Made by a program: the position numbers and the translations under genes
Shown here: positions 1 to 46,132 of the stretch, in pieces
How the letters are laid out: each line of letters opens with the position of its first letter
Numbering within the stretch: the first letter of the stretch is position 1
Notes under the pieces: model-generated
Seen by the model: only the letters and a program-made list of their open reading frames with translations
Told to the model about the DNA's origin: nothing
Database searches by the model: none
Source of the DNA: Gammaproteobacteria bacterium
GTDB lineage: Bacteria > Pseudomonadota > Gammaproteobacteria > Chromatiales > Chromatiaceae
Length of the DNA stretch: 46,132 nt
NCBI GenBank assembly: GCA_009908845.1
Contig: JAAAOQ010000073.1
Location: 1 to 46,132 of the forward strand
Reading direction: 5' to 3'

Positions 1-28
1 GCTTCATTCTCGTGCAGGGGGGAGGTCA

Positions 29-1810
29 TCAGTAGAGGTCTCGGTGGTAACGCGCCTCGCGGCGCAAGGTATCGATGTAGTCAGTGGCTGCGTCCTCCTG
101 GAATCCGCCTTCGCGGCCCACCACGTCGATCAAGGTCTGGTGGACAGCCTCTCCCATCTCGGTTGCGCCACAGACATAGAGATGCGCGCCCTCCTCCAGC
201 CAACGGAAAAGCTCCCTGGCCTCCGTCCGCAAGCGATCCTGCACATAGACCTTCTGCGCGCGATCGCGTGAGAACGCCAAGCTGACCCGATCCAGCAAGC
301 CGGCCTTGCGCTGCGCCTGCCAGTCGAGCTGGTAGAGGAAATCGCGATGGAAGTGGCGGTTGCCGAAGAGCAGCCAGTTGCGCCCGCGATCGCCGGCCGC
401 CGCACGCTCCTGCAAGAAGCCACGATAGGGCGCAATACCGGTGCCCGCGCCGATCATGATGATGTCGACACCGCTTGGCGTCGGCAGGTGAAAACTGGGA
501 TTGTCGACTGGGTAGACGGCCAGCGAATCATTCGGCCGCAGTCGCTCAGCCAAGAAGCCTGACGCGCCTCCCAAACGCAGCTCACCCGCTCGGCGATAAC
601 GCACCACCGCAAGGGTCAGATGGATCTCGTCATCAACCTCGGCCTGACTTGATGCAATCGAGTAAAGGCGCGGCTGCAGCCGAGGCAATAGCCCGGAGAC
701 GGCATCGGCGTCGATCGAGGCCGGGAAGTCGCTGATCAGATCGATCAACTGGCGACGGCGGGCGTAGTCGCGCAGTTTGGCTGGGTCGGCAACGATCGCC
801 TGCAGTTGCGAGGCCTGGGCATGCTCTGACCAGCGTCGGACGGTCGTTGGATGAACCTGCGTCAGCTCCAAGCGCTCGGTCAGGACCTGGCCCAGCGCCT
901 GAACGCTGTCATCTTGACTGACCGGGCTCGACGCATCGAGGCCGAGCCGCTCGAGAATCCGATCGACCAGCGCCGGATCGTTGCGGAAACAGACACCCAG
1001 GGTATCTCCGGGGCGATAACGTACCAGCCGTGGGTCGACTCCAAGCGCCAGATGGCGAACGTCGGCCACGGCATCCGGCGTTGTGATGCGGCGGTTCTCG
1101 AGCAGTGTCGCCGCATAGGGGGTTTCCTTGGTGTAAGAGGCCGGTGGTTCGCCATGCTCGAGCGGCCGCGCGGCAACCATCGCTCGGCGTTTGGCCCCAA
1201 GCGCTGCCAGGCGCCCGAGGACATCGGTCTGCCAGCGTTGGGCGTCGGCCTCGTACTCGACATCGCAGCATTGCAGCGGCAGCATCCGGCGCGCGCCGAG
1301 CTGGGCCAAGCGGCGGTCAAAATCGACCGCGGTCTGGCAATAGTGCTCGTAGCTCGAGTCGCCGAGCCCGATCACCGCGAACTGAAGCGACTCCATGCGC
1401 GGGGCATCTGGGTCCATCACGAAGGCATGCAGTGCATAGGCGCTCTCTGGCGGCTCGCCTTCGCCGTGCGTGCTCGTCAGCAGGACGACCCGCTGCAGCT
1501 TGGCGAGCTTGCGCGGCGCGAGCTCGGCCATCGACAGGAGATGGGTGCCAATGCCGTCAGCCTGGGCGCGGGCATGGAGCTGCTCAGCAAGACCTTTGGT
1601 GTTTCCGCCTTGCGAACCATAGAGGATGGTGACGATCTCGGCCGGCTCCTCCTCGGCGGCATTGGCAACCGTCTGTTCAGCAAGCTGCGCCAGATACCCA
1701 CTCAGCCAGGCGATCTGCGTCGCCGACAGAGGCCGCACGAGCTGCTCTAAGGCCCGTTGCGTTGCCGCATCGATCGGACTCGAGAGGGGGCTCGGATTGC
1801 CGCTGATCAT
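29..1810 (-). CDS. cysJ: Sulfite reductase [NADPH] flavoprotein alpha-component-like diflavin reductase
   Basis: Flavodoxin domain (TILYGSQGGNTKGLAEQL), FAD-binding RLYSIASS, GAGTGIAPYRGFLQER, C-terminal DYIDTLRREARYHRDLY. Start set at MISGNPSPL (1810) rather than the ORF-track start at 1873. Confidence 0.88.
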   Translation of the reverse strand: MISGNPSPLSSPIDAATQRALEQLVRPLSATQIAWLSGYLAQLAEQTVANAAEEEPAEIVTILYGSQGGNTKGLAEQLHARAQADGIGTHLLSMAELAPRKLAKLQRVVLLTSTHGEGEPPESAYALHAFVMDPDAPRMESLQFAVIGLGDSSYEHYCQTAVDFDRRLAQLGARRMLPLQCCDVEYEADAQRWQTDVLGRLAALGAKRRAMVAARPLEHGEPPASYTKETPYAATLLENRRITTPDAVADVRHLALGVDPRLVRYRPGDTLGVCFRNDPALVDRILERLGLDASSPVSQDDSVQALGQVLTERLELTQVHPTTVRRWSEHAQASQLQAIVADPAKLRDYARRRQLIDLISDFPASIDADAVSGLLPRLQPRLYSIASSQAEVDDEIHLTLAVVRYRRAGELRLGGASGFLAERLRPNDSLAVYPVDNPSFHLPTPSGVDIIMIGAGTGIAPYRGFLQERAAAGDRGRNWLLFGNRHFHRDFLYQLDWQAQRKAGLLDRVSLAFSRDRAQKVYVQDRLRTEARELFRWLEEGAHLYVCGATEMGEAVHQTLIDVVGREGGFQEDAATDYIDTLRREARYHRDLY

Positions 1811-1949
1811 TGCCTGTCTCCTGGCGTGCGCTTTGCATTGCAATTTCGAACACAATCGCAGGCCCTGTGCCACTGGTGAGAAACAGTCTAGGCAGGCATC
1901 AGCAGCGGTTGGAAATGATCATTTCTGCGCCGGTATCACGAGCAACGAT

Positions 1950-2885
1950 ATGGAGCTGCGCCAACTCAGGTCCCTTGTCGTCCTGTCTGAAGTGCATTTC
2001 AACGTCAGCCGCACGGCCGAACGGCTCAATCTCGTCCAGTCGGCGGTTACTCAGCACCTCAAACAGCTCGAGGCAGAGGTCGGAACCGCACTGTTCGTGC
2101 GTCACGGAAAGCGGCTCATCGGGCTCTCGCCGGTTGGCGAGCAAGTGCTCTGTCACGCCTGCGAGGTGCTGCGGCAGGTCGGCAACATCACCGCCGTCGG
2201 CCAGGATCACAGCAACGAGCATCAGGGTTTGCTGCGTATTGGCGCCACCCATACACAGGCCCGGTATGTCTTGCCACCCGTGATCAAGACCTTCGCGCAC
2301 GCCTACCCACAGGTTGAGCTGCAGATCCATCAAGGCACGCCCGCACAGCTCGCAGACCTAGCGCTACGCGATCTGGTCGATCTCGCGGTCTGTACCGAGG
2401 CACTGGGCGAAGAGGTCGCGCTGCAGACCGTCCCCTGTTACCGCTGGAACCGGGCGCTGGTCGCGCCCTTGGCACATCCGCTCTTGGAGGTGTGTCCGCT
2501 GACCCTGAATGCGCTCGGTCGCTATCCGATCGTCACCTACGTCTTCGGCTTCACCGGCCGTAGCGCATTCAGCGACGCCTTCGCAAAGGCCGGGGTCAAG
2601 CCACAGATCGTGCTGAGCGCCGCCGATACGGATGTGATCAAGACCTATGTCCGCAGCGAGCTCGGCGTTGGCATCATCGCCTCACTCGCCTATCAGCCAA
2701 GCGAAGACCAGGATCTGGGCATGCGCGACCTGAGCCAGCTCTTTCCCTGGGAAGTGACCAAGATCGCGTACTCACGCGATAAGTACCTGCGCAAGTACCA
2801 CCAGCACTTCATCGACATCTTCAAAGCGAGCACGCAGGACCTCACCACCGAGCGCGTTCTCGAGCCCGTGCTTGCTCCCGCCTAA
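1950..2885 (+). CDS. cysB: LysR-family transcriptional regulator, CysB-like
   Basis: MELRQLRSLVVLSEVHFNVSRTAERLNLVQSAVTQHLKQLE HTH; CysB-type IGATHTQARYVLPPVIKTF, FGFTGRSAFSDAF and AADTDVIKTYVRSELGVGIIAS. Divergent from cysJ. Confidence 0.85.
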   Translation: MELRQLRSLVVLSEVHFNVSRTAERLNLVQSAVTQHLKQLEAEVGTALFVRHGKRLIGLSPVGEQVLCHACEVLRQVGNITAVGQDHSNEHQGLLRIGATHTQARYVLPPVIKTFAHAYPQVELQIHQGTPAQLADLALRDLVDLAVCTEALGEEVALQTVPCYRWNRALVAPLAHPLLEVCPLTLNALGRYPIVTYVFGFTGRSAFSDAFAKAGVKPQIVLSAADTDVIKTYVRSELGVGIIASLAYQPSEDQDLGMRDLSQLFPWEVTKIAYSRDKYLRKYHQHFIDIFKASTQDLTTERVLEPVLAPA

Positions 2886-3270
2886 GGCTCCACTGCACGG
2901 TCCCTACTGGCCTTCGCGCGAGCCATCCTCCCCAACGGACGGCTCGACCTTGCGCACGCCGCGACAAGATGTCCCGCTTCGGCTCAGCCATGGCGACATT
3001 TTGCTCCGCCCAAGCCCTCTCCCCTGACCCCGACTCGCTGCCAAGGCGCGACCGGCTGCTTCGAATACCGCAGCGATCCATCGACAAACAGCCAACCATC
3101 GATCGATAGGTCTTATGGAGGGCTCCCACTCCAGATGAGCGCGGCGACGCTGGCATGGATGCTGCCTTGCCCGATTTCTATCAACGCAAGCTCCCGGCCA
3201 GCGGTCGGAACCGCTTTACACGGGCACTGATGTGTTCTCAACGACTGTTCTCAACGACAACCCGGAGGTA

Positions 3271-3714
3271 ATGATGACTCTTAATGCAGTCGCGACGCAT
3301 ACCGGCCGCGAGCCTTGGCGACCCAACCTAGCGCCACTCTATAGTCTGATCACATTGAGCTGCCTGCTATCCGGCTATTTTCTTGTCGACACCTACTTCT
3401 TTCGCGAGCCGACACCGAAGTATGCGGACAACGGCACTACCTTTATCCTCCGGCTTCGCGCGCCACTCGACAGCTCACTTCCGATTAAGCACGGAGGGGA
3501 TCGGCTGATACAAGCCATTTCAACAGTCAAGCAGCAGTCTGAGGAGCTGAAAGCCGACATCGCGGCGCGCCTCAGCGAAGAAGAAAGGTATCAATCCGCG
3601 CTCGCTGCCTTTATGGAGCAGCTCGACGATGCCGAACGCATGATCGCAGCCCTAAAGGTCGAGGTCGCATCACTTCAGCACGAGCAGTCCAACGTCCGCC
3701 GCCTCGCGCAATAA
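3271..3714 (+). CDS. Hypothetical single-TM protein with C-terminal coiled coil
   Basis: GGAGG just before ATGATG at 3271; one hydrophobic segment (YSLITLSCLLSGYFLVDTYF) then a charged heptad-like region; lies directly upstream of narK. Confidence 0.6.
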   Translation: MMTLNAVATHTGREPWRPNLAPLYSLITLSCLLSGYFLVDTYFFREPTPKYADNGTTFILRLRAPLDSSLPIKHGGDRLIQAISTVKQQSEELKADIAARLSEEERYQSALAAFMEQLDDAERMIAALKVEVASLQHEQSNVRRLAQ

Positions 3715-3799
3715 CCGCATCACGATTCGCGCTCAACCCCGGATTCTGCCGAAGCGAACCGCCGGCTCCATTGCTGACAAGATTCAAGAGGATACGTCA

Positions 3800-5167
3800 A
3801 TGGCTACTTCGACCGCAGACATGCTGTCGGGCGCAGCGACTCACCCCGATGCGCGGCTAGAGACCAAACCAGGTCGTTGGATCACCAACTGGAACCCCGA
3901 GAGCGACGCGCAATGGCAAGGCGTCGGTAAGAAGGTTGCACGCAGAAACCTGGGATGGTCGATGTTTGCCGAATTTCTTGGCTTCGCGATGATGGGCCTC
4001 TGGGGCATCGTTGTGCCGCGTTTGCCAGATGCCGGTTTCACCTTTACTGCAGACGAGCGCTTCTGGTTGATCGCCGCTCCCGGCCTGACCGGCGCATTCA
4101 TGCGCTTTCTCTATACCTTTACCGTGCCGATGGTCGGCGGACGCAACTGGACCATCGCCTCGGCGCTGCTGCTGATGATCCCGGCATCTGGTCTGGCGTT
4201 TGCCGTCAGCGACCCATCAACCCCGTTCTGGCTATTGATCATCATCGCAAGCCTCGCTGGTATGGGTGCCGGGAATTTCACCTCCTCAATGGTCAACATC
4301 TCGTTCTTCTATCCAGAGCGGGTCAAAGGCGCCGCGCTTGGCCTCAATGCGTCTGGCGGCAATCTCGGCGTCGCTTGGGTCCAGTTTACAGTCCCGATCG
4401 TCATCATCACCGGAGGCGGCCTCGCTCTCGATCGGGCAGGGCTCATCTTTATTCCCCTTTGCATCATCGCGGCAATGGGTGCCTTCTTCTTCATGAACAA
4501 TCTGACAACCGCCCGCGCCGATATCAAGAGCTTCGGCATGGCGCTTGGCGACCGTAATACCTTTATCATCTCCTGGCTCTACATCGGCACCTTCGGCTCT
4601 TACATCGGTTACGCCAACACCTTCGCGACCTTGCTGCGTTCCGAGTTTCCAGAGGTATCTATGAAGATCGTTTTTATCGGTGCGCTGTTAGGTGCCTTGG
4701 TGCGCCCGTTTGGCGGCATGCTCGCTGATCGCTTTGGCGGCGCGCGCATGACGATGGTCGTCTTCCTGTTTATGTGTGGCGGGAGCCTCGGGCTCGTACT
4801 GACGCTCGAACAACTCAACTTCCCGCTCTTCCTCGGTCTATTCTTACTCTTATTCACAGCGGCCGGGATGGGCAACGGCACCGTCTATCGGATGATTCCA
4901 GCTGCCTTCCGGGCCAGCGCCTTGGACCCGGAAACCAAGCAGCTCGATCCGGCGCGACTCATCTCCGCGCGCCGTCTCGCTGGCGGCTGCATTGGCATAG
5001 CCGGCGCGATCGGGTCGCTCGGTGCCTTCTTTATCCCGCGTGGATTCGCCATGTTTGGTATTGTCGGAGGCTTTACCCTCTTCCTCGCTTGCTATGTCAC
5101 AATGCTGTTTATGACTTGGTACTTCTATATTCGTCGCGGCTCTGCTTTGTCGATTGCCAATGTCTAA
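3800..5167 (+). CDS. narK: Nitrate/nitrite transporter, MFS, NarK-type
   Basis: Multi-TM MFS protein with nitrate-signature-like segments (GMGAGNFTSSMVNISFFYP; AAGMGNGTVYRMIP). Confidence 0.88.
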   Translation: MATSTADMLSGAATHPDARLETKPGRWITNWNPESDAQWQGVGKKVARRNLGWSMFAEFLGFAMMGLWGIVVPRLPDAGFTFTADERFWLIAAPGLTGAFMRFLYTFTVPMVGGRNWTIASALLLMIPASGLAFAVSDPSTPFWLLIIIASLAGMGAGNFTSSMVNISFFYPERVKGAALGLNASGGNLGVAWVQFTVPIVIITGGGLALDRAGLIFIPLCIIAAMGAFFFMNNLTTARADIKSFGMALGDRNTFIISWLYIGTFGSYIGYANTFATLLRSEFPEVSMKIVFIGALLGALVRPFGGMLADRFGGARMTMVVFLFMCGGSLGLVLTLEQLNFPLFLGLFLLLFTAAGMGNGTVYRMIPAAFRASALDPETKQLDPARLISARRLAGGCIGIAGAIGSLGAFFIPRGFAMFGIVGGFTLFLACYVTMLFMTWYFYIRRGSALSIANV

Positions 5168-5223
5168 CGCATCCACAGTTGATGGCTGTCACCGTTCGCC
5201 ACCGCAACGCTGGGTAACTGATA

Positions 5224-5712
5224 ATGTTCAAGAACCTTTTAGTGCCCACTGATGGGACCGAATTGTCGAAGTCGACGAGCCGTGCCGCTGTTCGCTTTGC
5301 GCAAGCCCTTGGCGCGAAGATCACCGCGTACCATGCGAGGCCGCAGTTATCGTCCTCCACTTTTTCCGCCGCCGTCTTCGATGGCGACGTCGTCGACGAA
5401 GAAACCCGTGCTCAGTTTGAAAAGGCCGCGGAGATTGGCGTGCAGCGCAGTCTCGAGTTCGTACAAACGCTCTGCAATGAAGCGGGAATTGAGTGCAACG
5501 CCATCAGCACAACACCAGACAGACCGCACGAGGGAATTGTCGCTGCGGCATCGCAATGCGGCGCTGACCTGATCTTTATGGCCTCACACGGTCGTAAAGG
5601 TTTTCAATCAATAATGATCGGCAGTGAGACACAACATGTCTTGACACAGTCCAGCATACCCGTATTGGTCTTTCGCTGGGGCGACACTGAACAGGGCTCC
5701 GAACAGATTTGA
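5224..5712 (+). CDS. Universal stress protein, UspA family
   Basis: MFKNLLVPTDGTELSKSTSRAAVRFAQ...DLIFMASHGRKGFQSIMIGSETQHVLTQSSIPVLVFR. Confidence 0.88.
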   Translation: MFKNLLVPTDGTELSKSTSRAAVRFAQALGAKITAYHARPQLSSSTFSAAVFDGDVVDEETRAQFEKAAEIGVQRSLEFVQTLCNEAGIECNAISTTPDRPHEGIVAAASQCGADLIFMASHGRKGFQSIMIGSETQHVLTQSSIPVLVFRWGDTEQGSEQI

Positions 5713-6458
5713 CCAGGTTAAAGACGACTTCTCATCAGGGCCTTAACCTAGGTCGCGAGGAGCCCGAATTCCAGCTCTTGGCGTCTTTTTCGTCAGCGAA
5801 GCGCAATGCGCAATCTGGATTCACGGATATGATGGCTTCGAAAACATCCGCATTTTCCGCTCAGAGTGGCGACAGCCATCTGGTGCGCCTGGATCTGACT
5901 GAAGAGGACGTGATCGATGCGATGCGACATATCCCTGGATATCTCGACATCAGCACTGAGGATTTTCGCGTCCTCTATCAGTTCGCATCAGAGCACGCGA
6001 TTGGCCGGCTGTTCAAGAATCTGCGAGCTGGTGACCTGATGCTCAGCGCCATTAAGCCGTTGCAGCCGCAGATGCGTTTAGGCGAGGCTGCGAGAGAGAT
6101 CACAGGTCAGCGGCTGAAGAGCTTGCCGGTGGTTGATGAGCAAGGCCGAGTGATCGGAATTCTGACAGAGACCGATTTTCTCCATTGTATGGGTGCCAAT
6201 TCCTACCTGCAGCTCCTGCTCAACCTTGCCGAGACTCAGAAGACCGTGAGCCGGCGTTGCAGCAGCAATTCGGTCGGGGAGATGATGTCGTCCCCCGTCA
6301 TTACCGTTGGCGAGAGCGCGTCTGTCAACGAGATCATCACCTCGTTTGCACGGCACGACGGGCGAAGTATGCCGGTTGTTGATTCGACTGGGCAGCTCCG
6401 AGGGTTGCTGCTGCGGAAGGAGTTCGTGCGCGCCTGCCGCTTGCCTGGTCTCTCGTGA
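5709..6458 (+). CDS. CBS-domain pair protein with an N-terminal helical domain
   Basis: Overlaps the usp stop. N-terminal LTEEDVIDAMRHIPGYLDISTEDFRVLYQFASEHAIGRLF; CBS motifs LKSLPVVDEQGRVIGILTETDFL and GRSMPVVDSTGQLRGLLLRKEFV. The true start may be an internal Met (e.g. MMASK). Confidence 0.8.
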   Translation: MTRLKTTSHQGLNLGREEPEFQLLASFSSAKRNAQSGFTDMMASKTSAFSAQSGDSHLVRLDLTEEDVIDAMRHIPGYLDISTEDFRVLYQFASEHAIGRLFKNLRAGDLMLSAIKPLQPQMRLGEAAREITGQRLKSLPVVDEQGRVIGILTETDFLHCMGANSYLQLLLNLAETQKTVSRRCSSNSVGEMMSSPVITVGESASVNEIITSFARHDGRSMPVVDSTGQLRGLLLRKEFVRACRLPGLS

Positions 6459-6705
6459 GGGCGGTGGATGACCGGAACAGGCGTCGGGCTCGACACGCGG
6501 CAGTCCGCCTCGGTCAGCAAGACTGAGGTCATTCGGTCGTGGGGTGGCGCGCTATTTGGCATCACGCTCGTCAGCTGGCCTAAGCTGCGTTGATTCTCAG
6601 ACGACGATGCACACCTGCTGAGTTGGTTAGCAACCTGGCAAGCGCGCACGCTTATCCGGAGGCCTGGTGGTAGCCCGGCTATTGACGCCTCAACGCCGGC
6701 CGGGG

Positions 6706-7122
6706 TCAGAGGATATTCAGCTCCAGCCGGGCCGCCTCCGACATTCGCTCCGGAGACCACTGCGGCTCCCAGACGAGCGATACGTCAACACAGCCGATCC
6801 CGTCGATTCCGGTGACGGCGTTGCGCACCATAACAGGCATGATCCCAGCCACCGGACAGCCAGGTGCAGTCAGCGTCATCACGATCAGGATGTCGCCTTG
6901 CGCGTCCACATCCAGACGATAGATGAGTCCCAAATCGTAGATATTGACCGGGAGCTCTGGATCGTAGACAGTCTTCAGGGCCTCAATGACCTGCCGCCGC
7001 AGATCTTCGACAGCCGCGTCTTCTGTCGCGCCGACACCAACCAGTCGGTCCAGTACCTCGGGCTGTAGACCCTGGATCGCGTTGAAATCGACATCGGAAA
7101 GATGTTCGGGGCGATTCGACAT
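6706..7122 (-). CDS. MIP18/DUF59 family Fe-S cluster maturation protein (SufT-like)
   Basis: VIEALKTVYDPELPVNIYDLGLIYRLDVDAQGDILIVMTLTAPGCPVAG. Confidence 0.85.
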   Translation of the reverse strand: MSNRPEHLSDVDFNAIQGLQPEVLDRLVGVGATEDAAVEDLRRQVIEALKTVYDPELPVNIYDLGLIYRLDVDAQGDILIVMTLTAPGCPVAGIMPVMVRNAVTGIDGIGCVDVSLVWEPQWSPERMSEAARLELNIL

Positions 7123-7315
7123 AATGGGTCTTGCGAAGTGCGTATTCTGTCGTGCATCGCGTCAACAATACCGAGACCTTTTTCATGCCACCGGGTCTCG
7201 CCATCGGGTCTCGCGACCTGGGCTCCTACCCCACGGCCCTTGCGGGCCGCGACAATCGGTCTCGGCATTTCCGCCGTCTTGCATTAGCTGCGAAGCCGAG
7301 CTATCCAGGCTCGGG

Positions 7316-7537
7316 TCAAATGCCCCATTGGTCTGGAGGCAATGCACTCTTGCCGATGGACGCGAGGTCGGCGCGGCGCTGTTTCGCCAGGAGTCTGACC
7401 TGCCCAACGGATGGCTTCAGCTCGGCGGCAGCCGCATAGGCTTCCTCGATGGTCGCCGCCTTCCTCGCCTGTTGCGGCGCCGACGCAAACTGCGGCTTGT
7501 GAGGCTCATGCAAGATATCGTTCGTTTTTTCTGTCAT
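7316..7537 (-). CDS. Small hypothetical protein (73 aa)
   Basis: Open frame MTEKTNDILHEPHKPQFASAPQQ... co-oriented with the moaD/molybdoenzyme genes; no family recognised. Confidence 0.45.
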   Translation of the reverse strand: MTEKTNDILHEPHKPQFASAPQQARKAATIEEAYAAAAELKPSVGQVRLLAKQRRADLASIGKSALPPDQWGI

Positions 7538-7612
7538 CAGTGGTTCTCCTAAGGGGTAAAGAGCCAGTGGCGGTGCTTGATCATTATGATGTCACCGTTT
7601 TCCGCCCCGCGC

Positions 7613-7867
7613 TCAGCCTCCGGTGACCGGAGGAAAGATTGCCAACTCATCACCATCGACCAGCTGACAGTCAGCCTGTCGAAGCTCTTGGTTCACCGCC
7701 ATCATCCGCCGCTCGCCTTCACCCAGCGCCTCGGCCCAGACACCTCCGCGGCGGCGTAAGTCGTTGATCACCTCCGCTACGCTGATGGAGCCCTCAGGAC
7801 AAGGCCATTGTTCCTCGGCGATTCCCAGCCGTTCGCGCAGGCTCGCAAAGTATAGAATGCGAATCAT
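7613..7867 (-). CDS. moaD: MoaD-like molybdopterin synthase sulfur carrier subunit
   Basis: MIRILYFASLRERLGIAEEQ... DGDELAIFPPVTGG; ubiquitin-like length and C-terminal GG. Confidence 0.88.
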   Translation of the reverse strand: MIRILYFASLRERLGIAEEQWPCPEGSISVAEVINDLRRRGGVWAEALGEGERRMMAVNQELRQADCQLVDGDELAIFPPVTGG

Positions 7868-7978
7868 ATCCAAAAACCGGTTGCGACGTCTTGGTTTCTT
7901 AGCTGAAGCTTCCTAGTGCTGAAGCACGTGCACGGCGGAGGGACGTGGCAAACGAGGCAACGCCCAACCGCGCGCCCC

Positions 7979-8599
7979 TCACAGAGCGACACCGTGCGCC
8001 CCCGCGACCATGAACATGAGCATCGGAATCGAGAGCACGGCGTTGACCCGGGCGACGGTCGCGACCCTGGTCTTGGCCTTGGCAAGCTCCGCCTCGTTGA
8101 CCCCAGACACAAGCCCCATCAGCTTCTTCTGATTAGGCCAAAGTATGGCCCAGACATTGAATAGAAGGATGGTCCCAAGCCACACACCAACACCCAGAGG
8201 GAGCGCATATTCTGTGTCTCCGCTGCTCAATCCCAGAGTAAAGACGGACAGCAGCTGGCCTGTCGTCAGCAAATACAAGGCGCCAGTGCCCCAGGTCGCT
8301 AAGGCTGCCCAGCGAAACCACAGCAGAGCCCGCGGCAGGATGTAGCGACCGATGGCCGCCGGCCCCGGTCCATTCTTGTCGGCAGTTGCCGCAGCCATCG
8401 CAGGCATCTGGACGAAGTTGAAGTAGTACAGCAATCCCACCCAAATGATCCCGGCGACGATATGAGCCCAGCGAATGAGAGCGAGCGTATTGAACGCAAA
8501 CGGACCATTTCCGTTGATGAGGTTCACCGAGAACGCGAGCAGGATCGACAACCCAATACCAGCGATCCACACACCCTTTATCGAGCTCAGCAGGCCCAT
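7979..8599 (-). CDS. Integral membrane protein, urate oxidase N-terminal/PuuD-like family
   Basis: Start at MGLLSSIKG; several TMs with RWAHIVAGIIWVGLLYYFNFVQMPAM. Start overlaps the end of the upstream molybdoenzyme gene. Confidence 0.7.
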   Translation of the reverse strand: MGLLSSIKGVWIAGIGLSILLAFSVNLINGNGPFAFNTLALIRWAHIVAGIIWVGLLYYFNFVQMPAMAAATADKNGPGPAAIGRYILPRALLWFRWAALATWGTGALYLLTTGQLLSVFTLGLSSGDTEYALPLGVGVWLGTILLFNVWAILWPNQKKLMGLVSGVNEAELAKAKTRVATVARVNAVLSIPMLMFMVAGAHGVAL

Positions 8600-10962
8600 G
8601 ATGTCTCTCCTGATAGGCAGGCAGAAGGCGCTGGATCGACCGACTCGCGCTCGACCGAGCAAGGATAGCCGCGCATCGCACTCGAGCCGCTCGAGCGGTC
8701 GGCATGGGCGCCAGCGATCAATCGGTTGTAGTTGGATTGATCGATGGCGTAGCCCGGTAGGTCGAGCGCCGGGCAGGACTCCCACCAGCCGTATTGTGCA
8801 CAGACTGTGTCAGCACTGATCCGCGAGGTCAGCCTAGCGCGGGCACGCATCGAGCCGACAGCCGTTTCGATCCGCACCCAGTCGCCGTTTTCAATGCCAC
8901 GGCGTCTCGCCAACTCCGGATGCAGCTCAACCTCAGGCTCGGTCGATTTTGCCCGCAAGGTCGCCAGTGCATGATGCTGACTATGGCAAAAAAAGGACGA
9001 TTTTGCGGTGGTCAAGCGCAGCGGAAAGCGCTCACTCAACTGCAGCTCCGCGCCATCGAAGCGCGGCAACGGTGCCTCGCCGGCGCGCAACAAGGACTCG
9101 GAATACAAATCGAAACGTCGCTGCGGCACATCGCTCGGCCCCTTCAATGCGTCTGACTGACCTGGAGAACAGTCAACCCGCAGGCCCTCAGGATGAGCCT
9201 CCAAGGTCTCCAGAGCGATCCCGGTCGGGGCGACCAGATGCCGCAGAGCCTTGCGTTGATCGCCGTCGAAGAAACGATCGCCAAGACCGAGGCGTTTGGC
9301 AAGCTCGAAGACGATCGTGGTGTCGGGTCGAGCCTCGCCCTGCGGTGGGATCACTGGTTGGCGCAGCTGCAGCCAGGCCGAGCCTCGCGCCCCAAGCTGA
9401 ACACCAGCTGATACGCCTTCTCGCTCCCAAGGTGAGGCGACCGGTAGCACCAAATCCGCATAGGCAGCAGTTGGATTCATGAACAGATCGCAATGCACAT
9501 AGGTATCTAACGCACAGAGCGCCGGCACCAGCTCCGGAATGTTGGGCTTGGTCAGCAATGGATTTGCGCCGAAGCTCAGCAGACCTTTGACCGCATAGGG
9601 CTCTTCATGCAACACGGCATTGGCGAAGTCGTTGCTATTGACCCAGCCCTTCGCCGGCGGCCCGAGCGGACGCTCCGACCGTCCCAGGGTCTGCTCGAGG
9701 CGTCCTGCCGCCAGCAGATCGAAGCCCATGATGTCATTGAGCTGTGCGCTCGGGAAATGTCGATTGCCGCCTACCGAACCGAAACAACCGGTGAGCAGAT
9801 ACAGCATCGAGATCGCGCGTCCTGTCTGTGTGGCTTCGGCTTGCTGGCAAATCCCCGCCCAATGAAAAAAACTCACCGGTCTCGCCTGATGCAGGAGTCT
9901 AGCGGTCTCCAGGATCTGGTCCGCCGGCACGCCGCAGAGCGCGGCTGCTCTTTCGGGTGGATATTGTGCGCAGAGCTCTGCGAACTGCTGGAACGCCGGG
10001 GAGCAGCGCACCGGCTGCCCCTGGTGTTGAAGCGTCAGATCAGCAAAAAGGGCGGCTTCCTCTGGCGCCTCTTCAAGATACTCTCCCCCAACCGGATCAT
10101 AGGCGACGGTCCGCCGCCGCTGCGCGTCCCAAACCATCAAGGCCCGGCGTTGACCGCTGGGCGTCGAGCGTTCGACGCTAATGGCCTCGCCAGCGTTTTC
10201 TCGGACCAACATCGGCCCGTTGGTCCGGCGCTGGATGAAGTCTTGGTCGTACCATCCGTGCTCGATCATGCAGCCAGCAATCGCCATCGCCAGGATACCG
10301 TCCGTGCCCGCGCGCACCGGAAGCCATTGGTCAGCGGAAGCCGCGAGCCCAGCCCGGCGCGGATCGACCACGATCAGACGGGCGCCGCGCCGCCGGGCAC
10401 GAGTCGCCGCCTTCGCGTAGGCGGGCCAAGACACAGAGGGATTGAATCCCCAGAACAGCATGCAGCCGGTCTCTTCGAAATCGGGGACACCGATGCTCGA
10501 CCCAAAGGTCAGTGCACTCGCGAAATCCTTGTGCCAGTTGCAATTTTCGGTCGCAAAGAGCACGTTTGGGCTACCGAAAGCATGCGCCAGACGATGGATC
10601 CAGCCAAACCCGTCGGCAACCGCTGTACCACTTGGCGTCGTGACGCCGAACACGACTGACTCTGTACCATGCTGCTCGGCCGCCGCGCCTAGCCGTGACG
10701 CAGTGAAATCAAGGGCTTCGTCCCAAGACACGCGTCGCCAACCGGGATCAGCGTCTCCTTTTGGGCGCGTGCGCATCAGCGGAACCTGCAAGCGCCTATC
10801 GCTATGCACCAGCTCAGGCGCTGCCCGACCCTTCGCGCAGAAACTGCCAGCCGTTGGGTGTGACGGGTCGGGCCTGACCCCAACCAAACGCCCGCCATCG
10901 ACCGTGGAAATGGTCCCGCATTTCGAGATGCAGAGCGGACAATAGCTACGAACCTCATGCAT
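8587..10962 (-). CDS. Molybdopterin oxidoreductase catalytic subunit (DMSO reductase family) with N-terminal 4Fe-4S site
   Basis: YCPLCISKCGT...GSFCAKGRAAPELVHSDRRLQVPLMR; WDEALDFTASRL; LIVVDPRRAGLAASADQWLPVRAGTD; C-terminal LTTAKSSFFCHSQHH and ELARRRGIENGDWVRIET. Confidence 0.88.
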   Translation of the reverse strand: MHEVRSYCPLCISKCGTISTVDGGRLVGVRPDPSHPTAGSFCAKGRAAPELVHSDRRLQVPLMRTRPKGDADPGWRRVSWDEALDFTASRLGAAAEQHGTESVVFGVTTPSGTAVADGFGWIHRLAHAFGSPNVLFATENCNWHKDFASALTFGSSIGVPDFEETGCMLFWGFNPSVSWPAYAKAATRARRRGARLIVVDPRRAGLAASADQWLPVRAGTDGILAMAIAGCMIEHGWYDQDFIQRRTNGPMLVRENAGEAISVERSTPSGQRRALMVWDAQRRRTVAYDPVGGEYLEEAPEEAALFADLTLQHQGQPVRCSPAFQQFAELCAQYPPERAAALCGVPADQILETARLLHQARPVSFFHWAGICQQAEATQTGRAISMLYLLTGCFGSVGGNRHFPSAQLNDIMGFDLLAAGRLEQTLGRSERPLGPPAKGWVNSNDFANAVLHEEPYAVKGLLSFGANPLLTKPNIPELVPALCALDTYVHCDLFMNPTAAYADLVLPVASPWEREGVSAGVQLGARGSAWLQLRQPVIPPQGEARPDTTIVFELAKRLGLGDRFFDGDQRKALRHLVAPTGIALETLEAHPEGLRVDCSPGQSDALKGPSDVPQRRFDLYSESLLRAGEAPLPRFDGAELQLSERFPLRLTTAKSSFFCHSQHHALATLRAKSTEPEVELHPELARRRGIENGDWVRIETAVGSMRARARLTSRISADTVCAQYGWWESCPALDLPGYAIDQSNYNRLIAGAHADRSSGSSAMRGYPCSVERESVDPAPSACLSGETSWAC

Positions 10963-11040
10963 CGTGCATTCCTCCTCGTCGCGGCCGCGGCTCGCAGCGC
11001 CCTAATGACGCGACCTGTGCTGACCATCGGTTAGCACTCA

Positions 11041-12132
11041 TCATTGAGATGGACGCGGCCCAGAAAGCGTCTGCAAGACGCCGTCCAGTGCGCGCAGCAA
11101 GCGTCGCAAGAGACCCAAAAAGGTCAAGCTCCAGGCGATCAATGCAACGTAGACGGTGATCGCCGGGATCAGTAACAATTCACTAAGCTCCAAAGCTTGG
11201 GCGAGCTGATAGGTGCTGACCGTGTACATTCCCAGCGGAAAGACGGCCGCCCAGAGCACCGGCGTATAGACCAGTGGCCGCCGCCTGCGCCAATGAACCC
11301 AAAGCATCAAGCAGACCAGCAGCGGTATCCACCAACTACCAGCTGCCCAGAAAAACAAGGTAAAGCCCTTGACGAAGGGGCTAACCTCTGTCAACAAGGC
11401 CGATTGCGGTCCTAAAATCAACAGATTTGCGCCTGCCTGCGTGGCAATCGCCGTCGCGCCCATATTGATCCAGTATGGGGGTGTGATGCTTTCAGGCGTG
11501 ACCGGAAGAAAGGTGAGACGATAAAAAATGAGCGCAATCACGTTGAGATAAAGCATGCACCCCATCAAGTGGAAAACAAGGCAGAGCAGCAGCATCGTCG
11601 GCTCAGCTTCGCCAGCAGTTGAACTGATTGTCGTGCCAAGAACGGCGATCGCCTGCGTCGCCACTGATGCGACCAACCAGGTCCCACCAAGCCCATCCGA
11701 CAGTGATGGTTTCGTCTGACTCACGATCACTGCGGTGAAGAAGCCGTAGGTGATACCAAACCAGAGCATGATCGCGAGCACCCAGAGTATGCCTGCCACA
11801 CCAGGTGCTTCACCGAGCAAACAGATCTGCACACCGATGACGCAGATGCCCGCGACGATCGTGAAATAACCGGCGCCGTGGCCATGCATCCTCAGATCCC
11901 GCATCACAACGGAACTGAACAGCGTGAGGCGCAAGAGCGTCATGACGCTGAGCACGGTAAACGCCAGCAGATTGATCATGAACAAAGCGACCGCGAGCCA
12001 ACCAAACCCAAGCAAATCGGCAGCAATGGACACAATACCAGTCGCCATGACCAGCGCAAAAGAGGCAGGCGGCAACTGCTCGGCCCAATCCCTTACGCAC
12101 ACCAATAGGCACTGTGCTCTGGTCATCTCTCG
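11041..12132 (-). CDS. TDT family transporter (tellurite-resistance/C4-dicarboxylate/sulfite exporter type)
   Basis: About 10 TMs, QLPPASFALVMATGIVSIAADLLG, FPLGMYTVSTYQLAQAL; start approximate (MTRAQCLL; the ORF track begins further upstream at 12228). Confidence 0.78.
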   Translation of the reverse strand, partial: REMTRAQCLLVCVRDWAEQLPPASFALVMATGIVSIAADLLGFGWLAVALFMINLLAFTVLSVMTLLRLTLFSSVVMRDLRMHGHGAGYFTIVAGICVIGVQICLLGEAPGVAGILWVLAIMLWFGITYGFFTAVIVSQTKPSLSDGLGGTWLVASVATQAIAVLGTTISSTAGEAEPTMLLLCLVFHLMGCMLYLNVIALIFYRLTFLPVTPESITPPYWINMGATAIATQAGANLLILGPQSALLTEVSPFVKGFTLFFWAAGSWWIPLLVCLMLWVHWRRRRPLVYTPVLWAAVFPLGMYTVSTYQLAQALELSELLLIPAITVYVALIAWSLTFLGLLRRLLRALDGVLQTLSGPRPSQ

Positions 12133-12380
12133 AACGGCGTTATACGGCATTCCACTCGTCGTCCTACTTATTGCCAACGCGAGTTGACCCGCGCGACAGG
12201 CGGGCGACGAGAAGAGAACCCTCGTCACCCGCGCTTAGCCCCAAAAGGATTACGGTCGTTAGTCAGGCTTCCGGCCGCTGTGCAATCGTTACTGTCGATT
12301 GACCGCGGCAACACCCCCAATCACTCGCCAGCAATCGGTTATCGTCGAACGCACTGGAGTAGCCACGAGAGATCAGCGCC

Positions 12381-13925
12381 TTATCGCGCCGAACTGGCAT
12401 CCGCAACTAAACCACGCGGTAGCACGCTTGCTTCAAGATAGGAGATCAAAGCCCAGATCTTTTCAGGCTTGAGATTCCCATAGCTCGGCATTAGCCATTC
12501 ACCGTCTGCACGCGGGATACCGGCCGCGATCCGATAATACAGCTGTCTCTCGGTCGCGCCGCCTTTGAGCGGATCGCGGGTCAGGTCGTGCGGTTTGACC
12601 ACACGGCCGGCCGCATCGGTCCGAAGAGACGTCAATACACCATCACCCGCTCCCCGTTCGCCGTGGCACACAACGCAGAGGTTCGCATAGAGCGTCTCCC
12701 CCTCCGCCACCATCTCACCTGTTGGCTTCGGACGCGGGGGTACCACGACCTTTTCACCGGGCTCGGGACGACCCTCCCACAATTGGGTTACGGTTGCGAC
12801 GAGGGAGCTCAGTTGCTGATCGGAAAGCACCCCGAAGCCGGGCATGCCAGTCCCCGGCAGACCATGCACGATGACTCGCCGCAGATCGTCATCGGATGCG
12901 ACCCCATTCGTCGTCGAGATGTAGCGGAAATGACCCGTCGTGAGATCTCGTGGCAAAGCGGTAAACGTCGGCGACCTCGCTCCAGGACCGTCGCCCTGTC
13001 CCTCTAGGCCATGGCACCTTGCGCACTGGCTCACGTAGAGCGGATAACCCTCGAGCGTGCTCCGCGGCTTGCTTGCGCCCGCATCCGGATCGGCATTGCT
13101 GGCTGCCTGAACCTCCTCGACCAGTCCTGTCTGGCTCGGCCCCGGGACGATAAAGGCGATCAACAGCAATACAGCGATCACTCCGCCGGCCAGATAGGTC
13201 ATGTACGACTTATCCGTCACGCCCTTGAATTCCCAGCAACCAAAGATCCAGCCGTTCTGGAATTTCTTGGATGCGGTCCGCAAGACCTGATAAGGCCGAG
13301 CCAGGTAGTTGACTGGCAAGGTCCAGGCATGGATGAGTTTGGTAAACGGAAAGTACGCCGCAAATGCAAAGGCTAGGAAGATATGGATCTTGCTCAACCA
13401 GGGCGCGGAAGCCATGAGCTCTGGCTGGGGCGAAAAGCGCCATAGACTCGCGAACCAGGGCGCAGCGGTAAAGGCAACTCCCCAAATGCGATCAACCAAG
13501 GCCTGATAGATCGCCACCCCAAGAATCGCAATGAGGAACAGGTGCACGATGTAATCGTCCGGCTGGCTCATTGCGCGCATCTCAGGCACCGTCGTTCGCC
13601 GGACAAGCGCGATCACCGAGCCGGCGATCGCGGCGAGCCCGCCGAGCGTCGCCATCCAGAAGAAGGCGCCGACCCAGCTTCCCCATCCCAAGAGGCCCCC
13701 GATCAACCCTGCCAGGTGACCAAAGAACGCCAGAAAGATCCCCCAATGCAATAGATGGGCGGCCAGACCGAGGATATCCCTGCCGACGAAGATACCGCTG
13801 GCTCGTGTGCTCATGCCGAACGGGCGGTACACCATTCGCACGAAGGGCACGACGAAGAACAGCGTCAACGCAACATAAGGGAAGACACCCCAAATCAGGT
13901 AGCTTGACGTGAGCGATTCGTTCAT
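12381..13925 (-). CDS. narI: Respiratory nitrate reductase gamma subunit fused to a C-terminal diheme cytochrome c
   Basis: N-terminal NarI-like TM region (FPYVALTLFFVVPFVRMVYRPFGMSTRASGIF; HIFLAFAFAAYFPFTKLIHAW), then CARCH and CVVCH heme motifs; overlaps narJ. Confidence 0.87.
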   Translation of the reverse strand: MNESLTSSYLIWGVFPYVALTLFFVVPFVRMVYRPFGMSTRASGIFVGRDILGLAAHLLHWGIFLAFFGHLAGLIGGLLGWGSWVGAFFWMATLGGLAAIAGSVIALVRRTTVPEMRAMSQPDDYIVHLFLIAILGVAIYQALVDRIWGVAFTAAPWFASLWRFSPQPELMASAPWLSKIHIFLAFAFAAYFPFTKLIHAWTLPVNYLARPYQVLRTASKKFQNGWIFGCWEFKGVTDKSYMTYLAGGVIAVLLLIAFIVPGPSQTGLVEEVQAASNADPDAGASKPRSTLEGYPLYVSQCARCHGLEGQGDGPGARSPTFTALPRDLTTGHFRYISTTNGVASDDDLRRVIVHGLPGTGMPGFGVLSDQQLSSLVATVTQLWEGRPEPGEKVVVPPRPKPTGEMVAEGETLYANLCVVCHGERGAGDGVLTSLRTDAAGRVVKPHDLTRDPLKGGATERQLYYRIAAGIPRADGEWLMPSYGNLKPEKIWALISYLEASVLPRGLVADASSAR

Positions 13926-14644
13926 GGTCTTTCCCCTGCCATCATCGACGGCGACTGTGCAGGCTGCGCGCCCGCGCTCTGGCCCGGGCCCTGGATCGTT
14001 ACAGGAATGGTTTCAAGGATCTCGGGCGGTAACCAGATCGGGTCCTCGGCCATGCGCTCGAGGTCCTCGTCGATCGCGATCTCTAATGCCTCCACCAGGA
14101 GCTCATAGACGCTCTCATACTTGCGCATCGATGCTCGCAGTGCCGGCAGCCCGGGGGCCAAGTAATGCTCCACAAACCGACGTCTTAGTCCAATACCATC
14201 CCTCTCGGTGCGTTTCGCGCTCGCGGCCAGGAAGTCAATCATCACCGGCAGAAAATCTGCCAGCTCGCGCGCATCGACCCCGAGTCCGAAATGCTCGTAG
14301 ATCGCGCCCAGCTCGATCATGTACTGATTACGGTCACAGGCGCCGGCGCCCCGACACGAGTTCGGCTCCTCGTATAGATGTGCGCCGAGATACAATGGAC
14401 AGGGCGGTGTCAGCTCCAATGTCTGCGTGTACTCGTCGATGTTATGGGCGGCAGGATTCGCCTTGAATCGCTCGAGCAATTCGCGTACAGCCGAGTTGGG
14501 CAACCGCTCCAGCGCCCCCTCAACCCACAGCGGGTCCCGTATCTCGGGGTTGAGGAGGAGCTCCGCAATCAACTCGTAGATCAGCCCGAGATCCCAACTC
14601 GCCGACCCTACAGCTTGATCTGGTTGCAGTGCAGACATCGTCAT
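13922..14644 (-). CDS. narJ: Nitrate reductase molybdenum cofactor assembly chaperone
   Basis: Position between narH and narI; LGAHLYEEPNSCRGAGACDRNQYMIELGAIYEHFGLGVDARELADFLPVMIDFLA. Confidence 0.85.
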   Translation of the reverse strand: MTMSALQPDQAVGSASWDLGLIYELIAELLLNPEIRDPLWVEGALERLPNSAVRELLERFKANPAAHNIDEYTQTLELTPPCPLYLGAHLYEEPNSCRGAGACDRNQYMIELGAIYEHFGLGVDARELADFLPVMIDFLAASAKRTERDGIGLRRRFVEHYLAPGLPALRASMRKYESVYELLVEALEIAIDEDLERMAEDPIWLPPEILETIPVTIQGPGQSAGAQPAQSPSMMAGERP

Positions 14645-14646
14645 CG

Positions 14647-16197
14647 TTAACTCCCGACACCCATCTTGTTGCCGTGGAACTCGGTCCTGCGGTTGGGACC
14701 CGCACCCGGATTCAATAGATCGTAGCCAGTAAAGCCGCGCTCGAGATAAGGGGCGTTCGCCGTATCCTCGGTGCGCGCGGTGGCGATGACAAACCGCTCG
14801 TGGAAGTGCGCAAGGGCCAAAAGCCGATGCATGTGCCGGGCCTGCTTGATGGTCAAGCCGACGGCCTTGAGGACAGAATCATCGGTCCGCCCTTCGACCC
14901 GCTCCAAGCGGCGGAACTCGCGCAGCGCTAACTGTCGCAACAGCGCCTTCTCGACCTCACTGGTGTTGCCTGCAGCGAGCAGTCGAGCCAGGTATTCGAT
15001 GGGAATACGGAACTCCTTGAGATCGGGAAGCACCGTGCCGCCATCAACCATATCCAGCGTGCCACGATCATTCGGTTTCGCGGTTGCGACCGGGCTTTCC
15101 GGTGGGATATAGAATAGACTCGGCAGCGTCCGAAATTCCGGATGCAGTGGCAGTGCGATCTCCCACTCTTTAACCATTCGATAGACTGGCGAACGGCGGC
15201 ACGCCTCCAGCCAATTGTCCGAGATCCCTTGGCGCTTCGCCTCAGCGATCACCTCTGGATCGAACGGGTCGAGAATGATCTCCCGGTGGCGCGCAACCAA
15301 CTGCTTCTCGTCCTTGGTGTTGGCCACCTCTGCAACCCGATCCAGGTCGTACAGCAGAGGACCAAGGTAACGGATACGACCGACGCAAGCCTGGAAGCAC
15401 ATCGGCGGCTGGCCGGTCTCTAAGCGCGGGAAACAGAGGATGCATTTCTCGGACTTACCGGTCCGCCAGTTGTAATAGGTCTTCTTGTACGGACAACCTG
15501 ATACGCAGTACCGCCAGCCACGGCAGCGATCCTGATCGATCAGTACGACCCCGTCCTCTTCGCGTTTGTAGTTAGCGCCCGATGGACAAGAGCCAACGCA
15601 GCCTGGATTCAGGCAGTGGTTGCAGATCCGCGGCAGGTACATCATGAAAGACTGCTCAAACTTCAACAGCGCTTGCCGCGCCTCCGGCGTCATGTCGCTG
15701 AAGTTGTAGTCGAGCCTCCCGGTCCCCTCTTCGTGCGTACCTGCAGCATTGTCTTCCCAGTTCACGCCATAGGTGAGTTCAATATCCTCCTCACCAGAGA
15801 TCTGCGATTTCGGCCGTGCGACGGGCTGTGAGTACTTCGTCGGCTGCTCGGAGTGCAGATCCTCATAGGTGAAGGTAAAAGGGCCTTTGCCGTAGTACGA
15901 ATCCATCTGCGGCAGGACCGGGTTATAGAAGAGGCTGATCATCTCCCAGAATTTTGACGCCTGATTGAGTCGAGGTGCATCAGACTCTGCGTCCTGCTTC
16001 CAGCCTCCGCGGTACTTGTCCTGATTCTCCCATTCCCTTGGATAGCCGACACCGGGCTTGGTCTCGACATTGTTCCAGAACATGTACTCTGCGCCTTCGC
16101 GGTTCGTCCACACGTTCTTGCACGCAATCGTGCAGGTTTGACAACCCAGACATTTGTCCAGGTTGAAGACGATTCCCATCTGTTTCTTAATACGCAT
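14647..16197 (-). CDS. narH: Respiratory nitrate reductase beta subunit
   Basis: MGIVFNLDKCLGCQTCTIACKNVWTNREGAEYMFWNNVETKPG; multiple ferredoxin-type Cys clusters including DQDRCRGWRYCVSGCPYKK. Confidence 0.96.
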   Translation of the reverse strand: MRIKKQMGIVFNLDKCLGCQTCTIACKNVWTNREGAEYMFWNNVETKPGVGYPREWENQDKYRGGWKQDAESDAPRLNQASKFWEMISLFYNPVLPQMDSYYGKGPFTFTYEDLHSEQPTKYSQPVARPKSQISGEEDIELTYGVNWEDNAAGTHEEGTGRLDYNFSDMTPEARQALLKFEQSFMMYLPRICNHCLNPGCVGSCPSGANYKREEDGVVLIDQDRCRGWRYCVSGCPYKKTYYNWRTGKSEKCILCFPRLETGQPPMCFQACVGRIRYLGPLLYDLDRVAEVANTKDEKQLVARHREIILDPFDPEVIAEAKRQGISDNWLEACRRSPVYRMVKEWEIALPLHPEFRTLPSLFYIPPESPVATAKPNDRGTLDMVDGGTVLPDLKEFRIPIEYLARLLAAGNTSEVEKALLRQLALREFRRLERVEGRTDDSVLKAVGLTIKQARHMHRLLALAHFHERFVIATARTEDTANAPYLERGFTGYDLLNPGAGPNRRTEFHGNKMGVGS

Positions 16198-16200
16198 GGC

Positions 16201-19200
16201 TTATGCCCCAACTCTCAGCTGTGACTCTTGATAGATGACCTTCCGACCGCGCGTCTCCATCGGCTTCTTGCGTATCAGGACGACGCAGTCGCGTTCGGAC
16301 GGACTGGTGCCCTGATAATTCAGCCAATAGGTCCAGTTGGCGTAACCTCCCACCATCGTCGCTGGGTTCATCATGATCCGCGTCGTGGCGTTATTGTTAC
16401 CGCCGCGAAGGTCGCTCGCGCCCCGCTCTCGGGCGAGCGACGAAAACGGAACGTTCACATGCCGCTCGGTCTGGTGATAGACGATCGACATATCCCTCGG
16501 CACCGTGTGGCTCACCACTGCACGAGCGACCTGGATGCCGTTCTCGTTAAAGATTTCGACCCAATCGTTATCCTTCACGTTGATGTCGCGGGCATCGTCA
16601 TCATTGATCCAGACCGTTGGTCCACCGCGAAACATGTTCATCATCTGCCAGGAGTCATGGAACATGCTGTGGATGCCCCATTTCTGGTGTGGCGTGATGA
16701 AGCGGAACAGCTTGGCACCCTTCAACTCGATATCCTTTGGCGCGACATCGCCGATCGACACCATATCGACCGGCGGCTTATAGACTGGGAAGTCTTCACC
16801 CAAATCGCGGAACATCCGGTGGTCGTAATAGATCTCCTGCCGCCCGGTCAGCGTGTGGAAGGGCTTGAGCGCCTCGATGTTCAATGTCCATGGCGAATAA
16901 GTGCGGCCCTTGGTCTCGATGGCCGACCAGTGCGGTGATGTCAGTGCGCGTCGGGGCTGCGAAATCAGATCTGGGTAGTGGTAGGCAGTCTCGCGTTCAT
17001 GCTCGACGATATTCGCGAGCGGCACCCCGCAGCGCTCCTCGAGCTTCTTGAACACCTGATACGAGAGCTCGCCATCACTCTCCGGAGAGATACGCAGAAT
17101 CACCTCACAGACCTTCGCTGCCGTTTCCATGTTGGGTCGGTCATCCTTCTCGCCGACGAGATAGCTCTCCTTCATCTGCTCATAGGCCTCGGCGAGATCC
17201 CCCTTGATGCCCTTTGCGCCGTAACCATTGGGCTTCGTGACCTCGGGGCCGAGCGTCGTGTACATGTCGTAGACCTTGGTGTAGTCGCGGGTCACGACGT
17301 TGACGTTAGGAAAGGTCTTGCCTGGAATCGGTTCGCTCTCACCGACCGCCCAATCGCGCAGCTCACCCATCGGCTGCGCCATCTCGTCGGGGGTATCGGT
17401 GTTGAGTGCCGTCATCACCAGATCTTCTACCGGGTCAGGTAGGTGAACCTTGGCTAGTTGGCTAATCTTCTCGGCAACTAGACCGAATGCCTCCCAGTCA
17501 TGCTTGGTCTCATAGGCAGGATCGTGCGCAGGCGTAAACGGATGCAGGAATGAATGCAGATCCGTGCAGGTCAGATCGAACTTCTCGTACCAGTGCGCCG
17601 TCGGCAGGACGATGTCCGAGTAGTTCGCAGACGAGTCCATCCGCAGGTTCACGTTGTAGATCAGGTCGAGCTTGCCGAGCGGTGCATCCTCCGTCCAGTT
17701 GATCTCATTCACCAGTTCCTTGGCTCTCGTCTCGCCACCGAGTACATTGTTATGGGTACCGAGCATATGTTTCAGATTCAGCTCATGCCCACGCATGCTT
17801 GTGCCGATCAGATTGCCACGATAGATCCACAATACCTTCGGATGGTTCTTCGGGGCATCGACGTTCGGCAGTGCGAATTTCAGCTTTCCATCTTTGAACT
17901 GCTTCGCGACCCAGTTGCGCACATCCTCTATCTCCTTGCAACCGGCCTTCCGCGCCTCTTGAATCACCTCAAACGGATTGCGTTCATCGAACTGCGGGAA
18001 GAACGGCAGCCAACCATTACGCACAGCCACCGCATTCATGTCGGCGGCATGGTTCGCTTTACTCGGCATCTCTTTCGCGCGTGGCGCCCATAGCGGGTCG
18101 AGGCTCATACCATCGTAGCGCCACTGATCCGTGTGGAAATAAAAATAGGATGTCGAATTCTGTTGGCGCCCGACATTGCCCCAGTCCACTGCATTGCCAA
18201 TGGTGCCAATCGCCGCCACGTTACGGATCTTCTCAGTACCGACATAGTGCGCGAAACCCCCGCCATTGCGACCCTGACAACCCGTTAGAATGCCCATGAC
18301 GGCTTCTGAACGATAGGTGAGCGAGCCACCGTGATACCAATGCAGAATCCCTGAGCCAGTGATAAAGAGGCACTTGCCCTCGGTTTTTTCGGCGGTATCC
18401 GCCCATTCTCTCGCGACACGGATGGCGAGGTTACGATCGACCCCGGTCTCCTGCTCCTGCCAGGCCGGGGTGTAGGCTTGCGAGGCGTCATCGTAATCCT
18501 TTGGATAACCAGGCCCGGACAGGCCGCGGTTGACACCAAAATGGGACAACAGCAAGTCATAGGCCGTGGCGACGCGAGCCTCTCGGCCATCGGCCAGCTT
18601 CAAGACACGACTTGGTACGCCACGCAGACTGCGTTGCGCCTTTTCGCCGCGGATTGCCGTTGTACCGAATTCAACGTTGAAGGTGTTGGTAAAGTCGGCG
18701 TACTCGACGATGACCTCCTCGTATTCGCCGTCCATTAGCGTTAGCAATGGCTCGAACGGCTGCGAGGTTACGGCATCCTCGTTTTTGAGGTTCCACCGGC
18801 CGGTCTTTTGCTCTTCCCAGCGGAATCCAAGAGACCCACCGGGCAGCCGGAGCGCTCCGGACTTGTCGAAGCACGGCATCTTCCATTCGCCAAGCTCTTC
18901 GTCCTTGTACGCGCTCAAATCGCTTGCCCTCAAGAAGCGACCGCTCGAGTAGTGTTCACCTTCTTCGTCGAGAATGACCAGGAAGGGAAGATTCGTGAAT
19001 TGACCGACGTAATCCTGGAAGTATTGCGCCCGCCGATTGACGTGGAACTCCTGTAGAATGACATGGATGCACGAGAGGATGAATGCCGTGTCAGTGCCTG
19101 GGCGAACCGGGAGCCAAAGGTCGGCAAACTTCGTGACGTCCGAGTAATCGGGCGAGAGATTGACCAGCTTTCCGCCGTTGTATTTGTGCTCAGAGGCAAA

Positions 19201-19992
19201 GTGGGCGTCGGCTGTGCGGGTCATAGGCAGATTTGAGCCCATGACGATCCAGTAGGCGCTCTGATACCAGTCGGCCGACTCATGCACGTCGGTCTGGTCG
19301 CCCCAGATCATCGGCATGATGTGGGGTAGATCGTGGTACCACTCGTAGAAGCTCAGCATCGTTCCGCCGAGCAGATTGGAGAGGCGATGGCCTGACAGGA
19401 AACTGACCATGCTCATCGCCGGGATTGGCGAAAAGGACGCGAGATGGTCCGCGCCGTACTCCTTGATGGTATAGACCTTGGACGCAGCAATGATCTCAGT
19501 CGCTTCGTCCCAGCTCGTGCGGCGCCACCCGGCCTTGCCGCGTGCGTTGCGATAGGCTCGCGAACGCTCGGGGTCTTCAACGATCGCAGCCCAGGCGGCA
19601 ACCGGGTCCTTGCCGGCGTCACGCTCGGTGCGCCAGTAATCGAGCAGCACTCCGCGGACATAGGGATACTTCGGCCGCACCGGACTATAGGGGTACCAGG
19701 AGGACGAGATACCCCGTTGGCAACCGCGAGGCTCGTAGTTGGGTGTCTCATCATTGATCTGCGGCCAGTCCGTCTTTTGCAGCTCCCAAGTGATCATTCC
19801 GTTCTTGACGAAGACCTCCCATGAACAGGAGCCAGAACAGTTGACGCTATGGCTGGTCCGGACGGATTTATCGTATTGCCAGCGACGACGATAAAAATCT
19901 TCCCATTGCCGGGGCTCATCGAGCTCGCGAAACCAGCGGGTCCCGCCGTTGCCCTCACCCTTGCCGTTGCCTTTACCGTTGCTGTTGCTCAT
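16201..19992 (-). CDS. narG: Respiratory nitrate reductase alpha subunit
   Basis: 1263 aa; RTSHSVNCSGSCSWEVFVKNGMITWE; long molybdopterin-binding protein next to narH. Confidence 0.96.
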   Translation of the reverse strand: MSNSNGKGNGKGEGNGGTRWFRELDEPRQWEDFYRRRWQYDKSVRTSHSVNCSGSCSWEVFVKNGMITWELQKTDWPQINDETPNYEPRGCQRGISSSWYPYSPVRPKYPYVRGVLLDYWRTERDAGKDPVAAWAAIVEDPERSRAYRNARGKAGWRRTSWDEATEIIAASKVYTIKEYGADHLASFSPIPAMSMVSFLSGHRLSNLLGGTMLSFYEWYHDLPHIMPMIWGDQTDVHESADWYQSAYWIVMGSNLPMTRTADAHFASEHKYNGGKLVNLSPDYSDVTKFADLWLPVRPGTDTAFILSCIHVILQEFHVNRRAQYFQDYVGQFTNLPFLVILDEEGEHYSSGRFLRASDLSAYKDEELGEWKMPCFDKSGALRLPGGSLGFRWEEQKTGRWNLKNEDAVTSQPFEPLLTLMDGEYEEVIVEYADFTNTFNVEFGTTAIRGEKAQRSLRGVPSRVLKLADGREARVATAYDLLLSHFGVNRGLSGPGYPKDYDDASQAYTPAWQEQETGVDRNLAIRVAREWADTAEKTEGKCLFITGSGILHWYHGGSLTYRSEAVMGILTGCQGRNGGGFAHYVGTEKIRNVAAIGTIGNAVDWGNVGRQQNSTSYFYFHTDQWRYDGMSLDPLWAPRAKEMPSKANHAADMNAVAVRNGWLPFFPQFDERNPFEVIQEARKAGCKEIEDVRNWVAKQFKDGKLKFALPNVDAPKNHPKVLWIYRGNLIGTSMRGHELNLKHMLGTHNNVLGGETRAKELVNEINWTEDAPLGKLDLIYNVNLRMDSSANYSDIVLPTAHWYEKFDLTCTDLHSFLHPFTPAHDPAYETKHDWEAFGLVAEKISQLAKVHLPDPVEDLVMTALNTDTPDEMAQPMGELRDWAVGESEPIPGKTFPNVNVVTRDYTKVYDMYTTLGPEVTKPNGYGAKGIKGDLAEAYEQMKESYLVGEKDDRPNMETAAKVCEVILRISPESDGELSYQVFKKLEERCGVPLANIVEHERETAYHYPDLISQPRRALTSPHWSAIETKGRTYSPWTLNIEALKPFHTLTGRQEIYYDHRMFRDLGEDFPVYKPPVDMVSIGDVAPKDIELKGAKLFRFITPHQKWGIHSMFHDSWQMMNMFRGGPTVWINDDDARDINVKDNDWVEIFNENGIQVARAVVSHTVPRDMSIVYHQTERHVNVPFSSLARERGASDLRGGNNNATTRIMMNPATMVGGYANWTYWLNYQGTSPSERDCVVLIRKKPMETRGRKVIYQESQLRVGA

Positions 19993-20855
19993 CAGTCTGC
20001 TGCCTCTTGGGTTGCCGTATCGTCCGTTGTGTCGCTCCGGCCACGATAAGCGTGAGCGAATGCCTCAACGAACGGACGGAAGTCTCGGACGGTGCCATAG
20101 ATCGCGACGACCGCGTCTCGATCTCTATCGAAGACCAGGTTGACCGCCTCGGAACGACCAATGGGATGTGGGACGGCGTTGTTGTCGTGGTCGACCCAGT
20201 CTTCTTTCATCGCTTGCATCGACACATAGAGGAGGTTCTCCGTGCGATGGGCTTGCCACCAGACGCGGTAGTCCCAGTCGCCGAGCCTGATCTCCTGCTG
20301 AAAGGTCTGCGCGTCTGGGTCATGTGGGTCAATGTCCCATTGCAGGACCGGCATCGCGATCGCGTAGCCAAACTTTTCCCGGGGTCCTGACAACGGCTCG
20401 GGCCCGCCGGGCCCATAGCCTGCAGCCGAGGCGATATCCGGGCGACCGAGTGCAATGGCGAGGAGGTCGGCCTCGGGCAGCTCTCCTTCTTCGAGGAACT
20501 CTGCCTGCAGCGGTGTCATTGGGCGATTGGGTATCGCGCTCGAGCTCGCGGCTGCATCGCGCAGTTCGCTTTCAAGCTCTTTGGCGCTGCGAAGCGGGAC
20601 ATCATGAACGAAGGGAGCGATACGTCGTATTTTGATGTCGGAGTAGTTTGCGCGGTGCAGGACATCACGTATCTCGCGCTCCATTGCCGCGACCTTATGC
20701 TCGTCACGCGAGTCTGGCTTGAAGTCGATCTCGACCATTTTGCCGAGCGCGATGATGTCGCCGACGAATCCGGATGCGACGATATCTCGCGTAAAGCCCG
20801 GATACGACACGTCGCGCAATAGCTCGCGTACCTGTTGAGCATCCGCATTCTGCAT
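19992..20855 (-). CDS. DUF59/MIP18-like protein, first gene of the nar operon
   Basis: VRELLRDVSYPGFTRDIVASGFVGDIIALGKMVEIDFKPDSRDEHKVAAMEREIRDVLHR resembles the DUF59/ApbC N-terminal fold; stop codon overlaps the narG start. Confidence 0.65.
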   Translation of the reverse strand: MQNADAQQVRELLRDVSYPGFTRDIVASGFVGDIIALGKMVEIDFKPDSRDEHKVAAMEREIRDVLHRANYSDIKIRRIAPFVHDVPLRSAKELESELRDAAASSSAIPNRPMTPLQAEFLEEGELPEADLLAIALGRPDIASAAGYGPGGPEPLSGPREKFGYAIAMPVLQWDIDPHDPDAQTFQQEIRLGDWDYRVWWQAHRTENLLYVSMQAMKEDWVDHDNNAVPHPIGRSEAVNLVFDRDRDAVVAIYGTVRDFRPFVEAFAHAYRGRSDTTDDTATQEAAD

Positions 20856-21493
20856 AATCTGCGCCCCCCAATCGTTGAGTGTTCGGACGACGCGCGTCGG
20901 CGGTTTTGAAACCGGGGTTTACCTGGCCTCGGTCGCGATCATCGTCCTTTGTGCGAGGGGCAAAAGATGTGCCAACGGGCTCGACGGTGCCCGCTAGCGG
21001 GCGCCTTAGGCCACCTCCACCGAATGCTCCGTGGTAGCTAGACTCAGGGGGACGGCGTGCGTCTGTTGGCGAATATCAAGGCGAACGAGGGGGCTAGCGC
21101 TCGGCGCCGGCGCCGCCGAAGCGCGCGTTGATTGTGCGCGGAGAACGGATTGGCCACGCCGCCGTGAGGCTCGATCGACAATGGCACCGGCCGCCGGTTG
21201 CGACAGTTTGTCCGAGCGGGCGCGCTAGGGTGGGCTAAGCTGTCGCAGTGACTGGGAAGCGGGCGCGTGGGTACTGCGCCTGATTGGAACCACTTGCGAG
21301 CTACCGGCGGGCTGCGCGAATAACAGCCCGCTCGTGCCTGTGCCCAGGACCGCTTGACGTCGCTCGCCCTTTGCCCTCAACTCTCCCCTTCGCGATGCTG
21401 TTGCATTGCCGGCTAGTCGATACGTGCGGCGAGCGCACTGAGCGACAACGACCAAAAAAACCCAACGACAAAGCGTTGCTAGAGGAGATCGAG

Positions 21494-21919
21494 ATGACAG
21501 CGAAGATTGGTGACAGGGTGAAGGTGCACTATACCGGCACCCTGGTCGATGGGACCGAGTTCGACAGGTCGCGCGAGCGCGAACCGCTGGAGTTCACCCT
21601 GGGCGACGAAACGATGCTGCCCGATTTCGAGGCTGCGGTGATCGGTATGGTCGAGGGAGAGCGAAAGACCATTACAATCCCCTGCGAAGGAGCCTATGGC
21701 GAGCAGGACGCCAGTCTTAACCTGGACGTCCCGCGCGACGCATTACCAACGGATGTCGAGTTGTCAGTCGGGACCGTGCTGCAAGCGACCGGGCCGGACG
21801 GGCAGTCGGCGAGCTTCAGGGTGGTCAGCATTGAGGAAGACCAGGTCGCGATGGACGGCAACCACCCGCTCGCCGGTCTCGACCTGACATTTCAGTTGGA
21901 ACTGGTCGAAATCGCCTGA
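21494..21919 (+). CDS. FKBP-type peptidyl-prolyl isomerase, SlyD-like
   Basis: IGDRVKVHYTGTLVDGTEFDRSREREPLEFTLGDETMLPDFEAAVIGMVEGERKTITIP ... HPLAGLDLTFQLELVEI. Confidence 0.88.
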   Translation: MTAKIGDRVKVHYTGTLVDGTEFDRSREREPLEFTLGDETMLPDFEAAVIGMVEGERKTITIPCEGAYGEQDASLNLDVPRDALPTDVELSVGTVLQATGPDGQSASFRVVSIEEDQVAMDGNHPLAGLDLTFQLELVEIA

Positions 21920-22040
21920 TCGACCAGGACGACGGTCGATCAATCACCGCTAACCTTCATGGCACGGCGCCAGCCCGGACGATGAACTCCGCGTGATTCA
22001 CGGTAACTGTCGTTTACGTCAAATGCTCACATTAAGAAAC

Positions 22041-22113
22041 CCTATCAAAACAGCCGGTTGACTCGCGCAACCTCCTGATCTATCTGGCTACAGGGGGCAG
22101 TCTGTTAGGGCTT
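22041..22113 (+). repeat. Copy 1 of a 73-bp dispersed inverted repeat
   Basis: Reverse complement of 44896-44968 with about 7 mismatches by eye; contains conserved hairpin CCTCCTG...CAGGGGG. Confidence 0.85.
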
Positions 22114-22152
22114 TTAAATGTTGCATCCAATGTTTGCATCCAAAAAGTCGTC

Positions 22153-22560
22153 TCAGATCATCATGACGCCGTCACGCAGTCGCATCGTGACCACCTGCTC
22201 CTGTCGATCCAGGATCAGATAACGCGACAGGTCTTGCCCATTCTGCACGTCACTCACCATCTTGTTCAGATGAGCCTGCGCTTGCTCGCTGCTCGGCGCA
22301 TGTCCGCGCTCGCCATCCAGGCTGGCGATCAATATCAGGTCCCAGTCCTGGGTGATCTCATCCGCTTCCGCGACCAGGGCGGCAAAGTTCTCGATCTCGG
22401 AAGGTAGCTTATCGTTGCAGATCACTGGGCTGATCGTACCCGTCCGCTGCGACGACCCATTGGTGCTCTCGGAGTCCGTTTTGGCCAACACCAGGAGCAG
22501 CCTTTGCGGTTCATCCTGCATCGCGGCCATATCGAGCAAGTCTTGAAAATTTCTCAGCAT
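22153..22560 (-). CDS. Small conserved hypothetical protein
   Basis: MLRNFQDLLDMAAMQDEPQRLLLVLAKTD...DLILIASLDGERGHAPSSEQAQAHLNKMVSDVQNGQDLSRYLILDRQEQVVT; coherent globular composition. Confidence 0.65.
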   Translation of the reverse strand: MLRNFQDLLDMAAMQDEPQRLLLVLAKTDSESTNGSSQRTGTISPVICNDKLPSEIENFAALVAEADEITQDWDLILIASLDGERGHAPSSEQAQAHLNKMVSDVQNGQDLSRYLILDRQEQVVTMRLRDGVMMI

Positions 22561-22924
22561 CGCAGGTGCACCTCACACTATCGATATCGCGAATGACCGG
22601 CGCGTATTCGGAGAGTCGGGGGTCAGTCGTTCCTTTCCAAGCAGCCACAGGCCCGGTGCCGACGAAGGAATACCCCGTCTGTAGATATCCAGCCTGATGC
22701 CGCACCCCGTCAAAGCCCCTCTACAAGCGCATGGGTCGCCGCCGTCGCTGCCAAGGCCGCCGACGAGAATATCGGAGATACCGATATCAAAGTCAAATAA
22801 ATTCCGTTTGCGTGAACTTAATATCAGCACTAGCTTATGCAGAAGAGGCGGCGCGACCGCTCAGATTGACCGAGCAGGCCCCATGCCCACGACGGCATGA
22901 TGGCTGACACGAGGAGAGCAGAAG

Positions 22925-23566
22925 ATGATCGCAGTGAAGGTTTCGATGAAGGCGACTAATGAGCCATTGAAGCGTACACCGGTGGTGCTGCAGCTCGATG
23001 CCGACGGTAGTCAGACGCCACCGGTGTTGACCGATCGCGCCGGCGTCGCCCGCTTCGACCTGCCGCCGACCAGCGGCCGCATCCTGGTCTCCGGGCTGCA
23101 GCGCTACGATGGACGCCTCGATGGCGAGATCCCGATCGAGCTCTGGTCGATCACCCAATCGGAGCTGGACTCCAAAGGTGGCCCCGGCGAGCTGCCCAGC
23201 GGCCGCAACGCCTATCCGGGTATGAGCACCCACTGGCTGCCGGTTGGCGATCAGCGCGTCGAGGTCGACAGCGAGGGCTATCTGGTCGACCCGCAGGACT
23301 GGTCCGAGGACTTCGCACGCGCGCTCGCGGGCGAGGAAGGCCTGACGCTCACCGCGGAGCACTGGGAGCTGATTCGGTGGCTGCGCACGCACTACGCCCG
23401 CCACGGCGCCCAGGCCTCGGTGCGCGACATGATCGCGCACTTCCGGCGCGTCTGGGATCGAGAGCGCGGCAGCAACCGCTATCTGCACCAACTGTTCCCG
23501 CGCGGCGGCCCGCAGAAACAGGGCAATCGCCTCGCCGGACTGCTACGCACCAAGGGGGAGCACTGA
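22925..23566 (+). CDS. DsrC/TusE-family protein lacking the conserved cysteines, fused to an about 100-aa N-terminal domain
   Basis: C-terminal VEVDSEGYLVDPQDWSEDFARALAGEEGLTLTAEHWELIRWLRTHYARHG...GSNRYLHQLFPRGGPQKQGNRLAGLLRTKGEH follows the DsrC/TusE pattern; N-terminal part is beta-rich. RBS GAGGAGA upstream. Confidence 0.82.
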   Translation: MIAVKVSMKATNEPLKRTPVVLQLDADGSQTPPVLTDRAGVARFDLPPTSGRILVSGLQRYDGRLDGEIPIELWSITQSELDSKGGPGELPSGRNAYPGMSTHWLPVGDQRVEVDSEGYLVDPQDWSEDFARALAGEEGLTLTAEHWELIRWLRTHYARHGAQASVRDMIAHFRRVWDRERGSNRYLHQLFPRGGPQKQGNRLAGLLRTKGEH

Positions 23567-23572
23567 GGACGT

Positions 23573-23690
23573 TGAGCGAGGAGCTCGAGCTGACCGATGA
23601 GGATGTGCTCGATGCCATGTAACACATCCCAGGCTACCTTGATATTAGCACCGGCGGCTTCCGCGCCATCGATCCTCTGGCCTGCGTACT
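23573..23690 (+). pseudogene. Remnant of a CBS-protein N-terminal domain
   Basis: LSEELELTDEDVLDAM*HIPGYLDISTGGFRAI matches LTEEDVIDAMRHIPGYLDISTEDFRVL of the 5709-6458 protein, with an in-frame TAA, then loses similarity. Confidence 0.7.
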
Positions 23691-23907
23691 TCAGGGCGAT
23701 CGTGACCGCTTCCGGTTGTTTTTCGGAATCGCTGGTCATGATGACGGAGCGGCTGGTCAGGTTACGCCGGAATACGCGGTCTAGCTCAACCGGAAAAAGA
23801 GTTTTCTGGCAGGGGTTGCTGCAGCATGAGCACTCAAGGTGCATCATGACTTTCGCAACGTTACACTAGCGCTGTCGATTCCCAGCACAACGAGAAGAGG
23901 CTTTCCT

Positions 23908-24315
23908 ATGCAAGTCAGAGAATATATGTCAAAGCCCGTTTACCAAGTATCCGAGCAGACAAGCCTAAAAGAAGCGGTGCCTCTGCTCGGCAAGCACCAC
24001 ATACGCCATTTGCCGGTCACCAACGGCTCCAGGCTCGTAGGGATGGTAACGGATCGGGACATCCGTCGAGCCCAACCCGGGCTGCTGTTGGGTCTCGGAC
24101 GGGAGGACTACGAGCAGGTGCTCCTGAGCACCCCGGTCTCCCGCATCATGACCAGAGAGCCGGTGACGGTGACCGAAGACACGCCGCTGATCGATGCGGT
24201 GCGTTTGATAGTGGAGAAGAAATTCGGAAGCCTGCCGGTGGTGAAAGGTGATGAGCTGGTCGGGATCTTCACCGAGATCGACGCGTTAAAACTCCTGCTG
24301 GAAAAACTGGAATAG
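23908..24315 (+). CDS. CBS-domain pair protein
   Basis: MQVREYMSKPVYQVSEQTSLKEAVPLLGKHHIRHLPVTNGSRLVGMVTDRDIRRA ... VSRIMTREPVTVTEDTPLIDAVRLIVEKKFGSLPVVKGDELVGIFTEIDALKLLL. Confidence 0.92.
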   Translation: MQVREYMSKPVYQVSEQTSLKEAVPLLGKHHIRHLPVTNGSRLVGMVTDRDIRRAQPGLLLGLGREDYEQVLLSTPVSRIMTREPVTVTEDTPLIDAVRLIVEKKFGSLPVVKGDELVGIFTEIDALKLLLEKLE

Positions 24316-24655
24316 CCAGCGGGCTCCCCGCGCGTCTAACAGCAATCGCTGCCCTCACCCCAATAGCGCCCCCAGTAGCGCAACCAGTAGCGCCCTCCAC
24401 CAGCTTGGTGACGTCCTCGTCCGTCCCTCTCGTCTCTCGCTGGGGGCGCACCGCGTCCTTGCGGCTAGCGAAGGCGCCCGCTTCCTCGAGCGGGACCTCG
24501 CCGGTGTTTTTCAGTATCAAGAACACAGCGCTATTCGGCTGGCTTGGAGGAACAGCGCGGGCGTACGAATCGGACACCTGAACTTCTGCCATGGCAGCGC
24601 AAGGCACGGTGAGTGCGGCGCGTAGCGTGATCGGTTTTTTCATACGATTCCCCAT
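24269..24655 (-). pseudogene. Truncated/degenerate PCu(A)C (DUF461) copper chaperone
   Basis: Signal peptide plus AEVQVSDSYARAVPPSQPNSAVFLILKNTGE as in PCu(A)C proteins; the remainder lacks the HxM copper-binding region. Directly follows SCO1. Confidence 0.6.
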
Positions 24656-25263
24656 TAGAGTAATTTACGAATTTCAGCAACCACTTGATTGGGTGGTGTA
24701 ACGTGCATTAGGGTGTTGCTCAGCTGCCCCTTTTTATTAATCAGATAGATGCGAGATGAGTGGTCCACAGCGTAGCCCATTGCAGAATCTTTCATCTCCA
24801 CTTTGCGATAAGATGCGCCATAGCGATTGACCATCAGATCAAGGTCTTTCTTCGCGCCTGTCATGCCGATGATTTTAGGATGAAAGAACTGGCTGTATTC
24901 TGCCAGCCGCTCCGGTGTATCACGTTCGGGATCAACGCTGACAAACAATGGCTGTACCTGTTCCAGCTCTTCCGGCGACAGATCCTCGAGTGCCTGAGAA
25001 ATAACCGCCAGGGATGTCGGGCAGACATCCGGGCAGTGGGTGTAACCGATGTAGAGTACCGATACTTTGCCTTTAAAATCTGATAATGAAGTCGGTCCAC
25101 TGGTGCTTTGCAGGGTGAAATCACCGCCTTGCCCCAGCCTGTGCAGTAGAGGCTGGTCCGGATCTGCATTACTTGGCGATAACAGATAGGCCGTAACACC
25201 CCCCCCAAACAATGTCAGAGTGAATAACAGGAAATTGCGTCGAGTGATCAGATTATTTGCCAT
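24655..25263 (-). CDS. SCO1/SenC/PrrC copper chaperone
   Basis: GKVSVLYIGYTHCPDVCPTSLAVISQALEDL...PLFVSVDPERDTPERLAEYSQFFHPKIIGMTG; CPDVC motif. Confidence 0.92.
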   Translation of the reverse strand: MANNLITRRNFLLFTLTLFGGGVTAYLLSPSNADPDQPLLHRLGQGGDFTLQSTSGPTSLSDFKGKVSVLYIGYTHCPDVCPTSLAVISQALEDLSPEELEQVQPLFVSVDPERDTPERLAEYSQFFHPKIIGMTGAKKDLDLMVNRYGASYRKVEMKDSAMGYAVDHSSRIYLINKKGQLSNTLMHVTPPNQVVAEIRKLL

Positions 25264-25428
25264 ATCTGAGCTCCTATCGGCGACGGAAGTTGCGGCAGCT
25301 TTGTACCAGTCCGGTGCTCGCGATGACGATCAGCCCTAGTTGATGCGATTGCTCTGCCATAGAGGGCGAAACGGAGGAGAATTGAAAAACCAGGTCTCTG
25401 ATTATCGGATCTGAACAACGTTGGGTGT

Positions 25429-26136
25429 TCAATGATCGACTTTCCGTTGCGTCGGTGTAAGCAACCGGCGACGCCAATCTTCAGTGCTTTTTGAGCGGAT
25501 TCGCCGGTCAACGAGACGACGCCAGTTATCTGGCAGCTCCGGGAGCCTCGCAAATTCGGCAAGTGCCTCAGAATCATTGGTGGATTGATAGAGCAGATCT
25601 GCGACACGCGTCAGCGACCAGTCCGGGTTAGGACGATCGACCAGCTCCGCCGTGCACCCTGCCTGGATGTCGCCCGTGCGAAGGACCCGAAAATACCAGC
25701 CGGTACGACCTGTCGACTGCACTCGGCGAGCCATGTCAGGCCGATTGAATCGCAGGTTCAGCTTCCAGCAAGGCTGTCGGCTCTGTGAAAGCTCGACGAG
25801 CACCGGGCCGATCTGGAAGCGGTCACCAAGACACAGATCCTGCTCAGTGATCCCATCGACCACAAAGTTTTCTCCGAATCCCCCGGGTACGAATCGATCC
25901 GCCTGTTGCGGCAACTCTGCTGACCAGCTTGGGTAATGCGTCAATGGGTAGGCGTGCAATGCCTTGTCGCGTCCGCCATGATGGCGTCGATCAGCCTGCT
26001 CGTCATCTTCCAAACCCTCCGGTCCCACATGGACCAAGCCGTTGGTCCGCTGCTTGTCGATGGCGGATACATGGCCTTTGTCGCCAAGCGGCTTGGTGCG
26101 TCCTGCACGCAGTTCGAGGATGGTAAAAGAGATCAT
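25429..26136 (-). CDS. MOSC-domain protein, YiiM-like
   Basis: ADRRHHGGRDKALHAYPLTHYPSW...FGENFVVDGITEQDLCLGDRFQIGPVLVELSQSRQPCWKLNLRF. Start at MISFTI. Confidence 0.88.
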   Translation of the reverse strand: MISFTILELRAGRTKPLGDKGHVSAIDKQRTNGLVHVGPEGLEDDEQADRRHHGGRDKALHAYPLTHYPSWSAELPQQADRFVPGGFGENFVVDGITEQDLCLGDRFQIGPVLVELSQSRQPCWKLNLRFNRPDMARRVQSTGRTGWYFRVLRTGDIQAGCTAELVDRPNPDWSLTRVADLLYQSTNDSEALAEFARLPELPDNWRRLVDRRIRSKSTEDWRRRLLTPTQRKVDH

Positions 26137-26292
26137 TGGCTGAACCCCATTGTCGCAAACCAAAGTTGGAAGACACCTACGGCGGTAGTACTCAACGCGG
26201 TTCCATGCCCGTTCGTATCGGCCCATAACCTGGCGCCTAAACGAAAAAACAACGTTTCGTCAAAAAAAGTGACAGCGGGTAGCACGACTCGA

Positions 26293-27468
26293 TTATCCGT
26301 AACGCCCATCCACTCTCGCACTTAAAAGCGGCCGCGCAAATATTGCCAGCATCCCTATAAAAGCACTTATCCAAAGAAATTGTGAAAGTTGTATCAGCAG
26401 GAAATAATACTCTGGTGCAAGTATCGGCAGCAGTACGCGCAGTATCGCGCCGGCCGCGAGTGTCATGAATATTAACGCGAGCCCCTTAGGGGGTTCGAAC
26501 ACATTACGCCCCGTATGTCCCAGTGAAACGCGAGCCATCATACCAATGGTGATGAGCCCGATGCCACCGTAGGCCATCGCGTGCAACCCGAGTGCAGGCG
26601 GGATATGGAGGATTTCTGCCGCACCACGTAGTACAAACCCGATCGAAATAAATGCCACGGCTAGGTGCAGTACCCAAACCAGCGGTCGCCTGAATATTTC
26701 CGAGGTATACCACCCGTACAAGCGTAACGCATTTGCGATAAACAGGACCAAGCCGCTGGTGAGCAATAGCGGTTGCCAAGACAACACGTCGGCGGCGGCA
26801 AAGGTCATGAGACCGACCAAGGACACACTCGGCACATACCGGTAGTCCTGTACCTGGGTCTTCTCGGCGATGGCATTGCGTGTGAATGAGGGCACCACGC
26901 GCTGCGCCATCATCAGGATGAGGCCGATGACGGTGTACATCGCGATGAGCAGTGACGGGCGAGCATAAGAAGGGCTTACCCAGCCGATGGCGGAGGCCAG
27001 GAAGAAGGTATCCAAGCCTAGAAATAAGCACAACTTGCCAATAATCCCCCATTGTGCGTGATTGCTTGCCTGAATCAGTGGCTTCACCAGAACCCACAAT
27101 AATAATAGGTAAAAAAGGACACTGCTGACCAGCATGGCCGGCACGCCGGCGGCGCTGGGGTAGAGGGCGATCAGTCGTGATAACAGCCAGAAGGTGAATA
27201 GCGCCAGCAACATGTTGCCTTGCGCTGTTTTACCTCCGGTCCAGTTTTGTACTGCGGTCAACAGAAAGCCCGAAATGACAGCCATGGCGTAGCCGAAAAC
27301 CATCTCGCGACCGTGCCAAAGCGCAGGGGCGAGCGTATCGAGATCGAGTCGGGTTAACTGCATTAGCTGAGCGGTCCAGAGCGTCATCGCGACGACCGAG
27401 TAGAGCATCGCGCCAAGGAAGAAAGGGCGAAATCCGGTCTGCAAGAAAGTGAGAGGACGTGCGTGCAT
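26293..27468 (-). CDS. nnrS: NnrS family heme/copper-type membrane protein
   Basis: LTFLQTGFRPFFLGAMLYSVVAMTLWTAQL...WHGREMVFGYAMAVISGFLLTAVQNWTG; LHAMAYGGIGLITIGMMARVSLGHTGR. Confidence 0.92.
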   Translation of the reverse strand: MHARPLTFLQTGFRPFFLGAMLYSVVAMTLWTAQLMQLTRLDLDTLAPALWHGREMVFGYAMAVISGFLLTAVQNWTGGKTAQGNMLLALFTFWLLSRLIALYPSAAGVPAMLVSSVLFYLLLLWVLVKPLIQASNHAQWGIIGKLCLFLGLDTFFLASAIGWVSPSYARPSLLIAMYTVIGLILMMAQRVVPSFTRNAIAEKTQVQDYRYVPSVSLVGLMTFAAADVLSWQPLLLTSGLVLFIANALRLYGWYTSEIFRRPLVWVLHLAVAFISIGFVLRGAAEILHIPPALGLHAMAYGGIGLITIGMMARVSLGHTGRNVFEPPKGLALIFMTLAAGAILRVLLPILAPEYYFLLIQLSQFLWISAFIGMLAIFARPLLSARVDGRYG

Positions 27469-27635
27469 GTGTTCGATTACTCCACGCCTAGTCGACGAAG
27501 TCTTACCAAGTCGAGCCCCCTAACCACGGCAGAGAGTCTCGTTGACGTGTTCAATAGGCGCACCTTCTCAAGCTGTGGAGCCTCCGAGATACCCGGTGAG
27601 GCGCAACGACCTTGAGCACCACCGGTGCCTAGACT

Positions 27636-27662
27636 ATAACATGTATACAGGATGCATGTTAT
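27636..27662. promoter_or_regulatory. NsrR-like palindrome in the nnrS/norS intergenic region
   Basis: ATAACATGTATACAGGATGCATGTTAT: two 13-nt arms matching at 11 of 13 positions around a central A (the core is 11-1-11), 48 nt before the norS-like ATG. Confidence 0.65.
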
Positions 27663-27710
27663 CGTCTAGACTCCTTCCCGTGTTCACTGCAGCGACATGA
27701 GGGCCTGGTT

Positions 27711-28232
27711 ATGCAAACGGCTGTTCTCCTAATAACGCTCCTGGGCATGGCCCTAGTTGCGGCCGCTTTCTACGTGGTGGTTGCGCGCTCCGGGCCGCGA
27801 GACGACGACTACTCGGGCATCACCCAGCAGGGCTACCTGATTCGCCGTTGGTGGTTCCTGTTCTTGTGTGGGTTTGGGGTGCTGGTGAGCGCCTGGTCCC
27901 TGATCCCGTTTCCGCTCCAGGCGGGCGGGGTCGGTGCGCCGCGGGCCATTGATGTCACGGGGCGGATGTGGTCCTGGGACATTGCGTCAAGCAGTGCCCA
28001 GGTGGGTGAGTCGGTCCGTTTTCGCGTGACCTCGGCGGATGTGAACCATGGCTTCGCCCTCTATGGCCCCGACGACCAGATCGTTGCCCAGACCCAGGCG
28101 ATGCCGGGCTACGTCAATGAAGTGGATGTGACCTTCGAACAACCCGGCCAGTATCGGGTGCTTTGTTTGGAATATTGCGGCCTGGCGCATCATGCAATGG
28201 CCGCTGAGATCACTGTGAGCGAGGGCTCCTGA
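27711..28232 (+). CDS. norS: CuA cupredoxin subunit II of an sNOR-type heme-copper NO reductase
   Basis: Two N-terminal TMs; CuA motif CLEYCGLAHHAM plus DVNHGFALY. Confidence 0.78.
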   Translation: MQTAVLLITLLGMALVAAAFYVVVARSGPRDDDYSGITQQGYLIRRWWFLFLCGFGVLVSAWSLIPFPLQAGGVGAPRAIDVTGRMWSWDIASSSAQVGESVRFRVTSADVNHGFALYGPDDQIVAQTQAMPGYVNEVDVTFEQPGQYRVLCLEYCGLAHHAMAAEITVSEGS

Positions 28233-28233
28233 T

Positions 28234-29691
28234 ATGGCAACGCTGCAAGCCGATTATGCAACCCCCGAGACTGAACGCACGCCGGTGGTCAAACTCTATC
28301 TGGCCATCGGGCTGATCGTCTTCGCCGCTTTGATGTTGGTAGGTGTGCTGATGCGGGCGGCGCAGGGTGCCTCCTTGAGCAGTATCGGCCCCGCCCTGTT
28401 CTACCAGCTGATGACATTGCATGGCGCCGGTATGGTCGGGACCGCTGGCCTGGCGGCATTGGCGGTCAATTGGTACTTCTTGAGTCGCTATGTACGGCTA
28501 AACCCGCGGGTATTCCTGGGAGCGCTGATCCTTTCGTTGGTGGCCGTGGCCATGATCGTGGGCGCGATTATGATCGGCAAGTTCGCAGCCGGTTGGACCT
28601 TCCTCTACCCGTTGCCGGCGAATCCGCTCGGCCAGTGGGGTACGGGTGCCGCGCTGTTCTTCGTTGCCGGCCTGCTAGTGCTCGGGGTCGCCTTTTTGCT
28701 GGTCTACCTCGACATGGGCCTGGCCATTGTGCGGCGCTACGGCAGCATCGCCCGGGCACTTGGACTACCGATGTTGTTCGGCCTAGAACGGGTCGATTCC
28801 GCGCATCCACCAACGGTCGTGGCCAGTGCCATGGTGTTGATCGTCAATGTCGCAGGTATCGCGGCGGGTGCGGTCGTGCTGGTGATGACCATGTTGCACC
28901 TGGTCTTTCCGGCGCTGGCGCCGGATGCCCTGCTGATGAAGAACCTGATCTACTTCTTCGGCCATGTATTCATCAATGCCACCATCTATTCTGCGGTGAT
29001 CGCGGTCTACGAGATCCTGCCGTTGTATGCGCGGCGCCCATGGAAGGTTTCGCGGCCGTTTCTTGCGGCATGGCTGGCTGTGACCTTGATGGTGTTGGCG
29101 GTCTACCCGCATCATCTGTTGATGGACTTCGCGTTGCCCGCCTGGATGGCGGTGATGGGGCAGATCCTGTCTTACACCAGCGGCATTCCGGTGCTCGTGG
29201 TCACGGCCTTCGGCGGACTGATGCTGATCTACCGATCGGGCATCCGCTGGGATGCCGCGTCCAGTCTGTTGGTGCTGGGCCTGTTCGGTTGGGCGGTGGG
29301 TATCGTACCGGCGGTGATCGACGGTATGATCTCGGTCAACCTGGTGATGCACAACACGCAGTGGGTACCCGGTCATTTCCATTTCTACCTGCTGATCGGG
29401 GTGGTGCCGATGGTGCTCGGGTTCGCGAGCTATCTCGGCAGCAACGGCGAGCAGGGCCAAACGGGGCGACTGGGCGTGGGTGTGTTTGCCGTGGGCGCCG
29501 TCCTGCTCTGTTTGACCTTTCTGGTGTCGGGCGCAAACTCTGTGCCGCGCCGCTTCGCGGTGCACGAAGAGGCCTGGCAGTGGCTGGGTAATCTCGGTGC
29601 CTTGTCTGGCGGCCTGGTGTTGATCGGCACGCTGATGATTGCATTGCCGATCTTGATGCGCTTACCGCGGGCACGACTCAGCGCCGTATGA
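28234..29691 (+). CDS. norY: Heme-copper oxidase superfamily subunit I, sNOR-type
   Basis: 12-TM-like HCO with MTLHGAGM, IYFFGHVFINATIY in place of the usual HPEVY, PHHLLMDF and QWVPGHFHFYLL. Confidence 0.8.
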   Translation: MATLQADYATPETERTPVVKLYLAIGLIVFAALMLVGVLMRAAQGASLSSIGPALFYQLMTLHGAGMVGTAGLAALAVNWYFLSRYVRLNPRVFLGALILSLVAVAMIVGAIMIGKFAAGWTFLYPLPANPLGQWGTGAALFFVAGLLVLGVAFLLVYLDMGLAIVRRYGSIARALGLPMLFGLERVDSAHPPTVVASAMVLIVNVAGIAAGAVVLVMTMLHLVFPALAPDALLMKNLIYFFGHVFINATIYSAVIAVYEILPLYARRPWKVSRPFLAAWLAVTLMVLAVYPHHLLMDFALPAWMAVMGQILSYTSGIPVLVVTAFGGLMLIYRSGIRWDAASSLLVLGLFGWAVGIVPAVIDGMISVNLVMHNTQWVPGHFHFYLLIGVVPMVLGFASYLGSNGEQGQTGRLGVGVFAVGAVLLCLTFLVSGANSVPRRFAVHEEAWQWLGNLGALSGGLVLIGTLMIALPILMRLPRARLSAV

Positions 29692-30287
29692 GCCCGCGCA
29701 CCGCGATTGGTATCGTCCTGGCCGGGGGTCTGGTGACGGCGCTGCTTTGGCAGCGTACAGCAGGCTTCTCGGCCTTTACCTACGAGACCTGGCGTCGGGT
29801 CGAGGTCGCTCGCGAGCCAGCGCCGGTATCGGACTGGCGGTTGCAAGATGCCCAGGGCGACTTCGTCCGTCTCTCGGAGTGGCGCGATGAAACACTGCTG
29901 GTCGGGTTCATCTACACCAGTTGCCCTTCGGTCTGCGTGGCGATTGGGTCGCGTTACCAGCAACTCCAGCGCACATTGCAGGCCAATCCATCGGCCGACG
30001 TGCATCTGCTATCCATCAGCATCGACCCCGACAGGGATACGCCGGAGCACCTCGCCGAGTACCGGCGTCGCCATGCTGGGCTGCAATCCTCCTGGACGGT
30101 CGCGCGTCCGGCTGATGCGCAGGTACTGGGCGATATGATTCGAGAGACTGGCCTGCGCGTGATCCCCGATCAGCTCGGTGGCTTCTCGCACAGTGAGTCA
30201 TTGCACTGGATCCGTGACGGGCAATTGCTGAGGATCAGCGATTGGCGTGATCCCGAGCTCGAGAAGATGATCACAGATGGCGGCTGA
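29688..30287 (+). CDS. senC: SCO1/SenC protein of the norSY cluster
   Basis: VGFIYTSCPSVCVAIGSRYQQLQ...LLSISIDPDRDTPEHLAEYRRRH; overlaps norY. Confidence 0.88.
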   Translation: MSPRTAIGIVLAGGLVTALLWQRTAGFSAFTYETWRRVEVAREPAPVSDWRLQDAQGDFVRLSEWRDETLLVGFIYTSCPSVCVAIGSRYQQLQRTLQANPSADVHLLSISIDPDRDTPEHLAEYRRRHAGLQSSWTVARPADAQVLGDMIRETGLRVIPDQLGGFSHSESLHWIRDGQLLRISDWRDPELEKMITDGG

Positions 30288-30870
30288 GCCGTCGCAGGGC
30301 GCAGCGCGCACAATCCTGTTGGCGATCAGTGTCGCCGGGTTGTTTCCCCCGGTCGCGGCGCTGTTCGAGGCCAGTATGCGGTCGCACCTCTTGGTGCAGA
30401 TGCCCCTGCTGGCGTTCTGCGGTGGGTACTGGGTGTACCGGTCCCCTCGCCTGAAGCGCTGGCTGGAACGGGTTGACCCGAGCGGTTATATCGCCTTGGT
30501 CGTCGGCAGCGGTTGGTTCATCTACTGGATGCTGCCGATTAGCTTGGACCTCGCGACCTTTGACCCCGCCATACGATTGTTGAAGATCGTCACTGTGCCG
30601 GTATGCGTCGGCGCGGCCCTGACCTGGAGCTGGTTGCGGCTCGGGCCAATCGGACGCGGGGTCATGCTATTGGAGGCCTGGGCCATTCTCGGGCGCTTGG
30701 GGTGGGTCTATCTGATCAGCCCAGTTCAGCTATGCAGCAACTATTTGATCGGCGATCAACAGCGCACTGGGTCTCTGCTATTGGGTGCGGCACTGATCAG
30801 TGCCGTCGGGATAGCGCTGTGGGCCGTTTTTGGGCCTTTCCGTAAATCTCACCGGACGGAGCGAGAGTAA
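30277..30870 (+). CDS. Integral membrane protein (orf1-like of norSY-senC-orf1)
   Basis: Overlaps senC; hydrophobic multi-TM protein at the position of orf1. Confidence 0.7.
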   Translation: MAAEPSQGAARTILLAISVAGLFPPVAALFEASMRSHLLVQMPLLAFCGGYWVYRSPRLKRWLERVDPSGYIALVVGSGWFIYWMLPISLDLATFDPAIRLLKIVTVPVCVGAALTWSWLRLGPIGRGVMLLEAWAILGRLGWVYLISPVQLCSNYLIGDQQRTGSLLLGAALISAVGIALWAVFGPFRKSHRTERE

Positions 30871-30876
30871 GACGCG

Positions 30877-31287
30877 GTGTATATCACGAAGTACACAGAC
30901 TATTCGCTGCGCACCCTAATGCTCCTGGCGCAGCAGGGTGGGGACCAACGGCTCAGTATCGCGGAGATCAGCGAGACCCTGCGGGTATCGCACAATCACT
31001 TGATGAAGGTGGTCAACAATCTCGCGCGTCTCGGGCTGGTCGACTCGCTGCGCGGCCGCGGGGGCGGCATTCGCCTCGTGCCCCGCACGCGTCAGATGAC
31101 CATCGGCGCGGTGATGCGCGAGCTCGAACCGGTTGAACCGCTCGTCGATTGCGACGCAGGCCCCTGCCCGTTCCGTGGTGGCTGTGAACTGGATTTTGCG
31201 CTGCAACGCGCAATGCATGCCTTTCTCGAGGAGTTGGACAAGAAGACCTTGTCCGATCTGGTGCGCGACAAGATAGTTGACGTCTGA
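30877..31287 (+). CDS. nsrR: Rrf2-family regulator, NsrR-like
   Basis: MYITKYTDYSLRTLMLLAQQ...VSHNHLMKVVNNLARLGLVDSLRGRGGGIRL; three Cys in DCDAGPCPFRGGCELDFAL. Confidence 0.88.
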   Translation: MYITKYTDYSLRTLMLLAQQGGDQRLSIAEISETLRVSHNHLMKVVNNLARLGLVDSLRGRGGGIRLVPRTRQMTIGAVMRELEPVEPLVDCDAGPCPFRGGCELDFALQRAMHAFLEELDKKTLSDLVRDKIVDV

Positions 31288-31415
31288 ATCATGCAGTTTC
31301 TGAGGCATCGAGCTAATCACCTAATTTACTCCGATCGAACTCGAGTAACGAATAGACTTAGGGAGATGTTGATTTCTTCAGCGTTTCCCGCGCGGGGCAG
31401 GAAAACCCGCCATTA

Positions 31416-31435
31416 TCAGCGGCATAAGCCGCTGA
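31416..31435. other. Short perfect hairpin upstream of the aquaporin gene
   Basis: TCAGCGGC-ATAA-GCCGCTGA, 8-bp stem and 4-nt loop. Confidence 0.5.
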
Positions 31436-31565
31436 AAATGAAGCGACTCGGAAACTGCTTTTTCGAATCGCGTGCTGATTCTTGCCAGGAAGCAAATAAT
31501 TCAGCGCCTAATTGGGCCGTTCTCAAGCTTAACCCTTTAACACCTTAGCTTACGGGAGAATCCAC

Positions 31566-32282
31566 ATGAACAAGAAATACGCTTCCGAGTTTATCGGTAC
31601 GTTTGCTCTAGTCTTTTTTGGCTGCGGCGCTGTTACAGTTGATCAGCTAAGCGGTGGGGCTCTTGGGTTAATTGGCATAGCGACTGTCTTTGGGCTTGTC
31701 GTGATGACGATGGTCTACACCTATGGCCATGTTTCTGGTGCTCATATCAATCCTGCTGTGACTATAGCGCTGGCTTTTTCTAATCGAATTGATAGGAAAG
31801 AAGTTCCCCCCTATGTCGGTGCTCAAGTCGCGGGAGCAATCCTTGCAAGCGTGATTGACTTGACGGTTCTTAGGCCCCTATTCATTGACCAGACTATTCT
31901 AGGAGAAATGTCCCTTGGGGTGACCCAGCCTGTAAATGGCAGCTTTATGACAGCTCTTATAGTGGAGGCTATTCTTACTTTCTTTCTAATGACCGTCATC
32001 CTGGGCACCGTGGTTGACAAGCCAGCAGCTGGGAATTTCGCTGGTGTAGCAATAGGGGCAACCGTGGCATTTCTGATTATGTTCGGCGGTCCGATCACAG
32101 GCGGTTCACTAAACCCCGCAAGAAGTCTTGGTCCCGCGCTCGTTTCAGGCGAGCTTTCTCATATCATTGCTTATTTGGTCGGCCCGACTACCGGAGCCAT
32201 TGGTGCTGTAGCTCTTTACGATAAATTAAAGGCTTTGGCAAACAGGTCGAGTCTAGAGCAAGGTGAAGAGTCAGCGCTGTAA
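31566..32282 (+). CDS. MIP-family aquaporin/channel
   Basis: GHVSGAHINPAVTIALAF and GGSLNPARSLGPALVSGE (both NPA boxes); MNKKYASEFIGTFALVFFGCGAV. Confidence 0.93.
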   Translation: MNKKYASEFIGTFALVFFGCGAVTVDQLSGGALGLIGIATVFGLVVMTMVYTYGHVSGAHINPAVTIALAFSNRIDRKEVPPYVGAQVAGAILASVIDLTVLRPLFIDQTILGEMSLGVTQPVNGSFMTALIVEAILTFFLMTVILGTVVDKPAAGNFAGVAIGATVAFLIMFGGPITGGSLNPARSLGPALVSGELSHIIAYLVGPTTGAIGAVALYDKLKALANRSSLEQGEESAL

Positions 32283-32315
32283 CAGCCAAGAATTTCACTG
32301 AAACTAGATGAATTA

Positions 32316-32348
32316 AAAAGCTCAAAGTAATTTCTGCTTTGAGCTTTT
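32316..32348 (+). terminator. Rho-independent terminator-like hairpin after the aquaporin gene
   Basis: AAAAGCTCAAAG-TAATTTCTG-CTTTGAGCTTTT, 12-bp perfect stem ending in T-rich sequence. Confidence 0.8.
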
Positions 32349-33514
32349 CATTTTTCAGAGAAACGAAACCAACTGCCCGAAATGCGCATTTTTGATATAG
32401 GTCCCGTGGGCGCATAGTCGCGGTTTCGGAAAACGTCGCACTTGACGCACTTGCAGAAGCACCCGACCGGATTGAGACTGGGTGAAACTGCTTTACGGAT
32501 CGAAGACGCCGCTCCACTCACTTCCGCAATGCCGCTAACTCGTCCAAGGTTCAGCGCGCAGCGACCTGACGCACGCGAAACCGCTCCGGTTTGTCGGAGG
32601 CAGTTTGTTATGAACAAGGCCGTCGTGGCGGCCGGCTTGGTTTTCCGATAGGCATGTGCCTTGGTCTCGGCGGATGGAAGATGCCCGGTGCTCGAGCCCA
32701 AGCGCCGCTGGTTGACCCATTGAACCGGTCCCGAGTCTCTGACTCTTCAACGGTGGAACTCCGTCCAAGACTGCGTGTTGGCCACCTCGGCGACGTAGAG
32801 GCCGTTGATGGTGAGCCTCGCGCTCTTCAACGCTTCCGCCCGGGCCGCTCGCCGCGATCGCCCCGGATTTTTTCGGACACTTTCTTCTGGTCTGGACTGA
32901 CGTGGAGACGTCGTGGAGCGACATCACCCGCGGTCTCTGGTCGATTTCGATGCTGACGCCAAGCCCCACCACGAGCGCCCGCAGGCGGTTGCGCCTGTGC
33001 GGTCTCCGTCATCAAAGCGAGCGCTGCCAAGGCGCCGGACGGCCTCGCGTCCAGGCGGCCGCTGCCAGTGCGACAGATTGACCCAGCCGATGAATCCGAC
33101 AGCGACAATGTGTCGCGCGCCTCCGCACCGATACACCTGTCCCGGGGTCCCGACCAGCATGGGTGTATGGGCCGGCCTAGGCGTTGCGCGCGCAGTCGCT
33201 ACAACCGCTTGAATCGGTCGCTGTGGCGCCGCAGCCGCCGCTATCAGTGGCCTCGCCGCCCCCCGTCAGCGCGAGCGGCCGACGATCTTGGATAGACCGT
33301 CCCCATAGCTGGCATAAGCGTTGCTTATAGCCGGGACGCGGCCATGCCGAGAACAGGTTCACGGCCAACGACTCGTCAAAATCTGCCGATACAGAAGATC
33401 GCTCAATCCAAAAACAAGAAGACTGCAGTCCTGGATTTGACTTTCGGGACTGTCCTCAGCATGTCCAAGCGAGCCAAGCTCGCAATTTTTCACTAATGGC
33501 GTGGAGGTCCACCT

Positions 33515-34558
33515 ATGCAACCTGAAACCCTTATGCAACCTGAAACCCATGATTCCGACGCCGCCGCAAACGCCGGCAATCATAGTATTGCGGCTCTCGA
33601 AAAGATGGGGGAGGTGTGGAAAGAACGTGCACAGGTGAAGAACGAAGAGTTCGAAGTCGAAATGATGTACAGCACAGAGTATGACGACTTCTTGGATCGC
33701 TTAATCCCGTTTCACCAGCATCCGCGTTACGGCGAGCTTAATGATGAGATGCGCACGAAGATCTTGTCGTCCGGCTGGATCGCCTATAACGAGAAAACCA
33801 TCGATATTGAATCGAAAATCATCTCGCCGATCTGCAATGAAATCATCTACGGTACACTGCCGGGTACGCAAGACGAAACCATCAAATGGCTGGCCGCACA
33901 AACTCTGACAGATGAGGCCTACCATGTGTTGATGGTGATCCAGACCGCACGTATGGCACGGACACAGCGTGGTTTGTTGGACCTGCGTTTGCCCAGCTTC
34001 GACTTGGTTAACCAGATCGAGCTTGAAGCGGCGAAGTATTCCGAGAACTGGCAAAAGAAGATCGTTCGTACGGTCGCCTGCATCTGTTCCGAGGTGTTTA
34101 TCAGCGACTATCTGAGCCTGCTCTCCGACGCCGACGATGTGCAGCCGATCAACAAGATCACCACCGATGCACACCGTAAGGATGAATTGGCGCACAGCGG
34201 CATCTTCCGTCACCTGACCAAGGAAATCGTCCGTCACCTGACGCCGCGTGAGCTCGCGTTCTTCGCGCAGATGCTGCCGCGCCCGATGCGTTGGTTCGCC
34301 AGTCAGGAGTTGAACGTATGGGAGACCATCCTGCAACAGCTCGACTATGAGCACAGCAAAGAGGTGATCGGTGATACCCGGGCGGAGGCAGAAGTTGCCC
34401 TGTTCCGTGTCGATTTCTCAGAGCTGATCGAGCTTGCCGAAGAAACTGGCTTGCTGGACACGCCCGAAGGTCGTGAGTCCTTCGAGGCCGAAGGTTTGCT
34501 TGGTAATGCCTCGACGACCGAGCGCGAACGGCCCTCCGTCGCCGTGAACATGAAATAG
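33515..34558 (+). CDS. AurF-like diiron N-oxygenase family protein
   Basis: Ligand pattern like AurF/CmlI: E in KTIDIESKII, EX2H in DEAYH, E in CICSEVF, HX3EX2H in HRKDELAH. RBS GGAGG. Confidence 0.82.
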   Translation: MQPETLMQPETHDSDAAANAGNHSIAALEKMGEVWKERAQVKNEEFEVEMMYSTEYDDFLDRLIPFHQHPRYGELNDEMRTKILSSGWIAYNEKTIDIESKIISPICNEIIYGTLPGTQDETIKWLAAQTLTDEAYHVLMVIQTARMARTQRGLLDLRLPSFDLVNQIELEAAKYSENWQKKIVRTVACICSEVFISDYLSLLSDADDVQPINKITTDAHRKDELAHSGIFRHLTKEIVRHLTPRELAFFAQMLPRPMRWFASQELNVWETILQQLDYEHSKEVIGDTRAEAEVALFRVDFSELIELAEETGLLDTPEGRESFEAEGLLGNASTTERERPSVAVNMK

Positions 34559-34593
34559 CACCACGACTGGTCCACGCATTTCGCTACACACAA

Positions 34594-34620
34594 GGGCACC
34601 TTGAACAATTCAAGGTGCCC
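34594..34620. other. Strong hairpin between the diiron oxygenase and amidotransferase genes
   Basis: GGGCACCTTGAA-CAA-TTCAAGGTGCCC, 12-bp perfect stem, no following T tract. Confidence 0.6.
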
Positions 34621-34743
34621 CGGGAGTTGCCATCGCGTCAGTGATGCAAGACGGGGCGAAGCCGAAATCGCATTCTCGCTCTGCGTCGTGAAAAATCGCC
34701 GGCTTGGTGATTCTTCAAGGTCGCCAAAACAGCAGGAGTAAAA

Positions 34744-35469
34744 ATGTTCGCACATGTGGTCCAGCATATTGCTTTTGAGCATTTGGGCAATCTGGAGCCA
34801 GTGTTACGCAAACACGGCTACAGCATTAACACCTTTATGGCGGGCGTCGACGAACTTGGCCCAATCAGTGAAGACGACCCGGACTTGCTGATCGTCCTGG
34901 GCGGCCCGATCGGTGTCTACGAAACCGATGCCTATCCGTATCTGGAAACCGAACTGCAGCTGATCCGTGATCGCATCGCACGCAATCGGCCTGTCCTCGG
35001 TATCTGCCTGGGCTGTCAGCTGATTGCCAGAGCGCTGGGCGCGGATGTGTATCCCGGTGGGACAAAGGAGATCGGCTGGGCGCCGTTGGAAATACACAGC
35101 GATGTCGAGGGGAACGTCCTGGCGCCGATGCAGGAAGCAGCGGATGTTCTGCATTGGCATGGAGACACGTTTGAGCTGCCGGCCGGTGCAACCCTGCTGG
35201 CGTCGTCGGCGGTCTATCCAAATCAGGCCTTCCGCTACCGAGACAATGTGCTCGCGCTGCAATTCCATCTGGAGGTTGAGCCCGAAGCCTTGGAAAGCTG
35301 GTACCTCGGTCATGCGCACGAGATTGGCTCGGTAGACGGGCTGACGGTTCCTAAACTACGGGAAGACGGCCAGCGCTATGGGCCGACTCTGCAAGGTCCA
35401 GCCCAGCAGGTCTGGGTGAAGTGGCTGGAGTCTTTATCGGCTCAGGATACCGTCGCGGCAGTGGCATGA
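34744..35469 (+). CDS. Class I glutamine amidotransferase (GMP synthase-like)
   Basis: PDLLIVLGGPIGVYE; nucleophile GICLGCQLIARALG; FHLEVEPE (Cys-His-Glu triad present). Confidence 0.9.
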   Translation: MFAHVVQHIAFEHLGNLEPVLRKHGYSINTFMAGVDELGPISEDDPDLLIVLGGPIGVYETDAYPYLETELQLIRDRIARNRPVLGICLGCQLIARALGADVYPGGTKEIGWAPLEIHSDVEGNVLAPMQEAADVLHWHGDTFELPAGATLLASSAVYPNQAFRYRDNVLALQFHLEVEPEALESWYLGHAHEIGSVDGLTVPKLREDGQRYGPTLQGPAQQVWVKWLESLSAQDTVAAVA

Positions 35470-35661
35470 GCTACCGAGAACGCTCACGGCGGCTCTACCG
35501 GTGATAAGGGCTGATGGCTATCGCTCTTGTATCGTAAGTCCCAACATCGTTCACGGCTGTCCGGGAACGGTTAAGGGTCATTTCGATCACCGCTTGAGCC
35601 TCCTTATAATCAGACCGATTATCCACTTGCAACATGAATAATTAATACAGAAGGGGGGAGG

Positions 35662-37053
35662 ATGAGTTTTAAACGCTATCGGTGTTCTACCTGCTCGCAC
35701 ATCTACGACGAGGCTGTGGGGGATCCGATTTTCGGAGTGGCCCCGGGGACTCGATTCGATGACCTGCCGGACGAATGGTTTTGCTCGGTGTGCGGTGATC
35801 CTCGTGAAAGTTTTGAGTTTATCGGTTTGTCCGAGCATACGCACGCCCTTGGCGAGCGAAGCAATGACCAGGAAGGCGATCCGATTGTGGTCGTTGGCGC
35901 TGGGATCGGCGGTTGGTACATCGCCGAGCAACTGCGCCAGATGGGTGCCAAGAACCCGATCACGATCGTCACAAAAGATGACGGTGACTACTACTACAAG
36001 CCGCACCTGTCGGTGTCCGTTTCCAGCAAGTCACGTGCTGATCTGATCATTGCCAAAGGCCCGGACCGCGCGCAGCTGCTGAACGTGGACTTGCGCGCCC
36101 GTACCCAGGTGCTTGGTCTCGATCGTCAGAAAAAGCGTCTGTTAACCGACAAAGGCAAGGTCGAGTACACGAAGTTGGTGCTTGCGACCGGCGCGATGCC
36201 GCTCCGTCTCTATGAGCGCCGTATCCAGCAGCATATCCATCAGCTGAATGACCTGGACCATTATGAGTCGCTGGCGGAACTGCTGAACAGTGGGAGCAAG
36301 CGCGTAATGATCCTGGGCGCCGGCTTGATCGGGTGTGAGTTGGGCGATCACCTTGCTCGTGCCGGGCATGAGGTCGCGATCAACGATAGAGCCCCACACT
36401 TGCTATCTGCCGTCGTGTCCGAGGGTGTTTCGACCTACGCTCGCGATCGATACGTGCAGAACGGGGTCGCGTTCTTGCTCGGTACCACGATGAACGACGT
36501 CACCAAAGACGACACTGGTTTGCAGATCCGGTTCGAGGATGGGGGCACGCTGGAGCGCGACGTCGTCATCTCAGCGATCGGTCTGAAGCCCAACGTTGAG
36601 CTTGCCGCCCGAGCGGGCCTTGATGTTGGCCGAGGTATCAAGGTCGATAACACCATGCGGACCAGCGACCCGGATATCTACGCTATCGGTGATTGCGCTG
36701 AACTCAATGGACAGGTGTTTTCATTCGTCGATCCCATCAATCGCCAGGCTGCCGTGATCGTGGATCAGCTTTGTGGTGAAGGCGAGCAGCGCTTCGAGCC
36801 GCGTGCGCCGATCGTTCTCGTAAAGTCTCGTTTCTGTCCGATCAAATCAGTACCGCCGGAGCGCTCGCGCCGCGCGGACAGTACGCTACGCCGCGTGCAC
36901 AGCTCCGACCAGGGTGTGGTCGATGAATGGTGGAGTGATGATGGGCAACTGCTCGGCTACAGTGCCTGTGGCGATTTTGCCGAGAGCTATGAGCCAGCGC
37001 CGCACCAGGGTGACCGCGCCAAGCTGACCGCGCCAGTTGGGGCGACAATCTAA
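35662..37053 (+). CDS. Rubredoxin domain fused to FAD/NAD(P)-dependent rubredoxin reductase (NorW-like)
   Basis: N-terminal YRCSTCSHIYDEAVGDPIFGVAPGTRFDDLPDEWFCSVCGDPRESFE; then IVVVGAGIGGWYIAEQLRQMG, KLVLATGAMPLRL, VMILGAGLIGCELGDHLARAGHEV, DIYAIGDCAE. Confidence 0.93.
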   Translation: MSFKRYRCSTCSHIYDEAVGDPIFGVAPGTRFDDLPDEWFCSVCGDPRESFEFIGLSEHTHALGERSNDQEGDPIVVVGAGIGGWYIAEQLRQMGAKNPITIVTKDDGDYYYKPHLSVSVSSKSRADLIIAKGPDRAQLLNVDLRARTQVLGLDRQKKRLLTDKGKVEYTKLVLATGAMPLRLYERRIQQHIHQLNDLDHYESLAELLNSGSKRVMILGAGLIGCELGDHLARAGHEVAINDRAPHLLSAVVSEGVSTYARDRYVQNGVAFLLGTTMNDVTKDDTGLQIRFEDGGTLERDVVISAIGLKPNVELAARAGLDVGRGIKVDNTMRTSDPDIYAIGDCAELNGQVFSFVDPINRQAAVIVDQLCGEGEQRFEPRAPIVLVKSRFCPIKSVPPERSRRADSTLRRVHSSDQGVVDEWWSDDGQLLGYSACGDFAESYEPAPHQGDRAKLTAPVGATI

Positions 37054-37134
37054 AGCCGTCTAATCGTGCCGGATACCTCGCATATGCGCTCAGCTCGGCA
37101 TCCGGTTAGGCTTGACCATAACAGAGTAAGTGAC

Positions 37135-38706
37135 ATGATAGCTAGAATCGCCACTCTATTGTTCCTGCTCATAGGTGCTTGCAGTTATGCTGGTAATGAC
37201 AACGAAGCATCAAAAGCCGCTAATGAAAATCAGGCATCAAAAGACGTCAATGAATATGAGGCATCAAGAGATGCCTATGACTATGAAGCGTTAAAAGATA
37301 AGTATTATGCTGATCATCCCGGGAAAGGAAAATACGCTGACCTATGGGAGCCTATCCCGATTCAACAATACTGGAATCCCGTCAGTTTCTATGAGCCGCC
37401 GAATACGGTCGAAGGTAGCTTCACGGCCGAAGAATGTATCGCCTGTCACCAAACCACTAGCCCCGGGTGGGTGCATGCCTGGAGCGACAGCAGCCATGCC
37501 AATTTGGAAGAGATACGCAATCTAGAAGATGGTGACCCGCGATTCTACAAGAAGGCCAAGCTCGAAACGATTGAGAAGGAATTACAATCACGCGGTGTTC
37601 TGGCAGCCGATGAACAACTCGAGAGCGTGAGCTGTATCGATTGTCACGCTGGGGTCGGCAAAACCAGCATGGACCATCAAACAGAGCTGAAGCTGCCAGA
37701 CCGAGCCATGTGTGGTGCCTGTCACGTACAAGAGTTTGCCGAGGCCGAATCGGAGAAAGAGCAGAAATGGCCGCAAGGACAATGGCCGGATGGTCATCCA
37801 TCCCACGCCATGGACTGGAAGGCCAATGTGGAAACCGCCATCTGGGCCGGTATGCCACAACGGGAAGTGGCTCAAGGGTGTGATATGTGTCACTACCAAC
37901 AGAACAAATGCGATGGCTGCCATACTCGCCATACCTTCTCTGCCGCCGAGGCGCGCAAACCCGAGGCCTGTGCCACCTGTCATAACGGTGTCGATCATAA
38001 CGAATTCGAAAACTACATGTTGTCGAAGCATGGCGTGATCTATGAGACAATGGGTAAAGACAATTGGAACTTTGAAGTTCAATTGAAAGATTACCTCACC
38101 GAAGGTGAGTACACCGCACCTACCTGTGCGACCTGTCACTTTGAATACAAAGGTGAATTTTCACACAACTTAGTACGCAAAGTGCGTTGGGGCTTTAATC
38201 CGACCCCTGAAATTGCGGACAACCTTGATCACCCTTGGTTCGAAGAACGCAAACAGGCATGGGTTGCTAGTTGTGCTCAATGTCACTCTCAACGCTTTGC
38301 AAAAGCCTGGCTCGATACGGCTGACAAAGGCACTATTCAAGGTCTTGAGGTGGAACAGGAGGCCAAAGAGATCGTACAGAAATTGTATGATGATGGTTTA
38401 ATGGTTGGACAACAGACCAATCGTCCTGCACCGCCAGCACCTGCAGAAGATGCCCCCGGGGATTTCTATGGGTTGTTCTGGGCCAAGGGTAATAACCCGT
38501 CATTCAGTGGCCGCACCCATGCCGAGATGTGGGAGCATGATCTGATCAAGCATTACAAAGGTCTGTTCCATGTCAATCCAGGCGGATTCACCTACTCCGA
38601 AGGTTGGGCTAGGCTGATGCGCCGTTATACCGAGATCCAGGATCGCAATACCCAGGTCCGGGAAATGGCGGAGTTGAAGAAAAAGGTTGAGGAGCTCAGC
38701 AAGTAA
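37135..38706 (+). CDS. Octaheme hydroxylamine oxidoreductase (HAO)-like cytochrome c, predicted lipoprotein
   Basis: Eight CXXCH motifs (CIACH, CIDCH, CGACH, CDMCH, CDGCH, CATCH, CATCH, CAQCH); C-terminal HYKGLFHVNPGGFTYSEGWARL; N-terminus MIARIATLLFLLIGAC with lipobox-like LIGAC. Start set at 37135. Confidence 0.88.
   Translation: MIARIATLLFLLIGACSYAGNDNEASKAANENQASKDVNEYEASRDAYDYEALKDKYYADHPGKGKYADLWEPIPIQQYWNPVSFYEPPNTVEGSFTAEECIACHQTTSPGWVHAWSDSSHANLEEIRNLEDGDPRFYKKAKLETIEKELQSRGVLAADEQLESVSCIDCHAGVGKTSMDHQTELKLPDRAMCGACHVQEFAEAESEKEQKWPQGQWPDGHPSHAMDWKANVETAIWAGMPQREVAQGCDMCHYQQNKCDGCHTRHTFSAAEARKPEACATCHNGVDHNEFENYMLSKHGVIYETMGKDNWNFEVQLKDYLTEGEYTAPTCATCHFEYKGEFSHNLVRKVRWGFNPTPEIADNLDHPWFEERKQAWVASCAQCHSQRFAKAWLDTADKGTIQGLEVEQEAKEIVQKLYDDGLMVGQQTNRPAPPAPAEDAPGDFYGLFWAKGNNPSFSGRTHAEMWEHDLIKHYKGLFHVNPGGFTYSEGWARLMRRYTEIQDRNTQVREMAELKKKVEELSK
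37204..37311 (+). repeat. Four imperfect 27-nt tandem repeats inside the HAO-like gene
   Basis: Encodes EASKAANEN / QASKDVNEY / EASRDAYDY / EALKDKYYA in frame. Confidence 0.75.
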
Positions 38707-38720
38707 TCTCGCCTGTACTG

Positions 38721-38754
38721 ACCCTATGCCGAAGGAATTAGAGCGGCATAGGGT
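38721..38754 (+). terminator. Terminator-like hairpin after the HAO-like gene
   Basis: ACCCTATGCCG-N12-CGGCATAGGGT followed by TTCTCTT. Confidence 0.65.
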
Positions 38755-38834
38755 TTCTCTTCTCCGCCCTTGTCTCTACCTCGTTGATCTGTTATCCGGC
38801 GTCTATCAGTTGAAATTCGGCTCGGAGGTACGCG

Positions 38835-39806
38835 ATGTCGCTGCTCAGACTATCCCCTATACTTGTTGCCTTGGTCGTCAACTTATCGGCCTGTAGTAAT
38901 GAGGATAATAAGCCGCAAAATTATTCCAAGTCTGCTGTAGATGTATCAAGGTATCAGGACATCAATAGTCACTTGCCCATCGAATCGCTCGAAAAATTTG
39001 TGATCAGGGGTTTAGACGATCAAGAGCTAGAAATGTTTGTGGCAGAATACCTGGATGATGATGAAAAGCGTCGGGCCATCGTTTATCCCGTCCCGAGACA
39101 GGAGAATGACGAGAAAATGAATGCTGGGGATATTAAGAAAAAACATCAGTATCGACATGAAAAGTGGCAGTTTCTCTCCGCAGCCGTTAAAAAGCACGCC
39201 AAAGACTCGGATAGATTTATCACTTACTGGGACAACGCTCAACGTCTGCATCTACTGACCGGAAGAACGGCGATCCCAGAACAACCTAGCGAAAAGGCCT
39301 ACGCGAACGCAGAGGAGAAAGTGCTTTGGCGAAAGGTGGGGGGTGAGTTTTCTCAGGAAGACCAGTTGCGGATTTTCGCGCAATGTTTAATTGGCAAGGC
39401 TGTCGATGCAAAGGGATGCTTGAGGCCGTTGTATACGGATGCAGGTGATAACTATATCCTGATGAGTGCTGATGATCTGGCACATATACAAGAGATCAGT
39501 CGGTTGACTGGCCAGGGTCTGCCCTTAGAAACGCGCTTGTTTTCGACGGATTCCGATCTACACGGGCAAATCAGACAGGTTAGAGAGTGGGCTCGTGAAG
39601 GTGAAGGAACAGGGAGTTATATGCTACAGCCTATCGACGAGCACTTCGTTCGTGGCTGGAGGATCATCGATCCGGCTTTTGAGGATTCCTTACTCGCCAG
39701 TTTGCTTACTTTTACCACTGCGGCCGAAAAAGAATTTGGTGATTTAAAACTGGTCTTTCAGTCCGATTGGGGCGGCTATTTGAGCCTGTATCAAGTCGTC
39801 AACTAA
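38835..39806 (+). CDS. Predicted lipoprotein of unknown function, downstream of the HAO-like gene
   Basis: MSLLRLSPILVALVVNLSACSNED lipobox (LSAC); 323 aa, no recognised family; RBS GGAGG. Confidence 0.7.
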   Translation: MSLLRLSPILVALVVNLSACSNEDNKPQNYSKSAVDVSRYQDINSHLPIESLEKFVIRGLDDQELEMFVAEYLDDDEKRRAIVYPVPRQENDEKMNAGDIKKKHQYRHEKWQFLSAAVKKHAKDSDRFITYWDNAQRLHLLTGRTAIPEQPSEKAYANAEEKVLWRKVGGEFSQEDQLRIFAQCLIGKAVDAKGCLRPLYTDAGDNYILMSADDLAHIQEISRLTGQGLPLETRLFSTDSDLHGQIRQVREWAREGEGTGSYMLQPIDEHFVRGWRIIDPAFEDSLLASLLTFTTAAEKEFGDLKLVFQSDWGGYLSLYQVVN

Positions 39807-39840
39807 GTCTGGGCCAACCCTACCGTGGAGATAAGACGCT

Positions 39841-41805
39841 GTGATCCCAGAGCTCGGCCAGATTGCCCTACTGATCGCGCTTGCGCTGTCTATTATCCAG
39901 GCCGTTTTTCCACTGGTCGGCGCACAGCGTGGGATGACGCGCTGGATGATGCTCGCCTTCCCTGCCGCACAATTGCAACTGGTATTCGTCGCAACCGCAT
40001 TCGGGCTGCTCACCTACAGCTTCTTGACCCATGACTTCAGCGTCCGCTATGTGGCGCAAAACTCGAACACCCAGCTCCCGACACAGTACTTGTTCTCGGC
40101 GGTATGGGGTGGACACGAGGGCTCGTTGCTGTTGTGGGCACTGACCTTGTCGCTGTGGACCGGTGCGGTCACGCTGTTCAGTCGCAGCATCCCGCTGGCG
40201 ATGATGTCGCGCGTCATTGGCGTGATGGGGCTGATTGCGGTCGGGTTCCTGTTGTTCATGTTGCTGACATCGAATCCCTTCGACCGGCTTGCCGTACCGC
40301 CGGCGGAGGGTCGTGACCTCAACCCCTTGCTCCAGGACTTCGGCCTGATCATCCATCCACCGATGTTGTATATGGGCTATGTCGGCTTCGCTGTGCCCTT
40401 CGCGTTCGCGATCGCCGCGATGCTCGGCGGGCGTCTCGATGCCGCCTGGGCGCGGTGGTCACGACCCTGGACCAATATCGCCTGGCTGTTCCTGACCGTC
40501 GGCATCACGCTGGGTAGCTGGTGGGCCTACTACGAGCTCGGCTGGGGTGGCTGGTGGTTCTGGGACCCGGTCGAGAATGCCTCTTTCATGCCCTGGCTGG
40601 TGGGCACGGCGCTGATCCACTCGCTGGCGGCCACCGAGAAGCGCGGTGCATTCAAGGCATGGACCGTACTGCTCGCTATCTTGGCCTTCTCACTCAGTCT
40701 GTTGGGTACCTTCCTGGTGCGCTCCGGCGTGCTGACCTCGGTGCATGCCTTTGCCTCCGACCCGGAGCGCGGGGTCTTCGTTCTGATCTTCTTGGTGGCG
40801 GTGGTCGGCTCCTCGTTGGCGCTGTATGCGGTGCGCACCAACCACATCATGAGCACAGTGCGTTTCGACCTGGTATCGCGCGAGACCGGTCTGCTCCTCA
40901 ACAACGTCCTGTTGGTGGCCGCCGCCGCCGGTGTGTTGATCGGCACCCTGTACCCACTCGCGGTGGATGCCCTCGGGCTCGGCAAGATCTCGGCCGGCCC
41001 GCCCTATTTCAATAGCGTGTTCGTTCCATTGACGGCGCCGCTGGTTGTGTTGGTGGGGATCGGCACACTGGCGCGTTGGAGGCGCGATCAACCGGCGAGG
41101 TTGTCGAAGAAACTGCGCATCGCCGCGATCCTGGCCCTGATCCTGGGCATCGCCTACCCTGCACTGTTCACCCCGCAGTACTTGTGGCAGGCGGCGTTCG
41201 GCATGACCCTGGCCGTTTGGGTGGTCGCCGCGACCCTGGTCGCGATCCGCGAGCGTGTGGGTCCACATGGGAACCTGGCCCACATACCGCGTGGCTTCTG
41301 GGGCATGGTGACCGCTCACCTCGGTGTCGCGGTATTTGTCGTTGGCGTCACGCTCACATCGCTTTACTCGACCGAAAAGGATGTCCGCCTGGCGCCTGGC
41401 GAAACCTATGAGATGGCTGGATATGCCTTCGCCTTCACCGGCGTCGAACAGGTCAAGGGCCCAAACTACACCGCCTACCGCGGGAACCTGGTGGCCAGCA
41501 AGAACGGCCGGCAGGTGGCCGAGATGTATCCGGAAAAGCGGATCTATCTGGTGCAGACCACGCCGAGGACCGAGGCCGCGATCGATGCCGGTCTGACCCG
41601 TGATTTGTTCGTCGCCCTGGGCGAGGATTTAGGAGACGGCGCCTGGAGCCTGCGTATCCACCATAAGCCCTTCGTGCGCTGGCTATGGCTGGGCGCCCTG
41701 ATGATGGCGATCGGTGGCGGCTTGGCGGCCACCGATCGGCGCTACCGAGACCTGGCGCGCCGCACCCGCCAAGCCGGGGCCGGCGCTGCGGAGGCCACGG
41801 CATGA
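39841..41805 (+). CDS. ccmF: Cytochrome c-type biogenesis heme lyase CcmF (GTG start)
   Basis: WGGHEGSLLLWALTLSLW; WAYYELGWGGWWFWDPVENASFMPWL; GTFLVRSGVLTSVHAFASDPERG. Confidence 0.95.
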   Translation: MIPELGQIALLIALALSIIQAVFPLVGAQRGMTRWMMLAFPAAQLQLVFVATAFGLLTYSFLTHDFSVRYVAQNSNTQLPTQYLFSAVWGGHEGSLLLWALTLSLWTGAVTLFSRSIPLAMMSRVIGVMGLIAVGFLLFMLLTSNPFDRLAVPPAEGRDLNPLLQDFGLIIHPPMLYMGYVGFAVPFAFAIAAMLGGRLDAAWARWSRPWTNIAWLFLTVGITLGSWWAYYELGWGGWWFWDPVENASFMPWLVGTALIHSLAATEKRGAFKAWTVLLAILAFSLSLLGTFLVRSGVLTSVHAFASDPERGVFVLIFLVAVVGSSLALYAVRTNHIMSTVRFDLVSRETGLLLNNVLLVAAAAGVLIGTLYPLAVDALGLGKISAGPPYFNSVFVPLTAPLVVLVGIGTLARWRRDQPARLSKKLRIAAILALILGIAYPALFTPQYLWQAAFGMTLAVWVVAATLVAIRERVGPHGNLAHIPRGFWGMVTAHLGVAVFVVGVTLTSLYSTEKDVRLAPGETYEMAGYAFAFTGVEQVKGPNYTAYRGNLVASKNGRQVAEMYPEKRIYLVQTTPRTEAAIDAGLTRDLFVALGEDLGDGAWSLRIHHKPFVRWLWLGALMMAIGGGLAATDRRYRDLARRTRQAGAGAAEATA

Positions 41806-42293
41806 CCCGCGCCCTGCTGCCGCTGGGCGGCGTCCTGATACTGGTTTGCGCACTGCTGCTCGCCAGTGGCGCGACGGCACGGGTCGAGGTCTATGAGTTC
41901 GATAATGCGGAGCAGGAGGCGCGCTACAACAAGCTGATCACCGAGCTGCGCTGCCTGGTCTGTCAGAATCAAAACCTGGCCGACTCGAACGCCGAGCTGG
42001 CCGTCGACCTACGCCGTAAGACCTACACCATGGTCAAGGCCGACAAGAGCGAGCGTGAGATCGCCGACTTCATGGTCGCGCGCTACGGCGAATTCGTCCT
42101 GTATCGGCCGCCGTTCAATCGCCACACGCTCCTGCTGTGGATCGGTCCCTTCGTGATAATGGTGCTCGGCGTTGGGCTGTTGATCGGCACCATCCGCCGA
42201 CGACGCGATGCGCAACCGACCGAGATCGACCAGGCCAAGCTCGAGGCCGCCGCCGCCCTGCTCGAGACCGACAGCGACAGAAAACCCCGATGA
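41802..42293 (+). CDS. ccmH: Cytochrome c-type biogenesis protein CcmH
   Basis: ITELRCLVCQNQNLADSNAELAVDLRRKTYTMV; overlaps ccmF. Confidence 0.93.
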   Translation: MTRALLPLGGVLILVCALLLASGATARVEVYEFDNAEQEARYNKLITELRCLVCQNQNLADSNAELAVDLRRKTYTMVKADKSEREIADFMVARYGEFVLYRPPFNRHTLLLWIGPFVIMVLGVGLLIGTIRRRRDAQPTEIDQAKLEAAAALLETDSDRKPR

Positions 42294-43603
42294 CCTTGTT
42301 CTGGATGATTACCGCCGGGATGATCCTGGCAACCCTGGCCCTGCTCGCGCCCACCCTGCTGCGCAAGCTACCAGCCCGCTCTGACACGACAGAGCAGCTC
42401 AATGTCGCGATCGCCCGTGAGCGCTTGGCGGAACTGGTCAAGCAGCGCGACGCCAGTGAACTCTCTGACGAGGAATTCGCCCAGGCCCGTCGCGACCTGG
42501 AGCTGGCGCTCGCCGAAGACCTGGGCGAGACCGCTACCGCTGAACCTGCGCGCACCGAACCCCAGGGCCGACCCCAGGCCCGCTGGGCCTTGCCGGCCAG
42601 CGCGCTGGTGATCTTGGCAATTACAGTGCCGGTTTACGTACAGATCGGCAACCCGGGGCTCATTGACCCTTCGAGCAGCGACACTCAAGTCGCCGAAGGA
42701 CACAGCGGAAGCGGCGAGACGCCGCCGATCGATGAGCTGGTCGAACAACTGCGGGCACGCCTGGAGGCCAAGCCCAGCGATGTTGAAGATTGGTACCTAC
42801 TCGGCCGCACCTACATGAGCCTGCGTCAGTACGCCGATGCGGTGTACGCCTTCGAGCACGCGGTCGAGCTGGCGCCGAACGAGCTCTCGGCCTTGCTGCC
42901 GTTGGTCGACGCGCTGGTGAGACGCGACAACGGCCAGCTCAGCGCGCGCACGGTCGAGTTACTCGAGCGTGTCCGCTCGATCAATCCGGACAGTATCACC
43001 GCGCTGTGGTTGCTCGGAAAAGCGGCTGCCGACAACGGCGACCTGTCCCAGGCACTCGCGCACTGGCAGCGCGCCTACCCGTTGTTGGGCGAGCAGCCAG
43101 AGATGCAAAAAGAGCTCGCTGGCCTGATCCGCCGCGCCGGCGGCGAGCCACCGGAGACGGTCGACGATCTGCCGTCCATCATGGCGACCGCGCCAGTCGC
43201 AGCACGCAGTGCGCCGCCGACCACTGGCGCCGCGCCGGCGGCAGCGGCAGAGGACGCGGCGATCGTAGTCGAAGTCGCGCTGACACCGGCGTTGATGGAA
43301 CAAGTCACAGAAACCGATACCGTGTTCGTGCTGGCCCGCGCCGAGAGCGGCCCATCGATGCCCTTGGCGGTTGCCCGGCATCAGGCCGGCGAACTGCCGC
43401 TACGCATCACCCTCACCGATGCCATGGCAATGATGCCGGCACTCAAACTGTCATCCTTCGACCGGGTCACGATCAGTGCCAAAGTCTCGAAGAGCGGCCA
43501 GCCCCGGACCCAACCCGGCGATATGCTGGCCGGCGACCGGCTGGTCGAGACGGGTAACCCACCGGGCAGCGTGCAGTTGGTGATCGATCGCGTCGTCGAG
43601 TGA
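42290..43603 (+). CDS. ccmI: Cytochrome c-type biogenesis protein CcmI with TPR region
   Basis: MTLFWMITAGMILATLALLAPTLL; ERLAELVKQRDASELSDEEFAQARRDLELALAEDL; TPR segment DWYLLGRTYMSLRQYADAVYAFEHAVEL. Confidence 0.92.
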   Translation: MTLFWMITAGMILATLALLAPTLLRKLPARSDTTEQLNVAIARERLAELVKQRDASELSDEEFAQARRDLELALAEDLGETATAEPARTEPQGRPQARWALPASALVILAITVPVYVQIGNPGLIDPSSSDTQVAEGHSGSGETPPIDELVEQLRARLEAKPSDVEDWYLLGRTYMSLRQYADAVYAFEHAVELAPNELSALLPLVDALVRRDNGQLSARTVELLERVRSINPDSITALWLLGKAAADNGDLSQALAHWQRAYPLLGEQPEMQKELAGLIRRAGGEPPETVDDLPSIMATAPVAARSAPPTTGAAPAAAAEDAAIVVEVALTPALMEQVTETDTVFVLARAESGPSMPLAVARHQAGELPLRITLTDAMAMMPALKLSSFDRVTISAKVSKSGQPRTQPGDMLAGDRLVETGNPPGSVQLVIDRVVE

Positions 43604-43808
43604 CGTCGAGCGGCCATGCTGAAGCCGAGCGCTTGCGATCCACAAAGCGCATCTCGAGTACGCCAAGCCACCGCGACGGATTGGGTCGACGAACATCGCA
43701 TCAAGTCCCTTGGGTGCCCCAGGGGCTGCAGCGCCCTGCACCAGAAGTCGTGCTCGGAAAGCCGCGGTTCTGCACCGAGCGCTTCGCTGATGACTGTCCA
43801 AAGCGAAT

Positions 43809-44495
43809 TCAGCTTGACCTCGCGCGCGGGATGGTTGCGAAGGGGCTCAGGCGCAGCCAGTCTGGAAACGATCTGCGCAGCTCGCGCGGCCCAGTCAGTC
43901 TGAAGTCGCCGTCCTGCACCGCCTGACGGAAGCCAAGATCGCCAAGCCAGATCTTGGTGAAGGTTGCCACGTCAGACGTGGCGATCAGGTCCACCTCATA
44001 GCCAGGGTCCTTGAGGCATAAGTCCACGTCCTCGGGCTCGAGCATCAGCCAGAACTGCTGGTCGCGCCGCGGCGCATCGACAAAGCGGAACTTGATCACG
44101 ACCTTGTGATCCGGCAGCGCGTCTCGCGCAATCCGGCGTTGGACATCCCACATGACCAGACTTGCGTCCAGATCCTGCGGTGCGATGCCAGTCCCGACCC
44201 AACGCTTGCCCCATTCCCCGAGCGACATGACGATCGGGCGCAGCGCCTCTCCGGCCGCGGTGAGATGGTACTCGAGGTGCCCACCGGACCCTTCGCTGCG
44301 CGCGACCATCCCTTCGGCCTCCAGCTCACGAAGCCGTTTCACCAGCAGCGCTCGCGACATCTTCGGCACCCCACGGTGAATGTCGTTGAACTGCCGGCTA
44401 CCGCAGAGAAGCTCTCGGAGCACCAGTAACATCCAACGTTGCCCCAGGACCTCAGTGGCTTTTGCGATCGGGCAAAATTGCGCGTATCCGCTCAT
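43809..44495 (-). CDS. HxlR-family transcriptional regulator
   Basis: FCPIAKATEVLGQRWMLLVLRELLCGSRQFNDIHRGVPKMSRALLVKRLRELEAEGMV; start at MSGYAQ. Confidence 0.88.
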   Translation of the reverse strand: MSGYAQFCPIAKATEVLGQRWMLLVLRELLCGSRQFNDIHRGVPKMSRALLVKRLRELEAEGMVARSEGSGGHLEYHLTAAGEALRPIVMSLGEWGKRWVGTGIAPQDLDASLVMWDVQRRIARDALPDHKVVIKFRFVDAPRRDQQFWLMLEPEDVDLCLKDPGYEVDLIATSDVATFTKIWLGDLGFRQAVQDGDFRLTGPRELRRSFPDWLRLSPFATIPRARSS

Positions 44496-44669
44496 GACAA
44501 GAGGTATAGAAACACCGGCGCAAGGACTCGAGGTGCTGGTGTCGACGCCCACTCAGTCGACCGCTGATCGTGCGGCGACAGGCACGTTCCCGGTTCAGTT
44601 TGTGAACTAGACGGACCCGCTTTGCGACGTCTAGGGTGAAGTTGCCACAACCAAAACGGAGGAGACAAG

Positions 44670-44894
44670 ATGCCGATCGTGAATGTAAAGCTGGTTCGAG
44701 ATGCCTTCAGCCCGGCGCAGAAGCGCGAGTTGGTTCCCGTCCTGACTGATGCCGTTGAGCGGGTCTATCCGGGTCTGCGGGACGTCACCTTCGTGACCGT
44801 GCAGGAGACGGAGGAGTGGGGAATTGGCGGGCAGGCTGTCGATGCCGAAAAGGTCGAGGCCCATGCCAAGCACAATCTCGATCACGAAGGCTGA
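44670..44894 (+). CDS. 4-oxalocrotonate tautomerase-family protein
   Basis: MPIVNVKLVRDAFSPAQKRELVPVLTDAVERVYPG, Pro-1 after Met; small tautomerase size. Confidence 0.87.
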   Translation: MPIVNVKLVRDAFSPAQKRELVPVLTDAVERVYPGLRDVTFVTVQETEEWGIGGQAVDAEKVEAHAKHNLDHEG

Positions 44895-44895
44895 G

Positions 44896-44968
44896 AAGCC
44901 ATAACAGAATGCCTCCTGTAGCCAGATAGATCAGGAGGTTGCGCGGGTCAAGCGGCCGTTTTGATAGG
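44896..44968 (-). repeat. Copy 2 of a 73-bp dispersed inverted repeat
   Basis: CCTCCTGTAGCCAGATAGATCAGGAGGTTGCGCGGGTCAAG...TTTTGATAGG; starts 2 nt after the tautomerase stop codon. Confidence 0.85.
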
Positions 44969-45540
44969 ACCTCTGAGCGAGGGAACCGCGCGCCTGCGTG
45001 AACCGACGGCCGCTGACCTGCAACGCACTGAGACCCTGGCAAGCGAGATCCAGAAACCAGCGCCAAGGATCGCAGCCGCTGGTCTAATAGCCGCTATGGG
45101 CGCGCTCATCGCACTCGTGCAACACGCATGTGACTGCAACCTCATCGGCGAGACCCGCCCCCGCACCAAGGTGGTCTACTACGAGCCGCTGCCGGAGTGG
45201 GGTTGGCTGCTCGCCGGCGGCGCCTACGATGACGAGCTGCGCCACGACGGCATCGTGCTGCGCAACATCAACATTGGGGCGGCATTGGCAATGGTGGTGA
45301 TCTTGAGCGCCCTGCTCTATCTGATGACTCGACGCCTGGAGGCGCGGCCGTTACAAACCGCGATGCAGGTATTCGAGCGCATCGGCGAGGGCCACTACGA
45401 CAACCGCATCACGACGGATCGCCGCGATGAGAAACGCGGCGGTAGCCCCTGGCGAGGCATCGACGGCCACGCGCACCAAGCCGGCGATGATGCGGCGGCT
45501 ACCGGCGCCGGCAGTGTCCTCGGTAGAAGACGAGTGGGAG
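44961..45540 (+). pseudogene. Decayed sensory/chemoreceptor gene (Cache tail, TM, HAMP)
   Basis: TKVVYYEPLPEWGWLLAGGAYDDELRHDGIVLRNINIGAALAMVVILSALLYLMTRRLEARPLQTAMQVFERIGEGHYDNRI then frame loss after DRRDE; N-terminus atypical. Confidence 0.6.
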
Positions 45541-45600
45541 CATTTCTAGAGCCCAGCGCCGGCATCCTTCAGTCATGCGCTTCGTCGCCACGCCCCTTCG

Positions 45601-45954
45601 CTGATCAGCGCAGCGACCCTGTCAGTGAGCAACGCGTCGAGCACTTCATTTGGCGATGCTGGTCCCCACGACCTCCGGCAGACCAGCCCCGCCGGAATCT
45701 ATCCCCAAGGGGCGTCACCGGAGGGCGTGTTGGACCTGGCGGGCAACGTCTGGGAGTGGTGCCTGAACGAGTATGGCAACCCCGATCAGGTAGCATGAGG
45801 CGGCTCCGAGTCTCGCGTGTTGCGCGGCGGCTCCTGGCTCTTCAATCAGGACCTCGCGCGCGCGGACTTCCGCTACAACGGCCTCCACTTCCTTCCGCTC
45901 AGCCGGGTCGTCGACCTCGGCTTTCGGGTGTTGTGCGGTGCCCCCATCCGCTGA
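45601..45954 (+). pseudogene. FGE-sulfatase/C-type-lectin-fold C-terminus with in-frame TGA; candidate DGR target protein
   Basis: [91 protein letters not shown]. Confidence 0.75.
45814..45954 (+). other. Candidate DGR variable region (VR)
   Basis: Between conserved RVLRGGSW and GFRVLC, 18 codons at presumptive variable positions are NNC (ctc ttc gac ctc gac ttc tac aac ggc ctc cac ttc ctc agc gtc gtc gac ctc), as expected from mutagenised AAC codons. Confidence 0.65.
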
Positions 45955-45997
45955 GCACTGCTCTGCTGGTCACTGCTGTCTGACATCTGTCCTCTGT

Positions 45998-46014
45998 ACC
46001 GCGCGCAGCGCGGT
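45998..46014. other. Hairpin downstream of the candidate VR
   Basis: ACCGCGC-GCA-GCGCGGT, 7-bp stem and 3-nt loop, 43 nt past the VR stop codon. Confidence 0.55.
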
Positions 46015-46132
46015 CGCGCGTCATGCACGTCCAGCGACGGACGCGATCCGTCTGATTGCCCCTAGGGACGGCGGCTCGACGACCTAATGAGCGCCGTGCA
46101 GGCAGAGGACCAAAGGGTGCGCGGCACAATCG

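Follow-up and report, generated by a model that had tools for sequence, protein, structure and literature searches.

DsrC is a sulfur carrier that works through its cysteines. What, then, could be the role of a DsrC-like protein that has none? The question is raised by a gene located in the window, as we call the whole 46,132-nucleotide stretch of Chromatiaceae DNA analyzed here, whose 213–amino acid (aa) product does not contain a single cysteine. The gene and the parts of its product are as follows:

22925..23566, + strand: cysteine-free DsrC paralog with an N-terminal beta domain, 213 aa (open reading frame with an ATG start)
22925..23149, + strand: N-terminal beta domain, putatively transthyretin-like/CnaB-like, residues 1–75 (AlphaFold2 and Foldseek)
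23150..23227, + strand: linker predicted with low confidence, residues 76–101 (AlphaFold2 model)
23228..23503, + strand: DsrC body, residues 102–193 (profile and fold match)
23504..23563, + strand: replacement C-terminal arm GGPQKQGNRLAGLLRTKGEH, residues 194–213 (alignment to canonical DsrC)

Domain structure and C-terminal arm of the protein

Residues 108 to 208 match the Pfam DsrC profile (PF04358) with an E value of 1.2e-31 (109.8 bits versus a curated cut-off of 24.9), and residues 107 to 207 match TIGR03342 with an E value of 2.2e-25 (89.1 bits versus a curated cut-off of 53.5); the cut-off of the TusE equivalog NF008562 was missed (79 versus 191 bits). Structure prediction with AlphaFold2, proposed as a check in the initial annotation, yielded a model with a mean pLDDT of 87 that consists of a beta domain, a linker, and a DsrC fold. 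By sequence as well as by predicted structure, A. vinosum DsrC (1yx3, 35% identity) is the nearest solved relative; Foldseek matched the predicted DsrC fold to it with a TMt of 0.84 and an rmsd of 2.2. The DsrC core recognized by eye is thus supported by two profiles above their cut-offs and by the predicted fold.

The core had also been described as preceded by about 100 beta-rich residues. Six beta strands are predicted with high confidence at residues 2 to 73, and residues ~78 to 100 form a linker of low AlphaFold2 confidence; confidence is also low at the tip of the C-terminal arm. An NAYPGM motif common to fusion members is located at the end of the linker. The beta domain resembles transthyretin-like and CnaB domains, but its Foldseek matches to 3e8v, 5aq0, and 8bdw had borderline E values (0.02 to 0.05, probability 0.97 to 1.00), and the match to Pfam CarboxypepD_reg (PF13620; E value of 0.024, 15.4 bits) was under the cut-off of 32.3.

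The tail of the canonical DsrC encoded in the same genome is FPYGPAKQACRYAGLPKPTGCV (KQAC...PTGCV); the 213-aa paralog has FPRGGPQKQGNRLAGLLRTKGEH and ends in LLRTKGEH. The first redox-cysteine position is occupied by Asn201 (23525–23527), which changes KQAC to KQGN, and the second by Glu212 (23558–23560), with Glu212-His213 encoded at 23558–23563. Since 10 residues separate the two cysteine positions in the canonical protein and in the paralog alike, both cysteines were substituted in register. The initial annotation had stated that both functional cysteines are absent, with KQGN and RTKGEH in their place, and was right in this. As judged from its sequence, the protein cannot support either the two-cysteine sulfur carriage of DsrC or the one-cysteine carriage of TusE.

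The cysteine-free DsrC paralog belongs to a discrete and conserved family

Orthologs of the same architecture are present in many genomes, and the observation therefore exceeds what is expected by chance. When a profile was run against the class sample, members scored 181 to 210 bits and everything else scored 115 bits or less. In a tree of 91 DsrC-family sequences, obtained by a quick search with support calculated without bootstrap and with many inner forks unresolved, the family is one clade apart from canonical DsrC (SH-aLRT of 99). This clade includes one divergent tandem paralog, located at 2199–2669 of locus L065, where it adjoins a fusion gene and carries a different arm (EQGHRLAGLPRGK...). 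Overall, the cysteine-free DsrC proteins of this type constitute a discrete and conserved family.

Such a protein is found in many sulfur oxidizers; among the named carriers are Halochromatium, Thiocapsa, Thiocystis, Thiorhodococcus, and Allochromatium humboldtianum, as well as Hydrogenophaga and metagenome-assembled Ideonella and Rhizobacter. An even sample of the phylum (399 genomes) contained three matches, all from Gammaproteobacteria. The fusion-linker pattern matched 58 of the 80 named loci, a number to be read knowing that the pattern misclassifies a few truncated or unusual members. Many members are stand-alone proteins that have the same arm without the beta domain, and the beta domain was accordingly rejected as an essential part. 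In two Lamprocystis loci (L117 and L129), the arm is intact and the frame before the DsrC body is not the usual beta domain; their N-terminal part may have been altered by a frameshift or a rearrangement.

The replacement arm is the most conserved part of the family. KQGN and GE are invariant across the 109 members that were fetched, His is the last residue in 108 of them, and none has a cysteine within the last 22 residues. Over these members, the mean modal frequency is 0.97 for positions of the arm, compared to 0.72 for those of the body. Because the 80 named loci were retrieved with arm peptides, arm conservation is biased there, and it was measured again on 20 members from a profile search of the even class sample. 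In these sequences, retrieved without the arm as bait, GGPQKQGNR and GEH are invariant.

Genomic neighborhood, promoter boxes, and co-occurrence with dsrA and narG

The following genes are found around the paralog in the window:

12381..20855, − strand: NarGHJI-like operon with a PF01883 protein, neighbor of 22925–23566 (+)
16201–19992, − strand: NarG of the NarGHJI-like operon
14647–16197, − strand: NarH of the same operon
13922–14644, − strand: NarJ of the same operon
12381–13925, − strand: NarI fused to cytochrome c, same operon
19992–20855, − strand: PF01883 protein, with the NarGHJI-like operon
21284..21919, + strand: FKBP-type peptidyl-prolyl isomerase
26293..27468, − strand: NnrS, a nitric-oxide-related membrane protein

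The NarG-like protein of the window is 92% identical to its counterpart in Thiocapsa sp. KS1, the sole protein of this kind found there. This strain oxidizes nitrite phototrophically, and its enzyme clusters with the Nitrobacter-type nitrite oxidoreductase (PMC8387239). By this similarity, the operon at 12381–20855 (−) may encode a nitrite oxidoreductase instead of a nitrate reductase. This possibility, together with the location of the operon on the other strand, counts against the reading that we prefer below.

Neighbors were counted across loci, using a list that was picked after viewing examples, so that the counts are descriptive and do not constitute a test. Among the 21 loci of the class sample, the paralog gene directly follows narGHJI in seven and a NasA/Fdh-like molybdenum enzyme with DmsBC in six; five more are near NnrS, HPP, or LysR genes, and three have none of the tested neighbors. 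HPP proteins can carry nitrite. In the 80 named loci, LysR genes were found within 3 kb of the gene in 34, HPP in 14, and NnrS in 11. The dsrN gene is directly upstream in 14 of the 80, mostly from Burkholderiales, where the order is dsrEFHC-M-K-L-J-O-P-N followed by the cysteine-free DsrC gene; Hydrogenophaga has an IscA-like gene and then cysG downstream of it. The nar arrangement recurs in genome G736 and the dsr arrangement in G712. The linkage to nitrate, nitrite, and NO genes is systematic.

Five loci (L189, L192, L197, L199, and L202) have an operon for a NirD-like Rieske protein, a NasA/Fdh-like molybdenum enzyme, and a DmsB-DmsC fusion, with the cysteine-free DsrC at its end. Among the six Nas-like/DmsBC loci of the class sample, the NirD-like Rieske gene is upstream in those that were read in detail. 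The molybdenum enzyme of the five loci reached none of its curated cut-offs.

FNR/DNR-type boxes, defined as TTGATN4ATCAA with no more than one mismatch within 300 bp upstream, precede 11 of 53 fusion genes. The expectation was calculated first from plain base shuffles and then from the loci themselves, in which the box is present in 1.4% of tiles and in 1.8% of other upstream regions (binomial P of 3e-9, uncorrected for relatedness). Near-identical sites in Thiocapsa account for three of the 11 boxes, leaving about nine distinct cases, and the gene at 22925–23566 (+) itself has no such box under the same definition. Sites of FNR/DNR type, as predicted by this match, are thus present in part of the fusion family.

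Co-occurrence was assessed in 369 genomes sampled evenly across the class, of which 21 are carriers, 118 have dsrA, and 63 have narG. Twenty of the 21 carriers have dsrA, compared to a background of 118/369 (32%; Fisher P of 6e-10), and within dsrA genomes carriers are associated with narG (Fisher P of 0.006); neither value is corrected for relatedness. Carriers make up 10/29 of genomes with both genes, 10/89 of those with dsrA only, 0/34 of those with narG only, and 1/217 of those with neither. The single carrier without dsrA is a genome of 81% completeness, and dsrA is present in its congener. The dsrA gene was also present in 10/10 further family members, 2/2 carriers from the phylum sample, and 4/4 named carriers checked. 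The cysteine-free DsrC is thus nearly confined to dsrAB genomes. The absence of narG from 10 of the 20 dsrA-containing carriers counts against the preferred reading. As a separate observation, genomes G010, G014, G026, G314, G436, and G451 each contain two dsrA genes that are full-length or nearly so.

The initial annotation had listed nitrate respiration components among the partners to be checked; a link of this kind is borne out by the nar and Nas-like neighbors, by the co-occurrence with narG, and by the FNR/DNR boxes.

Possible roles and relation to known DsrC proteins

Our preferred reading, which we put forward tentatively and at somewhat less than even chances, is that of a non-carrier DsrC paralog that acts at a docking site of DsrC, probably on DsrAB, and is deployed during nitrogen-oxide respiration; we infer both the partner and the mechanism. 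In favor of this reading are the DsrC fold, the discreteness of the family, the conservation of its cysteine-free arm, the nitrogen-oxide and dsr neighbors, the FNR/DNR boxes, and, indirectly, the near-restriction to dsrA genomes; besides the points named above, the missing box in the window and the three sampled loci without any tested neighbor speak against it. The sulfur-carrying arm has been swapped, with length and register kept, for a conserved non-redox arm with Asn, Glu, and a C-terminal His. By means of its DsrC surface, which is retained, together with this arm, the protein would occupy a site that is normally DsrC's, most probably on DsrAB, and such occupancy could throttle or shield the Dsr pathway during nitrate respiration or upon exposure to nitrite or NO. 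In some lineages, the beta domain may serve as an additional module for docking. Nitrite and NO are bound by siroheme. Throttling or shielding of siroheme chemistry would make sense for this reason, and also because nearly all characterized sulfite reductases reduce nitrite as well (PMC9295563). Since the DsrEFH interaction depends on the DsrC cysteine (PMC3397948), a sulfur relay between the paralog and DsrEFH is unlikely. A more specific version, which we regard as improbable, has the arm reversibly plugging the active site of DsrAB: the siroheme iron would be covered or ligated by the C-terminal His, and the basic sulfite pocket would hold Glu212 and the terminal carboxylate, so that siroheme is protected against nitrite and NO while nitrogen oxides are respired. 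If so, a guard protein would have evolved out of the enzyme's own sulfur carrier.

Other explanations fit parts of these data. The protein could be an RspA-type gene regulator that uses its DsrC fold to bind either DNA or a transcription factor and so adjusts the expression of dsr, nar, or nnrS, with the arm as a contact surface and no plug. A regulatory role has reportedly been suggested for cysteine-independent DsrC relatives, and the 34 named loci with nearby LysR genes are in line with it; yet neither Pfam nor AlphaFold2 predicts a DNA-binding domain beyond the DsrC fold, and the extreme conservation of a C-terminal arm as long as that of DsrC agrees at least equally well with an arm that inserts into a channel of a protein. 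We consider a regulator of this type rather unlikely, though a serious candidate. The general expectation of a non-catalytic regulatory or docking version agrees with the conserved cysteine-free arm; its beta domain turned out to be inessential, given the stand-alone members.

An accessory or assembly factor for cytoplasmic molybdenum nitrate reductases (Nar and Nas-like) without a direct tie to Dsr would explain why 13 of the 21 sampled genes close a nitrate-reductase-type operon, but carriers are absent from all 34 narG genomes that lack dsrA, half of the dsrA carriers (10/20) do without narG, and the Burkholderiales gene lies inside a dsr operon; with this distribution, such a factor is unlikely. 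That we are dealing with a decaying DsrC copy is barely conceivable: the missing cysteines taken alone would point to decay, but the arm is better conserved than the body, with KQGN and GE invariant. Fusion homologs with retained cysteines, named beforehand as the sign of local decay, did not appear (arm cysteine in 0/109 members), and local decay is ruled out by orthologs that share the intact arm.

A non-carrier paralog docking on the Dsr machinery would be a concrete candidate for the molecule through which sulfur oxidation by Dsr communicates with the metabolism of nitrate, nitrite, and NO wherever an organism couples the two. It also opens to testing the question of why sulfur oxidizers have gained additional DsrC copies. 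The automatic label "TusE/DsrC sulfur relay protein" can be misleading when dsrC copies are taken to indicate sulfur transfer.

Among known proteins, DsrC (A. vinosum 1yx3; DsrAB-DsrC complexes 2v4j, 3or1, and 2xsj) shares with the paralog its fold, arm length, D-EGYL and W-LR core motifs, and the KQ-x-x-R-x-AG arm frame; the paralog differs by Asn and Glu in place of the cysteines, a C-terminal His, and, in many members, the beta domain. TusE (NF008562) belongs to the same superfamily, and its penultimate cysteine is replaced by Glu212 in the paralog. RspA, according to Venceslau et al. 2014, is said to comprise DsrC relatives that act independently of the cysteines and for which a regulatory role was suggested. 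PMC7787665 refers to Venceslau et al. 2014 when it mentions that DsrC may act in transcription regulation. RspA as proposed and the present family are alike in being DsrC-family proteins that do not use cysteines, and the family may fall under the RspA name.

Another cysteine-free DsrC-like paralog, ending in KGGY, is found in many of the same genomes beside dsrA and ~7 kb from canonical dsrC (L003 and similar loci). It differs from our family by a separate tree branch, another tail, and about 37% identity, and is itself possibly RspA. The genome of the window has further DsrC paralogs without the cysteine pair (L005, L006, and L007), two of which have tails ending in EDEGFG(T/V)AR. The viral DsrC_1 of SUP05 phages is reported to lack both the second cysteine and an insertion (PMC4164917); it resembles the paralog in missing part of the cysteine pair and differs in its viral context. 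No description of the arm signature, the fusion, or the nitrogen-oxide linkage was found in the open-access papers that were searched. Cysteine-independent DsrC relatives had been proposed previously, and these three features would be what is added here.
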